From contig CALGZC010000015.1 of the NCBI GenBank assembly GCA_937934745.1, positions 1-61,061 on the forward strand: a stretch of DNA of 61,061 nt, given 5' to 3'. A model generated the notes under the pieces. The model had not been told where the DNA came from, searched no databases, and saw only the letters and a list, made by a program, of their open reading frames with translations. A program made the translations under genes and the position numbers. This stretch comes from an uncultured Blastocatellia bacterium (GTDB lineage Bacteria > Acidobacteriota > Blastocatellia > Chloracidobacteriales > Chloracidobacteriaceae). Each line of letters starts with the position of its first letter. Position 1 is the first letter of the stretch. This document shows, one piece after another, positions 1 through 61,061 of this stretch.

Positions 1-400
1 CAGGGAAGTTTCGTGCGCCCTCTGCGGCGCTGCGGTGAAATTTCCGGTGGGTCGAAGGACGATGGTGGTCAGAAGCAGCTCCCCTGCTGAAGGAAGCGAC
101 TCCGGGGTGGTGCAACGCCGCGCCTGCGCGCCGGAGGAATCTTCGGGCCTTCGGCCGGGTAGGATAGCAACACAGTGGGGCTGGGCCACGGCTTCGAGCG
201 TATGCCCTGGATGACCAGGCTGGGCACCTGCCTTCTGACCGCCGGACCAACGCAAGCTGTGAGCAGGAGGCTTTTCTTCAGACCATCGTCGGGAGTCCGG
301 CGCCTGAACCCTGACTTCCAATGGGCAAATGAGCATCCCCACGACTCAACCAGCATCAACTGGCTGCTTCCTCTCTTTGGCGGTAGATGGCTTGCGTTTT
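1..400 (+). ncRNA. candidate structured RNA (possibly IscB omega RNA / HEARO-like), left end may be cut
   Basis: No convincing reading frame lies here, but the sequence is dense in helices. Examples are a CCTGG/CCAGG stem with an ATGA loop (203-226), a GGGAGTC/GACTTCC stem (291-297 with 313-319), a GGCC/GGCC hairpin (146-156) and a GCAG/CTGC stem near 84-98. The layout of G/C-rich hairpins joined by purine-rich linkers resembles large bacterial non-coding RNAs. My impression, not an alignment, is of the HEARO/IscB omega RNA type, which is known to occur without its nuclease gene. If so, the guide end would lie at or before base 1. No IscB frame follows. Strand and limits are uncertain. Confidence 0.35.
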
Positions 401-1021
401 GTCAGGCGTAGGTCAGTATGAATGTCTCGTCAACGCGATGATCACTAGGGTTCCTGTGAGCTCCGTTAGACGAAGGGTGGCGTCGTGTTAGAATGGCTGA
501 AGAGTGACAAAGAGATTGCCTAAAGTTTTTTCGGGGAAAGTTTTTGGGCTTCGGCGTGTCGCTGCCACACGCCAGAAACCGGTGCTTCTGCGGCCGCGCG
601 GCTTTCCGTCGTGGCACCCAAAGACAATGCCTGAGTGTGCGGTCGCCTGCCCCGCCGGCAAGGCGTATGTGACCGTTCACCACGGAATCGCTTTCCACAG
701 GAAGCAGATGTCGCGATGCACACCATCCCGTGCGCCGGAAACATTGTTTTTCCAAAAAACTGCATGCAAGCTGTGCGAAAAACTGTATGCGGATGACCTC
801 CCGGTTGCCGTCTGCGTAGCGTGATCACTGGCTTTAACGGTGGACGCCGGCGCGTTGCTGTTGATGTGACTGCCCCGTGCCATCGCGTCGGCAACATTAG
901 ATTAGAGCCTGCGCCTCCTCACAGCTACCGGCCTGAGTGGCATTCAATTTGCTTTCTCTACGCCGGGAAGCCCAAAACCCCTATGCTTCTAACCCTAGGC
1001 AAATTGAGAAAGGAACGTCCT
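401..1021. other. intergenic region before the TonB-dependent receptor
   Basis: About 620 bases separate the candidate RNA from the receptor start. Frames here are short and overlap on both strands, with no recognisable protein. A 7-bp hairpin (GGCGTGT at 553-559 with ACACGCC at 567-573) is visible but has no T tract, so I do not call it a terminator. The promoter of the receptor presumably lies here. I see no other feature. Confidence 0.5.
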
Positions 1022-4000
1022 ATGTCTTTACCTCGGTGGGTACGTCTAACAATTTGGGCGGTCGGTATAGCCTTCCTGAGCGGGCTAGCAGGGTTGTCGC
1101 CCAATGCGTTCGCTCAGACCACCAACGGTCGCTTCGTTGTAACGGTCAAGGATCCGACCGGTGCCATCATCAGCGGTGCAACTGTGACGGTGGAAAATGA
1201 AGGTACGCTGCAATCTGTCACCGGAACGACGGGCAGTGAAGGTGCGTACACGACCCCGTTGCTGCCGGTCGGTCGGTATCGTATCTCGGTCGAGGCGAGC
1301 GGCTTCACCAAAGCCGTTTTAGAAAGCACAGCCCTGGGTGTTGGCCAGGAGTACGGCTTGGTGGTCACGCTCCAGGTTGGTGGCACCTCAGACATCGTCA
1401 CCATTTCGGGTGGTGATGCACTCATACAATCCACCAATGCCGAAGTCCGCAGTTCGGTCACGGCGAAGCAGACGCAGGAACTCCCCTTAATTACCCGCAG
1501 TCCGCTCGCCTTGGTCCAACTCCAAGCCGGTGTGAGCGGCAATCTCGCCAACACGAACACCACCATCAACGGACAACGCGCTTCAACGACCATTGTGACC
1601 CAGGATGGCCTCAACATTCAGGACAACTTCATCCGTGCTAACGCGATTGACTTCTCACCTAATAACCCAACGGTCGCCGGTGTCGGCGAGGTGACGATTG
1701 TTACATCCAATCCGGCTCCTGATGTTGGTGGGTCATCGGCCGTCCGCTTTGTGACGCCGGCCGGTACAAGCGAATACCACGGCGAATTGTTCTGGTTTCA
1801 CCGCAACAAAGTCCTCAACGCCAACAGCTTTTTCAACAACGCTGCCGGTATTCCTCGTCCCCCATTTATTCGCAACCAATTCGGCTACCAGCTGGGTGGG
1901 CCAGTGGGGATTCCCGGCGGGCCGAAGGTCAGGAACCTGTACTTTTTCTCAGCTCTCGAAATGATCCGTCAGCGTCAGCAGGCAGGTTTGACCACCACGG
2001 TGCTGACACCTGATGCCCGGCGAGGCATTTTCACCTATCTTGACAACGCCAACCAGCGGCGAACGGTAAATTTGCTCGCGCTGCGTAACATCTCAATCGA
2101 TCCCACCATCGCTGCCTTGATCAACCGCGTGCCCAATCAGTCCAACCTGACCACGGTCGGTGATGGACTTAACACAACGGGTTTCCAATTTGTTCGCTCC
2201 GTCCCGTTTGACCGCGACTCCTTCGCAGTACGGGTGGATTACAACCCTAATGAACGGAATCATTTAGAGTTCATCTACCGCTGGTCGGACGAAGCCATTG
2301 CCCGCTCTGATATTGACCAGACCTTCAACCGGACACTACAGGTGGTTCAGACGGCCCGCACCAACTTTGGCGTCGGAGCCTGGGTTTGGCAAATCACACC
2401 GCGGATCAGTAATGAGCTGCGGGCCGGGGCCAACTTCACCGAACCGTTTTTTGGCGTTGACCCGGCTGCCCGGCGTGATTTCTTCGTTGGTGGGCTTCCG
2501 TTCACCAATCCAGACGTGACGTTCTTGCCCCAGGGGCGGGATACGCAAATCACGTCCATTATTGACAACGCAGCCATTCAGTTGAGCAAGCACAACCTGC
2601 GCTTTGGTGGGCAGATCGACTTTTTACGGGTGCGCCCGGTGAACTTTGCTGGCGTGATTCCTACGATCAGCATTGGTCAGCAGTCATTGGGTGTCGGTGG
2701 CAATCCCGCTCCCCTCACGACAGGCGAGTTCCCCGGCGGCATCAACGTCACCCAACTCCAGACGGCAAACACCTTCCTGGCTATGTATGCTGGGGCGGTG
2801 TCGGGGTTGGGCGTTTCATTCAATGCAACCTCACCGACATCGGGCTTTGTGCGCGGTGCCGGACAGGTGCGCAACCTTCGCTTCAACCAGTTTGCCGGTT
2901 ATATTGCCGACCAGTGGCGTGTTCACCCACGGCTGACCTTGAATCTGGCTCTGCGGTATGAGTACCAGACGCCACTCCGCGAGGCGAATAACTTTATGCT
3001 GCGGCCGGTTGGGGATGGGACGTCAGAGCGGATTCTCCTCGACCCAAACGGCTCGGTGAACTTTGTGTCCAAATTCTTTTGGCGTCCTGACCGGAATAAC
3101 TTTGCGCCGAACGTCAGCTTTGCCTGGGATATTCCAGGGTTAGGGCGGCAAACGGTGCTGCGTGGCGGCTATGCGGTGGCCTTTGTCAACGACGAAGCCA
3201 TTCGTGCGGCTGACAATAACTTGCTAACCAACCAGGGCTTGAGCACCTCGCTCAATCCGACGCTGACGCAGATTCAGAACGCCGGGCCGCGTCTTGCCAA
3301 CGCCGGCAACCTCATCAACACACTGTTGACACCGCCGCCGTTTAGAGTTCCGTACACCTACGCGCAACAGTGGGCAGTTACGACCAACACAGCGTTTGGT
3401 CTGCCGACGCAAAACCTACAGACGCCGTTCTATCACCAGTGGAACTTGGCTATTGAGCGTGAACTGACGCGGAACATGGTCGTGACTGTCCGCTATGTCG
3501 GGAACGAAAGCACGAACCTCATCCGCGCTGTTGACCTCAATCAGTTGGATGTGCGGAATAACGGCTTCGCTGCCGATGTGGCCCGTGCGCAGCGGAACGG
3601 CTTTTTAGCGCTGGCAGCGACCGGCATCTTCAACCCGGCCTTCAATCCCAACATTCCCGGCAGTCAACCGCTGACGGTCTTCCCCTCTCTAGCCGGCGGC
3701 GGCTTGCTGACCAACGCTACGGTTCGCAACTTGATTCAGACCGGTCAAGCCGGCGTTCTGGCCTCTCTGTACGTCACCAACCGGCTTAACGGGACGGTCG
3801 TCTTCCAGCAAAACCCCAATACGTTGGCGGCCAACGTTCTCAACAACAGTGGATTTTCCCGTTACAATGGGCTACAAGTTGAGTTCCGGCGTCGGTTTGA
3901 CCGTTCTATCATCGGTGACTTTCTGGTGCAGGCCAACTATACCTTCAGCAAGGTGCTGACCAACACGAACGGTACCGGACAGACCCGCTTTGAAGCCCTA

Positions 4001-4681
4001 TTGGATAACGCCCAGCCAAGGCTAGAAAATGCCCGTGCGCCGTTTGATACAACCCACGCCTTCAAAATCAACGGCATCTACGAGTTGCCCTTCGGGAAAG
4101 GCAAAACCTTTGATCCGGGCAATGGCTTTCTGCGGCGCTTGGTTGGCGGTTTCCAAGTCGGTGCGTTCTTTGAAGTGTCCAGTGGGCCGCCGTTTGGCAT
4201 CTACTCACGGCGCGGCACACTCAACCGTGTGACTGTCGGTACCCGTGGTGACCTCACCACGGTCAATACCACGCTGAACCGCCGCCAGTTGCAGGATTTG
4301 GTGGGTATTTTCCGGACGCCGCAGGGCATTTTCTTTATTGATCCGCGTGTGATCAATGTTGACGGGCGTGCGGTGGCGCCGGACGGACAACCCCCCTTCA
4401 ATGGGCAGGTGTTTTTCAATCCAGGCCCGGGTGAAGTCGGCTCACTGCAGCGGTTCATCTTGACCGGACCGACACGCTTTAACCTAGACCTCAACATCGT
4501 CAAGCGCACACCGGTCACCGAGCGGATCAATACTGAGCTACGGTTTGAGTTCTTCAATGCACTCAACAGCCCGATCTTCGGTATCGGTGACCAGAACGTG
4601 AACGCAACCAACTTTGGGCGTGTGACCAGTACGTTTAATGGGCCGCGCAACATTCAGGTAGCGTTCAAAATTAGCTTTTAG
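1022..4681 (+). CDS. TonB-dependent outer-membrane receptor with N-terminal carboxypeptidase-regulatory-like domain
   Basis: A 1,219-residue outer-membrane transporter of the Oar/SusC-like acidobacterial kind, expected to import or bind a large substrate using TonB energy. The start at 1022 follows an AAAGGAA ribosome-binding site and gives a clean signal peptide ending AFAQ near residue 31; an upstream in-frame extension of 67 residues lacks these. Residues ~35-120 form the carboxypeptidase-regulatory-like (Ig/transthyretin) fold, ~125-250 the plug, and the rest a barrel rich in N, T, G and aromatic residues. It ends in the aromatic F-K-I-S-F beta signal. Substrate unknown. It stands alone, followed by a possible terminator. 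Confidence 0.9.
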   Translation: MSLPRWVRLTIWAVGIAFLSGLAGLSPNAFAQTTNGRFVVTVKDPTGAIISGATVTVENEGTLQSVTGTTGSEGAYTTPLLPVGRYRISVEASGFTKAVLESTALGVGQEYGLVVTLQVGGTSDIVTISGGDALIQSTNAEVRSSVTAKQTQELPLITRSPLALVQLQAGVSGNLANTNTTINGQRASTTIVTQDGLNIQDNFIRANAIDFSPNNPTVAGVGEVTIVTSNPAPDVGGSSAVRFVTPAGTSEYHGELFWFHRNKVLNANSFFNNAAGIPRPPFIRNQFGYQLGGPVGIPGGPKVRNLYFFSALEMIRQRQQAGLTTTVLTPDARRGIFTYLDNANQRRTVNLLALRNISIDPTIAALINRVPNQSNLTTVGDGLNTTGFQFVRSVPFDRDSFAVRVDYNPNERNHLEFIYRWSDEAIARSDIDQTFNRTLQVVQTARTNFGVGAWVWQITPRISNELRAGANFTEPFFGVDPAARRDFFVGGLPFTNPDVTFLPQGRDTQITSIIDNAAIQLSKHNLRFGGQIDFLRVRPVNFAGVIPTISIGQQSLGVGGNPAPLTTGEFPGGINVTQLQTANTFLAMYAGAVSGLGVSFNATSPTSGFVRGAGQVRNLRFNQFAGYIADQWRVHPRLTLNLALRYEYQTPLREANNFMLRPVGDGTSERILLDPNGSVNFVSKFFWRPDRNNFAPNVSFAWDIPGLGRQTVLRGGYAVAFVNDEAIRAADNNLLTNQGLSTSLNPTLTQIQNAGPRLANAGNLINTLLTPPPFRVPYTYAQQWAVTTNTAFGLPTQNLQTPFYHQWNLAIERELTRNMVVTVRYVGNESTNLIRAVDLNQLDVRNNGFAADVARAQRNGFLALAATGIFNPAFNPNIPGSQPLTVFPSLAGGGLLTNATVRNLIQTGQAGVLASLYVTNRLNGTVVFQQNPNTLAANVLNNSGFSRYNGLQVEFRRRFDRSIIGDFLVQANYTFSKVLTNTNGTGQTRFEALLDNAQPRLENARAPFDTTHAFKINGIYELPFGKGKTFDPGNGFLRRLVGGFQVGAFFEVSSGPPFGIYSRRGTLNRVTVGTRGDLTTVNTTLNRRQLQDLVGIFRTPQGIFFIDPRVINVDGRAVAPDGQPPFNGQVFFNPGPGEVGSLQRFILTGPTRFNLDLNIVKRTPVTERINTELRFEFFNALNSPIFGIGDQNVNATNFGRVTSTFNGPRNIQVAFKISF

Positions 4682-4723
4682 CACGTCCTTTAGCGCGTGA
4701 GCGCAAGCGCCGCTTCTTCGCAG

Positions 4724-4760
4724 CCGGGCCCGGCGGCCACCGGCCGGCGGACCCGGTTTT
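4724..4760 (+). terminator. possible rho-independent terminator after the TonB-dependent receptor
   Basis: CCGGG (4724-4728) pairs with CCCGG (4752-4756) around a G/C-rich inner hairpin, followed by TTTT. The position, 43 bases past the receptor stop and before a gene on the other strand, fits. The T tract is short. Confidence 0.45.
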
Positions 4761-4824
4761 GTGATCTGGGTTGTGCAAGCTGGCTGGTGCTAGACCAAAA
4801 CACCTGGGGATGAACACGGGGCCG

Positions 4825-5445
4825 TTATTCCTCGTGAGGCTGGCTCTGGTTTGCCTGACGCGGCAACAGCCAGTCGCCGGCCGGGGTCAAAAATTCGACG
4901 CCGGCCAAGAACCGTCCATCTTCTTCCTCATCGAGGCGAATGTTCCGCACAACGGCCTCAATGGTCTCCGCTGCGTCGCCACGGGTTCCAAACAGGTGAA
5001 CATGCTCGCCAGGTTTGAAGGGCGTGGCGACCCGCAGTTGTGCGCCAACCGAGCTGGTTACTTCAACCACGGCCAATTCTGCCCACAACTTTCGGTGCGG
5101 ATTGTTCGCCACCAGAATGACCGGGTGGGAGACCGAGAAGCGCGGCGCACGGCGTTTGCCGGCCGGGTCTGGGTCGGTGTCCAACGGCAATGCCGCCGGA
5201 CGTGGTTTCCGGGAAAACGCTACCTCTTCAATTGCCCGCCGGAGCAGCTTGACCCGCCCTTGTTCAAGTCGTTGGGCTTCGAGGACATCCCACAGTAGGA
5301 GATGGGCAGAAGGATCAGGTAAACCGCTCCATAACACACTGTAGATGCGCATCAGAGCCTCTTCATAGTTGCCCTTCTGAAACGCCTGCCGCGCCAAGTC
5401 CAGATTGTTCTGGGATAAACTCTGTGTGGTGTTGGTAGCGGTCAT
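4825..5445 (-). CDS. PilZ-domain protein with a short helical N-terminal region
   Basis: A 206-residue soluble protein. The C-terminal half begins KRRAPRFSV and continues to a VTSSVGAQL stretch, matching the RxxxR and (D/N)xSxxG pattern of PilZ domains, which bind cyclic di-GMP; the first position of the second motif is T here instead of D/N, so binding is not certain. Residues ~10-75 (ARQAFQKGNYEEAL and onwards) look like one or two TPR-type helix pairs. The start is the ATG at 5445; a TTG five codons earlier is possible. It sits 129 bases beyond the 3' end of the TMTC-like gene on the same strand. Likely a c-di-GMP effector or a decayed relative. Confidence 0.7.
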   Translation of the reverse strand: MTATNTTQSLSQNNLDLARQAFQKGNYEEALMRIYSVLWSGLPDPSAHLLLWDVLEAQRLEQGRVKLLRRAIEEVAFSRKPRPAALPLDTDPDPAGKRRAPRFSVSHPVILVANNPHRKLWAELAVVEVTSSVGAQLRVATPFKPGEHVHLFGTRGDAAETIEAVVRNIRLDEEEDGRFLAGVEFLTPAGDWLLPRQANQSQPHEE

Positions 5446-5574
5446 TGTCGTTTTGATCAACCCTTGGGTTGGTGGGTGTGATGGGATGGCTGGCGCAGAC
5501 GGCCGGCCGACACACCACAGGGCCGGAAACGTGCGCCAGGTGTTGCCTCGCGGTATGATTGTGCCCCGTCGCGC

Positions 5575-7539
5575 TTACCGAGAAAAGGCCAGTTCCGTTG
5601 CCAGCCGTAGGTTGTCATGCGCTAACGTAGAAGCAGAATCCACCTTGAGCGCCTCCGCGAATGCGCGGCGCGCGGCAAGATAATCACCCTGCTCGCCATA
5701 GAGAACGCCCAGGTTTATCCAAGCATCGCCGAGGTTTGGATCGAGCGCCACAGCTTGTTCAAGGGCCGCGCGCGCCGCTGCCGGCCGGTTGAGACGTAGG
5801 AGGACAATGCCATAGCCGGCCCAGGCCTCAGCCCAGAGGGGATCGCGGCGCAGGGCGTCTTCATAAATGGCGCAGGCTGCCTGGTAATGCCCGCCACGAT
5901 AGAAGCCGGCCGCCGTGCTGGACAGCACCTGAGCATGCGGAAGATACTGACGCTTGCCGGCTTCGTACCACTGCAGCGCTTCCTCAAGGCGGCCCTGGCG
6001 GGCAAGCACGCTAGCCAACGCAAAGTAGGCCCTCCATCCGAAAGGGTTTCCGGCGATAGCCGCCCGGAACAGCTCCTCGGCCTCGGCAATACGCCCCTGG
6101 CGTAAGTAAAGCTGCCCAAGCAGGGTCCGCGGTGCGGCGCGGTGGGCGCCAACCGCAATGGCCTGCCGAAGTGCGGCCTCGGCAGCCGCAATATCGCCGG
6201 CATCTTCATAGACCTTGGCCATTGCCATCCAGCTCTTCGGATTACCCGGCGCATCGCGCAGGAGCGCTCGACTGTAGGCTTCGTTGTCAACCCAGTCCGG
6301 GTTGCGCGTGATCACACGCCAAGCCATAAGCGCCAGAATGACCAGGCAGAGGGTGACGGCGACGGCTTTTCCCTGTGGAAAAGACTGAGAGAGTTTTTCC
6401 AAACCAAGGCCACCCAGGAGGCAAATGGAGATGGACGGGAAGTATAAGACGCGTTCGGCAATCACCAGTCCGGTTAGGACGACGATATTCGAGACCAATG
6501 AAACCGAGACGAAGAACATCAGGATGGCAAAGGCAACCAGCGGCTGTCGCCGCCAGGCCCACAGCCCGACGCCCAGCACCGCACCGACCAAGGCCAGGGA
6601 CACAGCAACGCGCGGCGTGACGGTGGACACCTTTGGGAAAAAGCTAAAGTCATAAAACGCGCAGAGTCTGTGCGGAAAAACGAGCAGCCGGAAATACTCG
6701 ACAAATCCCTGGGACATCGTCAGCACGCGCGTCCACCAACTATCGCCTTGAAAATACGTCTGGTCGCCATAGACACCGAAGCGTCCGTTGACCAGTCGCC
6801 GGATAAGGATGTAACTGCCGACGATGGGGAGAAATCCACTCGCATCTACGGCGGCCCGCTGCCACGCAGCACGCGAACGGAGACGTCCGGCGCACAGTTC
6901 CGCCAACGCTATGACACCGAGTAGCGTCAGCGCACTTTCTTTGGCATACAGCGCCACGGCGAATGCTCCCCACGCCAACCAGCGCCAGTGCCGCCCCTGG
7001 GCAATGCGCAAATACGCATGCCAACTCAGAAAACCAAACCCGGCTGCCAACAGCTCGGTTCGCCCGACAACCTGAGTTACAGCTTCCACGTGAACCGGAT
7101 GCGCAGCGAAGAGAAGCGCCGTCCACAACGCCAGTTGTCGCCGCTGCGTGTATGCGGTGACCAGCCCATAGAGCAGACAACAGTTCCCAGCATGGAGGAT
7201 CAGATTGACCAGGTGGTAACCAAGCGGATGAAACCCGTGGACGGCGTAATTGAGTGCCAAACTAACGTTGACCACCGGCCGGTAGGTCGCGATTTCTTCA
7301 TAACCAATCCCCCAGTAGGGTTGGGCGAAAACTTGGTAAATGTGTGGTAGGTCGCGGATGGCGCGGTTGGCCGTCACGACCAGTACATCGTCTTGTGCAA
7401 AGCCGCAGTTCAGCGCATTGGCATAACAAATGACGACAACAAGACCGATCAGCAAGTATGATGTACGCGCCGGCAGTCCGGCAGCGGCTGACGCTGCCGG
7501 CACCGGCACTTCGCTGGCGAGACGATGGCTTTGGGACAT
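5575..7539 (-). CDS. multi-pass membrane protein with C-terminal TPR repeats, TMTC/DUF1736-like
   Basis: A 654-residue integral membrane protein. About ten hydrophobic segments fill residues ~25-420, including a lumenal-type D-D motif in the first loop (CGFAQDDVLVV) and a TYRPV stretch, both typical of TMTC and related GT-C fold O-mannosyltransferase-like proteins. From ~430 to the end there are at least five TPR units (for example GDAWINLGVLYGEQGDY). By family it may transfer a sugar from a lipid carrier to a protein; acceptor unknown. I use the ATG at 7539; a GTG three codons upstream is an alternative. Its 5' end meets or overlaps the divergent DUF2752 gene. Confidence 0.7.
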   Translation of the reverse strand: MSQSHRLASEVPVPAASAAAGLPARTSYLLIGLVVVICYANALNCGFAQDDVLVVTANRAIRDLPHIYQVFAQPYWGIGYEEIATYRPVVNVSLALNYAVHGFHPLGYHLVNLILHAGNCCLLYGLVTAYTQRRQLALWTALLFAAHPVHVEAVTQVVGRTELLAAGFGFLSWHAYLRIAQGRHWRWLAWGAFAVALYAKESALTLLGVIALAELCAGRLRSRAAWQRAAVDASGFLPIVGSYILIRRLVNGRFGVYGDQTYFQGDSWWTRVLTMSQGFVEYFRLLVFPHRLCAFYDFSFFPKVSTVTPRVAVSLALVGAVLGVGLWAWRRQPLVAFAILMFFVSVSLVSNIVVLTGLVIAERVLYFPSISICLLGGLGLEKLSQSFPQGKAVAVTLCLVILALMAWRVITRNPDWVDNEAYSRALLRDAPGNPKSWMAMAKVYEDAGDIAAAEAALRQAIAVGAHRAAPRTLLGQLYLRQGRIAEAEELFRAAIAGNPFGWRAYFALASVLARQGRLEEALQWYEAGKRQYLPHAQVLSSTAAGFYRGGHYQAACAIYEDALRRDPLWAEAWAGYGIVLLRLNRPAAARAALEQAVALDPNLGDAWINLGVLYGEQGDYLAARRAFAEALKVDSASTLAHDNLRLATELAFSR

Positions 7540-7969
7540 GAAGCGCACTGCTCAGCTACCTCTTCTTAGACCCGCTGATGACCGTACGGCTATGATGGCA
7601 TACTGGACGGCGTTCGTCTTCACGACGGCTGTTTTTGTAGTCAGCGTGGTGTATCACCCCCCCGACACGCCGACCGTGACCCTGTGCACGTTGAAAAACA
7701 GTACCGGGTTCGATTGCCCGACCTGTGGCTTAACGCGGGCTTTCTGCGCTCTTGCCAAAGGCGAGTGGACCCGCGCGCTGCGCTTTCACCCGATGTCACC
7801 GGTGGTCTTCGCCCTGTTTGGGTGGTGGTGGCTTCGCTCGTTGTGGTACCTGATCGGGCGCGGGAACTGGGTCAGGCGCGTTGAGAGGTGGTTGCCACTG
7901 TTGCCAACTGTGCTGGTTGTGGTCGCAGGGATCCTGGGCGCGTGGCTGTTCAAGTTCTGGATTAGGTAA
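7538..7969 (+). CDS. DUF2752 small membrane protein
   Basis: A protein of up to 143 residues with the diagnostic DCPTCGLTRAF motif of DUF2752, followed by an HP motif (ALRFHPMSP), and hydrophobic helices near residues ~22-40, ~85-105 and ~120-140. The family is small, membrane-bound and of unknown function. The start is unclear: the ATG at 7538 overlaps the start codon of the divergent TMTC-like gene, while ATGs at 7592 and 7595 would remove the overlap and still keep every motif. No strong ribosome-binding site distinguishes them. Confidence 0.75.
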   Translation: MKRTAQLPLLRPADDRTAMMAYWTAFVFTTAVFVVSVVYHPPDTPTVTLCTLKNSTGFDCPTCGLTRAFCALAKGEWTRALRFHPMSPVVFALFGWWWLRSLWYLIGRGNWVRRVERWLPLLPTVLVVVAGILGAWLFKFWIR

Positions 7970-7983
7970 CTACCGATTCATCG

Positions 7984-8011
7984 TTGACTTGTCAGGATGG
8001 TCGTGTAACCT
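7984..8011 (+). promoter_or_regulatory. possible sigma-70 promoter for the Ser/Thr kinase gene
   Basis: TTGACT (7984-7989) and TAACCT (8006-8011) are separated by 16 bases, about 120 bases before the kinase start. A weak match by eye only. Confidence 0.3.
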
Positions 8012-8131
8012 ACACGCCTTCAAGGTTTGGGAACACCGTAGCGCTGCCGAGGACGTTCGCTGCAACGATCGCTTGGCATTTCTCTAAGCCAGGTTCGATT
8101 CTGTTTCCCACCCATTGGTCGAGGATGCGCC

Positions 8132-10093
8132 ATGCGCGACGCTTCCGTTTCAAACGGCGCAGCGTCTGTTCCGCCGGCTTTACTGGCCGGCCTGACAATG
8201 CGCCTGCCGCTGGACATAGCGGCTGAGCATACTCTTCCTCCTGCGCAAAACGATCCGCTGATTGGCCGGACGCTCGACGGCAAGTACCGCATTGAGCGCC
8301 GCATCGGCCGTGGTGGGTCAGGTACGGTGTATCGCGCCCGCCACTTGCTCATTCACCGTACTGTCGCGGTCAAGGTACTGTCTCTAGAGTTGGTCGCCGA
8401 TGAAGATGCCCTGGCCCGCTTTCGGCGTGAGGCGGCGATGGCCGGGCAGCTCAAACACATCAACATCGTGTCCGTTACGGATTTCGGCATTACGCCGGAT
8501 GGCGTGGCTTATTTGGTGATGGACTTTATCGAAGGTCGGAGCCTGCGCCGCATCCTCGATACCGAGGCAACGCTCGCCCCGGAGCGGATTGTGCGGTGGA
8601 TGAAAGCCGTTTGCTCGGCTGTGCATGCGGCGCATCGCAAAGGCATCATCCACCGCGATCTCAAACCGGACAATGTAATGATTGAGTGCGTGGATGAAGA
8701 AGAAATTCCACGGGTGCTGGATTTTGGGATCGCCAAACTGGTGGATGCCTTCGCAAGTAACCATGATTTCAACACCGAAACGGGGAGCGTAATGGGCACC
8801 CCCCACTACATGTCCCCGGAACAGTGTGAAGGTAAGCCCCTCGATCCACGTTCTGACATCTACAGTTTGGGCACGCTCGTGTACGAACTGCTCACCGGCA
8901 ACGTTCCCTTTCCGGGCAAAGTGACGACGACCGTCATGATGCAGCAAGTAACGGCAACGCCACGCCCGTTGCGCGACTGGCGCCCAGATTTGCCGGAGGC
9001 AGTCGAGCTGTGTGTGATGCGGGCGCTGAGTAAAAACCCGGCGGCACGGCAGTCAACAGCGCTTGACTTCGCGCTGGAGCTGGAAGCGGCATTGGCATCG
9101 CTGCCGGCAGGAGCTGTGGCAGAAGGCAACGCACCAAAGGCGACAGCAAAGGAGCCGGCAAACCTATCACCAGCACGCCCGGTCATGGAATTTCGTGCCC
9201 AGTTGCAGCGGGCGGCCGCTATCGCACCAACGGTGTCACTGCCGGCACCGGCCAGCTCGGTGCCGGTTACAGCTTCGCCCTCGGCGCCTGCCATTGCCTC
9301 AGCCGAAGCAGATGCCGATAACAAGCAGCCCAGAACCGGTAGCCTGAGCATTGCTGAGCAACGCGCAGCCACGGTGCAATGCTTCTTGGTGCAGCCACCG
9401 GTGGAGTCTGCCGGCAAGACATCGGATAACGATGTTCCCTCTGTGCCCAGGGACTTTGCCGTCGGGAAAACACCCGATGACCACGAAGCCGGGCAAGCAG
9501 CTGCTGCGTCGTCGCCGGTGACCACACCTGTAACGGAGGGCACTATACTCCGGCGTGAGATACCGTCACCGGTTCGTTCTACAACATCCCGGCGCACCCA
9601 AGTTGGGCAACGGCCGGGTCAACGGAATTGGTTGAGCTATGCCAGACTCCGGACCTGGCTGCCCTCGGTGGCCTGGATGCTGGGGATGCTGGTTGTCGGC
9701 TATGCCCTGACCGTCTATGGCCTGTACCGCCAAGCAAATGCACGGTTAGGTCAGGAACTGGCCGCCCTGGCCCAGACCCCTCAGGCACCCCTGCGGTCGC
9801 TACGTGAGCGGGTAGAAGCACAACTGGCAACGCGCAAAATGCAGGTTGACAGGGTACGGGTGCGTTTAGACCCACCAAATCGGCAAATTACCATCCAGGT
9901 ACGTTACCGACGTGTGCTGTTGGGCCTCCCACTCCATTTTCAAGCCGAGGGTGTCGCACGTTCCGTCCCTATGACGCTGGATATGGTGGCGGAACTGACA
10001 CCGGCGCAGGCTGAAGTAGTCAATGTCTCGCCACGGGAGTTGGAGCGCTACCGGGCTGAGCGTCGCTTCTCCACCGGGCAGGCCGGTAACTAG
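8132..10093 (+). CDS. membrane-anchored Ser/Thr protein kinase (PknB/Hanks type)
   Basis: A 653-residue kinase. The catalytic domain spans ~residues 50-315: glycine loop GRGGSGTVY (59-67), ATP-binding Lys81 in VAVKVL, catalytic HRDLKPDN (174-181), DFG (197-199), and activation segment GTPHYMSPEQ. A long Ala/Pro/Thr-rich linker (~320-500) leads to one membrane helix near 513-533 (VAWMLGMLVVGYALTVYGL), then ~120 extracytoplasmic residues with no PASTA repeats and no recognised domain, perhaps a sensor. It lies 42 bases before a PerR-type regulator, but PerR has its own operator, so a shared function is only a guess. Substrates unknown. Confidence 0.92.
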   Translation: MRDASVSNGAASVPPALLAGLTMRLPLDIAAEHTLPPAQNDPLIGRTLDGKYRIERRIGRGGSGTVYRARHLLIHRTVAVKVLSLELVADEDALARFRREAAMAGQLKHINIVSVTDFGITPDGVAYLVMDFIEGRSLRRILDTEATLAPERIVRWMKAVCSAVHAAHRKGIIHRDLKPDNVMIECVDEEEIPRVLDFGIAKLVDAFASNHDFNTETGSVMGTPHYMSPEQCEGKPLDPRSDIYSLGTLVYELLTGNVPFPGKVTTTVMMQQVTATPRPLRDWRPDLPEAVELCVMRALSKNPAARQSTALDFALELEAALASLPAGAVAEGNAPKATAKEPANLSPARPVMEFRAQLQRAAAIAPTVSLPAPASSVPVTASPSAPAIASAEADADNKQPRTGSLSIAEQRAATVQCFLVQPPVESAGKTSDNDVPSVPRDFAVGKTPDDHEAGQAAAASSPVTTPVTEGTILRREIPSPVRSTTSRRTQVGQRPGQRNWLSYARLRTWLPSVAWMLGMLVVGYALTVYGLYRQANARLGQELAALAQTPQAPLRSLRERVEAQLATRKMQVDRVRVRLDPPNRQITIQVRYRRVLLGLPLHFQAEGVARSVPMTLDMVAELTPAQAEVVNVSPRELERYRAERRFSTGQAGN

Positions 10094-10112
10094 GTCTTGA
10101 CCGACTCTTTCT

Positions 10113-10127
10113 TTAGAGTTATTCTAA
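10113..10127. promoter_or_regulatory. PerR/Fur-type operator upstream of the regulator gene
   Basis: TTAGA and TCTAA form an inverted repeat with a 5-base spacer, 8 bases before the regulator start. The same TTAGA-N5-TCTAA pattern recurs before the rubrerythrin gene, so it is the likely self-regulatory binding site. PerR boxes are 15-bp AT-rich palindromes of similar shape. Confidence 0.6.
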
Positions 10128-10135
10128 GTTGTGTG

Positions 10136-10564
10136 ATGAAACGACTCTCGACTGCTGCCATCATCGATCTCATTCGCGCCCAAGGTCTCAAGCTCACACC
10201 GCAACGCCTAGCCATTGTCGCGTACCTCCAGCAGTGCGATCATCATCCAACGGCTGACGAAGTGCTGGAAGCAGTCAATGGTAAGTTTCGGATGACATCG
10301 CGGGCAACCGTGTACAATACCCTCCACTGGCTGACGGCAAACGGTTGGTTAGCCGAAATCCACCAGGGAGGTGTTGCGCGGTTTGACCCCAACCTGGAGC
10401 CGCACCACCACTTTGTTTGTCGGAGCTGTGGGCGCGTGGAAGATGTCGCCTACGACGCTGTGGCACCGCAACCGCAGTGCACCTTGCCGGGGCGGCAAGT
10501 GGTCGAGAGTTTTGAGGTAACCCTGCGTGGTTTGTGCGCGACGTGTGCAGCAACTACGGTGTAA
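10136..10564 (+). CDS. perR: Fur-family transcriptional regulator, PerR-like
   Basis: A 142-residue metalloregulator of peroxide or iron response. N-terminal winged helix (LKLTPQRLAIVAYL, then SRATVYNTL as the recognition helix), followed by the dimerisation domain with the metal-binding EPHHHFVCRSCG stretch and a second Cys pair (CATC) near the end; together the two CxxC motifs form the structural zinc site of this family. The ATG at 10136 is chosen because it starts the conserved helix; a longer frame from 10097 has no support. A palindromic operator sits just upstream and an identical type precedes the next gene, rubrerythrin, which argues for PerR over Fur or Zur. Confidence 0.82.
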   Translation: MKRLSTAAIIDLIRAQGLKLTPQRLAIVAYLQQCDHHPTADEVLEAVNGKFRMTSRATVYNTLHWLTANGWLAEIHQGGVARFDPNLEPHHHFVCRSCGRVEDVAYDAVAPQPQCTLPGRQVVESFEVTLRGLCATCAATTV

Positions 10565-10581
10565 TTTTTTTGCCTACTAAG

Positions 10582-10596
10582 TTAGACTAGGTCTAA
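10582..10596. promoter_or_regulatory. PerR-type operator upstream of rubrerythrin
   Basis: TTAGAC and GTCTAA form a perfect 6-base inverted repeat with a 3-base spacer, within the 15-bp frame shared with the site before the regulator gene. It lies 35 bases before the rubrerythrin start, where it would cover the promoter. Confidence 0.62.
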
Positions 10597-10630
10597 AATC
10601 TTACTCTCTCTACAGAAAGGAACACCAGTG

Positions 10631-11119
10631 ATGAACCAGCCGAAATCGAAGACCCAGCAAAATTTGCAGGCAGCGTTTGCGGGTGAGGCTATGGCGAACC
10701 GCCGCTATCTCTACTTCGGCCAACTGGCACGCAAGTTGGGCAATGAAGACGTTGCCCGGTTATTCGAGCGGACGGCAGAGGAAGAAACCGGCCATGCGTT
10801 TGCGCACCTCCAGTTGATGTACCCCGAATCTGAAATGACGGTTGAAAAGCTGCTACAAATTGCCTACGAGGGCGAAATGTACGAAACCGAGCAGATGTAT
10901 CCGACCTTCGCGGAAGAAGCCCGGCAGGAAGGCGAAACTGACGCTGTGGCAGAGTTTCTTGAGCAGGAGGCGGAATCGCGCGAGCACGCCGAACGTTTCA
11001 AGGCGCTGCTACAACGGGCAGCTAAGCAGTTCAAGGCGTTTGGGCGTGTCGAGGCAGCGCATGCCAAGCGATATGCTGATGCTTTGGAAAAAGTCGTCGC
11101 CGGTTCGCCGACTGTGTGA
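10631..11119 (+). CDS. rubrerythrin-type diiron protein lacking the rubredoxin domain
   Basis: A 162-residue ferritin-like protein expected to reduce hydrogen peroxide. It has the diiron ligand pattern: an early Glu in FAGEAMANRRY, EEETGHAFAH (ExxH), the Tyr/Glu-rich YEGEMYETEQMYPTFAEEA segment split across helix three, and EAESREHAERF (ExxxxH) in helix four. Normal rubrerythrins carry a C-terminal rubredoxin with two CxxC motifs; none is present here, so it is the short erythrin/sulerythrin kind and needs a separate electron donor. The ribosome-binding site AGAAAGGA (10614-10621) supports ATG 10631 rather than the GTG at 10628. Controlled by the palindrome just upstream. Confidence 0.88.
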   Translation: MNQPKSKTQQNLQAAFAGEAMANRRYLYFGQLARKLGNEDVARLFERTAEEETGHAFAHLQLMYPESEMTVEKLLQIAYEGEMYETEQMYPTFAEEARQEGETDAVAEFLEQEAESREHAERFKALLQRAAKQFKAFGRVEAAHAKRYADALEKVVAGSPTV

Positions 11120-11287
11120 GCGAGCAAAACCTACCTTTGCAGCGGTGGCCCCCGCGCCATCGCTGCATCGTGCTGTCCGCAGAGTGCCACTGCGCGCCAG
11201 GGGCTTGCCCAGGGTTTTGCCCGCACCATTTGAAGTGTAACCGACCGGGGCAGGCGCGATGGCCTTCCCATCGGCCAGGGCAGTGAG

Positions 11288-11647
11288 TTACCGAAGCCGC
11301 TCAGGTGGGCGCCAACCGTAAACGGTCAGATCGAGTGTTCCATCGGTGCGGAAGACCACCCCTTCACTTTCCAAACGCGCCCGTTGCTCATCTGCCAGAT
11401 AAGGCGATAGTTTTCCCGTGCTGATCCCTCCGCGTGCATTGACGACACGGTGCCACGGCACGGACTGCTCCTGGCGGATACAGGCGCGCAGCGCCCATCC
11501 TACACCCTGCGCCGAGAGCCGCTCGCCGATCAGCCGTGCAATTTGCCCGTAGCTCATCACGCGCCCGTGCGGGATATACCTTACCCAGGCATAGACGGCC
11601 TCAAAGGGCGAAATGATGTGTTCAGGGGAAGACCGAAGCTGTTTCAT
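11288..11647 (-). CDS. alkyltransferase-like (ATL) DNA-damage protein
   Basis: A 119-residue homologue of the C-terminal DNA-binding domain of O6-alkylguanine-DNA alkyltransferase. It keeps the helix-turn-helix (VMSYGQIARLIG) and the active-site loop, but the nucleophile motif PCHR reads PWHR, so the methyl-accepting Cys is Trp. Such ATL proteins bind O6-alkylguanine without repairing it and hand it to nucleotide excision repair. The Met at 11647 is chosen to match the family length of ~110; a longer frame to 11722 would overlap the divergent gene further. Its 5' end overlaps the start of the threonine aldolase gene on the other strand by about 35 bases. Confidence 0.85.
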   Translation of the reverse strand: MKQLRSSPEHIISPFEAVYAWVRYIPHGRVMSYGQIARLIGERLSAQGVGWALRACIRQEQSVPWHRVVNARGGISTGKLSPYLADEQRARLESEGVVFRTDGTLDLTVYGWRPPERLR

Positions 11648-12746
11648 CACAGGTTCTGACACGCCGATAGATTTGCGCAGCGACACCGTCACACAACCTT
11701 CACCTACCATGCGCGAAGCCATGAGGCGCGCCGCGGTTGGCGACGACGTCTATGGCGAAGACCCGACGGTGAACAGGCTTCAGGAACGGGCCGCCGAGTT
11801 ACTCGGCTTTGAAGCCGCATTGTGGACGCCCACCGGAACAATGGGCAACCAAATCTGCCTGCGGCTGCATGCCGCGCCGGGCAGTGAAGTGATTGTCGAA
11901 AGCCGTGCGCATATTTACGAGTGGGAGCTTGGTGCGCTTGCGGCGTTATCCGGTTTAGTACCCCGGTTGATTGACTCTGAACGGGGTCACCCAACGTGGG
12001 ACGCGATTGCTGCTGCGATCCAGCCCAAAGTGTACTACCGCACTCCGACGGCCCTCATTTGCCTTGAGAATACCCACAATATGCACGGTGGGACGGTCGC
12101 CGACCCGGCCGAGACGGCCATCATTGTCCGTGAGGCTGCTGCACGGGGTTTACCGGTTCACCTGGATGGGGCGCGACTGTTCAATGCAGCCGTCGCACTC
12201 GGATGTCCGGTTGCCGACTTAGCACGCGGCTTTTCCAGCGTGATGGTGTGCCTGTCAAAGGGACTTGGTGCGCCGGCCGGATCGGTTATTGTCGGTTCGC
12301 GGCCGTTTATCGAACGGGCCCGCGCCGTTCGCAAGCTATTCGGCGGTGGCATGCGGCAGGTCGGCGTTCTCGCGGCAGCCGGACTCGTGGCGCTTGACGA
12401 AGGTCCGGCGCAACTTGCTGCCGACCATGCCAACGCCAAACGGTTTGCTTCAGGCCTGGCAACCTTGCCCGGATGGCGCGTCGATCTGAGCCGCGTAGAA
12501 ACAAATATTGTGATCGGCGATGTTGCTGAAACCGGCTTCTCGGCCCCGGAGCTGTGCCACCGGCTCAGGATGTACGGTGTCCTAGCCAGTGCCGTCAACG
12601 ACACGCAAATTCGTTTTGTGACGCATCGGGATGCACCTGCTGCCCTATGTCTGGAAGCGATTGCACGCCTGCATCGGCTGATGGAGGAACTGCCTATTGG
12701 TGGCGGCAAGTGTTCATCCCCCTGTACAGAGGGGCGCGCAAAGTAG
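11613..12746 (+). CDS. ltaE: low-specificity threonine aldolase
   Basis: A 377-residue PLP enzyme that cleaves threonine or allo-threonine to glycine and acetaldehyde. It opens with the family signature IDLRSDTVTQPSPTMREAM, contains GDDVYGEDPTV, ENTHNMHGG, HLDGARLFNA, and the PLP lysine in SKGLGAPAGS. No other Met precedes the conserved IDLRSDT, so the start must be ATG 11613 or 11616, with an AAAGGGCG stretch just upstream; this makes its first codons overlap the divergent ATL gene. The C-terminal ~15 residues (Cys-rich, basic) go beyond the family core. Confidence 0.9.
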   Translation: MMCSGEDRSCFITGSDTPIDLRSDTVTQPSPTMREAMRRAAVGDDVYGEDPTVNRLQERAAELLGFEAALWTPTGTMGNQICLRLHAAPGSEVIVESRAHIYEWELGALAALSGLVPRLIDSERGHPTWDAIAAAIQPKVYYRTPTALICLENTHNMHGGTVADPAETAIIVREAAARGLPVHLDGARLFNAAVALGCPVADLARGFSSVMVCLSKGLGAPAGSVIVGSRPFIERARAVRKLFGGGMRQVGVLAAAGLVALDEGPAQLAADHANAKRFASGLATLPGWRVDLSRVETNIVIGDVAETGFSAPELCHRLRMYGVLASAVNDTQIRFVTHRDAPAALCLEAIARLHRLMEELPIGGGKCSSPCTEGRAK

Positions 12747-12800
12747 GGTGAACCTCGGCCCACAGCCCATACGTCTGTCGTTAACGCCTAGGCGCTGCCC

Positions 12801-14195
12801 TCACAGAAACAGCCAGGTGAACAGCAGGAAGAGACCGCCGGAGAGGAGAATCGCCGCCGGCAGCGTCAGCACCCACGCCGAAGCGATCTTGATGACGGTC
12901 GCCAGCTGCAAGCCCGACCCTTTGGCCACCATCGTCCCGGCGACGCCCGACGACAGCACATGCGTGGTGCTGACCGGCAAGCCGAGGTACGACGCCATGC
13001 CGATGCTGGACATCGCCACCAGCTCGGCCGACGCGCCCTGCCCATAGGTCAGGTGATCCTTGCCGATTTTCTCGCCAATCGTGATGACAATCCGCTTCCA
13101 GCCCACCATCGTCCCAATGCCGAGCGACAGCGCAATGGCGATCTTGACCCAGAGCGGGGCGAAATCGGTCAGCGTTTTGAGCAGGGCAGCGTCCTTTTTG
13201 AGGGCGTCGGCTTCGGCGGCGGAAAAGGCTGCCGGCTCGGCCTTGAGGGCGTTCTTCACCGCGGCGTCCAGCTTGATGATGTTGGCGCGCAGGTCCTTGC
13301 GCTGGTCGCGCGGGATGTCGCCCAGCGTCGCTCGCCCATCCAGCATCCCGCGCGCGCTGGCTGCCGCGAGGCGCAGGGCCTCGGGCGAGGCGAGCTTGAC
13401 CGCGGCGCCTTCAATCCGCATCAGGGCCTGCCGGGCGGCATCTATGCGCTGCGGATTGGCCGACATATCCAGCGCAAACGAGGCCGGCACGATGCCCGTG
13501 AGGATCAGCATGACCAGCCCGATGCCCTTTTGACCGTCGTTCGAGCCGTGGGCGAAGCTGACGCCGGTGCAGGTCAGCACTAAAATGGCGCGAATCCACA
13601 GCGGCGGCGGGTTGTGCTCGTCGGGCTTTTCATAAAGCCGCTTGTCCGGGATCAGGTTTTTCGACAGCAGCACCAAAATCGCCGCCAGCGCAAAGCCGAT
13701 GAGCGGGGAAATCAACAGCGACAGCCCGGTTTCGGATACCTTGCCCCAGTTGACACCGTCGCCCAGGCGGTGTCCGGGCAGCATCGAGTTGGCCAACCCC
13801 ACGCCGACAATGGCCCCGATCAGCGTGTGCGAGCTTGACGCCGGCAGCCCAAAGTACCAGGTGCCGAGGTTCCAAATGATGGCGCCCAGCAGTAATGCCA
13901 GCGCCATGGACAGGCCCGCGCCGGTGGACTTCGAGATCAACAGCTCGACGGGCAGCAGATAGACAATGCCCATCGCCACGGCAATCCCGCCGAAAAACAC
14001 GCCGCAGAAATTGCAAATGCCCGACCAGACGACGGCCGTCCAGGGACGCAGCGACTTGGTGTAAATCACCGTGGCGACGGCGTTCGCCGTATCGTGAAAG
14101 CCATTGACGAACTCGAAGCCGAAAGCCACGGCCAGCGCCATGAGGAGCAGCGCCAGGGTGCCGAACGGAAGCGCCTCACCAAACAATGTATCCAT
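12801..14195 (-). CDS. pit: inorganic phosphate transporter, PiT family
   Basis: A 464-residue secondary transporter (Pi with H+ or Na+). Both PiT halves carry the signature: GFEFVNGFHDTANAVAT near residue 20 and SFAHGSNDGQKGIG in the middle, plus LPASSSHTLIGAI and LPVSTTHVLSSGVAG. About ten membrane segments flank a ~110-residue charged cytoplasmic insertion rich in Ala, Lys and Asp between the halves. ATG 14195 is preferred; a TTG-started extension to 14285 is unlike the family. It converges on the threonine aldolase gene. By eye, third positions are more G/C-rich than in the receptor gene at 1-4.7 kb. Confidence 0.93.
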   Translation of the reverse strand: MDTLFGEALPFGTLALLLMALAVAFGFEFVNGFHDTANAVATVIYTKSLRPWTAVVWSGICNFCGVFFGGIAVAMGIVYLLPVELLISKSTGAGLSMALALLLGAIIWNLGTWYFGLPASSSHTLIGAIVGVGLANSMLPGHRLGDGVNWGKVSETGLSLLISPLIGFALAAILVLLSKNLIPDKRLYEKPDEHNPPPLWIRAILVLTCTGVSFAHGSNDGQKGIGLVMLILTGIVPASFALDMSANPQRIDAARQALMRIEGAAVKLASPEALRLAAASARGMLDGRATLGDIPRDQRKDLRANIIKLDAAVKNALKAEPAAFSAAEADALKKDAALLKTLTDFAPLWVKIAIALSLGIGTMVGWKRIVITIGEKIGKDHLTYGQGASAELVAMSSIGMASYLGLPVSTTHVLSSGVAGTMVAKGSGLQLATVIKIASAWVLTLPAAILLSGGLFLLFTWLFL

Positions 14196-14289
14196 ATAAG
14201 CCGGGTTTCCTAGACGAAAGACCGGAAGTTGGCCGGAAATGTAAGCGGGGATTGAAAGAGGAATATTAACGCCACGTTTCAACAATCTT

Positions 14290-15678
14290 TCAGGTCAGTG
14301 ATTTCTTGACCTTAGCCGGAACACCGACCACCAGCGTCTCCGGCGGCACGTCCTCCGTCACAACGGCGCCGGCTCCGGTCATAGCGCGTGCGCCGACCCG
14401 TACAGGCGCGACCAGCAGCGTGTCACTGCCGATTTTCACACCGTCCTCAATGACGGTGCGGTGCTTTTGCTTGCCGTCATAGTTGCAGGTAATCGTGCCC
14501 GCCCCGATGTTGACGCGCTCGCCCAGCGTCGCGTCGCCCAAGTAGCTCAGGTGCATGGCCTTTGTTTCGGCGCCAAGCGATGATTGCTTGACTTCGACGA
14601 AGTTGCCGATGACGGCGGCTTCGTGCAGGTGGGTGTTGAGGCGCACATGGGCAAACGGCCCGACGGACGTTCGGTCATCAAGGCGACTGTCAAACACCAG
14701 CGAGTAATCACGCACCGTTACGTCGTCACCTAACTGCGCGTTGACCAGCCGCGCGCCGGTGTAAATCCGGCAGTTTTCGCCGATGACAGTCCGACCTTCA
14801 AGGTGGACGTTGGGATAGACCACCGTATCCAGGCCGATCTGCACGTCAGGGTCGACATACGCCGTGGCCGGATCGAGAAAGGTCACACCGCCCGCCATCA
14901 GCTCGGCGACCCTGCGCCGGCGAAAGGCCTCCGCGACGGCGGCCAGCTCGGCGCGGGTATTGATGCCGCGCACTTCTTCGCTATCGGGATGGTGGACGAC
15001 GCAGACAGCGTGACCGTCGGTGCGCAGCAGCGTGAGCGCGTCAGGCAGGTAGTATTCGCCCTGCGCGTTATCATTCGAGATGCGGGCCAGAACGTCAAAC
15101 AAGCCTTCGACCTGGAACGCATACACGCCGGCGTTGATTTCAGTGATCGCTTTCTCGTCCGGCGTTGCGTCATGCTCCTCCACGATCCGGGCAAAGCTGC
15201 CGTCGGTGTTTCGTAGAATACGCCCATAACCGGTCGGGTTAGCCATCGTTGTAGAAAGAACGGTCGCCGCTGCGCCGGTTTCGATATGTGTCGTCAGCAA
15301 ACGCCGGAGTGTGTCGGCACGCAGAAGCGGCACGTCGCCTGACAGGACGACCAGCGTCCGCTTGGTCCCTGCCACCACGGCTTCCGTAAGGCGCAAGGCG
15401 TGGGCCGTTCCACGTCGTTCGGGCTGTACAACGACCGCTGGCTGGAGGTGCGGGTGCGGATTGAGTGCCGCCCATTGGGCGAGAAAAGTGTCCCGGACGG
15501 CGTCGGCCCCATGACCAACGACGGCGACCACCTGCTGCGGGGCAAGTGCCGCCGCCGTTCGGACAACATGCCCGAGCAGCGAAGAACCGGCGACCTCGTG
15601 CAGCACTTTAGGACGCCGTGACTTCATGCGCGTGCCGTCGCCGGCTGCCAAAATGACCACGGTAACTGGAATGGACAA
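14290..15678 (-). CDS. glmU: bifunctional UDP-N-acetylglucosamine pyrophosphorylase / glucosamine-1-phosphate acetyltransferase
   Basis: A 462-residue enzyme making UDP-GlcNAc for peptidoglycan and LPS. The N-terminal nucleotidyltransferase has LAAGDGTRMKS near residue 11 and further sugar-nucleotide loops; the C-terminal half is a left-handed beta-helix of hexapeptide repeats with the acetyltransferase motif LSYLGDATLGERVNIGAG and TCNYDG. The start codon is TTG at 15678, supported by GAGGAG eight bases upstream and by the frame beginning exactly with SIPVTVVILAAG. Divergent from glmM, which makes its substrate, so the pair is probably co-regulated from the region between 15679 and 15805. Confidence 0.95.
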   Translation of the reverse strand: MSIPVTVVILAAGDGTRMKSRRPKVLHEVAGSSLLGHVVRTAAALAPQQVVAVVGHGADAVRDTFLAQWAALNPHPHLQPAVVVQPERRGTAHALRLTEAVVAGTKRTLVVLSGDVPLLRADTLRRLLTTHIETGAAATVLSTTMANPTGYGRILRNTDGSFARIVEEHDATPDEKAITEINAGVYAFQVEGLFDVLARISNDNAQGEYYLPDALTLLRTDGHAVCVVHHPDSEEVRGINTRAELAAVAEAFRRRRVAELMAGGVTFLDPATAYVDPDVQIGLDTVVYPNVHLEGRTVIGENCRIYTGARLVNAQLGDDVTVRDYSLVFDSRLDDRTSVGPFAHVRLNTHLHEAAVIGNFVEVKQSSLGAETKAMHLSYLGDATLGERVNIGAGTITCNYDGKQKHRTVIEDGVKIGSDTLLVAPVRVGARAMTGAGAVVTEDVPPETLVVGVPAKVKKSLT

Positions 15679-15686
15679 CGGATTGA

Positions 15687-15692
15687 CTCCTC
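15687..15692 (-). promoter_or_regulatory. ribosome-binding site that decides the TTG start of glmU
   Basis: GAGGAG on the minus strand, 8 bases before TTG 15678. No in-frame ATG fits the conserved N-terminus, so this site settles the start. Confidence 0.75.
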
Positions 15693-15805
15693 AACAGGAT
15701 TCTTGGCTAGTGCGGACACTGCCGCCACACTATAAATTCCTGAAAGAGACCAAAGCCACATCTGTGTGGGATTGGGCGGGAAGGCTGCCATCACCGCCGA
15801 ATAGA

Positions 15806-17173
15806 ATGGATATGAAACGTTTTTTTGGCACGGATGGGATTCGCGGCCGCGCCGGCGCTTTTCCACTTCAACCAGAGGCACTCGCCGTGGTTGGCGCCAC
15901 CTTGACAAGGGTGTTCGCGGCGCGCGTCAGGCGCGTACCGCGTTTTGTGATCGGCGGCGATACGCGCGAGTCCAGTGCTTGGATGGCGGCTGCGCTGGCG
16001 CGCGGGATGACCCAGTCCGGTGGAACCGTCAGTTGTGCCGGCGTTATCCCGACGCCCGGCATTGCCTATTTGACCCGCGCAGAAGGTTTCGACGCCGGGG
16101 TTGTTGTGTCGGCCTCCCACAACCCCTTTGAAGACAACGGGATCAAGTTTTTTCTTGCTTCCGGCGAAAAACGCGACGATGAGCTGGAAGCTGCCATCGA
16201 GGATGCCTTACGTTCACTGTCACCGGAACCACCGGTGACGGTCTGCGACGAAGCGCCACTCTGGGAAGACCCTACGCATGCCCTGAGCTATCTGGAGTTT
16301 CTGACCCAATACATTGCGGCCGACCTTGATTTGTCAGGATGGTCGGTGGCGATTGACTGCGCCAACGGGGCGGCTGCCCCGTACGCCAACATCATGCTTC
16401 AAGCGCTTGGCGCGCAGACCTTTGTCACCGGTGCAACACCGACCGGTCGCAACATCAATGACCACTGCGGCACGGTTCATATTCACCATCTGGTGGCGTT
16501 CAAGCGGTCGGTTGGCGCACGGCTTGGCATCGCGTTTGACGGTGACGCCGACCGCTGCCTTTTTGTGGACGAAGCGGGTGAGGTTGTTGATGGCGATGCC
16601 ATCCTCTACGCCCTGGCGCTGGATGCCGATGCGCGCGGTGAGCTGACACCCCGCTGTGTGGTGGCGACCGTCATGAGCAATCTGGGCCTGGAAGTGGCGT
16701 TGCGCGAGCGGGGCATTGAGCTGATTCGCACGCCGGTCGGCGACCGCGCCGTGCTGGCGGCGATGCTGGAACGCGGTGCGCTGCTGGGCGGTGAGCAATC
16801 CGGGCACATCATTTTCGCGCGACAAAGCCTGGCCGGCGACGGACTGATCACGGCGCTGAACGTTTTACGTCTGCTTGTTGAGCGCAACCTGTCCTTGCAC
16901 GCGGCCGTACAAGGCCTGACACGCTTTCCGCAAACGCTGGTCAACATTCCCGTCCGTGAAAAGCGTCCGTTTGAGACGTTGCCGAGCGTGACCGCAACCG
17001 TACGTGAAGTAGAGGCGCAGTTAGCCGGACGCGGGCGGGTGTTGTTGCGCTACTCCGGGACAGAAAATCTGGCGCGCGTCATGCTTGAAGCTGCCAACGG
17101 CATTGACATCGGCGCGCTGGCGGCGCAGGTTGCGGCGGCCATTGAGCGCGACCTGGGCAATGATCGCTCATGA
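15806..17173 (+). CDS. glmM: phosphoglucosamine mutase
   Basis: A 455-residue mutase converting glucosamine-6-phosphate to glucosamine-1-phosphate. It begins MKRFFGTDGIRGRAG as in the family, holds the phosphoserine loop VSASHNPFEDNGIKFF, the metal-binding DGDADR loop, GGEQSGHII (sugar binding) and the phosphate-binding RYSGTENLARVM near the C-terminus. ATG 15806 or 15812 both fit; the frame open back to 15626 overlaps glmU and is not conserved. The stop overlaps the start of the DUF362 gene (ATGA), so translation is probably coupled. With divergent glmU it gives two consecutive steps of UDP-GlcNAc synthesis. Confidence 0.95.
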   Translation: MDMKRFFGTDGIRGRAGAFPLQPEALAVVGATLTRVFAARVRRVPRFVIGGDTRESSAWMAAALARGMTQSGGTVSCAGVIPTPGIAYLTRAEGFDAGVVVSASHNPFEDNGIKFFLASGEKRDDELEAAIEDALRSLSPEPPVTVCDEAPLWEDPTHALSYLEFLTQYIAADLDLSGWSVAIDCANGAAAPYANIMLQALGAQTFVTGATPTGRNINDHCGTVHIHHLVAFKRSVGARLGIAFDGDADRCLFVDEAGEVVDGDAILYALALDADARGELTPRCVVATVMSNLGLEVALRERGIELIRTPVGDRAVLAAMLERGALLGGEQSGHIIFARQSLAGDGLITALNVLRLLVERNLSLHAAVQGLTRFPQTLVNIPVREKRPFETLPSVTATVREVEAQLAGRGRVLLRYSGTENLARVMLEAANGIDIGALAAQVAAAIERDLGNDRS

Positions 17174-17967
17174 CGGTCGTCGCCGCCAGCGCAGGGTTTC
17201 AGTACGCGCCACCCGAAGCCGCGCGCGGCGCACGGTGCATTATCGTCAAGCCGAATTTGGGCTATCCCACGCCGGCACCGGCGACCGTTGGGCTGCCTGT
17301 GTTGCGCGAAGTGCTTGTCGGCCTGCGGCGCGTCGCACCACGCGCGGAAATTATTCTGCTCGAAGGCGTGTGCACCAAGGTCGGCTTTGCCGACGTGATG
17401 GCGCAGTTGGGCGTCACTCGGTTGTTGGCGGAACTGGATGACCCTGCCATTCGCCTGCTCGACGCCGACACGCTACCCAGCAAGCCCTATCCCAACCGGT
17501 CGCCGAGGCCGGAACGTTTTGCCGAAATGCACGCACCGGCCCTGTTGGAGGAAGCCGACTGCCGGCTGTCGGTCGCGGCCTTCAAGCGGACGACGCTCAA
17601 GGAGCGCCCGCTGCTGAGCGCCTCGATCAAAAACCTCTACGGTCTTTTTCCGCGTGCCGTGTATCGCGCCCGCAGTCCCTATGCACGGGGACAATTGCAC
17701 GTTCCCGATGTGCAGCGCATCCTTGTGGATGTGTATTTCACGCTCGGCGTGTTGTTTGAGGGCGCGGTGGTTGATGTGACACACAAGTTCGTCAGCCGGG
17801 ACTGGCAGCCGGATGTCGGCGCCGCCGTGCCGGTCGGTCACATCGTCGCCGGCGATGACCTGCTGGCCGTGGACTTGCAGGCTGCGGAACTCGCCGGCGA
17901 GCCGTTGTCGGACTACTTGCAGACTATCGCTGCGCGCCGCGAATGCCTGGCGACGCGACCGGGCTGA
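17170..17967 (+). CDS. DUF362-domain protein
   Basis: A 265-residue soluble protein with features of DUF362: KPNLGYP near residue 27, an acidic LLEG motif, and LSVAAFKRTTLKERPLLSAS continuing to KNLYGLFPR. DUF362 proteins often carry ferredoxin-type [4Fe-4S] motifs, but no CxxCxxC is visible here, so this is the bare domain. Function unknown. It overlaps glmM by four bases and the tail of its stop lies inside a 13-bp tandem duplication (17962-17987) shared with the start of the next gene. Confidence 0.65.
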   Translation: MTVVAASAGFQYAPPEAARGARCIIVKPNLGYPTPAPATVGLPVLREVLVGLRRVAPRAEIILLEGVCTKVGFADVMAQLGVTRLLAELDDPAIRLLDADTLPSKPYPNRSPRPERFAEMHAPALLEEADCRLSVAAFKRTTLKERPLLSASIKNLYGLFPRAVYRARSPYARGQLHVPDVQRILVDVYFTLGVLFEGAVVDVTHKFVSRDWQPDVGAAVPVGHIVAGDDLLAVDLQAAELAGEPLSDYLQTIAARRECLATRPG

Positions 17968-17987
17968 AACCCATGGCTGAAACCCAT
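17962..17987. repeat. 13-bp perfect tandem duplication across a gene junction
   Basis: GGCTGAAACCCAT occurs twice back to back. The first copy holds the stop codon of the DUF362 gene; the second supplies the ATG of mpg at 17986, and the first copy an alternative ATG at 17973. Confidence 0.95.
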
Positions 17988-18531
17988 GCTTGACGAAGCT
18001 TTTTTCCGCCGCGATGCCGTCGCGGTCGCGCAGGACTTGCTGGGCTGTGTGCTCCTTCACGGCGACGTCGGCGGCATCATCGTCGAGACCGAGGCCTACA
18101 GGGACGACCCGGCCTCGCACGCCGTCCTCCGCGGCCCGCGTGGGCGACTGATGCGGGAGACCTACGGCCGGCTGTACGTCTATTTGATCTATGGCATGCA
18201 CTACTGCCTGAACTTCACGACGGATGCTGGCGGCCCCGGCGCGGTGCTCATTCGTGCCGTCGCACCGACGCACGGTCTCGATCGCATGCAGGCACGTGTA
18301 CTGCGTCCGCTGCCGCCGCACGAACTGGCGCGCGGCCCGGGCCGACTATGCCGCGCCTTCGGCATCGGCCGCGAGCATAACGGTGACCGCGTTGGCGACC
18401 GAGTCAGCGTCCTCCCCCGCCAGGGCCGCCCGGCCATTGCTACCTCGCCGCGCATTGGCATTACCAAGGGGCGTGATTTACTCTGGCGGTTCTACATTCC
18501 CGACGAGCCAAGCGTGAGTCGTTTTCGATGA
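17986..18531 (+). CDS. mpg: 3-methyladenine DNA glycosylase (AAG/MPG family)
   Basis: A 181-residue base-excision repair enzyme removing alkylated and deaminated purines. It contains ARDLLG-type AQDLLGCVL, IIVETEAYRDDPASHA (the catalytic Glu region), GRLYVYLIYGMHYCLNF (the Tyr-rich base-flipping segment), AVLIRAVAP and LARGPGRLCRAFGI. The length is normal for bacterial members (about 180-200). Its stop overlaps the start of the next gene (ATGA). Another DNA alkylation protein, ATL, lies 6 kb upstream. Confidence 0.93.
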   Translation: MLDEAFFRRDAVAVAQDLLGCVLLHGDVGGIIVETEAYRDDPASHAVLRGPRGRLMRETYGRLYVYLIYGMHYCLNFTTDAGGPGAVLIRAVAPTHGLDRMQARVLRPLPPHELARGPGRLCRAFGIGREHNGDRVGDRVSVLPRQGRPAIATSPRIGITKGRDLLWRFYIPDEPSVSRFR

Positions 18532-19139
18532 CAGACGCACTGCTGACCGATCTTGCCGCGATTCTCGACGCTGCCTGGGCGGCATTGGAAGCCGGTGCCC
18601 AGCAGTCGAAGCACCCGTTTCACACGCCGGTTGTGGCTACAGCCGGCGCCGGGGATTGCGACGCGCGGGTGGTTGTCCTGCGGCGCGCATCGTCTGAAGC
18701 GCGTGAGTTGGCTTTTCACACCGATGCGCGCGCGCCCAAAGTGCGTCTGTTACAGGCTTGCCACACAACGGCCTGGGTATTTTATGACCCGGCAGCCAAG
18801 GTGCAGGTGCGCGCTAAAGGGACAACGACCGTGCATATCGGCGACGCGGCGGCGGCACAGGCCTGGGCACGGACAAAGTTGATGTCGCGGCGGTGTTACC
18901 TGGCCGAGACCGCGCCGAGTACACCGGCAGACGAACCCACGAGCGGGCTTCCGGCTGCTTTCCGCACGCGGTCGCCGACGGCGCAGGAAAGCGAAGCCGG
19001 CTTTGTCAACTTCGCCCTGTGCGTTACAACGGTCATGCGCCTGGAATGGCTGTATCTGTCGGCGCGCGGTCATCGGCGGGCCGCTTTCGCCTGGGACGCC
19101 GGCGCCGCGCAGTGGCGCGGTCACTGGCTGACGCCGTAG
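18528..19139 (+). CDS. pyridoxamine 5'-phosphate oxidase-like flavin-binding protein
   Basis: A 203-residue split-barrel protein. DARVVVLRRA, LAFHTDARAPKVRLLQA and AWVFYDPAAKVQVRAKG follow the N-terminal half of PNPOx family proteins; the C-terminal VMRLEWLYLSARGHRRAAF resembles the end of this fold. It is of the Pyridox_oxase_2/Alr4036-like kind, so FMN binding is likely but true PdxH activity is not assured. Translationally coupled to mpg by a four-base overlap, in the glmM-DUF362-mpg-PNPOx-SemiSWEET run. Confidence 0.75.
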   Translation: MTDALLTDLAAILDAAWAALEAGAQQSKHPFHTPVVATAGAGDCDARVVVLRRASSEARELAFHTDARAPKVRLLQACHTTAWVFYDPAAKVQVRAKGTTTVHIGDAAAAQAWARTKLMSRRCYLAETAPSTPADEPTSGLPAAFRTRSPTAQESEAGFVNFALCVTTVMRLEWLYLSARGHRRAAFAWDAGAAQWRGHWLTP

Positions 19140-19176
19140 GGTCTTGGCAGCTCATGCTTGGCCGCCTCGCTTGGAT

Positions 19177-19461
19177 ATGCTGACTTCCGCCACGTTCATG
19201 TTGACGCTGTTGGGATTGGTCGCCGGGGCGCTCACCAGCTTTTCGTTTGGGTTTCAGGTGTGGCAGAGCTGGCGCACCAAGTCCGTCAAGGACGTTTCGG
19301 CCGCGATGTACCTCGTGTTTTCAACCGGCGTCGTCCTCTGGCTGGCGTATGGGCTATTGCGGCGGGACGTGGCGCTCATCGTCTGGAACGCGATCACGTT
19401 GGTTTTGGTCGCGCTCATCCTGACGCTGAAGTTCCGTTACGGGCAAAGCTCGGCGAAGTAG
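19177..19461 (+). CDS. SemiSWEET (MtN3/saliva-type) sugar transporter
   Basis: A 94-residue protein with three predicted membrane helices, matching bacterial SemiSWEETs, which pair to form a sugar uniporter. The helix-loop FSFGFQVWQSWRTKSVKDVSAA resembles the family's conserved P-Q/T-K-S-V-x-D-x-S loop, and VVLWLAYGLL the next helix; the Pro of the PQ motif is not kept. ATG 19177 is chosen since an upstream start at 19144 adds only Trp/His-rich residues. Last gene of its run, followed by two tandem duplications. Confidence 0.85.
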   Translation: MLTSATFMLTLLGLVAGALTSFSFGFQVWQSWRTKSVKDVSAAMYLVFSTGVVLWLAYGLLRRDVALIVWNAITLVLVALILTLKFRYGQSSAK

Positions 19462-19487
19462 CGCCCTTGCCGGGGAGCAAGGCGCGC

Positions 19488-19542
19488 GATGACGGTTGGC
19501 GATGACGGTTGGCGACCTGCCGGGCGCTGCGCCGGGCGCTGC
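19488..19542. repeat. two adjacent perfect tandem duplications (13 bp x2 and 12 bp x2)
   Basis: GATGACGGTTGGC is repeated at 19488-19500 and 19501-19513; six bases later GCCGGGCGCTGC is repeated at 19519-19530 and 19531-19542. They lie in the gap between the SemiSWEET gene and the converging pseudogene. Confidence 0.95.
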
Positions 19543-19582
19543 GCCGCGCGCCGGTCAAACCCGCCTGTTCTGCTGTGGCCGT

Positions 19583-20403
19583 TCAACGCAGCCGGATACC
19601 GGAGGGCTCGCTCGGTCGCTGCGTACGCCCGTTTGAGGAGCCACCCTTATAAGCGGCCACAATAGCTTCCACGTCGTCAGGTAAGCGCCCTTGAAGGTTA
19701 TTTTGACCTTGACGCCTTGAGAAGCCGCTCCCTTGACCTCCTTGGTCAGGCCGCGGCGGATGAGATGCTCCGCCTCGTCAGGCGCGAACGCCTCTATCAT
19801 GGAGCGCTCAGACCCGATTGGGATCAAGGCCGGCGCTTGAGGCCCGCGGCTTCGAATGGCTTGGAATACCCTACACAAAAGGGCAGGATCGGATTCTGGG
19901 GCAGCCGGTATAGCTTTTTCCGCTCCCAGCGCGGGAGGATGGGCGGGAGGAAAACGTTACCCCCAAACAGGTGAAACCCGTCGGAAAATGGCTGGCTCAA
20001 CTCCAGTGGAAGTCGCTTTTCCGCGAACCATTCCGTGATGGTGATGGTCGCGATACACGGGTCTATCGTATGTCGGTAAACTCCCAGCAGGTTTCCATCC
20101 CTATAGGATGCGCCGGCAACAAACCGGCAACAAATTTGAAGCTGAGCAGCTTGAGCTTGGCTTCCAAGGCGCGAACGCGAAATTGCTCGCCGCCCTCTGC
20201 ATACAGCTTTTCCAAAAGCGTCGGCGATAGGCGCAGCCGCTTTTCTTTCGGAGGGCCAAATTGGATGAAAAGCGGAAGCAGGCCGTCGAAGAATAGCCGA
20301 AAGAGCAATAAGCCCAGCACAACGTGCCGAGCGTATTGAGACCGGTAATAGGAGCATTGGTCAGGAACTGCAAGACAGAAGAAAGGATGAACATGGTCTG
20401 CAT
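19583..20403 (-). pseudogene. frameshifted gene for a membrane-associated protein of unknown family
   Basis: Coding-like sequence runs leftward but in pieces. It starts at ATG 20403 (AGGAAA ribosome-binding site) with a hydrophobic helix (MFILSSVLQFLTNAPI), shifts near 20310 to LLLFRLFFDGLLPLFIQFG and KLKLLSFKFVAG, shifts again at 20113-20134, continues through DPCIATITITEWFAEKRLPL and PPILPRWERKKLYRL, shifts near 19820, and near 19690 shifts a last time to LPDDVEAIVAAYKGG and a stop at 19583. Shift two is exactly an 11-bp tandem duplication. The others fit single-base losses; the last would be GGGG read as GGG. Decay or partly sequencing error. Family not recognised. Confidence 0.7.
20113..20134. 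repeat. 11-bp perfect tandem duplication that frameshifts the pseudogene
   Basis: CCGGCAACAAA occurs at 20113-20123 and again at 20124-20134. Removing one copy joins the reading frames on each side into FKFVAGASYRDGNLLGVY on the minus strand. Confidence 0.95.
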
Positions 20404-20529
20404 GACGGCTTTTCCTGTTCCTTGCCCCCGCCGCCGTGGTACTAAGGCATCGCCAATGGTGCCGGCTATGGTATGCAGCAAGCCTGTTCAGCACAGGCTC
20501 TCCCGGCAGAGCGGCAGACGTCGGTTGTT

Positions 20530-21336
20530 TCAACCAGGCGTTGCGTCACCGCCGTCTTCCGGCAGACGCATAATGACTTCACGACCAAGCTGAATGTAAG
20601 CCTGTGCTCCGGCAGCTCGCGTTTTGAGTGTGACGGCCGGCGTTCCGACGGCGAATGAAACTGCCAACTCCTCATGACGCGGGATGACCGTGTCAAAAAC
20701 CAACCCGTTGGGAAACGCCTCGCGTGCCTGCCGTACAATGTCAGCGGCAGCAGACTGCCGTTCGTCGTACATCGTCAACAAAATGCCCTCGATGCTCAAC
20801 CGGGGGTTGTACTGCGCCTTGATATGCAGAACGCGCCGCAACATCGGCGGCAGGGTGCGTAGGCTGAGTGGCTCACACTGAACCGGCAAAATTAGGGCAT
20901 CTGCTGCGACAATGGCGCCGGTTGTCACGTTGCCCAGCCCGGCCGGAGTATCCAGCAGTACCAACTGGGGAACGAAGTCTTTGGTCGCCAGGTGGGGCAG
21001 GAGGCGCGCTAGCCACGTCACATCCCGCTCAAAAGCGCGTTCGTAAGCTTCCAGCGCGCCATCGTCACTGAAACGGCCTGAAAGAACAACGGCAAGCTCT
21101 GTGCGGTTGGTTGGAACAAGCGCTTCCTCAGGTCGTCGTCCGTGCAGCAAGACATCTTCAAGCGTTGGACCTGTGTAGGTATCCAGACCAACGCCAAAGC
21201 GGACGCCGTTTTGTACGTCCAAGTCCACGAGCAGGGTTGGCACACCCATTGCGGCGACATAAGCCGCTAGGTTGGTGCAGGTCGTTGTTTTCCCAACGCC
21301 GCCCTTGAGACTGACAACAGCCAACGTTTTCGGCAT
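20530..21336 (-). CDS. ParA/Soj/MinD-type P-loop ATPase
   Basis: A 268-residue ATPase of the deviant Walker family: VVSLKGGVGKTTTCTNLAAY (K10 and K15-type lysines), LLVDLDVQNG (Walker A'), LVLLDTPAGLG (Walker B). Chromosomal ParA proteins pair with ParB; no ParB or parS is visible. Instead, it follows, by only 6 bases, a small unknown protein and a V4R-like protein in one leftward unit, so it more likely positions or assembles a protein complex, as orphan ParA/MinD proteins do. Partner unknown. Confidence 0.85.
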   Translation of the reverse strand: MPKTLAVVSLKGGVGKTTTCTNLAAYVAAMGVPTLLVDLDVQNGVRFGVGLDTYTGPTLEDVLLHGRRPEEALVPTNRTELAVVLSGRFSDDGALEAYERAFERDVTWLARLLPHLATKDFVPQLVLLDTPAGLGNVTTGAIVAADALILPVQCEPLSLRTLPPMLRRVLHIKAQYNPRLSIEGILLTMYDERQSAAADIVRQAREAFPNGLVFDTVIPRHEELAVSFAVGTPAVTLKTRAAGAQAYIQLGREVIMRLPEDGGDATPG

Positions 21337-21342
21337 GACGGA

Positions 21343-21711
21343 CTAACCGGCGGATGGGTCGGCGCTCGACAGTGGACGGACAACGCGCTGGAAAAAGCCG
21401 GCTACGGTTTCCCCATCAAAATCAAGCACTTCGTGAGTGGCAGCCTGTGATGCGACGTACAGCTTTAGCTCAACCTCCCCGGCGCGCGTTTTGACCACTT
21501 CGCGCACGACGGACTGGACGGCACCGGCGCTTGGGAGAGGCGGCGGCACTGTCCACACCGGGTCTGGGTCGGCTTCAACACGGTTTGGTGTGTATGCACT
21601 TCCCTGGGCATCCGGTCGGTCAGACGATGGAGCCGCGCCGCCGGTGGACGGCAAGGCAAGAATCTGCTGGAGGAGCTGTGCGGCCTGATCGGTTTCCGTA
21701 AAGCGCGCCAT
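21343..21711 (-). CDS. small protein of unknown function between ParA and the V4R-like gene
   Basis: A 122-residue soluble protein. Residues 1-20 form an amphipathic helix (MARFTETDQAAQLLQQIL), a Pro/Ser/Ala-rich linker follows (20-65), and the C-terminal ~55 residues look folded (GEVELKLYVAS, EVLDFDGETVAGFFQRVV). ATG 21711 has AAGGTAG upstream and is preferred over a longer frame. Spacings of 13 bases to the V4R-like gene and 6 to ParA show one transcription unit. An N-terminal peptide plus linker is a common layout for proteins that stimulate or are carried by ParA ATPases; this is inference. No family recognised. Confidence 0.7.
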   Translation of the reverse strand: MARFTETDQAAQLLQQILALPSTGGAAPSSDRPDAQGSAYTPNRVEADPDPVWTVPPPLPSAGAVQSVVREVVKTRAGEVELKLYVASQAATHEVLDFDGETVAGFFQRVVRPLSSADPSAG

Positions 21712-21724
21712 GATGATGCTACCT

Positions 21725-22306
21725 TCATGGGGCTGTCTCGTCGGCGAGACGCTTGAGAATGTCATTCGGTTCCTGCCGGTAGGTCAACCAGGCGTACACT
21801 TTCCGAATAATGCCCGCTTCGCCCACCACGAAGCGACAATAGTGCGCGTTGACCGCCAAACAGCTGATTTCGACCGCTTCTTGAGAACGTCCGGTGTACT
21901 GTGTGACGACTTCCGCAAACAGGCCGGCAAAGAGATCGTCCACCGGAGCAGATGCCGGCGCAACCATGCGCAGTGCCGCGGCAACGGGTGAGTCATAGTG
22001 GTTGATGATCAACACCGTCCCCAATGGGACGGCGTCAAACCGCCCCCAACCTAAGTCGGCGAACCATTCGTCACACTGTCGCAACCGCGCGCTGAGCGGC
22101 ATCTCCGGCGATACAGCCTTGGCGGTGCTTGTGTACTCGCGCAGCCACCGTCTGCCGGCCAACCGGCCCAGGCGGTACAGTGTGCCGGGAGTGTCATCCG
22201 GCAGTCGCCGCGTCAGTTCAGCGTGGACGGCGACAATCAAATCGGCCGGCCACCACAACTGGTGTCGGCCGGTCTCCGGTGATGAGAAGACAGCAGGCGC
22301 AGTCAT
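21725..22306 (-). CDS. V4R-like (4-vinyl reductase / NO-sensor-fold) small-molecule-binding protein
   Basis: A 193-residue protein. The order of features follows the V4R domain: LYRLGRLAGRRWL, LSARLRQCDEWFADLGWGRF, VLIINHYDSPVAAA, VDDLFAGLFAEVVTQYTG, and near the end EISCLAVNAHYCRFVVGE, which mirrors the E-xx-C-x-A...C-x-F-v signature. V4R domains bind small ligands and include the BchJ protein of bacteriochlorophyll synthesis. Because the next gene upstream resembles bilin reductases, a tetrapyrrole ligand is attractive but unproven. ATG 22306 is used; longer frames run into the upstream gene's gap. Confidence 0.6.
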   Translation of the reverse strand: MTAPAVFSSPETGRHQLWWPADLIVAVHAELTRRLPDDTPGTLYRLGRLAGRRWLREYTSTAKAVSPEMPLSARLRQCDEWFADLGWGRFDAVPLGTVLIINHYDSPVAAALRMVAPASAPVDDLFAGLFAEVVTQYTGRSQEAVEISCLAVNAHYCRFVVGEAGIIRKVYAWLTYRQEPNDILKRLADETAP

Positions 22307-22458
22307 ACGGCCGGGGCAGGTTTGCTGAAGGAGGCTGCCGAACACGGATTCGGCTGCACAGCCAAGCCGCTTCGGACAAACTTGTGTAGGGCAGAAAATA
22401 CCACAGCTGCCAGGTGAAAAACCAAATGGATTACATCGCAGCTTGTGACCGACCAGGC

Positions 22459-23205
22459 TTACCCAAGCGGCGCCGCTGCCGGCGGATGCGCCGGACCGAA
22501 GTGCCATTCGCGCAGGAAAGCGTCCGTCCAGTCTGCACCGGCCTTGGGTGCAAGCAAGGTGTACCCCGGCGAATGCGCGGCATGATGCTGTTTGTAATCG
22601 GTCACGGCCGGATGATCGGGTCCAACTTGAGCCTCCGCCAATCCAGGTTGGTAAAGCCTTTCCGCCGTTGCCTTCAAATAGTCTTGAAACGCCCGGCGCA
22701 TCAGCGCCAGGCAGGACAAGTCCCCGGATGTCACCAACGCCCACGCCTCTCGAATTTCGTCAAACCAGGACGGAGAAGCCGGTGCCGGCGGCAGCGCGGC
22801 CAAATGACGCATCTGGAGGGGCATCAACGCTTCACGCGCGCGCGTGCGAAGGGCATCCGCCCGGCCAAGGCATTCCACATCGAGCACGAGGATGTGCGCC
22901 CGGCTTCCGATGACGACCCACTCGCAGGCAAAGACCGGAAGCACGTCGGGGCTGGCCGTCGGATAGACCATCAATGTCGCCACATCGGCCAGGACCGTCT
23001 GGATGCGAGCATAGCGGGCGCACAACTTCCCGTTGGCAACCGACCATCCGTCGGCGGTGACACGCATCAGTTTGTCCCCTGTGCCAAAGGTTGCATGGCG
23101 AAATGCTGCGGGGCGCACCTCTTCCTGCCACCCAAGGTCGCCCAGACGGTCATGGGCGTCGGGTAAGGTCCATCCCACAACATCTTTGAACGGATTGCTC
23201 GGCAT
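22459..23205 (-). CDS. ferredoxin-dependent bilin reductase-like protein (PcyA/HY2 fold), atypical
   Basis: A 248-residue protein that I align by memory with PcyA. Shared are MVYPTASPDVLPVFACEWV (81-82 YP, 89-92 LPVF), HILVLDVECL, LP...PSWFDEI (139-149), QDYLKAT, and an ungapped C-terminal match from Tyr204 through Gly223 and Trp226 to Phe236. However, the residues at the PcyA catalytic positions differ: His88 is Thr77, Asp105 is Glu95 and Asp220 is Ser212. So it may reduce another bilin, reduce none, or bind only. FDBRs are mainly cyanobacterial, algal and plant enzymes. First gene of the leftward unit with V4R and ParA; divergent from a gamma carbonic anhydrase. Confidence 0.6.
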   Translation of the reverse strand: MPSNPFKDVVGWTLPDAHDRLGDLGWQEEVRPAAFRHATFGTGDKLMRVTADGWSVANGKLCARYARIQTVLADVATLMVYPTASPDVLPVFACEWVVIGSRAHILVLDVECLGRADALRTRAREALMPLQMRHLAALPPAPASPSWFDEIREAWALVTSGDLSCLALMRRAFQDYLKATAERLYQPGLAEAQVGPDHPAVTDYKQHHAAHSPGYTLLAPKAGADWTDAFLREWHFGPAHPPAAAPLG

Positions 23206-23266
23206 AGATTCGGCGTCGTTTCCGAGATGGCAGGTTATCTACAATAGAAAAGGGGTGAGGCAATCA

Positions 23267-23806
23267 ATGGGGCTTTTGGCGTTTCAGCAGGCGTTCCCTC
23301 GACTCGCCGCCGGCGTGTATATCGCGCCCTCGGCTGCGGTCATCGGCGATGTCGAACTGGGTGGCGATGCCAGCGTTTGGTTCCACTGTACTGTACGCGG
23401 CGATGTCCATGCGATTCGTATTGGTGAGGCAACCAACATCCAGGACAACACGGTTTTGCATGTCACGGGTGGATTGTTTCCCTTGTCAATTGGCCGCCGT
23501 GTCATCGTTGGTCATCGGGTCATTGCCCATGGTTGCACGATTGGCGATGACTGCTTGATCGGCATGGGCGCGATTATCCTCGACGGCGCGGTGATCGGCG
23601 CCGGCAGCATCGTGGCCGCCGGGGCCGTCGTGCCGGAAGGGATGGTTGTCCCGGCCGGGATGCTGGTGGCCGGCGTTCCGGCAAAGGTCAAACGTCCTGT
23701 CACCGAGGCGGAACAGGCACGCATAGCGGAAGGGGTCCGACACTACATCGAACTCAAAAACATCTACCTGCACGCAGCGGCTGCGGGTCTTCATCCCACA
23801 CCGTGA
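23267..23806 (+). CDS. gamma-class carbonic anhydrase family protein (YrdA/CaiE-like)
   Basis: A 179-residue left-handed beta-helix of hexapeptide repeats. VRGDVHAIRIGEATNIQDNTVLHV is the family signature; the metal histidines are the H of VLHV and those of VGHRVIAHG. The trimer would bind zinc or another metal between subunits. Such proteins may hydrate CO2 or act as a carrier-associated scaffold. GGGGTGAGG upstream of ATG 23267 settles the start. Its last 16 bases overlap the converging membrane-protein gene. Confidence 0.9.
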   Translation: MGLLAFQQAFPRLAAGVYIAPSAAVIGDVELGGDASVWFHCTVRGDVHAIRIGEATNIQDNTVLHVTGGLFPLSIGRRVIVGHRVIAHGCTIGDDCLIGMGAIILDGAVIGAGSIVAAGAVVPEGMVVPAGMLVAGVPAKVKRPVTEAEQARIAEGVRHYIELKNIYLHAAAAGLHPTP

Positions 23807-24225
23807 CCATACGGCAGGCTACGGAAGAACCAGACGTACAGCACGAGTAGCGCGAGATAGATCGTCGTAAAGAGTCCGGCCATCAGCCAGGACAACAGGG
23901 CTCCCACCACAGCCCGCAGCACCGGCGCGCGAAACACCACGGCGAACGCTACGATCTGGCCAATAAACAGGAGCGGCAGTTTAATGAGCCACGACACCGG
24001 CAGAAACAACGCCAATATCAGCAGCCCGATGTCAACTGCACGGGCGACGGCCGCCTGTTCCACTGTGGCTTCCCGCATACCGGTTGCCTGCATGGCGAAG
24101 CGGTACGACCACAGCGTAAACAGCGAGTAGGCGAAGTAAAAAACGATGAGGTACGTCCAGATGCGCGCCCAGGGAATGCCCGGCAGCCAAGGCAACAGCC
24201 ACGGTGGAAGCCATATTTCAGACAT
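23791..24225 (-). CDS. unknown integral membrane protein
   Basis: A 144-residue protein with an aromatic/proline-rich start (IWLPPWLLPWLPGIPW) and about four hydrophobic helices (around 20-42, 63-85, 85-105 and 115-135) separated by a short polar loop (GMREATVEQAAVA). No family recognised. It follows the PAP2 phosphatase gene by 15 bases on the same strand, so the two are probably co-transcribed. Confidence 0.75.
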   Translation of the reverse strand: MSEIWLPPWLLPWLPGIPWARIWTYLIVFYFAYSLFTLWSYRFAMQATGMREATVEQAAVARAVDIGLLILALFLPVSWLIKLPLLFIGQIVAFAVVFRAPVLRAVVGALLSWLMAGLFTTIYLALLVLYVWFFRSLPYGHGVG

Positions 24226-24240
24226 TGCGGTTCCTTTCGG

Positions 24241-24939
24241 TCATTTGTCGTCGTGGTGATCGTCGCGCTGGCGGTCACGCAGCATCTCCGGCGTGGGCAA
24301 CGGTTGCCACAGCCCGGCTCCGGTCAGCCACAACCAGGCAAGGCCGTAAGCGTACCCGGCCGCCACATCGGTCAGCCAGTGTGCGCCCAGAAATATCCGT
24401 GACGGTCCCACCAACACGATCAGTATCGCACAGAGGGCGGTGATGACGGTGCGCCGGCTGCCGTGTGGCAACTTGGCCCGAGCAAAGGCGGCCAGTCCGC
24501 CGTAAAACGCTGTGTAGAACATGACATGCCCTGAAGGAAAGCTCCACCCGGCGGCAACGCTATACAGTCGCACGACATCCGGCGTTGGGCGCGGGCGTGC
24601 AAGCCAGGCCTTGAGCAAGGCATTGAGCAGAAACGCGCCGACGCCGACATACGCCAGCGTGCGCGCTTCCTGTCGCCACCCACCGCGCGCCAGCAACCCG
24701 CAGATGAGCATCAACACAAATCCCTGAACGATGACCGAATTGCCCGGCCAGGAAATGACCCGCAGCGGCACAGCAAGCCACACTCCCCGTTGTAACCACC
24801 GAGTAGCGGCGATCTCCCACCCAAATGGCTGGGGGTGGAGTCCGACCACGACCGACATGGCACCGAGCAGAGCCAGCACAACCGCTAACCGCCAATCCCA
24901 ACCCGGTCTCTGCCCTGGGGACTCTGCCTGCATCTTCAT
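24241..24939 (-). CDS. PAP2-superfamily membrane phosphatase
   Basis: A 232-residue phosphatase with six membrane helices. The three-part active site is intact: KAWLARPRP (KxxxxxxRP), SFPSGHVMF (PSGH) and SRIFLGAHWLTD (SRxxxxxHxxxD). Likely substrates are undecaprenyl diphosphate or a phosphatidate; the sequence cannot decide. The extra tail is His/Asp-rich (RDRQRDDHHDDK) and might bind metal. ATG 24939 has GAGTGA upstream and lies six bases past the comF stop, so comF and this gene form one unit. Confidence 0.9.
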   Translation of the reverse strand: MKMQAESPGQRPGWDWRLAVVLALLGAMSVVVGLHPQPFGWEIAATRWLQRGVWLAVPLRVISWPGNSVIVQGFVLMLICGLLARGGWRQEARTLAYVGVGAFLLNALLKAWLARPRPTPDVVRLYSVAAGWSFPSGHVMFYTAFYGGLAAFARAKLPHGSRRTVITALCAILIVLVGPSRIFLGAHWLTDVAAGYAYGLAWLWLTGAGLWQPLPTPEMLRDRQRDDHHDDK

Positions 24940-24944
24940 ACAGT

Positions 24945-25739
24945 TCACTCGAATGAAGCACGCCTCCGCACTGCTGCGCGGGCCACGGTCAGTGCGCTGA
25001 CGGCAGCGGCTCCGGCCGCCAGCAACGACCGAGCAGCGGTATCTAACGTAGCGCCTGAGGTCAGAACGTCGTCTACGAGCAGGATGTGCCGCCCGGCGAT
25101 CAGGCGTGGGCGGAGAACCTGAAAAGCGCCGTGCAAGGCTGCACGCCGGGCTTGGGCGTCCAGTCCGGCGCGGTGGGGATGTGTTTCCCGGCAACGGACA
25201 AGCGCTTCTGTAACGACCGGGAGGCAGGTGGTGCGTGCAAGCGCTTTGGCCAGAATTTCTGCCTGGTTGTAGCCGCGCAACCGCTGCCGCAGGGGCGCGA
25301 GGGGAATCGGCACGATGAGGTCGCTGGCGTGGAGGACAGTCTGCACCTGCCAGGTTTCCTGAAGCAGGGTCCACAGCGGTACCGGCACTGCCGGGGAACG
25401 CTTGAGCGCCAGCACCGCCGCACGCAACGCGCCGGTGTACACACCACCCGAACGTACCCAGGTCAACGACCACCTGGCGCATTGCTCACACCGGTCACGA
25501 CGTACAACGGCCGGGCCGTGCGCGGCAGCCCGGTAGCCGCAGCGGTCACATACCTGGAGGTAGGTGGCGTGCTCGGCGCGCCAGGTTTCCCAACAAGTGC
25601 GGCATACCACCCCGTCGTTGAGGCATTCCACCAGTGCGCCACACTGTCGGCAGGGCTGCGGGGCGAGGAGGAGCAGCACGGCATCGCGCACTGCTTCAAC
25701 CGGTCGCCATACGGTCTGCTGTATGCTGCGCTGGATCAC
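24945..25739 (-). CDS. comF: ComF family phosphoribosyltransferase-fold protein
   Basis: A 264-residue protein. The N-terminal zinc region has CRQC, CRTC, CDRC and CEQC pairs; the C-terminal phosphoribosyltransferase domain has PIPLAPLRQRLRGYNQAE and the PRPP loop ILLVDDVLTSGATLD. ComF is needed for DNA uptake in naturally competent bacteria and occurs widely elsewhere (GntX). The start is the GTG at 25739, preceded by GGAGGT five bases away; a longer frame to 25859 is not family-like. Together with pilT in this window it permits, but does not prove, natural transformation. Confidence 0.88.
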   Translation of the reverse strand: MIQRSIQQTVWRPVEAVRDAVLLLLAPQPCRQCGALVECLNDGVVCRTCWETWRAEHATYLQVCDRCGYRAAAHGPAVVRRDRCEQCARWSLTWVRSGGVYTGALRAAVLALKRSPAVPVPLWTLLQETWQVQTVLHASDLIVPIPLAPLRQRLRGYNQAEILAKALARTTCLPVVTEALVRCRETHPHRAGLDAQARRAALHGAFQVLRPRLIAGRHILLVDDVLTSGATLDTAARSLLAAGAAAVSALTVARAAVRRRASFE

Positions 25740-26137
25740 TGAGACCTCCCCCAAGAAGATGCTGGTCGGCAGCACGGTGAGCAGGTAGGTCAGAGCAGGT
25801 TGCGCTCTCTGGGACGGTCGCTCGCCGTAGTCGGAACAACCGGCGTCCGGCAGCAACAAGGCTGTGTATGGCTTCGTGGACGGCGCACCTCCTCCTTTGC
25901 CGAACGGTCAAGTTACCACACGACCGGTTTCGGCGGCACTCCACCCAAAAGCTCGCCAAGCCAGTTGGCGCACAGACGCGCCTACCAGAACCGTTGTATC
26001 TGTGCCGACTTTTCCGGGTCTCAATGTGCCGTTGGGCAGTGAAGTGCTCAGCGAAGCGCTTGCGCTCGGCGTACAGGCAGGCTATGTGTCGCGGAATGGT
26101 TTGTCGAAAACTGCCAAAGTGTAGGTGTGTGGAAAGA
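25740..26137. other. divergent intergenic region between comF and the VWA-like lipoprotein gene
   Basis: About 400 bases with promoters expected in both directions. An 86-codon frame (25864-26124, plus strand) is open but resembles nothing I know and has no ribosome-binding site. I see no repeats or RNA signature. Confidence 0.5.
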
Positions 26138-27580
26138 ATGGATTGGTTGCGTCTGCACCGCAGGTCTTATGGTACGGCCACCAGAAGGAGCTGGAAGCCG
26201 TCCGTGTTGGTGCTGCTGCTGCTGGGTGCTGTCAGTGTTCTGCTGTGTGGCTGTACGCCACCTCCACCGCGCTGGGCAGAACTCATTGAGAAAAAGGCCA
26301 TTGCCGACTTTGACCGGCCATCTTGCCCAACGTTTGCCGATGCGCCGGCGAGCGACGATTTCATTGTTTACCTCGATGGCAGCGCGAGCATGCGCGGCTA
26401 CCTCAATCCCAAAGGCGCCAGCGCCTACCGCGAGACACTGCGCCTGCTCACCGAAATCGGTCCTCTATGCGAACCGAAGATGCGGATTCGGTTTCGGAAG
26501 GTCGGTGGGACGGTTGACCCACCCCAGCCCTGGGAGGCACTGACACCGACCCCTGACAAAGCGGATTTTTACACCTTACCTGAAACCGACTTGGCCGCTG
26601 CTGTCCGGGCCTTCAGCGTCAACCTGGAAGGCAAGCGGACAGGACCACCGCCGCGCCTCCACATACTCGTTACAGACGGTGTGCAGTCGGTCGGCTCGAC
26701 GCTCGCCACCAACTTCCGAGACGAATGCCTGAAGCTGCTTGACGGCACAGAGGGTCAACCGCCCTGGCAGGCGACAGTGTTTGGCATTCGTAGTCAGTTC
26801 GACGGGAAGGTGTATTCCGAAGTTGACCGATCCAAAGCCATCGCCTACCAGTCGGAGGGGGATCAGAGCACTTGGCGGCCGTTTTACTTGATTGTTTTTT
26901 CCAGCGATGCTGCCCGGCATGATGACAACATCGCTCGTTTGCGCCGTGAGTTGGCCAGGCTGGAGAGCAAACCCGAGATGCACGAATTGCCTTTGTCGTC
27001 CTGCTTTACGTCCGGCCTCCCGGAGACTGAAGTCAAGAGTGATCCTGCCGGAGCAGGCAGCAGTTTGCGTGTTGCCCGTGTGCATCCCAGACAGCCCGAC
27101 GTGCCGCCTGCTTTCAACGTTCACATTGGGCCTGAGGACAACCGCCGCCTGCTGGTTGCTATTCGCCCGGCCTGGTCGGAAGCGGCACGCAACGCAGCCG
27201 ATGCGACCCAGTTGGTCGAGCTCCTCGACTGGGACATCACGCCGGTCTATCCCACACAACTTGCCCCAAATGCCGGCTATCCTCTGTTGACCGATCTACA
27301 AATTCGCCTTGAGCAAGATGTGGTGGTGGTCACGCTGCAACCCCAGTGGGAAAGTAAAGCCAAGTCACCCACCTGGCGGATTTTTCGCCTGACCGGGCGT
27401 TTGAATCCCAAAAAGCGCCTGCCTAACTGGCTTGAAGCTTGGAATACCCGTGATGACCGCACCGTGGCCCAGGCCAATCGCACATTCAACCTGTTGACGA
27501 CTTGGCAAGCGCCCTGGGAGCGATCACCGATTGGTAAACAAATTGTCGCCGACATCTATCTTGCGGTTGGACCGAAGTAG
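26138..27580 (+). CDS. lipoprotein with a von Willebrand factor A-like domain
   Basis: A 480-residue protein. A basic N-terminus and hydrophobic stretch end in the lipobox LLCGC, so it is probably lipid-anchored after cleavage at about residue 34. Residues ~65-230 start DFIVYLDGSASMRGYL, a D-x-S-x-S MIDAS motif, and later include LHILVTDGVQSVGS, as in VWA domains that bind protein partners through a metal. The C-terminal ~250 residues are not recognised (FNVHIGPEDNRRLL, LQPQWESKAKSP). GGAAAG before ATG 26138 sets the start. It is followed 58 bases later by a small membrane protein, probably a partner. Confidence 0.75.
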   Translation: MDWLRLHRRSYGTATRRSWKPSVLVLLLLGAVSVLLCGCTPPPPRWAELIEKKAIADFDRPSCPTFADAPASDDFIVYLDGSASMRGYLNPKGASAYRETLRLLTEIGPLCEPKMRIRFRKVGGTVDPPQPWEALTPTPDKADFYTLPETDLAAAVRAFSVNLEGKRTGPPPRLHILVTDGVQSVGSTLATNFRDECLKLLDGTEGQPPWQATVFGIRSQFDGKVYSEVDRSKAIAYQSEGDQSTWRPFYLIVFSSDAARHDDNIARLRRELARLESKPEMHELPLSSCFTSGLPETEVKSDPAGAGSSLRVARVHPRQPDVPPAFNVHIGPEDNRRLLVAIRPAWSEAARNAADATQLVELLDWDITPVYPTQLAPNAGYPLLTDLQIRLEQDVVVVTLQPQWESKAKSPTWRIFRLTGRLNPKKRLPNWLEAWNTRDDRTVAQANRTFNLLTTWQAPWERSPIGKQIVADIYLAVGPK

Positions 27581-27638
27581 TATTGTCAAAGGTGTGCTCC
27601 GGTCAGCCTACTCGTCGAGTTGAGAACGCAGACATTGT

Positions 27639-28079
27639 ATGACCTGGTTGGTGTATCGGTTGGCAGAACGGCTGTGGTTCGGTCTCCCAGAAGAGATCAT
27701 TCAGTATTTTGTCAGTGACACCAACGACAGTGAGTGGCAAGTCATCGGTGACAAGTGGTTTTTCTACCTCGTTGCCGTCGGTTTGCTATGCACGCTGGGC
27801 ATGCTAGGGGTGAAGTTTCTGCGCAAGCAAAGCGCGCCCAATCCACAGGCGCAGAATTGGTCACTCGGTGAGACCATGGGCTTTATCTGCGTTGGCTTTG
27901 TTCCCCTGGTGTTGCTTTGCCTGATCGGTTGGAAGTTTATCCTGCGTCACACGGATGTGATCGGTGGCTATGGCCTGCTGGTGGGCATGGTGTTCGGCAT
28001 GCTGTTCTACACCGTCCTCATGCTGCTGGCCCATGCCGTGAGTCCATGGCGCCGTGACCTATACCCGAAGCGGTGGTAG
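27639..28079 (+). CDS. small membrane protein downstream of the VWA-like lipoprotein
   Basis: A 146-residue protein with three clear membrane helices (about 40-58, 78-100 and 110-133) and short basic loops (KFLRKQSAPN). The N-terminal 35 residues are amphipathic and acidic. No family recognised. The spacing suggests co-expression with the lipoprotein. Confidence 0.7.
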   Translation: MTWLVYRLAERLWFGLPEEIIQYFVSDTNDSEWQVIGDKWFFYLVAVGLLCTLGMLGVKFLRKQSAPNPQAQNWSLGETMGFICVGFVPLVLLCLIGWKFILRHTDVIGGYGLLVGMVFGMLFYTVLMLLAHAVSPWRRDLYPKRW

Positions 28080-28510
28080 AAGCGGCCTCCGCGACGCCGG
28101 CGCGAACGCCCATCGCCGGCGGGCATCGCGTGTTTGGTTTCTGTTGGCAGCGTATCTGTGGCTTGTCTCGGCCTTGGATAGTCCATGCAGTGACCGGTTA
28201 TGGTGCGTCACTCCCGCGAGCAGGATTGAACACAATCCGCAATCCGATTCGTGCGTCAAAAGAACGTCAAAAGAACGTTGGCTCTACGGAATGTGCTAGA
28301 GTCCACGGCCCGTGATGACAGGGGCGACCGGGGAAAAAGGAGTGCCCGGGCGGCAATCTATACCGGTCCGCGACCTGTGTCTGCGCCCTCGGCCGTCCCC
28401 TTGTCGGAACGCTACCCTGGCCGGTGAGGTCAACCTTGCTTCGGAAGTGCCTGCTGTCAAACCGTGACAGTGTAGGTTGGACCCTGTCGGGGCCGGCCAC
28501 CCGCTGACGT
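28080..28510. other. intergenic region before the Omp85 gene, with an 11-bp tandem duplication
   Basis: About 430 bases without a credible gene. It contains CGTCAAAAGAA twice in tandem (28254-28264 and 28265-28275). G/C-rich stretches follow up to the Omp85 start. The Omp85 promoter is presumably here, but I cannot place it. Confidence 0.6.
28254..28275. repeat. 11-bp perfect tandem duplication
   Basis: CGTCAAAAGAA is repeated directly with no spacer in the Omp85 upstream region. Same unit length as the duplication in the pseudogene at 20113, but a different sequence. Confidence 0.95.
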
Positions 28511-31486
28511 ATGCTGTTTCCCCAACGAAAAATGGTGACACGGCCGCTGTTCCCAGATGGGTTTGGACAACAGTTCCCCAGGCGACGCCCGACCAGATCC
28601 GGGCAAGCCTGGCAGCCCCTCATCGTGACTCTCATTGTCGGGCTGTGGCTCACAGCGGCAGGAGCTATCGCTCAGGCGCAGAATATGTTGCCGGTCGTGC
28701 AGGAGTCAGGTGCCTTGGTAATGCCACGGCTGCCCCTCGGACAACTCGAAGGGCGTACCCTGACGCGGCTTGACATCGTAGTGCAAGATGGGCTGCCGCC
28801 CGAACCGTCACTGGCCGAAACAATCGGTTTGCAGGTTGGAGAGTTGGTGACGGCCGCAAAGTTGCGAGAGGCGCTGAAACGGCTACACCGTTCGGAACAG
28901 GCTGCCAACGCAGAGGTTTGGACGCAGCTCGACGGAACGGACGGGGTTGCCGTACGGTTTATGGTCACCCGTCAACTCCGGGTCGCCGAAGTCACCTTTG
29001 ATGGCAACATCGTGTTTCCTCCCGAAGAGCTGCGGGCGCGCTTGGCGGTGCTTGAGCGCGGCAGCAAGCTGACCTCGCGGGCGCTGGCCGAGGCAGAGGA
29101 AACCCTCCGGCTTTTTTATCGTGAGCGCGGGTATTTTCAGGCTGTGGTGGCCGCGCGCGTCGCTGCTCCGAACGATGCCGCCCGAGCGCGCGTCACCTTC
29201 GTGGTGACGCCCGGACCGCAGGCGACCATCGGGGCCTGGCAGATTGAAGGCGATCTGCGGATTCCACTCACCGACTTTGACGCTAAAATCATCCGGCATC
29301 CGGTTGGAACACCATACGCCATTGATTTTATTCAGTCAGACCTGCAGCGTATCCGCGCCCTGCACGTGGCGCGTGGCTACCTGGATGTGCGCATCAGTGA
29401 GCCGCGTGTCACCTTTGATTTGACCAAGAATCAAGTCACCGTCGCCGTTTCGATGACCTCCGGCCCGCTGGTGACGGTTGATATTGCCGGCTTCGAGTTT
29501 CGGCGTGAAGAGCTGCGCCGCCTCTTGCCCGTCTTGCGTGACGGCGGCCTCGACGATCTGACCTTGGAGGAGGGAGCGCGCCAACTGTTGATTGCCCTCC
29601 AGCAGCGGGGGTATTTCTTCGCCGAAGTAGACTGGTCGCGACAGCGCCTCGTTGGCGAAGAGCGCGTGGTTGTGACCTACACGGTCACCCCTTACCGCCG
29701 TTATCGGGTACAGGAAGTGCGCCTTGTCGGGACGGATGTGATCCGCTACCGCGATGTGGCGGATGACTTCAAAACCCGTCCGGCATCGTTGATACCGCCG
29801 TCGCGTGGGTTGGTGACTGAGGACACGCTGGCGCGGGATGCAGAGGTGATTCTGCGCGATCTGCGCAACGCCGGGTATTTGCAAGCCCAGGTGACAGAAC
29901 GCCGCATCGGCGTCGGTCTTGATGACCGGTCGCTGACCGTGCTGTTTCAGGTTGAGCCGGGACCCCGTGCGCGGATCGCTACTGTCCGTTTTGAAGGCAA
30001 TCAGTTGCTGGACACTGAGCGGCTCAGCCGGGCGTTGACGCTGGCACCGGGGGATGTCGTCACCCAAGCGCAGACCCGTACCGACCTGGAGCGGCTCAAA
30101 GCCCTGTACTTGAGTGAAGGGTTTGCCGAGATGCGCGTTCGGCAGGAGCTGGAGGAAGTCAACGGCGATCCGGGGCAGGTGTGTCTTGTATACGAAATCG
30201 AAGAAGGCAGGCGCTTTACCGTCAACCGAGTGATCATTGGGACACGCGGCCGCACGTCTGAAAAAACCCTGCGCCGGTTTTTGGCCGTCCGGCCCGGCGA
30301 GCGGCTGCGGCGTGATCTGTTGACCCAAGCCGAGCAGGCGCTCTACGCCACCGGCGCGTTCCGACAGGTGTTAATTCAGACACCTTACGTGCGGGCGACG
30401 AGTCCGACCGAGGCCCTGGCCGACATTACGCTGGATGTTATCGAATCAAAGCCCTACACGTTGGCCTATGGGTTCGGCTACCAGACCAATGATGGCCCCC
30501 GCGGTTCGTTCGAGCTATCGAATGCCAACATGTTTGGACGCCTTGAAGTCGGCAGCGTCATCGCCCGTCTCAGCCGGCGGGAGCAACTGGCGCAGTTGTC
30601 ATACCAGTTTCCTCGCTTCAATCTCCCCCGCGTTACGACCCTTACGGACGGCGTGACGGCCCCGGTACTCATTTCAGGGCTGTTCCAGCGGCAAGCGCGG
30701 GTCAGCTTTACCACTCAGCGATTGGCGGCGCTCATACAGTCTGAGTTGCGCTTTGATGCGCAGAGCGCCCTGATATTCCGCTACCGATTACAGAATGTAC
30801 GGGTACTCGACCTGCGGGTCAGTAACCCGCCACTCCAGCGGCTTGATGTCCCGCTTAACCTCGGTACGTTATCGGCGACGTACGTCCGCGATACCCGTGA
30901 TGTACCGCTTGACGCGACGCGCGGCTCATTTGTCTCGTCTGACTTGACACTGGCGACACCGCGCATTGGCGGCTCGGAAAGCTTCCTGCGCTTTTTAGGA
31001 CAGTTTCAGGCCTATCGCCGGGTTGCTGAAAAGTCGCCGGTGGTGCTGGCCGGACGCCTACAGATTGGCTTGGCGCAGACCTACGGTGAAACGGTAACCC
31101 TGCCCATCAGTGAACGCTTTTTCTCCGGCGGCCCGACCACACTGCGCGGCCTCGGCTTTGAGCAAGCTGGCCCACGCGATCCGGTCACCGACGCCCCAAT
31201 CGGCGGGAATGCGCTGGTTGCAGTAACGGGTGAGGCACGTTTTCCGTTGCTTCAAAACCTTGAAGGCGCAGTGTTTTATGATGTTGGCAATGTCTTTGCG
31301 CGGATCGGAGACATTCGCTTTGGGCAGATGACCAACAGCCTTGGTGGCGGTTTCCGCATCAAGACGCCGCTCGGGCCGCTGCGTCTGGATGCAGCCTATT
31401 TGATCGATCCCCCGTTTTATGTTGCAGCGCCCGGCCGCCGCCTCACGAACCTTCAGTTTCACATTACCTTCGGGCAGGCATTCTGA
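28511..31486 (+). CDS. Omp85/BamA-family outer-membrane protein with multiple POTRA domains
   Basis: A 991-residue outer-membrane assembly or translocation protein. After an internal signal anchor (~35-55, cleaving near AIAQAQ) there are at least five POTRA-like units to about residue 600, recognisable by repeated RxAxVxFEGN-type strands (VAEVTFDGNIVFP, IATVRFEGNQLLD) and YLxxGYxxxxV helices. The C-terminal barrel carries GPTTLRGLGFEQAGPRD near 873, the L6 loop motif of Omp85, and ends in FHITFGQAF with a terminal Phe. Without neighbours such as skp or lpxD, and with unusual POTRA number, it could be BamA itself or a paralogue. ATG 28511 or 28532 both fit. Confidence 0.88.
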   Translation: MLFPQRKMVTRPLFPDGFGQQFPRRRPTRSGQAWQPLIVTLIVGLWLTAAGAIAQAQNMLPVVQESGALVMPRLPLGQLEGRTLTRLDIVVQDGLPPEPSLAETIGLQVGELVTAAKLREALKRLHRSEQAANAEVWTQLDGTDGVAVRFMVTRQLRVAEVTFDGNIVFPPEELRARLAVLERGSKLTSRALAEAEETLRLFYRERGYFQAVVAARVAAPNDAARARVTFVVTPGPQATIGAWQIEGDLRIPLTDFDAKIIRHPVGTPYAIDFIQSDLQRIRALHVARGYLDVRISEPRVTFDLTKNQVTVAVSMTSGPLVTVDIAGFEFRREELRRLLPVLRDGGLDDLTLEEGARQLLIALQQRGYFFAEVDWSRQRLVGEERVVVTYTVTPYRRYRVQEVRLVGTDVIRYRDVADDFKTRPASLIPPSRGLVTEDTLARDAEVILRDLRNAGYLQAQVTERRIGVGLDDRSLTVLFQVEPGPRARIATVRFEGNQLLDTERLSRALTLAPGDVVTQAQTRTDLERLKALYLSEGFAEMRVRQELEEVNGDPGQVCLVYEIEEGRRFTVNRVIIGTRGRTSEKTLRRFLAVRPGERLRRDLLTQAEQALYATGAFRQVLIQTPYVRATSPTEALADITLDVIESKPYTLAYGFGYQTNDGPRGSFELSNANMFGRLEVGSVIARLSRREQLAQLSYQFPRFNLPRVTTLTDGVTAPVLISGLFQRQARVSFTTQRLAALIQSELRFDAQSALIFRYRLQNVRVLDLRVSNPPLQRLDVPLNLGTLSATYVRDTRDVPLDATRGSFVSSDLTLATPRIGGSESFLRFLGQFQAYRRVAEKSPVVLAGRLQIGLAQTYGETVTLPISERFFSGGPTTLRGLGFEQAGPRDPVTDAPIGGNALVAVTGEARFPLLQNLEGAVFYDVGNVFARIGDIRFGQMTNSLGGGFRIKTPLGPLRLDAAYLIDPPFYVAAPGRRLTNLQFHITFGQAF

Positions 31487-31534
31487 AGTGGTGCGCCGGG
31501 GCAGAATGGCTACGTTGACACCCACAATGGACAT

Positions 31535-31996
31535 CTACAATGCCGCCGCCGTCGTGCCTGCCGGTGTGGGTGGTCGCCGCAGGGCGTCCTGGACATCTGG
31601 GGGGAGGCGGATGACACGCCCTTGGGTGTCGGTCGGCAGATGTAGCGTCTCACCAGTCACCAGTAGGCCGCCGTCTACTTCACGGTACACAGCGTAGGCG
31701 AAGCCGACCTGCCGCGAGCGCAGGATTGTCAGGCGTGTCTCAATCCGTAACGCATCGTCATAGTGCGCCGCCGCGTGATACCGCGCGCGCGCCTCGGTGA
31801 CCACGAGCCGGATGCCCGCCGCCTCCAGGTCGCGGTAGGCCAGCCCACAGGCGCGGCAGTAGTCCGTCCGCCCGACTTCCATCCAGACCAGGTAGTTGGC
31901 GTGATAGGCCACGCCCATCTGGTCGGTTTCGGCATAGCGCACCCGCAGCCGCGAAATGACGGCCGGGGCTTCCTTCGGCGAGCGATCAGTTGGCAT
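31535..31996 (-). CDS. hotdog-fold acyl-CoA thioesterase (YbgC/4-hydroxybenzoyl-CoA thioesterase type)
   Basis: A 153-residue thioesterase. RVRYAETDQMGVAYHANYLVWME is the family signature, with the catalytic Asp in TDQMG, followed by the central helix and strands to VTGETLHLPTDTQGR. It would hydrolyse acyl-CoA or acyl-ACP. ATG 31996 overlaps the radical SAM gene end by 11 bases, so it is the last gene of a coupled atpC/Lgt-like/radical SAM/thioesterase unit and may serve acyl-chain turnover there. Confidence 0.88.
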   Translation of the reverse strand: MPTDRSPKEAPAVISRLRVRYAETDQMGVAYHANYLVWMEVGRTDYCRACGLAYRDLEAAGIRLVVTEARARYHAAAHYDDALRIETRLTILRSRQVGFAYAVYREVDGGLLVTGETLHLPTDTQGRVIRLPPDVQDALRRPPTPAGTTAAAL

Positions 31997-33440
31997 GCGG
32001 CGTTGACCCGACGGACGCGCCGTTAGCGGTCGCCGCTTCCGCCGGGGCGAGTTCCCGGCGCAGCGCGGCGAGCTGCGCTTCGCGCCCATCGCGGTAAAAC
32101 AGGTTGAACGTGTCAAACGGGATAATGCGCCCGTCGGGGTGGACGATATGCACGCAGGCGCGCTTGACCGAGCGAATGTCGAGGCTGTGGGCGTCCATAA
32201 ACTGCACGATCAAAATCCGAAAGACGTTTTCATAGGTCAGTTGCGCCGGGACGCTCGCCAACGGCAGGCAGCACAGGAGCTGCTTGAGCGACAGCGCCTG
32301 CATCGCCGGCGACTGCCCGGTTGAAAACGCCTTGAAAAGCTGCTCGCGCAGCGCCGGGCTTTGCTCGTAGATGATCGTGCTGCCCTCGCTTTTCAACAGC
32401 AGCTCCGGGTCAATGAGGCTCGTCAGCGGGATGACCTCGCCGCCGAGCTTCAGGGCGTAGGCCATGGCCAAACAGTCGGGATGACACGGCACGGGCAGCA
32501 CATCCTGCGGCTTGAGCCACGGCGTCTGCCGGAGGATGGCCTGTCGGACTTCGCCCAGCGTCAGCCGGTCGCGCGCCGGATGGAAGCCCTCCGTCCGTCC
32601 GGCGACCTGGACCGGCTGGAACGTCACGCCCCGGACGCACCGATGCTGGAGCGCAAACGCGATGATGTCGCCGATTTCGTCATCGTTGACGCCTTTCTTG
32701 AGCGTGACAACCAGCGTCGTCGAAATGTTCAGGCGGTCGAGTCGTTCGAGCGCCCGCTCGCGCGCGGCACGCAAGTCCGCGCCGCGCAAGTCGCGCAGCG
32801 CGTCTTCCCGCAGCGAATCGAACTGCAAATAGACCTCGAAGCCGGGCATATAACCCGCCAGCCGCTCGGCGAAGGCCGCGTCCTGCGCGATGCGCAGGCC
32901 GTTGGTATTGACCATCAGGTGCTTGATGGGCCGCCGCCGCGCCGCGTCGAGAATCTCGAAAAACTGCGGGTGAATGGTCGGCTCGCCGCCGCTGATCTGC
33001 ACGATGTCCGGCTCGCCCTCGTTGCGGACGACGCAGTCCAGCATAAACTCGATGTGCTCCAGCGAGCGATGCGTCGGCCGGTGCGGCCCCGATTCGGCGT
33101 AGCAGATCGGGCAGGCGAGATTGCAGTGGTCGGTGACTTCCACGATGGTCAGGCAGCCGTGCTGCTCGTGATCGGGGCAGATGCCGCAGTCGTACGGGCA
33201 GCCATACCGAATCGGCGTGTTGAACTGCTTGACCATCTGCCCCGGCTTGAGGAAGCTGCGCTGCTGCTTGTAAAACGCCGCGTCGGTCGAAAGCAGGACG
33301 CGCTCGCGCCCGTGAGCCGGGCAGCGCTTGTCCATGAGAACGCGCTCGCCCTCGATGACGATTTTGGCCTCCACCTTGCGGTGGCAAACCGAGCAAATGC
33401 TGTTCGTGAGTTCGTAAAACAGGTACGGCCGATCAGCCAT
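31986..33440 (-). CDS. radical SAM enzyme of the tetraether-synthase-like (Tes / GDGT-MAS, MJ0619) family
   Basis: A 484-residue multi-cluster radical SAM protein. Three Cys groups stand in the Tes order: C16, C19 and C40 with HG (rubredoxin-like), CPYDCGICPDHEQHGC at 81-96, and the AdoMet cluster CNLACPIC at 106-113, followed by ISGGEPTIHP. Tes couples lipid chains carbon-to-carbon to make membrane-spanning lipids; bacterial homologues are tied to membrane-spanning diabolic-acid-type lipids, which many acidobacteria make. So a lipid-coupling role is likely, though not proven. It overlaps the Lgt-like gene by 8 bases and the thioesterase by 11. Third positions look very G/C-rich. Confidence 0.8.
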   Translation of the reverse strand: MADRPYLFYELTNSICSVCHRKVEAKIVIEGERVLMDKRCPAHGRERVLLSTDAAFYKQQRSFLKPGQMVKQFNTPIRYGCPYDCGICPDHEQHGCLTIVEVTDHCNLACPICYAESGPHRPTHRSLEHIEFMLDCVVRNEGEPDIVQISGGEPTIHPQFFEILDAARRRPIKHLMVNTNGLRIAQDAAFAERLAGYMPGFEVYLQFDSLREDALRDLRGADLRAARERALERLDRLNISTTLVVTLKKGVNDDEIGDIIAFALQHRCVRGVTFQPVQVAGRTEGFHPARDRLTLGEVRQAILRQTPWLKPQDVLPVPCHPDCLAMAYALKLGGEVIPLTSLIDPELLLKSEGSTIIYEQSPALREQLFKAFSTGQSPAMQALSLKQLLCCLPLASVPAQLTYENVFRILIVQFMDAHSLDIRSVKRACVHIVHPDGRIIPFDTFNLFYRDGREAQLAALRRELAPAEAATANGASVGSTPHAN

Positions 33441-34227
33441 GCGCGCGCTCTCCTTCGATGAAGGCCGGCGATATGGCGGGATTTCGCGCCTGTCGCAACC
33501 GCCACAGGGCGTAGCCGGCCGCGCCGGCTCCGAGGAGCGCCCCCGTCTGAATGGCGGTCAGGCCCCACGGATACGTGAACGGACGCGGCTTGATGAATTC
33601 CACCGCGAAGCGAAACGCCAGGTAGCCCAGCAGAAACCGGCGAAACCGCGCGCCCGGCGGGTCGGCCGGGGTCGCCGTCTGGCGGAGCGTCGCGCCAAGC
33701 GCGGCGAGGTAGGCGATTTCATATAGCTGCGTCGGATGGCGGAGCTGTCCGTCGCCAAAGTCCACGCCCCACGGCAGGCCGGTCGCCACGCCGCAGGTGC
33801 CATCCGGCAGCCCGGTCAGGAAGCATCCGACGCGCCCAATCGCCATGCCGACGATGAGCGGCGTCACATAGGCGTCGCCGGTCGCCTGCCGAACGCCCGC
33901 CAGGCGCTTGGCCGCTTCGACGCCCGCCCAGCCGCCCAACAGCCCGCCGACGATGGACTTACCTTCCAGCCACAGCCAGGGGGTGGCCCGATAGCGCCAG
34001 TAGAGGGTCGGCATTTCCAGCCAGGCGAGCAGTTTCGAGCCAAGCCACGCGCCGAACAGGCAGCCAACCAGCGTCCAGACGGCTTGCTCGGCGCTGAGGC
34101 CGCTGGGCTGCCGGCGCCGCGCCCGAACGTAGAGCCGAAAGCCAACGCCGTAGGCCACCGCCTCGCAGACGAGGTGGATGGGGATGCCGATCCCCCCCGG
34201 CAGCCGCAGATCGTATGGGAAACTCAT
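33433..34227 (-). CDS. Lgt-like (prolipoprotein diacylglyceryl transferase family) membrane protein
   Basis: A 264-residue protein with about seven membrane helices. GRVGCFLTGLPDGTCG stands where Lgt has its conserved Arg-x-G-N-F region, and HPTQLYE matches the Lgt HPTQLYE motif. The Asn of the classic signature is replaced by Cys, so it is a divergent paralogue rather than a clear housekeeping Lgt. Being sandwiched between atpC (20 bases) and a Tes-like radical SAM gene (8-base overlap) suggests it handles phospholipid head groups or acyl glycerol in the same lipid pathway. Alternatively it is the cell's Lgt. Confidence 0.75.
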   Translation of the reverse strand: MSFPYDLRLPGGIGIPIHLVCEAVAYGVGFRLYVRARRRQPSGLSAEQAVWTLVGCLFGAWLGSKLLAWLEMPTLYWRYRATPWLWLEGKSIVGGLLGGWAGVEAAKRLAGVRQATGDAYVTPLIVGMAIGRVGCFLTGLPDGTCGVATGLPWGVDFGDGQLRHPTQLYEIAYLAALGATLRQTATPADPPGARFRRFLLGYLAFRFAVEFIKPRPFTYPWGLTAIQTGALLGAGAAGYALWRLRQARNPAISPAFIEGERAHG

Positions 34228-34247
34228 CGGGCGCTTGGGAACAAAGG

Positions 34248-34667
34248 TCAGCGTGATTGGTAACGCTCGGCCGTTTTGACCCGCACCAGCGCTGCTTCCA
34301 GTTCGGCGCGCAGACGTGAGAGGTCATCATCCGGGCGTTCAGATTCGGCTTGTTTGAGGGCCAATTCGGCCTCCCGGAGTTGCTTCCGCGCTTCCTCAAT
34401 ATCAATGTCAGCCGCGAGTTCGGCGCGTTCGGTCAGGACCGTCACCCGGTCGCCCAGGACTTCGACAAACCCCTGAGCCACAAACGCCAGCGTCTCCCGT
34501 CCACCCTGCCGATAGGTCAGCAAGCCGGCCACGCCAAGTTGCGACATGAGCGCGGCATGGCCGGGAAGGATGCCGATTTCGCCGTCCAGCGCCGGTAAAA
34601 CGACTTCATCTACGGTTTGAGATGGCAGCGCCCGTTCGGGCGTCACGATGTCGAGTGTAAGCGGCAT
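34248..34667 (-). CDS. atpC: F1Fo ATP synthase epsilon subunit
   Basis: A 139-residue subunit with the N-terminal beta-sandwich (LDIVTPERALPSQTVDEVVLPALDGEIGILPGHAAL, typical) and the C-terminal two-helix hairpin (AELAADIDIEEARKQLREAELA). AAAGGAT before ATG 34667 sets the start. Usually atpC directly follows atpD; here the upstream neighbour is an oppositely oriented OsmC gene, so atpC is split from the rest of the ATP synthase genes and heads a unit with the Lgt-like and radical SAM genes. Confidence 0.92.
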   Translation of the reverse strand: MPLTLDIVTPERALPSQTVDEVVLPALDGEIGILPGHAALMSQLGVAGLLTYRQGGRETLAFVAQGFVEVLGDRVTVLTERAELAADIDIEEARKQLREAELALKQAESERPDDDLSRLRAELEAALVRVKTAERYQSR

Positions 34668-34842
34668 ATCCTTTGAAAGCGTCTTTTGTGTGCCAAAGTG
34701 CGTGTGGCGGCACAATACCAGCCTCACCCCCCTGCTTGGAAGCCGGCATCGAGACTGTGGTCCTCGATCTATGGCTGCTCTGAGCGCCGCGTTAGCGTAT
34801 CATGATGGTGTCGCCTGAGTTTTTGACAATAGGAGACTGTGC

Positions 34843-35256
34843 ATGTCTGTTGAAATTACCGGTAAATACCTTGGCGGCTTACGTGTCGAAATGACCCATG
34901 GGCCATCGGGCGCAACGCTGCAGACCGTGGCTCCGACGGATAACAACGGCGATGGCAGCGGCTTTTCGCCGACCGATTTGGTCGCTACGGCGCTTGGGTC
35001 CTGCATGATGACGCTGATGGGGATCGTCGCGCAGCGCGACAACCTCGATCTGTCCGGTGCCCATTTCCGCATTGTCAAGCACATGCAAACGGCATCGCCG
35101 CGCCGCGTAAGCGCGTTGCCGATTACTTTTCACCTGCCCAGTCATGTCCCCAGTGAAGCCCGTCCTAAACTGGAGCGCGCGGCGCTGACCTGTCCGGTGC
35201 ATCACAGCCTGCACCCGGACATCGAGATGAACGTCGAGTTTCTCTATGACCTCTAA
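34843..35256 (+). CDS. OsmC/Ohr-family peroxiredoxin-like protein
   Basis: A 137-residue thiol protein. The two reactive Cys are present: GSCMMTLMGI (first) and LTCPVHHSLHPDIE (second), along with SGFSPTDLVATALG. It belongs to the OsmC/YhfA side of the family, which reduces organic hydroperoxides with a dithiol partner. A TAGGAG ribosome-binding site precedes ATG 34843. It stands alone before a tRNA gene. Confidence 0.92.
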   Translation: MSVEITGKYLGGLRVEMTHGPSGATLQTVAPTDNNGDGSGFSPTDLVATALGSCMMTLMGIVAQRDNLDLSGAHFRIVKHMQTASPRRVSALPITFHLPSHVPSEARPKLERAALTCPVHHSLHPDIEMNVEFLYDL

Positions 35257-35313
35257 TCCGTGCGTTGACAGCCGCTGGGCGACGGCGTAGTCTTTACCAC
35301 CTATCCCCGTTGC

Positions 35314-35388
35314 GCGGGCGTAGCTCAATGGTAGAGTACCAGCTTCCCAAGCTGGGTGTTGTGGGTTCGAGTCCCATCGCCCGCTCCA
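35314..35388 (+). tRNA. tRNA-Gly (anticodon CCC), CCA encoded
   Basis: A full cloverleaf: acceptor GCGGGCG (35314-35320) pairs with CGCCCGC (35378-35384), D arm GCTCAATGGTAGAGT, anticodon stem CCAGC/GCTGG with loop TTCCCAA and anticodon CCC at 35346-35348, T arm GTGGGTTCGAGTCCCAT, discriminator T and encoded CCA (35386-35388). U as discriminator agrees with glycine identity. Confidence 0.97.
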
Positions 35389-35406
35389 TAGGTTTCAAGA
35401 TACAAG

Positions 35407-35447
35407 CCAAAATAAAAACGAGGCGGAGCCGACCGGCTCCGCCTCGT
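35407..35447 (-). terminator. strong rho-independent terminator of the subtilase gene
   Basis: A 13-bp perfect stem (35418-35430 with 35435-35447, loop GACC). Read leftward it is followed by TTTTTATTTTGG, an ideal terminator for the protease gene ending at 35492. Read rightward there is no T tract, so it would not end the tRNA transcript efficiently. Confidence 0.9.
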
Positions 35448-35491
35448 TGCCATTCACGCCCGATCCTGGGACTCGGGCTTGGGCTTCGGGC

Positions 35492-36958
<1,467 letters not shown>

Positions 36959-37271
36959 GACTGCGATTCCTCCACAATGTAGAACGGGAAACATAACTGG
37001 TGCGCAGGCTTGAAATGTCCTGTGCGCTATTTCCTGGAGACAACTTGCGTGCCAAACCACGCTCGCTGCGTGCTTCCCGCCGGAAACGCTGCCTTCATCC
37101 GCCTAAGGGCCGGCCCAGATGCCTAAAAATCCCTTATTTTTCAAGCTTTCGGCGATGAGCCACACGCTGCCTCTAGGAAAAGACTTGAGAAAGGGCGTCA
37201 CTTAACACTACCTTCACCCCTGCATATCAAGCCCGTTGCGCGCCACGTTGCCGTCAAGGCGCTTGCTGTCA
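36959..37271. other. divergent intergenic region between the subtilase and the sigma-54 activator
   Basis: About 310 bases. I see the protease ribosome-binding site at its left edge and an AT-richer stretch at ~37130-37215 that may hold promoters. No clear sigma-54 (GG-N10-GC) site, repeat or RNA was found by eye. Confidence 0.45.
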
Positions 37272-40200
37272 ATGAACTTGACGGTAAGGGCCTTCACAAC
37301 CGTTTCTGTCGCCGGTGCCTCGCCGTTGATGTCCAGCCATCTTTCGTCCGCCCATCAAGCCGGTCGCCTAGAGCGGCTTGTGTCCCGGTTGCAGCTTGAG
37401 ATTGTCGAGCTTGAGGGCCAGGGATCGCCGGCCGTTGTCGAGCGGCGACTGGCCCTGGTGCGGCTGTTGATCGAAGCAAACCGGCACGATGAGGCGGCGT
37501 CTGTCCTGGAGCAACTGGCCGCGCAGCCGCTGGATGACGCTGCCCTAGCGCAGGTGCACACCTGCTGGGGCGAGGTCCTGCTCCGCCGCCACAATATCCC
37601 ACGCGCTATTCACGAGGCGAACCTGGCCCTCAAGCTCGGCGAAGCGCTGGTGAACAACACATTAGTCGGGCGCGCAGAAGCCTTGTTGGGGCGGATCTAT
37701 GCTGCGATTGACGAGTACGCGATTGCGCGGGAGCATCTAGAGCGCGCCCTGCGCTTACTGGAGCCGTTGCGTGATGTCCGCGGCGTGGCCGAGTGTCGCT
37801 GGCAGTTGGCCGTTATGGCGCATCACGAAGGACGCCTTGCCGAGTCACGTGATGAGGCGGCACAGGCGCTGGCGCTGCTTGAGGTTGCACCGGGTGAGCT
37901 GCCGGCGCAAGACATCGCCTTAGTTGGGCAGTTGCTTGATCATCAGGCCGTTCTCGCCTTTGAGTCCGGGGAACTCACAACGGCACTGGCTCTTTTGGAA
38001 AAGGCGGTTGCGCACTGGGCGCAGACCGAAGACCACCTGGCGTTGGGTCGGGTTTATGATCTGGTGGCCGACGTGCGCATGTACGCCGGCAAGTGGCGCG
38101 AGGCAGAAGCGGCGCTGGGGCAGGCAATGGCGCTGGTGGCCGACGATGCCGCCGCGGAGAGTTTGGTGCGGCGCACTGCCAGTCGGCTGCGGCTCTGGCA
38201 AGGCGACTTGGCTGCGGCGGAACGCCAGGCGCGACTGGCCGTTGAGCGCGCGCTGGTCGCCGGCCGGCCGGCAGCCGAAGCAGGCGGGTGGGAAGCACTT
38301 GCCGAGGTGTTACTGGAACAGGGGCGCCACGATGAGGCCATTGCGCTCTTCGAGCAAGCCACACGCATCAACGCCAAGATCAATCGTGTTGCGCGTTTGC
38401 CGGTTAGCCATCTGCGGCTTGCCGAGGCCTGCCTGGCAGCCGATGATGCAGCCCGCGCCGAAGCCCATCTGCGACGCGCGCGGGAGTTATTCGGCGACGC
38501 GCCCAAGTTGCATACCGCTGGCTTTGCCTGCCGGCTAGACGGCGAGCTGCACCTGGCGCGCCGCAACCCGAGTGAAGCTGTGGCCGCCTTCACGCAGAGC
38601 CTGTCGATCTTTGAGGCGGCCGGCTTTGTGTATGACGCCGCCTATAGCCATCTTGGTACCGGGCGCGCGTTTCTGGCGCTGGCCAACACGGCGCGCGCCT
38701 GCTTCCATCTTGAGTCCGCCCACCGTCTGTTCACCGAGTTGGGTGCAACGCGCAGGGTTGCCCAGGCGGCGCAACTGTTGTCAGAAGCCCAACGCCTCCA
38801 CCCGGCGACCGTTGCGCCGGCGCCGAGTTTGGATGCCCTGTTGGTTGAAAGTCTTGTCGCCGCCTCGGCCTCGCCCGACCTGTTGTTGCGCGAACTGGCC
38901 ATTCTGCTGCGCGACGAGCTGCATTTGACGGCGGCGATTTTCGAGCAGATGCCAGATGGCTTGCGGCTGCATGCCGGTAGCGCGCCGCAGGCAGAGCGGA
39001 TGCGCCGGGCGCTGGAAAGTAGTTTGCATGATGAACGCTCCCTGCCTGACGATCTGACCGTGCGCATGTTCAATGATGTCCGTGCCGGCCTTGAACTCGC
39101 GCCCATGCGCCGATTTTTTCTGTGCATCGCCGGCAGTGTGCCTCCAAATCTCACCCCGACCGTTGAGGCATTGGTGCACGTAGTGGAGTTCATTCTGGAA
39201 AATCACCGCTTGCGCAATACCGTGCGCGCGACCCGCACGGTCGCCAGCACGGAGCCGGTTGCCAATCGCTTTGCGCACATTGGTCTGGTATGCGAGTCGC
39301 CGGCCATGCTGGCCGTTGTAGAGCGGATTGAAAAAATTCGGTCGTCGGATGTGACGGTGCTGATCACCGGTGAATCAGGGGTTGGGAAGGAGCTGGTTGC
39401 CCGTGCCCTTCACGCCACCAGTCGGCGGCGCGACCGAATCTTTTTGCCGTTCAACTGTGCGGCCATGCCGGCAGACCTCGTGGAAAGTCGCCTCTTTGGC
39501 CACCGGCAGGGGGCGTTTACCGGAGCGAGCAAGAGCGCGTCGGGTATTATTCGCGCCGCCGCCGGCGGCACACTGTTTTTGGATGAGATCGGCGAGCTTG
39601 CCCTGCACGTCCAGCCCAAGTTGCTGCGCTTTCTTCAGGAAAAAGAAATTCACCCGGTCGGGGACGAGCGACCGGTCAAGGTGGATGTGCGGGTGATCGC
39701 GGCGACCAACCGCGACCTCGAAGCCGAAGTGGCCCAGGGCAGGTTCCGCGAGGACCTCTTTCACCGGCTCAATGTCGTGCGCTTGCACGTCCCGCCGCTG
39801 CGCGAGCGCCGGGAAGACATTGCACCCCTGACCAAGCACTTGCTGCGGGAGTGCGCCCGGCGGGAGGGTAAAACTGTCTCGCTCTCTGAAGCGGCGCTGG
39901 AGCGACTGTGCCGTTTGCCGTGGCCCGGCAATGTCCGGCAACTGAAGAACGAAATTGAACGCGCCGTCGCCCTTGCCGAACCAAACGACATCTTGACACC
40001 GGAGCATTTTTCGCCCGAGCTGTGGGCATCCGCCCCACCGATGTCGAGTGTGGGCTATCCGGCCGCATCGTCGCTCATAGGTGGCGGATATGCGCCGGCG
40101 TCAGCCGACCGGCCGACCCTAGCCGAAGCCGTTGAGGCACTCGAACGACAGATGGTTGCCGACGCCCTTGAACGCCACCAGGGGAATGTCACCCATGCCG

Positions 40201-40316
40201 CCCGGGAACTTGGGCTGACCCGCCAGGGCTTGATTCTCAAGCGCCGGCGGTACGGCCTTGAAAAGGCGTGGCAACGTCCTGGCGACCTGGCCCGCAACGC
40301 CCTCCGGTGGACGTAG
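37272..40316 (+). CDS. sigma-54-dependent transcriptional activator with long TPR sensor region
   Basis: A ~1,014-residue regulator. Residues ~40-500 are TPR-like helical pairs (EALLGRIYAAIDEYAIAREH and many more); ~515-650 look like a GAF-type domain; ~670-905 is the AAA+ domain with GESGVGKE (Walker A), RQGAFTGAS (the sigma-54 contact loop), GGTLFLDEIGEL (Walker B) and LPWPGNVRQL; the C-terminus has a Fis-type HTH (GNVTHAARELGLTRQGLILK). There is no receiver domain, so the TPR/GAF region probably senses a protein or ligand. The start is uncertain: ATG 37272 or 37329. Targets unknown. Confidence 0.88.
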   Translation: MNLTVRAFTTVSVAGASPLMSSHLSSAHQAGRLERLVSRLQLEIVELEGQGSPAVVERRLALVRLLIEANRHDEAASVLEQLAAQPLDDAALAQVHTCWGEVLLRRHNIPRAIHEANLALKLGEALVNNTLVGRAEALLGRIYAAIDEYAIAREHLERALRLLEPLRDVRGVAECRWQLAVMAHHEGRLAESRDEAAQALALLEVAPGELPAQDIALVGQLLDHQAVLAFESGELTTALALLEKAVAHWAQTEDHLALGRVYDLVADVRMYAGKWREAEAALGQAMALVADDAAAESLVRRTASRLRLWQGDLAAAERQARLAVERALVAGRPAAEAGGWEALAEVLLEQGRHDEAIALFEQATRINAKINRVARLPVSHLRLAEACLAADDAARAEAHLRRARELFGDAPKLHTAGFACRLDGELHLARRNPSEAVAAFTQSLSIFEAAGFVYDAAYSHLGTGRAFLALANTARACFHLESAHRLFTELGATRRVAQAAQLLSEAQRLHPATVAPAPSLDALLVESLVAASASPDLLLRELAILLRDELHLTAAIFEQMPDGLRLHAGSAPQAERMRRALESSLHDERSLPDDLTVRMFNDVRAGLELAPMRRFFLCIAGSVPPNLTPTVEALVHVVEFILENHRLRNTVRATRTVASTEPVANRFAHIGLVCESPAMLAVVERIEKIRSSDVTVLITGESGVGKELVARALHATSRRRDRIFLPFNCAAMPADLVESRLFGHRQGAFTGASKSASGIIRAAAGGTLFLDEIGELALHVQPKLLRFLQEKEIHPVGDERPVKVDVRVIAATNRDLEAEVAQGRFREDLFHRLNVVRLHVPPLRERREDIAPLTKHLLRECARREGKTVSLSEAALERLCRLPWPGNVRQLKNEIERAVALAEPNDILTPEHFSPELWASAPPMSSVGYPAASSLIGGGYAPASADRPTLAEAVEALERQMVADALERHQGNVTHAARELGLTRQGLILKRRRYGLEKAWQRPGDLARNALRWT

Positions 40317-40339
40317 CCGGCAAGGTGCACCCGCCACGG

Positions 40340-41611
40340 CTACTCGAACAGCCACCGACTGCCTAGCCCCAGCCCTGCTGCCCCGAAGAGCACCACGAGC
40401 GGGTTGATGTGGTAGCGTCCGACCACGACGGCGCTTGCCAGCCCCAGTGCCGGGGCCAGCCACCAGGTGTAAGGCGCCGTACTGTACGCTCCCTTTCCAA
40501 TGGTGACCGCCGCCGCTGCCAGCAACGCAACGCCGGTCGGCATAGCCGCGCGCAGTGCGCCGCGCATCCACCGGTTGTGGCGAAAGCGGCCAACGGCACC
40601 CGCGACAACCAGGACCAACCACAGCGGCATACCGAAGATACCGAGCGCGGCAACACCGGCCCCGGTCAGACCGGCGACCCGGTAGCCGAGGAACACGGCG
40701 GCAATCACGAACGGTCCCGGCGTTAACAAACCTAGGGCCGCCGCGTCGGCGACTTCCTGTGGCGTGAGCCAGCCGTACACTTCGACCACCTCATGGCCGA
40801 GCAGCGGAATGATGACAAACCCACCGCCAAAGGTCAGTCCGCCGATTTTCAACGTAGCTAACATGAGCCGGGCAACCCGTTGAAGAAACGGTTCGGCAAT
40901 GGTCTCAGCCATCACCCAGAGACCGGAGACCGCCGCGCCGATGAGACCTGCCATGAAAAGATGCTGCCGGAGGGACAGTCGCCCAGAGGGGTTTTGATCG
41001 GCGTCGGGGCCAGTTGCGGCCAGTTCTCGCTGCCGACCGGCACTGAGCAGCCCACCGAGCAGGGACAAGCCGATCAGCGGCAGGGTTGCCGCCGGAAAAC
41101 CAACGGCAATCCCAAAAACCACAACGGCCTGCCAGTGCTGCCAGGGCGACTCCAGAGCTTGCCGGCCGAGGCGCACCGCCGTTGCCGCCACCAGTCCGGC
41201 TGCCGCAGCATTCAGACCCGTAAACACGGCCGTTGCCGAGGGGAAGTGGCGCAAACGGTCATACAGCGCCGCAAACACCACCATGAGCGCCCCGGATGGC
41301 AGCGCATACATCGCCATCCCGGTCACGGCACCGGCCGCTCCGTGCAGCCGGTAGCCGATAAAAGCTACGGTATTGGTGGCGATGGCGCCGGGCAAGCTCT
41401 GCGCCAGCGTGACGGCCTCAAGGAAGGCTTCGTTCCGCAGCCAACCGTAGTGGCGCGTAAAACGCTCCTCCAGGAACGCCACCATGGCGCCGCCGCCGAA
41501 GGCCGTGGCGCCGATCAGCAGGCACGCCAGGGCAAATTGGCCAAGACTTGGGCGATCTCCCGGCGCCCCAAACCGGTCTGTGAATGCCGTTTCCGACGCC
41601 GCAGCCGTCAC
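40340..41611 (-). CDS. chrA: ChrA-family chromate transporter (two-domain)
   Basis: A 423-residue membrane protein made of two homologous CHR domains, each starting with the F-G-G-G motif: LIGATAFGGGAMVAFLEE near 33-50 and LKIGGLTFGGGFVIIPLL near 262-280, with AQSLPGAIATNTVAFIGYR and LLTPGPFVIAAVFLGYR matching the P-G-P motif. It would export chromate, or sulfate-like anions. Its start overlaps the end of pilT by four bases, so the two are co-translated, an unusual pairing. Confidence 0.92.
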   Translation of the reverse strand: MTAAASETAFTDRFGAPGDRPSLGQFALACLLIGATAFGGGAMVAFLEERFTRHYGWLRNEAFLEAVTLAQSLPGAIATNTVAFIGYRLHGAAGAVTGMAMYALPSGALMVVFAALYDRLRHFPSATAVFTGLNAAAAGLVAATAVRLGRQALESPWQHWQAVVVFGIAVGFPAATLPLIGLSLLGGLLSAGRQRELAATGPDADQNPSGRLSLRQHLFMAGLIGAAVSGLWVMAETIAEPFLQRVARLMLATLKIGGLTFGGGFVIIPLLGHEVVEVYGWLTPQEVADAAALGLLTPGPFVIAAVFLGYRVAGLTGAGVAALGIFGMPLWLVLVVAGAVGRFRHNRWMRGALRAAMPTGVALLAAAAVTIGKGAYSTAPYTWWLAPALGLASAVVVGRYHINPLVVLFGAAGLGLGSRWLFE

Positions 41612-42801
41612 GTAAACGAATAGGTCTTTCCGGTTTCGCCGTCTTTTTCAGGTGCAGGCTCCGGGCCGGCGTTGTTGCTTGCAGGTGTGACGGTCGCGGC
41701 CACCGGCGGCGGCGTAGAGCATGGCGCCGAGAGTTCGGCCGCCATGGCCTTGTCGAACTCAAGGCGGTTGGTCGCCGCCGCGCGCGCCACTTCAGGCGTA
41801 ATCTTTCCCGCCTTACACAGTTCGATTAGGTGCTGGTCAAAAGTCATCATGCCGTACTCACGGCTGCGCGCGATGACAAATCCAAGGTCACCGAGCTTGT
41901 CGGGATTACGCAGGCACTCCTGCACAGCACTCGACATGCGCAGAATTTCCACTGCCGGAATGCGGATCTGCTGGTTGGCCATGGGAAGCAACCGCAGCGA
42001 AATAACTGCGGCTAAGTTATCGGCCAACCGCGCACGGGCCATTGCCTGTTCCTCCGGGGGATAAAAACCTAAAACGCGCGAAATGGTCTTCTGGGCATCT
42101 GTTGTGTGAATCGCACTGAAAACTAGGTGACCGGTTTCCGCCGCGCGCAGCGCTGTGTCAAAGGTGACTGCATCACGGATTTCGCCGACTAAAATAACGT
42201 CTGGATCCTGCCGTAGGGCAGCGTGCAGCGCCTCCGGGAATGAGCGTGTATCCTGTCCAATTTCGCGCTGGGTGATGATGCTGCGGTCGTTTTTGTAGAG
42301 AAACTCAATCGGGTCCTCAATCGTGATGATGTGGAGTTTGCGCGTCCGATTGATGTGCTCAATCATGGCCGACATGGTGGTTGACTTGCCGTTGCCGGTT
42401 GCGCCGGTAACAAGGACCAGTCCGCGTCCTAGGTCGGCGATGTGCGCAAGCGTCGGCGGTAGGTTCAGTTGCTCAAACGTCCGCGCTTCAATCGAGATGG
42501 CGCGCAGGACAATGGCAAAGCTGTTGCGCTGCTTGAAGATGTTGGCCCGGAAACGGCCGGCATTCTCAACCCCGTATGAAACATCCTTCTCCACAAATTC
42601 GTCGTGGGCGTGTAGGCGATCATTTTTGAGCAGGATTTGCGCAATGTGTTCGGTGTCCTGCGCCGTCAACACATCATACTTCACATCCATGAGCGTTCCG
42701 TTGTAGCGAAACAGCGGAACACTGCCGGCCTGAAAGTGGATGTCAGAGACGCCGCTTCTGACGGCCATCGTGAGGATGCGATCGAGAATCTTTTTGTCCA
42801 T
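41608..42801 (-). CDS. pilT: type IV pilus retraction ATPase PilT
   Basis: A 397-residue hexameric secretion-family ATPase. It shows the N-terminal PAS-like domain (GVSDIHFQAGSVPLFR), Walker A GATGNGKST, the Asp box HIITIEDPIEF, Walker B DPDVILVGEIRD, and the His box AETGHLVFSAIHT. The retraction-specific AIRNLIRE-like motif is not clearly visible, so a PilU or PilT2 role is possible. A ~45-residue Pro/Ala-rich tail exceeds the family. ATG 42801 is preceded by TAAGGC; the frame open to 42936 is not conserved. It precedes chrA with an overlap. Confidence 0.88.
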   Translation of the reverse strand: MDKKILDRILTMAVRSGVSDIHFQAGSVPLFRYNGTLMDVKYDVLTAQDTEHIAQILLKNDRLHAHDEFVEKDVSYGVENAGRFRANIFKQRNSFAIVLRAISIEARTFEQLNLPPTLAHIADLGRGLVLVTGATGNGKSTTMSAMIEHINRTRKLHIITIEDPIEFLYKNDRSIITQREIGQDTRSFPEALHAALRQDPDVILVGEIRDAVTFDTALRAAETGHLVFSAIHTTDAQKTISRVLGFYPPEEQAMARARLADNLAAVISLRLLPMANQQIRIPAVEILRMSSAVQECLRNPDKLGDLGFVIARSREYGMMTFDQHLIELCKAGKITPEVARAAATNRLEFDKAMAAELSAPCSTPPPVAATVTPASNNAGPEPAPEKDGETGKTYSFT

Positions 42802-42932
42802 AAGCCTTATTCCAGCTACGCTTTTCGATGTTGATGGTCGGTGTCCATGGCATACGTTGCCGGCAGTCGGTAGCAAGCCACAGAAAGTTGGTTCAGCTAC
42901 TCCCTGACTGTCGCATAGACGGTGGTTTTTGC

Positions 42933-43865
42933 TCAAGGTAACTGCATTCCGGCGACAAAGGTGTCCAGGGTCTGGGGCGATTCCACATTGAAGGTGACGG
43001 CGTCGGGTAAGATCTGCCGTACCAGTCCGGTAAGGACCGTTTTCGGCCCGACTTCAACAAAAGCCGTCACACCCTGGTCGGCCAGTCTTTGCACGGATGC
43101 CACCCATTGCACGGGGGCGCACACCTGGGCAATGAGATTGGCGCGCAGGCGTTCGGCATCGGTGGTAGGTTGGGCGTCAACGTTGGCAACTACGGCACAG
43201 CGCGGCGTCCGAAAGGTGAGGGCGGCCAAATCCTGCGCCAACCGGTCGGCGGCCGGTTGCATGAGGGGGCAGTGAAAGGGGGCACTGACGGGCAACTCCA
43301 CCGCACGCGCCTTGCGCGTCCGGGCCAGCTCCATCGCGCGCTGGACGGCCGGACGATGGCCGGCAATGACCGTCTGCTGCGGCGCATTGAAGTTGGCCGG
43401 GCGGCACAGTTCACCGTCCTGCTCTGCTTCGGCGCACAGCGCTATGACCGTGGCTGCGTCGGCTTTCAGAATGGCGGCCATCGCGCCGACACCCGGCGGG
43501 ACCGCCTCCTGCATGTACTGCCCACGCCGCCGGACAATGCGTACGGCGTCTGCAAACTCAAGGGCGCCAACGGCAACCAGGGCGCCGTATTCCCCGAGCG
43601 AATGGCCGGCGGCAATGTTCGGCGTAAAACCCTGTCCGTGGAGCACACGCCAGACGGCAACCGCATGGGTTAGCACGGCCGGCTGGGTGTTGACCGTCAG
43701 ATTGAGTTCGGCTTCCGGCCCCTCAAAACACAGCGCACTGAGGGGAAACCCCAGCACGTCATCCGCTTCTTGAAAAACGGCACGGGCTTCTGGGAAGGCC
43801 GCAACCAGGTCGCGTCCCATGCCGACATACTGTGAGGCTTGTCCGGGGAAAAGAAAGGCGAGCAT
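42933..43865 (-). CDS. fabD: malonyl-CoA:ACP transacylase
   Basis: A 310-residue enzyme that loads malonyl groups onto acyl carrier protein. It has FPGQASQYVGMG, the nucleophile GHSLGE, the substrate Arg in RGQYMQEA, FNAPQQTVIAG, and the catalytic His in VSAPFHCPLM. ATG 43865 begins the conserved LAFLFPGQ. The first bases overlap a 15-bp imperfect tandem duplication (43869-43898) just upstream. Elsewhere fabD is near fabF, acpP and fabG; here fabF lies 16 kb away. Confidence 0.94.
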   Translation of the reverse strand: MLAFLFPGQASQYVGMGRDLVAAFPEARAVFQEADDVLGFPLSALCFEGPEAELNLTVNTQPAVLTHAVAVWRVLHGQGFTPNIAAGHSLGEYGALVAVGALEFADAVRIVRRRGQYMQEAVPPGVGAMAAILKADAATVIALCAEAEQDGELCRPANFNAPQQTVIAGHRPAVQRAMELARTRKARAVELPVSAPFHCPLMQPAADRLAQDLAALTFRTPRCAVVANVDAQPTTDAERLRANLIAQVCAPVQWVASVQRLADQGVTAFVEVGPKTVLTGLVRQILPDAVTFNVESPQTLDTFVAGMQLP

Positions 43866-43868
43866 GGA

Positions 43869-43898
43869 CAAGGATGGTTGGCGCAAGGATTGTTGGCG
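43869..43898. repeat. 15-bp tandem duplication (one mismatch) at the fabD 5' end
   Basis: CAAGGATGGTTGGCG is followed directly by CAAGGATTGTTGGCG, 14 of 15 bases identical, immediately upstream of the fabD start in the fabD-dxr divergent region. Confidence 0.9.
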
Positions 43899-44028
43899 CG
43901 CGGCGGCGGTAATTTCAAGCTTGCAGTTGAATACGTTCTCGGAACCAATAGACTGGCGTCAAGCCGGTACGGTTGTCGGTGCCGTTTCGTCGCCGGCAGC
44001 CGCTTACAACGATGGGAACATCAGGTGG

Positions 44029-45192
44029 ATGACAGGTTTAGCCATTCTCGGATCGACGGGTTCAATCGGCTGCAATACGCTCAACGTTGTGGAGCATCTT
44101 GCGCCGCGTTTTACGGTAGTCGCGCTGTCTGCCGGGCAGAATGTGGACCGCCTGGCGGAACAAATTCGCCGCCATCGTCCCCGGTTGGTCGCCGTTGCAG
44201 ATGAGGCGGCTGCACGCCGGCTGCGCGACCTCGTTCCGGCGGACTGGACGGGTGAAATCACCGTCGGGATGGATGGCATGACGGCTGTTGCGACCCATCC
44301 GGCAGCCGCCATTGTGGTGACGGCCGTAGTCGGTGGGCGGGGCCTGTTGCCGACGCTGCGGGCCATTGAGTTGGGCCGCCGAGTCTGCATTGCCAACAAA
44401 GAGCCGCTGGTTATGGCCGGGGAGTTGATGATGCGCCGGGCGCGTGAGTGCCGAGCCGAGATCCTGCCGGTGGACAGTGAACACAATGCGCTCCACCAGT
44501 GCCTGCGTGGCAACACGCTGACGGAAGTGCACCGGCTGGTCCTAACGGCGAGCGGCGGCCCCTTTCGGACGCTGCCGGTCGAAGACTTTCCGCACATCAC
44601 CGTTGCACAGGCGCTACGCCATCCGACGTGGATGATGGGCCGCAAGATCACGATTGATTCGGCGACGTTAATGAACAAGGGCCTGGAAGTCATCGAAGCG
44701 CGCTGGCTCTACACCGTTCCGCCGGAGCAGATCGAGGTCGTCATTCATCCGCAGTCGGTCGTTCACTCGCTGGTCACCTTTGTGGACGGTTCGACGATGG
44801 CGCAGTTAGGCGTGGCCGATATGCGCCATCCCATCCAGTACGCGCTGACCTACCCGGAGCGCTGCGCCGCACCGGTAGCGCAGCTCGACCTGACGGCCGT
44901 TGCAAGGCTGGAGTTTTATCCCCCAGACCCGGTGAAGTTTCCATGTCTGCGGCTGGCTTATGATGCCCTGCGCGCTGGCGGGACGCTGCCGGCTGTTCTG
45001 AACGCTGCCAACGAAGAGGCCGTGGCGGCTTTTCTCGACGAACGCCTGCGGTTTACAGATATTCCCGCCGTGATTGAGACAACGCTGGCGCGTCATGACA
45101 GCCGGCCGACAACACATCTGGAGGCGATTCTGGCAGCAGATGAGTGGGCACGCCGCGAGGCGCAGCAGTTGATCGCCGAACGCAAGCGATAG
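44029..45192 (+). CDS. dxr: 1-deoxy-D-xylulose 5-phosphate reductoisomerase
   Basis: A 387-residue enzyme converting DXP to MEP with NADPH, the committed step of the non-mevalonate isoprenoid route. LAILGSTGSIGCNTL is the NADPH loop, ANKEPLVMAGE and PVDSEHNALHQC hold substrate and metal ligands, LTASGGPFR and TWMMGRKITIDSATLMNKGLE follow, all strongly conserved. ATG 44029 starts the conserved N-terminus with AGGTGG five bases upstream. Leads a run with the strictosidine-synthase-like gene 24 bases later. Confidence 0.96.
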   Translation: MTGLAILGSTGSIGCNTLNVVEHLAPRFTVVALSAGQNVDRLAEQIRRHRPRLVAVADEAAARRLRDLVPADWTGEITVGMDGMTAVATHPAAAIVVTAVVGGRGLLPTLRAIELGRRVCIANKEPLVMAGELMMRRARECRAEILPVDSEHNALHQCLRGNTLTEVHRLVLTASGGPFRTLPVEDFPHITVAQALRHPTWMMGRKITIDSATLMNKGLEVIEARWLYTVPPEQIEVVIHPQSVVHSLVTFVDGSTMAQLGVADMRHPIQYALTYPERCAAPVAQLDLTAVARLEFYPPDPVKFPCLRLAYDALRAGGTLPAVLNAANEEAVAAFLDERLRFTDIPAVIETTLARHDSRPTTHLEAILAADEWARREAQQLIAERKR

Positions 45193-45216
45193 GATTACAA
45201 GAAAGGAACATCGGGC

Positions 45217-46305
45217 GTGAACTTCTGGAAGTTAATCGTCGCCTTTACCGTTGTTGTGGTGCTCGGTGTGCTCTACCTCCTGTTGTACCCGGTCAAAATC
45301 GAGCCGGCGGCCTGGACGCCACCCCCAGCACCAAAGTTAGAAGGCGTGTATGCAACCAACACTGCCCTGGCCAACCTCACGCGGTTGGGTGCTGAAACCA
45401 TCGTCGGAGCGGAGGACGTTGCCGTCGGCCCGGACGACTGTCTCTATGCTGGTGCTCAGGATGGCGTGATCTATCGCCTGCCGGTCGGTGGCGGCCCGCC
45501 GGAGCGGTTTGCCGCTACAGAAGGCCGTCCGCTCGGCCTCAAGTTTGACCGGCGCGGCTATCTCATTGTCGCCGATTGTCAGCGTGGCTTGCTGGAGGTG
45601 GCGCCGAATGGGACGGTGACGGTGCTGAGCACCGAAGCCGGAGGGAAACCGTTCAAGTTCACCGACGATCTCGACATTGCTGCCGATGGAACAATCTACT
45701 TCACGGATGCATCGTGGAAGTTCAGCCAACCGGAATACCGGCTGGACTTCTTTGAACACCGCCCGAACGGACGCTTGCTGGCCTACGATCCGGCGACAAA
45801 GGTGACGCGCGTCGTCCTGGATAACCTGTACTTTCCCAACGGCGTCGCCCTCAGTCCCGACCAGCAGTTTTTGTTGCTGGCGGAGACGGCAAAGTACCGG
45901 CTGCTGCGATACTGGCTAACCGGTGACCGGCGCGGACAGGTCGAGCCACTGATTGAAAACCTCCCTGGGTTTCCTGACGGTGTAACAACCGGCAGCAACG
46001 GCGTATTTTGGGTGGCGCTATTTGCCCGCCGCAATATTCTGCTGGACAAGCTGCTGCCCTACCCCTTTTGGCGGAAGCTGATCGTCCGTCTGCCGCGCAT
46101 TGTTCAACCGCGCCCCGATCACTACGGATTTGTCCTGGGGATCACGGCGCACGGGAAAGTCGTCGAAAACCTCCAGGATCCGAACCCCACGGCTTTTGCA
46201 CCGGTGACCAACGTTGTTGAGCACGGTGGAAACCTCTACCTGGGCAGCCTCGAAGACAAGGGGATCGGTGTATGGCGGCTTGACCGGTCGCGTGACCGGT
46301 CATAG
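45217..46305 (+). CDS. strictosidine synthase-like / SMP-30-type beta-propeller, membrane-anchored
   Basis: A 362-residue protein with one N-terminal helix (IVAFTVVVVLGVLYLLL) acting as an anchor, then a six-bladed beta-propeller. LIVADCQRGLLEVAPNG, FTDDLDIAADGTIYFTD, YFPNGVALSPDQQFLLLAET and GFPDGVTTGSNGVFWVA follow the strictosidine-synthase-like/APMAP signature, including metal-site Asn and Asp residues. Probably a lactonase or arylesterase of the periplasm; substrate unknown. It starts with GTG, preceded by AAAGGAA. Confidence 0.88.
   Translation: MNFWKLIVAFTVVVVLGVLYLLLYPVKIEPAAWTPPPAPKLEGVYATNTALANLTRLGAETIVGAEDVAVGPDDCLYAGAQDGVIYRLPVGGGPPERFAATEGRPLGLKFDRRGYLIVADCQRGLLEVAPNGTVTVLSTEAGGKPFKFTDDLDIAADGTIYFTDASWKFSQPEYRLDFFEHRPNGRLLAYDPATKVTRVVLDNLYFPNGVALSPDQQFLLLAETAKYRLLRYWLTGDRRGQVEPLIENLPGFPDGVTTGSNGVFWVALFARRNILLDKLLPYPFWRKLIVRLPRIVQPRPDHYGFVLGITAHGKVVENLQDPNPTAFAPVTNVVEHGGNLYLGSLEDKGIGVWRLDRSRDRS
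46281..46301. repeat. 12-bp-period direct repeat at the 3' end of the beta-propeller gene
   Basis: TGACCGGTC occurs at 46281-46289 and 46293-46301, encoding the repeated Asp-Arg-Ser ending of the protein. The unit is itself a near palindrome. Confidence 0.8.
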
Positions 46306-46376
46306 GGCGCCTACGTCCCCCTGCACCGGAGCGCCGACCGGCATTGGGTTGGAAAACACTCCGGTTTGGAGACACC

Positions 46377-46805
46377 ATGCGAACACTGCTTTCACTCAGT
46401 TGGTTTGACCGTCTGGCGGCGGGTGGCCCACTGCTGATTCGGCTGGCCGTTGGCAGCGCGATGGTCATTCACGGCTCACAGAAGGTCTTTGGTGATCCGG
46501 GGCGCTTCATTGGTTTCGTCGGAAAACTCGGCTTCCCGGCGCCGACGTTTTTTGGGTGGGCCGCGATGGCAGCTGAGTTGTGCGGCGGTGTGGCCCTTGT
46601 ACTGGGTGTAATGACCCGCTGGGCGGCCGTTTTCATTGCCTGGACAATGGGTGTTGCGGCTTTCGTCGCCCATGCCAATGACGGCTTCAGCAAACAGGAA
46701 TACCCGCTGGTGTTGATGTTAGGGGCGGTGTCCCTGGTGCTGTCCGGGGGCGGTGCGCTTTCGCTGGACGCCTGGCTTTTTGCGCGTCCACGGAAAAAGC
46801 GCTGA
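46377..46805 (+). CDS. DoxX-family membrane protein
   Basis: A 142-residue protein with four membrane helices, matching DoxX: IRLAVGSAMVIHGSQKVFG at the start, GFPAPTFFGWAAMAAELCGGVALVLG in the middle and LMLGAVSLVLSGGGALSLD near the end. The family includes subunits of thiosulfate-quinone oxidoreductase-like complexes, but most members have no known role. ATG 46377 has GGAG upstream. Its stop codon lies inside a 14-bp tandem duplication. Confidence 0.88.
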   Translation: MRTLLSLSWFDRLAAGGPLLIRLAVGSAMVIHGSQKVFGDPGRFIGFVGKLGFPAPTFFGWAAMAAELCGGVALVLGVMTRWAAVFIAWTMGVAAFVAHANDGFSKQEYPLVLMLGAVSLVLSGGGALSLDAWLFARPRKKR

Positions 46806-46819
46806 GGAAAAAGCACTGA
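46792..46819. repeat. 14-bp tandem duplication (one mismatch) containing the DoxX stop
   Basis: GGAAAAAGCGCTGA (46792-46805) is followed by GGAAAAAGCACTGA (46806-46819). The first copy ends with the TGA of the DoxX gene. Imperfect repeats of CAACCCTGTGTG follow immediately. Confidence 0.9.
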
Positions 46820-46901
46820 GGCAACCCTGTGTGAGTCAACCCTGTGTCCGGGCATGGCGCGGAGCTACTGCGCCGAAGCCGGTTGGCATAACAGATGTTG
46901 T

Positions 46902-47411
46902 TTACAGATGAAGCGGCTCAAAGCGTCCACGCTCCCGATTTTTACGGACGTTATGCCAGTCGAAGACCGTCCCGTTCATAGCGACGTACACCCCTGCCGG
47001 TAGCAGCCGACCCGCCGCCAATGCAAAGCCCAGGTTGAACAGCGCATCCGAAGTGCCAAACGAGTAGGGAATCATCGCCCCAACGAGGACAACCGTCTTG
47101 TCGGTGATTTGCCCGGCAAGACACCGCGCCGTTTCTACCATCGTATCCGTCCCGTGCGTCACAATGAGCCGCGCTTCCGGCGCCCGCCGGACGGCCGTGC
47201 AGATCAGCATCCGGTCCTGTTCGGTCAAATCGAGGCTGTCCTTGAGCATGACCGGCTCAATGGCAATATCGGCCAGATAGCACCGCGCCTGATCGAGCAT
47301 GTCGAACAGGTGCGTGCGGGAAAAAACCAAGTTGCCTGTGCGCTCGTCATAGACTTTGTCAAGGGTACCACCGGTCAGCAAAATCCGTAGTGGGACAGAT
47401 GTCGGCGACAT
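46902..47411 (-). CDS. single-domain asparaginase-like protein
   Basis: A 169-residue homologue of the N-terminal domain of type I/II L-asparaginases. It has LLTGGTLDKVYDERTG (first catalytic Thr region), VTHGTDTMVETA (second Thr-Asp pair) and VLVGAMIPYSFGTSDALFN. The C-terminal domain of ~150 residues is absent. Short proteins like this exist as a separate subgroup, so it may be natural; whether it is active is unclear because the dimer normally shares residues from the other domain. It follows coaX by 46 bases. Confidence 0.82.
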   Translation of the reverse strand: MSPTSVPLRILLTGGTLDKVYDERTGNLVFSRTHLFDMLDQARCYLADIAIEPVMLKDSLDLTEQDRMLICTAVRRAPEARLIVTHGTDTMVETARCLAGQITDKTVVLVGAMIPYSFGTSDALFNLGFALAAGRLLPAGVYVAMNGTVFDWHNVRKNRERGRFEPLHL

Positions 47412-47457
47412 AGCACATCCGCACCTAACAACCCGTGAGCGGCAACCGAGCGGCAGC

Positions 47458-48228
47458 TTATGCCTGCTGCGCCCGCTCATAGATCAGGCGCAGCCCTTCC
47501 AGCGTGAGGTTTTCATCAATTTCGGTAATGAGTTGCGACCCCTTGCCGATCAAACGCGCCAAGCCGCCGGTCGCAATCACGGCCCGAAGGTGGCCGATTT
47601 CCATTTGGATGCGTTGGAGAATCCCCTCCACGAGGCCAATGTAACCAAAGTACAGTCCAGACTGGATACTGGCAGTCGTTGAGTTGCCAATCACACCGGC
47701 CGGATGCGCAATGCTGACCCGAGGCAACCGCGCTGCCCGCTGAAACAAGGCCTCGGCGGAAATGCTGATCCCCGGTGCGATAACCCCGCCTAAGTACGTT
47801 CCGTCTTCCGAGATGGCATCAAACGTCGTCGCCGTTCCAAAGTCCACTACCACACAGGGTCCGCCGTAACGCGCATAGGCAGCAACGGCGTTGACAATCC
47901 GATCCGCGCCCACATCCTGTGGTGTGTCATAGCGAATCGGCATACCGACATTCTCTGTTGGGCGAACAAAAAACGGCTCACGCCCGAAGTACGTCTGCGC
48001 CATTCTGAAAAAGGTAAAGTTCAGCGGCGGCACGACCGAAGCGATAGCGATGCCGGTAATCGCCTGCGGCTCAAGCTGGGAAAACGTGAATAAGTTGCGG
48101 CACAAAATACCGTACTCATCCACCGTGCGTTCCCGCTCGGTTGTCAGTCGCCAATGTGCGATGAGCTTGTCGCCAGCGTACACGCCCAGCGTTGTATTCG
48201 TATTGCCAACGTCAATGACGAGCAACAT
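47458..48228 (-). CDS. coaX: type III pantothenate kinase
   Basis: A 256-residue ATP-dependent enzyme for the first step of coenzyme A synthesis. LVIDVGNTNTTLGVY is the phosphate loop, PQDVGADRIVNAVAAY holds the catalytic Asp, VVDFGTATTFDAIS the second ATP region, GGVIAPGI and VIATGGLA the rest of the acetate-kinase-like fold. ATG 48228 begins the conserved domain; a 127-residue upstream open frame is Arg/Cys-rich and not part of the protein. Confidence 0.94.
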   Translation of the reverse strand: MLLVIDVGNTNTTLGVYAGDKLIAHWRLTTERERTVDEYGILCRNLFTFSQLEPQAITGIAIASVVPPLNFTFFRMAQTYFGREPFFVRPTENVGMPIRYDTPQDVGADRIVNAVAAYARYGGPCVVVDFGTATTFDAISEDGTYLGGVIAPGISISAEALFQRAARLPRVSIAHPAGVIGNSTTASIQSGLYFGYIGLVEGILQRIQMEIGHLRAVIATGGLARLIGKGSQLITEIDENLTLEGLRLIYERAQQA

Positions 48229-48794
48229 GCCACAGACTCGTGGAAACCATCGGTTGAGGTCAAGGCGGTCGTCGCCGACCGCAACCGCCGTCGGAACGCG
48301 TCGTTTGAACCTGCATGGACAGGTGGGCAGCCTGGCATCACGTTGTTGTACGGTGCCCGTGAGCACCCGACGCGAACGTGAACTGACCGCAGCTTCCCGT
48401 TCAAACGGCATCGGCCCAAACACTGGCGTCCGGCACGCACGGCCCAGAACGAGCGACGACCACCTACGACGATAGGCGATGACGATGGTTCGGGCAAGCA
48501 CGCTCCACACCGAGCAACGTTTTTTGGGGTGTGGCGGTACACACGCCCCTTGCGCATTGCGTGCTACGTCCTGCTTGGGGAAGCGCTGTGCCTGAACCGA
48601 ACCGCGCAAGACGATGGCATCTGATCCACCGCCTGCGGTAGGCTGGGCGTCCGTTCGCCCGAAGACAGTTACACCGGCTCAGAGGGGAGCGTCCACGGTC
48701 AGCGTGGTGAGAAGGCTGACGAATGCCTGCTGTACCCGATGTGCCGTAACCGGGCCACGAGAAAAACAGGTTCGCTCACGGTTTGCATACCCCT
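48229..48794. other. divergent intergenic region between coaX and lysC, with alternative hairpins near lysC
   Basis: About 565 bases without a believable gene. At 48693-48707 CCACG pairs with CGTGG; its loop and right arm also provide GTCAGC (48698-48703), which can pair with GCTGAC (48715-48720). The two hairpins exclude each other. I could not match the leader to a lysine riboswitch or another known riboswitch. Confidence 0.45.
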
Positions 48795-50201
48795 ATGAAG
48801 GTTTTGAAATTCGGCGGTACATCGGTCGGCGATGCCGACCGCATTCGCCAACTGGTTGCAATTGTACAGGCCGAACACGTCTGGGATGCGCGGCTGGTGG
48901 TTGTCGTATCGGCGATGGCCGGTGTAACGAATCGGTTGCTGGAAGCTGCCGCCGCGGCCGTCCGGGGCAACGTGGCCGCCATCGCCGACGCCCATGCAGA
49001 ACTGCGCCGTCGCCACGTTGAGGCGCTGAGGCAGCTTGTCCCGGACGATGCCGAACGCCGCGCCCTCACGGTGGAACTCGATGCGCTGCTCGACCGCTTT
49101 GCCCGCATCGGCGAAGGCATTGCGCTGGTTGGCGAACTTCCCCCGCGCGCCCAGGACTTCGTGGCCGGTCTGGGAGAGCGACTGTCGGCGCGCCTTGTCG
49201 CGGCGGCGCTGCGTCAGGCCGGCATCGGCGCGACCCCATTTGATGCCGACCGGCTGATTATCACCGATGACACGTTTGGCGCGGCTGTCCCGGACCTGGC
49301 CGCAACGGCGCTGGCGACCCGCGCCCGTTTACTGCCGGCGCTCGACGCCGGTCAGGTGCCGGTCGTGACAGGTTTCATCGGTGCTACGCCGGAGGGCATC
49401 CCGACAACGCTCGGACGCGGCGGTTCGGATTACTCGGCCGGCATTTTAGGTGCGGCCCTGGAAGCCGAGGCCGTCGTCATCTGGACGGACGCCGACGGCT
49501 TTATGACTGCCGATCCGCGTCTCGTGCCAACGGCGCAGGTATTGGCGGAGATTAGCTACACCGAAGCCGGTGAGTTAGCTTATTACGGCGCGAAAGTCTT
49601 GCATCCCAAAACATTACTGCCCCTGATCCCCAAAGCAATTCCCCTGTACATCAAGAACAGTTTTCGTCCGCAAGCGCCGGGGACGCGCGTTTCTGCCACA
49701 ACCGGGGAATGGCGGGCCGACATCAAATCGGTGACATCAATCAACCGCCTGGCGCTGATCACCGTTGCCGGACGTGGGATGCTGGGCATACCGGGCATTG
49801 CGGCCAAGACGTTTGCTGCGGTTGCTGCGGCAGGCGTCAACGTCTTACTGATTTCGCAGTCGTCGTCGGAAAACAACCTCTGCCTAATGGTTGAAGCTGG
49901 CGATGCGGGACGGACGCGAACTGCCCTGCACAAGGCGCTGGCGGTGGAGTTTCACCACGGGTGTGTCGAACGGGTGGATGTGCTGCAACCGGTTGCCATT
50001 GTGGCCGTGGTCGGGGCCGGGATGCGCGGGCGTCCCGGCATTGCAGCGCGCATTTTCTCTGCCGTCGCCGCAGCAGATGTCAATGTCATTGCAATCGCCC
50101 AAGGCTCGTCTGAAATCAACATTTCGTTTGTTGTCAGAGAGGATGCCTCTGCGCATGCTGTCCGTGCCATCCACGAACAGTTTGGGCTAGGTGCTGCCTG
50201 A
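48795..50201 (+). CDS. lysC: aspartate kinase (monofunctional, two ACT domains)
   Basis: A 468-residue enzyme phosphorylating aspartate for lysine, threonine and methionine synthesis. KFGGTSVGDADRI opens the kinase domain, GFIGATPEGIPTTLGRGGSD and WTDADGFMTADPR carry ATP and substrate sites. The C-terminal ~160 residues hold two ACT domains (TVAGRGMLGIPGIAAKTF and VVGAGMRGRPGIAARIFS), the usual feedback sites for lysine or threonine. Its last 15 bases overlap the converging Uma2 gene. Leader hairpins are described separately. Confidence 0.95.
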   Translation: MKVLKFGGTSVGDADRIRQLVAIVQAEHVWDARLVVVVSAMAGVTNRLLEAAAAAVRGNVAAIADAHAELRRRHVEALRQLVPDDAERRALTVELDALLDRFARIGEGIALVGELPPRAQDFVAGLGERLSARLVAAALRQAGIGATPFDADRLIITDDTFGAAVPDLAATALATRARLLPALDAGQVPVVTGFIGATPEGIPTTLGRGGSDYSAGILGAALEAEAVVIWTDADGFMTADPRLVPTAQVLAEISYTEAGELAYYGAKVLHPKTLLPLIPKAIPLYIKNSFRPQAPGTRVSATTGEWRADIKSVTSINRLALITVAGRGMLGIPGIAAKTFAAVAAAGVNVLLISQSSSENNLCLMVEAGDAGRTRTALHKALAVEFHHGCVERVDVLQPVAIVAVVGAGMRGRPGIAARIFSAVAAADVNVIAIAQGSSEINISFVVREDASAHAVRAIHEQFGLGAA

Positions 50202-50873
50202 GGAGGTCACCGGACGATCAGAGACGGACGGTATGGTGTGCCGGCGCCAGAGGTCGGCCAGTTCATCGCCGGTCAGCAGTAGTTCGCCGTTGGCGTTTGT
50301 CCAGCGCAGCCACGTGTCATCGCGGCCCTCAAAGGTGCCGCGCCAGAGTGTCAGTCCTAGACCGAGCAGAGGTAGGTGGGTATCTGTCCGGGGGAGCAGG
50401 CGGTTGCCCTGGCGCTCAAAGACCGTCACCGTCTGACCGGAGAACAAGTGGCAGGGATCATAGACAACCCGGTACACCACGCCGAGCTGTTCATAGGTTT
50501 GGTGACGGGCAGCGTATGCCTCCGGTCGGTTGGGACTGGCCAGAACATCCAGAACCACCTCCGGCGGCTTGCCAAAGCGAGCAATGTGGTAGATGCGGTT
50601 CACCGGCTTCCACCACTCACCGGACGGCTCAACCCCTTGCGCGGCTAAAAGGTCAGGCACAACCAGCGTGGAGGTAGATTTGTTCCCGTTGCCAATCGGA
50701 ACGCGGATGGCCGCCAAAAAGGCAGTCCCGGCCGGCGGCCGCCAACTCGTGTACAGCGAGGAAACCAGCAGGCGCAGGCCCTTATCGGCGGCAAACCCAC
50801 CGGTTTCATCGTCGCCGTGGATGTCATCAAAATCCGGGTCATCGAGTTCCTGGAGAATGTATGACAACGACAT
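50187..50873 (-). CDS. Uma2-family (DUF820) restriction-endonuclease-fold protein
   Basis: A 228-residue protein with the Uma2 core: VVPDLLAAQGV (the catalytic PD), PPEVVLDVLASPNRPEAYAARHQTY (E/D-x-x motif, then the usual K is not in the typical place) and LGVVYRVVYDP. The family is common in cyanobacteria and chloroflexi as PD-(D/E)xK-like putative nucleases of unknown role. ATG 50873 gives a natural length. A 20-bp-period repeat lies just upstream. Confidence 0.78.
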   Translation of the reverse strand: MSLSYILQELDDPDFDDIHGDDETGGFAADKGLRLLVSSLYTSWRPPAGTAFLAAIRVPIGNGNKSTSTLVVPDLLAAQGVEPSGEWWKPVNRIYHIARFGKPPEVVLDVLASPNRPEAYAARHQTYEQLGVVYRVVYDPCHLFSGQTVTVFERQGNRLLPRTDTHLPLLGLGLTLWRGTFEGRDDTWLRWTNANGELLLTGDELADLWRRHTIPSVSDRPVTSSGST

Positions 50874-50919
50874 CGCCTTTGATCCTGTAGGTCGCGTTTC
50901 AGCCTTGTGACGCCTACCG

Positions 50920-50956
50920 CACGGCAAACCTACCGGCCTCACGGCAAGCCTACCGG
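50920..50956. repeat. 17-bp direct repeat (20-bp period, one mismatch)
   Basis: CACGGCAAACCTACCGG (50920-50936) and CACGGCAAGCCTACCGG (50940-50956) flank three bases, upstream of the Uma2 gene on its 5' side. Confidence 0.9.
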
Positions 50957-51053
50957 AACCGGATGTCTGCACCAAGCGCCTGCCGGTCACTGAGTCCGTG
51001 AAGGCAGCCGTCCCGCACAACGGGGCCGAGACAGTCCCGGCCGAATGCCCGAC

Positions 51054-51503
51054 CTACTCGAACAGGGAACGGCCCACTTCCTCCAGAACAATCGTGGTAT
51101 GGTGCTCATCTTCCATCCATCCACGGTTGAAGAGAAAGATCAGATCGCCCCGTGCGCGTCCATCGGCAATGTCCAGCGTGACATGGGGTTTGCGTCCGTA
51201 CGCCATCCGCAGGCTGAGATCATGGCACATTTCAGCCCCATCGTCCTGGGAGATTTCGATGGTGAGTTGATGGTACAGGACGTGGCCGATGTAGATCGGC
51301 TTCGTTTTGCCGACCAACCAGCCACGGTGTACACGATTGGTCTTCGAGTTGCGCAGCGTAATGGCAGCGTAGTTAGACTTACGCTGGTGACAGGCGGGAC
51401 ACACATAATCGAAGCGACGGGGCCCGGGCTGAGCCGTGGCTTCCATCGTCGCCCCACACGAGCACACCTCAACCGGAGCTTCGATTGTCAGCAGGGTCGT
51501 CAT
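51054..51503 (-). CDS. small Cys-rich protein of unknown function
   Basis: A 149-residue protein. The N-terminal part has CSCGATM and CPACHQR, a likely zinc ribbon (CxC...CxxC). The remainder is a beta-rich domain (HQLTIEISQDDG, HVTLDIADG, DLIFLFNRGW). No family recognised. ATG 51503 starts just before the first strand; the longer frame to 51527 adds eight residues. It follows the next upstream gene by 33 bases on the same strand. Confidence 0.65.
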   Translation of the reverse strand: MTTLLTIEAPVEVCSCGATMEATAQPGPRRFDYVCPACHQRKSNYAAITLRNSKTNRVHRGWLVGKTKPIYIGHVLYHQLTIEISQDDGAEMCHDLSLRMAYGRKPHVTLDIADGRARGDLIFLFNRGWMEDEHHTTIVLEEVGRSLFE

Positions 51504-51536
51504 TGTGTCGCCTAACTTTCTCGGCAACTGTGTATG

Positions 51537-51914
51537 CTAGTTGCCGCGACTCAACGCACTGTCCGCTGTGGTGCGAACAACGCCCGTAATCTTCCCAATG
51601 AGGTTTTCTACCCCCTTGTCAATGCCGTGTTTTGCCACGTTGTCGGAGACAAATGTCAACCCCTGGGCTAAACCGAGCGGTACCATCAGCGGCACCATGA
51701 TCACCGGCGTAATAACTGCCGTTGCCGTAATGTGAGCTGTGGTCGTTTTGCCGAGGGGCGTGTCCTTGAGTTGTTCAAACACCAGCTTGCCGGTTTTGTA
51801 AATTCCCGTCAGGGGCATAAAGGGCAGGCAGGTCATCGGATACAGAATGGCCGTGGTCAGAAGGTTCGAGAAACTGCGTTCGAGCAGTGGCACAGAGGGA
51901 TTCGATTCGCTCAT
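51537..51914 (-). CDS. small membrane-associated protein of unknown function
   Basis: A 125-residue protein with hydrophobic stretches near 20-38 (LTTAILYPMTCLPFMPL) and 60-90 (ATAVITPVIMVPLMVPLGLAQ) and a C-terminal amphipathic helix (GVENLIGKITGVVRTTADSAL). No family recognised. It may be co-transcribed with the zinc-ribbon protein downstream. Confidence 0.6.
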   Translation of the reverse strand: MSESNPSVPLLERSFSNLLTTAILYPMTCLPFMPLTGIYKTGKLVFEQLKDTPLGKTTTAHITATAVITPVIMVPLMVPLGLAQGLTFVSDNVAKHGIDKGVENLIGKITGVVRTTADSALSRGN

Positions 51915-52194
51915 GGCATCGTGCCTCGCAGGAACCGAGGAGGATGTACGCTCCGGGGACACGAGCATCGCCGCTGGAAAGACAAGGAGAGAGTTCGGCG
52001 TAGTTCCACTATCGCTGAAATCAAACACAAGTTCAAACTTTTCTCAGGGCAGCCCGGTCCGGCGCTGTCTGGTGGCGGCGCAGTGTGTAAACCGGATGTT
52101 TTATCCACGGGTTTGGATTTATTATTGTTGCCCGTCTGATGGTTGTTTGTTGCCGGTGCGGCCGGTTTGACCGGCCGGCCAGACGCTCTGTGCC

Positions 52195-52665
52195 ATGCTC
52201 GATTCATCGCCTGCGTCTGCTCCATCTCCTCCGACAACACACCCGCCACCTCGTTCCCGGCGGTCGGTTCTGGTCGGTTATGTGGTTTGGGTGCTGTCCT
52301 GCACCGTCTTTTTTGCGTTAGGGATTAATATCGGCAAGCTGTCCCCCTTTACACCGGCCGGGCACCGTTCTCCCCCACCACCTGTCATCCCGGAGCGGCC
52401 GCCGGAACGCGCTATCCTCGTGCCGGATGCGCGCTATGCGGTGCAGGTTGCTGCCGTTGCCACTGCCGACGAGGCCAATCGGCTCATTGCCGAACTGAAC
52501 CGCAAGGGCTTTACCAGCGCCTTTGTGACCCGCCCGACGCCGGATACAGGTAATGAGTTGTACTTGGTCAAGGTTGGCTTGTATAACTTGGAAACGGCCA
52601 ATCAAGTGAGTGAAGAGTTGCGGCGTGATTTTGGCTTTCGCACGGCGCGCGTCGTTCAAAACTAA
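52195..52665 (+). CDS. membrane-anchored SPOR-domain protein
   Basis: A 156-residue protein: a Pro/Ser-rich cytoplasmic start, one membrane helix (VLVGYVVWVLSCTVFFALGI, ~25-45), a Pro-rich linker and a C-terminal SPOR domain (YAVQVAAVATADEANRLIAEL, then LYLVKVGLYNLETANQVSEEL). SPOR domains bind glycan strands stripped of stem peptides at the division septum, so it probably localises to the divisome. It lies 26 bases before the beta-barrel gene. Confidence 0.85.
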   Translation: MLDSSPASAPSPPTTHPPPRSRRSVLVGYVVWVLSCTVFFALGINIGKLSPFTPAGHRSPPPPVIPERPPERAILVPDARYAVQVAAVATADEANRLIAELNRKGFTSAFVTRPTPDTGNELYLVKVGLYNLETANQVSEELRRDFGFRTARVVQN

Positions 52666-52691
52666 AACACTGCGCGGCCGGTGAGGTGATT

Positions 52692-53612
52692 GTGCTCCGC
52701 GTCCTGACAGCGCACAAAGCAATCTGCGGCGGACAACGCAGGCGGTTAGGCTGCTGGGCGGCGGCACTCTCTCTGGTGTGGAGTTGGAACTGGGTGGCCT
52801 GGGTCACGCCGGCATCGGTCGCCGCCCAACAGCGTCCGCTGATTACCGAAGATGTGGATATTGTGGAAAGCGGGCGTGTGCGTCTTCAGATTGGAGCCGG
52901 TTTCTTCCAACAACAACGCTTTGGTTTGTCAGGCCTGCGTGGCGACCTCTTCCGACCGATAACGTTGGGGCTGCACTTCGGTCTCAACACCAACGTTGGT
53001 TTTTCTGTTGAAGGCAGTGTACGCGACTACCTAAGTATTCGCGAGCGCGGCCCGAACCCTATTCCACTCGCCGTTCCTCCCGGTGCTGCTTCGACGTCAG
53101 GCGCAGGTGATTTCCTTCTCTGGACCAAAATTAAGCTGCGCAAGGAAACACCCCGTGCGCCGAGTCTTGGGGTGCGGTTCGGCGTACAACTCCCTAGCAG
53201 CGACCAGTCGCGCGGGATCGGCACGAATACAACCAATGTGTTGGCAGCGGTCCTGGTCGGCAAACAGTTGGCACAAAAACGCCTCAACGTCTTCGGCAAT
53301 ATCGGCGTCGGGATTTTGTCCAGTACGGTGACACCGGGCGCACAACAAGACGTATTGACCTACGGGGCGGCAACTGTCTACCGTGTCGCGGAGCGGCTGG
53401 ATGTGTTCGGTGAAATAGCCGGACGCTACAATCCGCGTCCCCCGGCACCGGGCCTAGAGAGCCAGGCGCAGATACGCCTTGGGGCGCGGCTGCGCACGGC
53501 GGGTTTTCAGTGGGATGTGGCCGGCGTCGCCGGGCTGACCCAATTCAGCCCCCGTAGCGGTGTAGTGTTTGGAGCGACCTATGAATTCAGGGGCTTTGAA
53601 CCGATTCGATAG
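52692..53612 (+). CDS. predicted outer-membrane beta-barrel protein
   Basis: A ~306-residue protein with a signal peptide (cleaving near ASVAAQQ) and alternating hydrophobic strands through to the end (VRLQIGAGFFQQQ, GLHFGLNTNVGFSVEGSV, LGVRFGVQLP, LNVFGNIGVGILS). The layout resembles the MetA-pathway/transporter-like family of small barrels, but I cannot assign it. A GAGG sequence favours GTG 52692; GTG 52686 is also possible. Ligand unknown. Confidence 0.65.
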   Translation: MLRVLTAHKAICGGQRRRLGCWAAALSLVWSWNWVAWVTPASVAAQQRPLITEDVDIVESGRVRLQIGAGFFQQQRFGLSGLRGDLFRPITLGLHFGLNTNVGFSVEGSVRDYLSIRERGPNPIPLAVPPGAASTSGAGDFLLWTKIKLRKETPRAPSLGVRFGVQLPSSDQSRGIGTNTTNVLAAVLVGKQLAQKRLNVFGNIGVGILSSTVTPGAQQDVLTYGAATVYRVAERLDVFGEIAGRYNPRPPAPGLESQAQIRLGARLRTAGFQWDVAGVAGLTQFSPRSGVVFGATYEFRGFEPIR

Positions 53613-53720
53613 CTGCGGTCACGGCTGCCTGGCGTGTGGCGTGAGGCTTGACCGCCCCTGCTTGCCTGTATGCTGCGGTGCCATTCGCCCCGCACCTGTA
53701 TCTTCCCTCGGTGATGCCTG

Positions 53721-54134
53721 ATGAGCGCCAATGCCCTCAAGCGGATTGAGCTTGAAATTCCTGTCGCGCACGACAAAGAGCTGGAAGCTGCCAAGGTGGC
53801 GGAACAACTGGCGGGGGAGATGCAGTTTGCTTCTGAGTGTGTGGATGAAATCAAGCTGGCGTTAATAGAGGGCATTATCAACGCTTTTGAGCACAGCGGT
53901 AGCCAAATTCCGAAAGTGCATGTGGAGTTCGTCGTCCACGACGGGGAGATCGAAGTCGTGGTGCAGGACTTCGGACAGGGTTTTGATCCGTCGGCTAAAC
54001 CAAGTGTGCGTCCGCTGCAAAAACGCGGCTATGGCCGCTTGCTGATAGAAAGCCTGATGGATGAAGTGAATTACATCACCGGTCCCCAGGGGACGCGACT
54101 TGTGATGAAAAAACGACTCTCAAGGTGCGCCTGA
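53721..54134 (+). CDS. RsbW-like anti-sigma factor / Ser-protein kinase (HATPase_c_2)
   Basis: A 137-residue GHKL-fold kinase. The N box EIKLALIEGIINAFEH, G1 box VQDFGQGFDP and G2-like region KRGYGRLLIESLMDEV mark the RsbW/SpoIIAB family, which phosphorylate a STAS protein or bind a sigma factor. The following genes encode a STAS antagonist and an RsbU-type phosphatase, completing a partner-switching module. No sigma factor gene is adjacent, so the output may be another protein. Confidence 0.88.
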   Translation: MSANALKRIELEIPVAHDKELEAAKVAEQLAGEMQFASECVDEIKLALIEGIINAFEHSGSQIPKVHVEFVVHDGEIEVVVQDFGQGFDPSAKPSVRPLQKRGYGRLLIESLMDEVNYITGPQGTRLVMKKRLSRCA

Positions 54135-54282
54135 GCTGGTTGTCGAGCACAGGTGGCGGCAAGGACGACGGTTCCCAGTTCGAGGCCCGTTCAGATCGGT
54201 CAACACCAGCAAGACACAGGCCCAGAAAGACACAGGGCAGACCAGGAACCAGGGGCTAAGTGGTGCGTTCACCGGCGTTGTT

Positions 54283-54630
54283 ATGAGCAATGAAGTTTTC
54301 AAAGTAACCAGCCGCCAGGCGGGCGACGCGATTGTGATTGCCGTTCAGGGGTACATCAACAACCTGGCCGGCGAAAAAATCCTTGATGAGTTCAATCGGT
54401 GGGTGGTGGAGGGACACCGGCGGTTTGTCCTCAATCTTGAGAAAACCCAACTCGTCAACAGCATTGGCGTCTCCATCCTGATCGAAATGATTGAGAAGGC
54501 ACAGGAACTCAACGGCTCGATTGCCTTCTGCTGCTTATTGCCGATTATTGCCAAAACCTTCAAAATCATGGGGTTGACACAATACGCTCGAGTGTACGAA
54601 ACGGAAGCTGAGGCCCTGGCCGGCGAATAG
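54283..54630 (+). CDS. STAS-domain anti-sigma factor antagonist (RsbV/SpoIIAA-like)
   Basis: A 115-residue STAS protein. The phosphorylatable Ser region is QLVNSIGVSILIEM, with Ser in the expected N-S-x-G-V/I-S context, after a beta strand RFVLNLEKT. Phosphorylation by the kinase upstream would release or block its partner; the phosphatase downstream would reverse this. A 148-base gap with a near-tandem AAGACACAGG repeat precedes it. Confidence 0.9.
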   Translation: MSNEVFKVTSRQAGDAIVIAVQGYINNLAGEKILDEFNRWVVEGHRRFVLNLEKTQLVNSIGVSILIEMIEKAQELNGSIAFCCLLPIIAKTFKIMGLTQYARVYETEAEALAGE

Positions 54631-54673
54631 CTCGGCGCTGCCGCGTGCGCCTCCTTCCGGTAGGTAATTCACG

Positions 54674-56470
54674 ATGTCGCTTCCGTCCACTGCCCTGCCC
54701 GCTTCATCCGTCATGATTAGCGAAGAGCGTATCGAGCGCTTGCTCTACAGTCTGTCGGCGCTGGCTGACATCGGTGAGGCGACAACCGCCGGCGGCAGTT
54801 TTGAGACGACGGCACGCGAGCTGCTGCACCTGATTTTGGGGACGTTAGCGACCTCGAAAGGAGCTATTTTACTCTACGACGCCACGGCGGAGCAGTTGCG
54901 CCCAGTTGTTGTGCGCGGCATTGAATCGCCACCCTCGATACCGCTGCCTTCCGCTACGGCTGAGTGGCTGCGCACGTATCTCAAGCCGCTCGATCTGCTC
55001 ACCGGAAATCATCCCCTTGGTGAGCCGTCCGGCCCTACCGTCCCCACCACCCTCCAGGCCCGGTTGTGGATGCCGCTTGTGGTCGGGGGACGGCTGGTGG
55101 GCGTCCTCAGCCTGGGCGACAAGTTCGGGCACGGCGACTATACCTCGGACGACTTACAGTTGTTGGCCACCATGGCCCAGCACGCTTCGCTGGCACTTTA
55201 CAACTTCCAGATCATTGGCGAACTGCGTGAAGCAAATTTTCGGCTCAACCGAAAGGTGCTGGAAATGCAGTCGCTCTACGATGTCGGGCTGGCGATTGGC
55301 GCGCTGCATGAGTTAGACCCGATGGCGAACGAGATCATCCAGCGAGCGGTGATGTTGCTTGATGCCAGCGAAGGGGTGTTGTTTTCCCTTGAAAAGGGTG
55401 GCTTGCGGGTGGCCGCCTCGTTCGGTTTAGACGCCGAGTATCCGCTAAAAGCACTGCTTCCGTTGGGACAGGTTCGTCCACGCGAGATCCATGAGGTTGT
55501 CATCGCGGCCCAGCGCGGATGCCGCCTCAACTGTCGCGAGCAGGGCGGCGCGAAAAACTACGCCATCCTGCCGCTCATCGTCAGTGGGCAGGTCGTCGGC
55601 GCGCTGATGGTCTGCGACAAGCAAACTAGGGAGGGCTACGCGCCCTTCACCGAAGAAGACGAGCAGTTTTTGTCGGCCTTGGCGACGCAGGCCGCCATTG
55701 CCATTGAAAATGCCCGGCTGCATCAAGAAGCCATTGAGAAAGAGCGCATTGAGAAAGAGCTCGAAGTTGCAGCCACCATTCAGCGACGCATACTCCCCGA
55801 CAGTTCGCCGGTGCTCGAGACGGTTGAAACAATCGGCGTCAACCTCTCGTGCCGCCAGGTGGGCGGCGATTACTACGACTACATTTGTTTCGACGAGCCG
55901 AAACTCGGTCTTGTCATTGCCGACGTATCGGGCAAGGGCACGCCTGCTGCGCTGCTGGTTTCTACCTTGCAGGCCAGTTTCCGGGCATTGGTCGAAAGTT
56001 ATGATCTGGCAGAGACGGTGACACGTCTCAACAAAGTCATTTATAAGGCTTCGCCGTCGTATAACTACATCACATTCTTTTATGGCGTCCTCGATCTGGA
56101 AACCCGCCTCTTTCGTTCCATCAACGCCGGTCACAACGCGCCTCTTCTTTATCGTCCGCACAGTGATGCGTGGGTGCGCTTTGCCGGTGGCGGCTTCTGC
56201 TTAGGGATGTTTGATTGGGGTACCTATGAAGTGCAGGAAACCCAGCTTGAGCCGGGTGACCTACTCTTTCTGTACACGGACGGCGTCACAGAGGCAACCA
56301 ACGTGCAGGGGGAAGAGTTCGGCGAGCACCGCGTACGGGAGCTGCTGGCGCAGCACGCACACGTGCCACTCCAGGAACTCTCAGCCCGCTTGTCGGCCGC
56401 CATCCAAGATTTTGTTGGGGACGCTCCCCAGCACGACGACTTGACCTATGTTATTGCCCGGGTCAAGTGA
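54674..56470 (+). CDS. GAF-GAF-PP2C (SpoIIE/RsbU-type) phosphatase
   Basis: A 598-residue phosphatase. Two GAF domains (~20-170 and ~195-345) sense small ligands; a short coiled linker (KERIEKELEVAATIQRRILP) leads to a SpoIIE-like PP2C domain (~375-598) with GGDYYDY near 395, VIADVSGKGTPAALL near 415, and FLYTDGVTEATN. It would dephosphorylate the STAS protein just upstream. With RsbW- and STAS-like genes it forms a signal-controlled switch. Confidence 0.92.
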   Translation: MSLPSTALPASSVMISEERIERLLYSLSALADIGEATTAGGSFETTARELLHLILGTLATSKGAILLYDATAEQLRPVVVRGIESPPSIPLPSATAEWLRTYLKPLDLLTGNHPLGEPSGPTVPTTLQARLWMPLVVGGRLVGVLSLGDKFGHGDYTSDDLQLLATMAQHASLALYNFQIIGELREANFRLNRKVLEMQSLYDVGLAIGALHELDPMANEIIQRAVMLLDASEGVLFSLEKGGLRVAASFGLDAEYPLKALLPLGQVRPREIHEVVIAAQRGCRLNCREQGGAKNYAILPLIVSGQVVGALMVCDKQTREGYAPFTEEDEQFLSALATQAAIAIENARLHQEAIEKERIEKELEVAATIQRRILPDSSPVLETVETIGVNLSCRQVGGDYYDYICFDEPKLGLVIADVSGKGTPAALLVSTLQASFRALVESYDLAETVTRLNKVIYKASPSYNYITFFYGVLDLETRLFRSINAGHNAPLLYRPHSDAWVRFAGGGFCLGMFDWGTYEVQETQLEPGDLLFLYTDGVTEATNVQGEEFGEHRVRELLAQHAHVPLQELSARLSAAIQDFVGDAPQHDDLTYVIARVK

Positions 56471-56502
56471 GATGTCAGATGCCCGGCGAAAGGTGACGGT
56501 CT

Positions 56503-58404
56503 ATGGCACCACGTGTGTTGTCCCGGCTAAAGCCAAGCCCTCTGTCCGCCGCAATATGGCTGCTCGTTATGGCCGGGGCGTTGGTCACGGCTTCTGACCA
56601 ACAGACAAACGCCAACGATGGACTGGCCCTGGCACGCGTCCTGCCGAAGGGTGCCCTGGCTTACCTACAGGTACGTGATGGGCGTCAGTTGTTTGCCCGC
56701 TGGCAGCGATCACCGGTTCGCAACCGATACTACGCAAGCGACAGCTACCGCGCTTTTCGCCGCTCGCGGTTATGGGCCAAGCTCAATGAGCGCCTAACCG
56801 AGTTTGAAACCGGGGCCGGCCTGACGCTGACCGAAGACACAATCGCGCGCCTGATCGGCAAGACAACGGCCGTTGCGCTCTACGATATGGGCAAGTTGGA
56901 GTTGGTGGCGGTCACCGAACTGTCGGCGGCGCAGGCGGTAACAACGCCGCTGCTGGCCCAGAAGGCGCAGTTTGAGATGCGGGCCACACCGAGCGGACAG
57001 CCTTATCTGGTGCGTGAATTGGCGACCGATAGCGGAAGGCGACGGCAGGGCCTTTGTGTGGCGATGCCGCCCGGCAAGTTGATCGTGACCACAACGGAAG
57101 CGCTCATGCAACGCACGCTGGACAACTTAGGCGGTCAAAGTGACGATCACTTGCTGGCAACCATGGCTGCAACCCTGGCCGTTGCCGACGACTTTACGCC
57201 ACACGACCTAACGCTTTGGACCGATCTGCCCCGTCTCCGCCAACAGGTCTACTTCGGCTACTACTGGATTCAAGGAGCGAAAGCAACGGCGCTCAATGGC
57301 ATCGAAGCGACCCTGGCGGACATCGAGTTTACAACCGATGGCATTCAGGAGCGCCGCTGGTCGCTGACCACCGGACATCCGCAACCGGCGGCGGTCACCG
57401 CTGAGCAACAAACAGCCGTCGAACAGTTGCTCGGTGCAGCGCCCTTTGCCGTTGTTGAGACCTGGCCGGAAAATGCGGCAGAACGTGTTGCGCCGCTGGT
57501 CGTCCAGGCTGTGGCCCTGTCACCACCCCGGACGGACAGTGTGCTCCGCACAGAGGTTCGGAATGTTGATGACGATGTCGCCGAGCTTGCCGGCCGGCAA
57601 GGACGTTACCAAAAGCTGGATGCGCGTTTTGACCGCGACCTAGACGATCCGAATGCACCGGCAGTCTCTGGGACACGTCCGACTACGCCTCTACGGCCAC
57701 CGAATCCATTGGAGGCGGAGCTGGTGCTGCTGTTGCGCGCCGCCCAACCGACCTGTGTCGTGCGACTTGGTGCAACCAAAGCTGACGGCCGGTCGCCATT
57801 TGTGACCTTCGAACGCGCCGTTGCGATTTGCTGCGCACGGCCGTTGGACGTCAAGGCGTATGAATCACTCATGGCACGCGCCATCCAACAACGCTACTTT
57901 GTCGCCGGAACCCTGCCGCCCGTTGGATGGGAAACTTCCCCCGGCGGCGTGACGGTGCCCCGCGCCAAGACTGCCCTGGAACGCTGTGGCGCGTATTTCC
58001 TCAGCCGAGGCGTCATGGTCATCGCCAGCTCGGCCGCTTATGCAGAATACCTCAAGGCGCGCCTGACAAAGGCAGAACGAACGGACAGCGCAGTGACGTA
58101 CAACCCCTCTGCCCAGCGGCAAGCCGTCGTGCGGTTACGCGCCCTTGCACCGGATTATCGGCGTGTTGTCCGCATGATCCATCCCCAGGCCGGCACGGGA
58201 CTGACCCCGTTGGAAGACACCACCGGAGATGAGTCGGTGGCCTTTCTGGAGCAGAACATCCCCTCACTCCTGACCGTTGTGGAGTCGTTTGATGTCGTAA
58301 CAATGGCGGCCGTCGCCGAGAATAACCGGCTCGTTGAGCACATTCACTATCGATTCACGCCGTCAACTGTGACCGGTGAACCCGTTCTTGTGCCTGGGCA
58401 GTGA
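56503..58404 (+). CDS. large secreted protein of unknown function
   Basis: A 633-residue protein. A basic start and hydrophobic stretch (PLSAAIWLLVMAGALVTAS) form a signal peptide. The mature part begins LARVLPKGALAYLQVRDG, an opening shared by DUF3352-like exported proteins, with later blocks such as IARLIGKTTAVALYD and VIASSAAYAEYLKARL. No catalytic motif recognised. A GAAAGGTGA ribosome-binding site precedes ATG 56503. It follows the RsbU-like gene by 32 bases and may belong to the same unit. Confidence 0.65.
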   Translation: MAPRVLSRLKPSPLSAAIWLLVMAGALVTASDQQTNANDGLALARVLPKGALAYLQVRDGRQLFARWQRSPVRNRYYASDSYRAFRRSRLWAKLNERLTEFETGAGLTLTEDTIARLIGKTTAVALYDMGKLELVAVTELSAAQAVTTPLLAQKAQFEMRATPSGQPYLVRELATDSGRRRQGLCVAMPPGKLIVTTTEALMQRTLDNLGGQSDDHLLATMAATLAVADDFTPHDLTLWTDLPRLRQQVYFGYYWIQGAKATALNGIEATLADIEFTTDGIQERRWSLTTGHPQPAAVTAEQQTAVEQLLGAAPFAVVETWPENAAERVAPLVVQAVALSPPRTDSVLRTEVRNVDDDVAELAGRQGRYQKLDARFDRDLDDPNAPAVSGTRPTTPLRPPNPLEAELVLLLRAAQPTCVVRLGATKADGRSPFVTFERAVAICCARPLDVKAYESLMARAIQQRYFVAGTLPPVGWETSPGGVTVPRAKTALERCGAYFLSRGVMVIASSAAYAEYLKARLTKAERTDSAVTYNPSAQRQAVVRLRALAPDYRRVVRMIHPQAGTGLTPLEDTTGDESVAFLEQNIPSLLTVVESFDVVTMAAVAENNRLVEHIHYRFTPSTVTGEPVLVPGQ

Positions 58405-58495
58405 AACCCAAGTCTGAAAACCTGGGCGTGAACCTTGGGCAGGGAAACTGCGCAGCTGGATCAGGGGTTTGGGGGAGGCGTAGGGCAACGCCAAG

Positions 58496-58518
58496 GGCCG
58501 TGTATCACTGCCACGGCC
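58496..58518. terminator. weak candidate terminator hairpin between converging genes
   Basis: GGCCGTG (58496-58502) and CACGGCC (58512-58518) form a perfect 7-bp stem between the secreted protein gene and merR, which converge here. Neither side has a T tract. Confidence 0.3.
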
Positions 58519-58564
58519 AGATCGCAGTAGGCTGGCCTGAACGGTGTGTCATCTTCAAACGGCC

Positions 58565-59053
58565 TCAGCAGGGGTCAGCGCGCAGCACCGCGAGAATCTC
58601 TTCCAGCCCAGCGCGAACCCGCCGAAGCGTCGCCAAGACTTCCGTCGGGGATGCTGTTGCCTGTGCTTCTGCCACTGCCTCACCGGACAGGGGGGCGGGT
58701 GTGGTCTCGGCCGGGCGTTCCATCGGTACGACCTTGAGACGGTTAGCCGCAGCACGTTCGGCTGAAAGTCGCTTTTTGGCGCCGGCGATGGTAAACCCTT
58801 CGTCTTCCCGGAGCGATTTGATGCGCAGAGCAATTTCGACATCTTTGCGCCGGTACAAACGTTGTCCGGCTGCGCTTTTCTGCGGCGCGAGTTGTGGGAA
58901 TTCCTGCTCCCAGTAGCGGAGAACATGTGGCTCGACACCGACAATCTCGCAGACCTCGCCGATTTTGAAGTACAACTTATCAGGAATGGAAACCTTTCCA
59001 CGTGGCGTCTCGACGGTATATACAGTTTTTCGACCTTCGGAGGAATACGCCAT
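58565..59053 (-). CDS. MerR-family transcriptional regulator
   Basis: A 162-residue regulator. [28 protein letters not shown] is the MerR helix-turn-helix, followed by [26 protein letters not shown] and a charged linker. The C-terminal ~60 residues are Ala/Glu-rich with a last helix ([18 protein letters not shown]); no metal-binding Cys set is present except a final Cys, so the ligand is unknown. It resembles the uncharacterised MerR-like group with an unusual ~25-residue extension before the HTH. Confidence 0.9.
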
Positions 59054-59213
59054 ACTTGAACCTCGCGGCGCCAGACACAGGAAGTAACCACACGACGACG
59101 TGCTCTGAGTATTCTCAAATGTTAGGATTCATCCTCTTGAGCGTCAACGATTTCATCGAGTCAGCGCCTATGCCGACGTGACGGCGTAGGTAGGTGAAAA
59201 AGGGAGAACCGGC

Positions 59214-59729
59214 ATGCTTGATGAGGCTGCTTACATCTATGACGACGGCACCCATGCCGACGAAGTCAGTCAACTCCAGGCGTTCTTTTTGGGTCTCAAG
59301 GTGGAATGCCAAACAATCAACGTTGCCGAGGATGAAGCGGCGCGGCAGACAACGGCAACTTGGGTCGCACATGTACCGAATCCCTTCCCCATTGTGCGTA
59401 TCGGCGAGAAGATTCGTGCGCTGTTTTTCAATGCCAGACCTGAGACCCTCGCCCCGGCCTATGCCCCGGGCGTCGGCACACCACTGACCGGTCAGACAGT
59501 GACGGTCTATAGCGCCAACTGGTGTCCCGATTGCCATCAGCTTGAAACCTACCTCCAGCAGATCGGCACGACGTATGAAAAGATCAACATCGAACAGACG
59601 GCCGGTGCGCCGGAACAAATCGTGCAGTGGAGTGGCGGTCGGCGGGTTGTCCCAACGGTCAAGATCGGCAATGCTGCCCTACTTTTCAACCCCAGTCCGC
59701 AGGTACTAGGGCGACTGTTGGGTTGTTAG
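59214..59729 (+). CDS. tandem glutaredoxin-like protein, only the second copy with CPDC
   Basis: A 171-residue protein. The C-terminal half is a glutaredoxin: VTVYSANWCPDCHQLETYL, RRVVPTVKIGNAALLFNPSPQVL. The N-terminal half repeats the pattern without a redox Cys pair (AAYIYDDGTHADEVSQLQAF, then FPIVRIGEKIRALFFNARPE), so the gene seems to arise from an internal duplication followed by loss of the active site. GGGAGAA precedes ATG 59214. It may act on disulfides or glutathione; the inert half may bind a partner. Confidence 0.8.
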   Translation: MLDEAAYIYDDGTHADEVSQLQAFFLGLKVECQTINVAEDEAARQTTATWVAHVPNPFPIVRIGEKIRALFFNARPETLAPAYAPGVGTPLTGQTVTVYSANWCPDCHQLETYLQQIGTTYEKINIEQTAGAPEQIVQWSGGRRVVPTVKIGNAALLFNPSPQVLGRLLGC

Positions 59730-59761
59730 CCGGTCCAAATGCGGCTTGCTGTGCTTGGCTA

Positions 59762-59770
59762 CCCCCCCCC
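59762..59770. repeat. nine-base C tract in the fabF upstream region
   Basis: An uninterrupted C run lies about 25 bases before the fabF start, in the 65-base gap after the glutaredoxin gene. Such tracts can change length by slippage. Confidence 0.85.
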
Positions 59771-59794
59771 TCCGAACCTTGGCATTGATGAGAT

Positions 59795-61048
59795 ATGAAC
59801 GCATCCATCCAGAAAAGACGTGTCGTCGTCACCGGTATTGGGTTGGTCACGCCGATCGGCAACACCCGTGAAGAAAACTGGCAGGCCCTGCTGGCCGGCC
59901 GTTCCGGGGCAGGGTCGATCACCCGCTTCGACGCAAGTGGCTACAGTGTTCGCTTTGCAGCAGAAGTCAAGGATTTCGACCCACGTCGGTACTTTGACGC
60001 CCGTGAAGTCAAGCGTACTGCACCGTACATTCACTATGCGGTTGCTGCGGCTGAAGAAGCCCTGGCAGATAGTCGGCTTGACTTATCCCGACTGGACCGG
60101 CGACGGTGCGGCGTTTATGTCAGCAGTGGGATTGGTGGCTTCAACGTCATTGAGCGCGAGCACGCCCGCCTGCTCGATGAAGGTCCACGACACCTCTCGC
60201 CATACTTCATGGTCGCTTTCCTGGTCAACATGGCCGCCGGTCACATTGCAATTCGCCATGGTTTACAAGGTCCGAGCGGGGCAACGGCGACCGCCTGTGC
60301 TGCCGGCGTGCATGCTATTGGTGAGGCGTTTCGGATCGTTCAGCGTGGTGAAGCCGATGTCATGGTCTGCGGGGGAACGGAGGGCGCGATTACGCCGATG
60401 GGTGTCAGCGGTTTTTCGGCAGCGAAGGCGATGTCCACGCGCAATGATGACCCGCAACGTGCATCGCGGCCCTTTGATGCCGAGCGGGATGGCTTCCTGC
60501 TGGGGGAGGGTGCCGGAATCCTAGTGCTTGAAGCCTACGAGCACGCGGCGGCGCGTGGGGCGACGATGTATGCAGAGTTGGTCGGCTACGGCCTGAGCGG
60601 TGATGCCTACCACATCACAGCGCCAGCCCCGGCAGGAGAGGGCATGTACCAGATGATGCTCGCCACCTTGCGGGATGCCGGCATCGCCCCTGAGCAGGTG
60701 GACTACATCAACGCGCATGGGACTTCGACGCCGTACAATGACAAATTTGAAACCCTCGCCATCAAACGGGCGTTTGGGGCGCACGCCTACCGTTTGGCTG
60801 TTAGTTCGACCAAGTCTATGACCGGCCACACGCTGGGTGCAGCGGGTGGGATCGAAGCCTGCTACAGTGCTCTGGCCGTGGCACGGCAGGTCATCCCGCC
60901 AACCATCAACTACGAGACCCCAGACCCCGAATGTGACCTCGACTACACGCCGAATAAACCGCGCCCAGCAAAGATTGACTATGCCCTTTCAAATGCTGCC
61001 GGATTTGGCGGCACCAACGGCGGCCTCCTGTTCAAGCGTTTGGAGTAA
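59795..61048 (+). CDS. fabF: beta-ketoacyl-ACP synthase II
   Basis: A 417-residue condensing enzyme of fatty acid elongation. The catalytic triad is visible: Cys in TATACAAGVHAIGEA, His in NAHGTSTPYND, and His in KSMTGHTLGAAGG. RVVVTGIGLVTPIGNT opens and NAAGFGGTNGGLLFKRLE closes the protein as in FabF. It is complete, ending 13 bases before the window ends. No acpP lies directly upstream, where it often does; instead there is a glutaredoxin gene. Confidence 0.96.
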   Translation: MNASIQKRRVVVTGIGLVTPIGNTREENWQALLAGRSGAGSITRFDASGYSVRFAAEVKDFDPRRYFDAREVKRTAPYIHYAVAAAEEALADSRLDLSRLDRRRCGVYVSSGIGGFNVIEREHARLLDEGPRHLSPYFMVAFLVNMAAGHIAIRHGLQGPSGATATACAAGVHAIGEAFRIVQRGEADVMVCGGTEGAITPMGVSGFSAAKAMSTRNDDPQRASRPFDAERDGFLLGEGAGILVLEAYEHAAARGATMYAELVGYGLSGDAYHITAPAPAGEGMYQMMLATLRDAGIAPEQVDYINAHGTSTPYNDKFETLAIKRAFGAHAYRLAVSSTKSMTGHTLGAAGGIEACYSALAVARQVIPPTINYETPDPECDLDYTPNKPRPAKIDYALSNAAGFGGTNGGLLFKRLE

Positions 61049-61061
61049 GCCTTCGTAGCAG

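Follow-up and report, generated by a model that had tools for sequence, protein, structure and literature searches.

The minus strand of the window, a 61,061-nucleotide stretch from an uncultured, phototrophic Blastocatellia bacterium (genus Chloracidobacterium, family Chloracidobacteriaceae), encodes an FDBR homologue, a V4R-fold protein, a small linker protein and a ParA-type ATPase in a single cluster. The same gene order on one strand was found in all seven Chloracidobacterium genomes searched (the window's own and six others), which argues that the four-gene linkage is more than chance. We tentatively propose that the ParA/MinD-type ATPase organises a V4R-linker scaffold that recruits the FDBR. 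The association of FDBR with V4R is already known; the linker and ParA look like an undescribed addition to it.

The features, all on the minus strand, are:
22459..23205, FDBR homologue, 248 residues (Pfam PF05996, Fe_bilin_red, 32.5 bits against a cut-off of 31)
22975..22977, codon of FDBR Thr77, at the site of His88 of PcyA (profile alignment)
22921..22923, codon of FDBR Glu95, at the site of the catalytic Asp105 of Synechocystis PcyA (profile alignment to PcyA chains)
22307..22458, FDBR-V4R spacer, 152 bases
21725..22306, V4R-fold protein, 193 residues, a third V4R type ("p1") by tree
21343..21711, linker protein, 122 residues, 10% proline, conserved only at both ends
21670..21696, linker N-terminal motif ETxxAAxLL, residues 6-14 (alignment A2)
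21385..21411, linker C-terminal motif E-x-V-x-x-F-F-x-R, residues 101-109 (alignment A2)
20530..21336, ParA-type ATPase, 268 residues (AAA_31, 90.6 bits against a cut-off of 27)
21283..21306, deviant Walker A motif KGGVGKTT, ParA residues 11-18, invariant in 8/8 rows of alignment A1

Gene order within and beyond the genus

The original prediction had described four leftward genes and named conserved linkage in relatives as a check, and both are borne out: the open reading frames are separated by 152, 13 and 6 bases, and relatives carry either the full order (7/7 Chloracidobacterium genomes) or partial sets (genomes G007, G008 and G009). Script-measured gaps were 6-15 bases between linker and ParA in all seven Chloracidobacterium genomes, and 112-166 bases between FDBR and V4R in the four of six congeners in which the start pattern caught the V4R gene. 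In the spacer at 22307-22458 a consensus scan detected neither a sigma-70-like promoter nor a terminator-like site. The scan yielded no promoter anywhere in 20300-23500, a result that is uninformative.

Synteny among the congeners is extensive, and other genera therefore provide the stronger evidence for linkage. Genomes from three other genera of the family keep the V4R-linker core, with FDBR and ParA variably present. In G008 the order is FDBR-V4R-V4R-linker; no ParA orthologue was found in this genome (best match 34%), and the approximately 100 bases between the linker gene and the contig end do not begin one. In G009 the order V4R-V4R-linker-ParA occurs on contig C15, and the FDBR gene is found separately on contig C85. 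G007 has V4R-V4R-linker, with a ParA orthologue (57% identity) on a separate contig, and a search of this genome did not find an FDBR. Nine family genomes have an FDBR; in eight of them, spanning two genera, its gene immediately precedes that of the p1 V4R protein. V4R was matched in 83/396 genomes of the phylum. When the stretches around 20 V4R matches outside the family, hand-picked for short open frames, were searched with 24 reference proteins, only three gave matches (two V4R, one kinase); the linkage was not seen in this sample, no ParA, FDBR or linker being matched.

The FDBR homologue and the BBAG cluster

The predicted bilin-reductase-like protein has an FDBR fold. Besides its Pfam score above cut-off, its model (pLDDT 89.6) has GtPebB as the top solved match (Z 24.2, rmsd 2.6, 229 residues aligned); PcyA (2g18) gave Z 22.5, RCCR 18.6 and CPOX 14.4. 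The PcyA catalytic residues His88 and Asp105 are replaced by Thr77 and Glu95; in alignment A4 the former position is Thr in 8/9 rows (Asn in the G012 row) and the latter Glu in 9/9, while the PcyA Glu76 site falls outside the alignment. Published pre-1 FDBRs likewise lack His88 and Asp105, and the single pre-1 enzyme assayed in print is reported to have weak activity (PMC10151467). By genus and context we provisionally assign the FDBR homologue to the pre-1 type of pre-PcyA. Orthologues were present in 10/58 genomes searched. Scanning the named genomes with this alignment yielded 4 loci among 31 candidate stretches, and the plasmids scanned gave no match.

The original prediction knew of no described system of this composition, a statement that is wrong for the FDBR-V4R pairing. 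Rockwell, Martin and Lagarias (2023) reported clusters in which "pre-1" FDBR genes accompany genes for V4R, Fe-S and globin (BBAG) proteins, naming Chloracidobacterium, and V4R-FDBR linkage in pre-1/pre-3 clusters across several phyla (PMC10151467). The linker and ParA are the sole additions: the words "ParA", "ATPase" and "MinD" have no whole-word occurrence in the main text of that paper, where the linker is also unmentioned. The window's genome shares with these published clusters the pairing of FDBR and V4R. It also carries genes for V4R, Fe-S and BBAG proteins, not all of them close to the FDBR gene. Contig C28 of the same genome holds Fer2, two V4R proteins (one under cut-off) and a Phycobilisome-family globin (BBAG), followed by a Ser/Thr kinase gene. 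The window's genome differs from the published clusters in that the V4R next to the FDBR belongs to neither of the types on C28 but to a third. Chloracidobacterium also shares the lack of a heme oxygenase: PF01126 was found in none of the 10 family genomes, and in 2/20 genomes (one below cut-off), both outside the family. Phytochrome was considered as a bilin user and rejected, PHY not being found in 15/15 genomes searched.

The C28 cluster has in common with the cyanobacterial slr0144-slr0152 (photosystem II assembly) operon a V4R pair, an Fe-S protein, a phycobiliprotein-like protein and a Ser/Thr kinase. Co-purification has been reported for cyanobacterial Slr0144-Slr0149, a set that includes V4R, Fe-S and bilin-type proteins (PMC9880817). 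An FF..W linker also occurs in an Acaryochloris plasmid version of this operon; in the two Acaryochloris stretches viewed, neither FDBR nor ParA was annotated.

The V4R protein, the linker and the ATPase

Alone, the 193-residue protein scores 28.2 bits against V4R (PF02830), just below the cut-off of 31, and 31.1 bits with its neighbours in frame. The predicted V4R fold is supported by structural comparison: the model (pLDDT 87.0) matches the sensor domain of MopR (Z 17.1, rmsd 3.2, 166 aligned) and MJ1460 (Z 13.9). It also matches BcsD in 7zzq (Z 12.8, rmsd 2.9, 134 aligned), a superfamily-wide likeness in which TRAPP and V4R sensor domains outscore BcsD. In a tree that included 5/7 Chloracidobacterium p1 sequences and no BchJ, the window V4R fell on its own branch (support 94/94, under the starred level), apart from both V4R types of the BBAG clusters, and grouped with V4Rs of G007 and G009. 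The long branches of G007_p2, G009_p1 and G009_p2 make the placement of p2 unsure. The labels A and B for the two V4R types are our own and may differ from those in PMC10151467.

The linker gave no match in Pfam or NCBIfam searches. Its identity is 47-52% to congeners and 20-26% to the G009 and G007 rows. It is linker-like, as originally predicted, and at an overall identity of 20-31% conservation is confined to the two ends: E6, T7, A10, A11, L13 and L14, and E101, V103, F106, F107 and R109, are invariant in 8/8 rows of alignment A2. The G008 linker, which came to light only once the motifs were on record and lay where it was expected, retains all five C-terminal residues and has Met for Leu13. 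One strict motif pattern was found in 6/295 gene calls, all of them V4R-neighbour linkers, with a seventh linker (G009) missed. Shuffling three linkers gave 0/20,000 for each. These motif statistics are weak evidence because the patterns were composed after reading the sequences. Linkers beside V4R in BBAG clusters (the window's genome, G005, G012, G008 and Acaryochloris plasmids) carry FF..W repeats. The FF motif is thus common to linkers of both V4R settings, including a cyanobacterial one, which suggests that FF motif and V4R go together.

The prediction of a ParA-type ATPase is well founded, with AAA_31 far above cut-off and the KGGVGKTT motif intact. Orthologues share 81-88% identity in six congeners and 56-57% in G009 and G007. 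A canonical ParABS partition system was rejected: no ParB was present in the neighbouring genes read, whereas a Pfam-confirmed ParB gene adjoins every one of the three further ParA homologues found in the genome. The closest NCBIfam model was BcsQ (80.8 bits, below the cut-off of 157.85), and in all four module ParAs scanned BcsQ (78.1-90.9 bits) ranked above ParA_partition (63-77.9). In a PDB profile search ParA/Soj proteins were best, and BcsQ was absent from the 15 rows at E<=1e-10.

A possible V4R-linker scaffold and its alternatives

The cluster's composition parallels the BcsP/BcsH-BcsD-BcsQ cellulose scaffold, without membership in that system. In BcsPDQ/BcsHD, V4R-fold beads sit on a disordered partner together with a ParA/MinD-type ATPase (PMC11470070); the shared trio is a bead of V4R-superfamily fold, a disordered linker and such an ATPase. 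The window linker differs from BcsP/BcsH: its proline content is 10%, and no resemblance to them was detected (no family match). A cellulose system proper was rejected, as the BcsQ cut-off was missed and no cellulose synthase scored above cut-off in the window's genome (best 120.2 bits against 699.1 for TIGR03030). With McdA-McdB and other ParA/MinD cargo pairs, the cluster shares a ParB-less ParA-type ATPase beside a small partner-like protein and a candidate cargo. Known ParA/MinD partners are described as having a positively charged N-terminus (PMC10241942), unlike the window linker, whose first 30 residues have a net charge of -1 (-2 to +2 across eight linkers). No microcompartment genes were seen in the examined stretch around the cluster.

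In the scaffold that we propose, one or more V4R-fold proteins and the linker would form the core, with the C-terminal FF motif of the linker binding V4R proteins and its N-terminal motif engaging the ATPase. ATP-dependent dimerisation of ParA could then position the scaffold within the cell or drive its assembly; placement by ParA was the idea of the original prediction, and we infer it likewise. The FDBR would be a client recruited via V4R, and the linear tetrapyrrole that it handles would serve the BBAG/Fe-S/V4R complex encoded on C28. In favour of this proposal stand the gene order in Chloracidobacterium and the partial sets in other genera, the lack of a ParB gene next to this ParA, the conserved linker ends, the FF..W repeats of linkers in BBAG clusters, the co-purification of Slr0144-Slr0149 and the BcsPDQ/BcsHD precedent. 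Several findings count against it. The FDBR can stand apart (in G009 it lies on a different contig, and none was found in G007), ParA does not adjoin the V4R pair in G007 and has no orthologue found in G008, and linker N-termini lack the positive charge of known partners. The PDB profile favours ParA/Soj, the V4R-BcsD likeness is superfamily-wide, and PF01126 was not found in the 10 family genomes.

The separability of the FDBR raises the somewhat unlikely alternative that V4R, linker and ParA form a module with its own non-bilin job, the FDBR being a mere neighbour in some lineages. G007 keeps the V4R pair, linker and ParA orthologue where FDBR, BBAG and FMO were not found, G009 encodes its FDBR apart on C85, and the FDBR-V4R spacer exceeds 100 bases where measured, against 6-15 for the other gaps. 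Against this stand the FDBR position immediately upstream of p1 V4R in two genera and the V4R-FDBR linkage published for several phyla (PMC10151467). We consider it quite unlikely that the ATPase works like E. coli BcsQ, a part of the synthase complex (PMC11470070), and helps to assemble or stabilise a membrane complex instead of serving as a positioning motor. The BcsQ preference of the module ParAs fits this, given that the ParB-linked paralogues on C11 and C38 strongly prefer ParA_partition (126.5 and 123.4 bits, versus 78 and 65.9 for BcsQ). However, every BcsQ score is under the curated cut-off, the ParB-linked paralogue on C43 also slightly favours BcsQ (69.5 versus 68.8), the PDB search favours Soj/ParA, and the genome yielded no cellulose synthase above cut-off.

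A role for the cluster in the biogenesis of bacteriochlorophyll or chlorosomes, in which the V4R protein would act like BchJ, appears very improbable; the original prediction had hinted at a link to BchJ and bacteriochlorophyll. Chloracidobacterium has FMO, and the V4R fold includes the "4-vinyl reductase" family. Yet the window V4R groups with those of G007 and G009, not with a pigment enzyme (BchJ being absent from the tree), and the link is unsupported because these relatives, in which the FMO antenna gene was not found, retain the V4R pair, linker and ParA orthologue.

For our proposal of a ParA-organised V4R-linker scaffold, the implications reach V4R/BBAG clusters at large, among them the cyanobacterial cluster to which a part in photosystem assembly is ascribed: the conserved linker motif and a dedicated ParA raise the idea that V4R proteins are scaffold beads. 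If true, the published ancestry of bilin chemistry would be tied to subcellular organisation, and a partner would be suggested for an otherwise orphan ParA-type ATPase. A broader reading is speculative, and we regard it as unlikely. It holds that V4R proteins and FF-motif linkers constitute a "bead and string" scaffold of general use in bacteria, with two settings, BBAG/photosystem assembly and a separate ParA-driven one. Bilin machinery ancestral to phycobiliprotein chemistry would then be organised in space by a ParA-type ATPase, in evolutionary parallel to the BcsP-BcsD-BcsQ cytoskeleton.

Gene organization and conservation in the family

The reading frames at 20530-23205 comprise four minus-strand genes, the last three 6-13 bases apart and the first 152 bases upstream, as originally predicted. 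Family models and predicted folds identify a ferredoxin-dependent bilin reductase (FDBR) homologue, a V4R-fold protein, a linker without a family and a ParA-type ATPase, which bears out the bilin-reductase-like and V4R-like identities. The FDBR has Thr at the position of PcyA His88 and Glu at that of Asp105; as judged from the sequence, these changes agree with the absence of both residues reported for pre-1 FDBRs.

The expectation that the genes stay together in relatives held in the genus, where the order FDBR-V4R-linker-ParA is kept in all seven Chloracidobacterium genomes. Three other genera of the family carry a second V4R, p2, beside the V4R type of the window, p1. G008 has FDBR-p1-p2-linker, then approximately 100 bases to the contig end with no ParA start; no ParA orthologue was found elsewhere in this genome (best match 34%). 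G009 has p1-p2-linker-ParA, with the FDBR on a separate contig. G007 has p1-p2-linker, with a ParA orthologue (57%) between unrelated genes on a separate contig; no FDBR was found in this genome. Its second V4R, identified through similarity to the other V4Rs, gave no match in Pfam at E 0.001. From these gene orders, p1 lies with the linker in 10/10 family genomes, with ParA adjoining in 8/10 and FDBR adjoining in 8/10. Outside the family, 20 sampled V4R stretches from the phylum showed no such linkage.

The original prediction also hinted, through BchJ, at a connection with bacteriochlorophyll synthesis. The window's genome, G000 (3.29 Mb, 73 contigs), carries the FMO antenna gene, in keeping with its assignment to Chloracidobacterium. 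G007 and G009, which keep the module, gave no matches to FMO or to BBAG, the globin genes of published pre-1 clusters; the module is therefore not tied to photosynthesis, and the hint is not supported. The observation itself is confirmed and its interpretation is partly supported.

Relation to the published FDBR clusters

Rockwell et al. 2023 (PMC10151467) describe pre-1 FDBRs whose clusters include V4R, Fe-S and BBAG (globin) genes and may or may not contain a heme oxygenase; Chloracidobacterium is named there as a genus without it. A BBAG cluster on contig C28 of G000, and the lack of PF01126 (heme oxygenase) matches in 10/10 family genomes, agree with that account. The C28 cluster contains an FNR-like gene, Fer2, V4R, linker, Phycobilisome-family globin, V4R and Ser/Thr kinase. 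A tree built from 23 V4R sequences joins the window V4R to p1 of G007, G008 and G009 (94/94), apart from both BBAG-cluster types, which include Acaryochloris sequences; the window V4R is thus a third paralogue. The position of p2, close to the first BBAG type, is weakly supported.

The main text of PMC10151467 contains none of the words ParA, ATPase and MinD. Our literature search, with most subscription journals beyond its reach, returned this paper alone for V4R with Chloracidobacterium or with FDBR, and no paper joining the linker and ParA. The predicted novelty of the composition thus fails for FDBR with V4R and stands, in the literature searched, for the linker and ParA, the parts without mention in that text. 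The window cluster is a new version of a published cluster type.

Features near the BBAG clusters and an FDBR gene
L085 (C28, G000) 9686-11488: Ser/Thr kinase after the BBAG cluster (Pkinase, 163 bits)
L085 3317-4433 and L090 81-1709: receiver domain and DUF4388 domain; on C28, upstream of the BBAG cluster, they occupy two overlapping frames
L082 17-1431: FDBR beside an FNR-like gene in G012

Kinase homologues occupy the same position in G005, G008 and G012. The C28 kinase recalls slr0152 (spkG), the kinase gene of the cyanobacterial slr0144-slr0152 operon; the core-cluster paper left adjoining genes aside. The receiver/DUF4388 counterpart in G005 is one longer frame, and G007 has a receiver-domain protein near its V4R pair. 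The FNR-like gene in G012 belongs to the same cluster as that upstream of the C28 Fe-S gene; its product might supply the FDBR with electrons.

Linker, ATPase and a proposed scaffold

Cross-genus conservation in the linker is confined to two motifs, ETxxAAxLL near the N-terminus and ExVxxFFxR near the C-terminus. The G008 linker, found where expected after these motifs had been noted, differs at one position of the N-terminal motif and keeps the C-terminal one unaltered. BBAG-cluster linkers (G000, G005, G012, G008 and two Acaryochloris plasmids) likewise lie between V4R genes and carry two or three FF..W motifs; these sequences suggest that FF motifs bind V4R proteins. One of the two Acaryochloris linkers is an unannotated frame; on plasmid pREC3 such a frame (L130 8624-8956) lies between a V4R gene and the next gene.

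The window ParA has an intact Walker A and is closest to ParA/Soj in a PDB profile search. Each of the three other ParA homologues of G000 has a ParB gene beside it; here the linker takes that place. The top NCBIfam model is BcsQ, far under its cut-off and modestly preferred to ParA_partition, a preference absent in two of the three paralogues and barely present in the third.

In the BcsHD/BcsPDQ cellulose scaffold, according to PMC11470070, BcsD is the bead that a disordered partner links up into cytoskeletal assemblies, while a ParA/MinD-type ATPase is present in BcsQ. BcsD shares the V4R-superfamily fold of the window V4R (Z 12.8 against its model). This likeness extends across the superfamily, since scores are higher for TRAPP subunits and V4R sensors. 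Since the cluster has parts of the same kinds as this scaffold, we propose a comparable role, as an analogy of mechanism and not as membership in the Bcs system. The neutral N-terminus of the linker, the absence or separation of FDBR or ParA in some genomes, and the lack of a heme oxygenase match to account for a substrate argue against it. As proposed, the ParA-type ATPase would organise a scaffold made of V4R and linker, and the FDBR would be a client of it.
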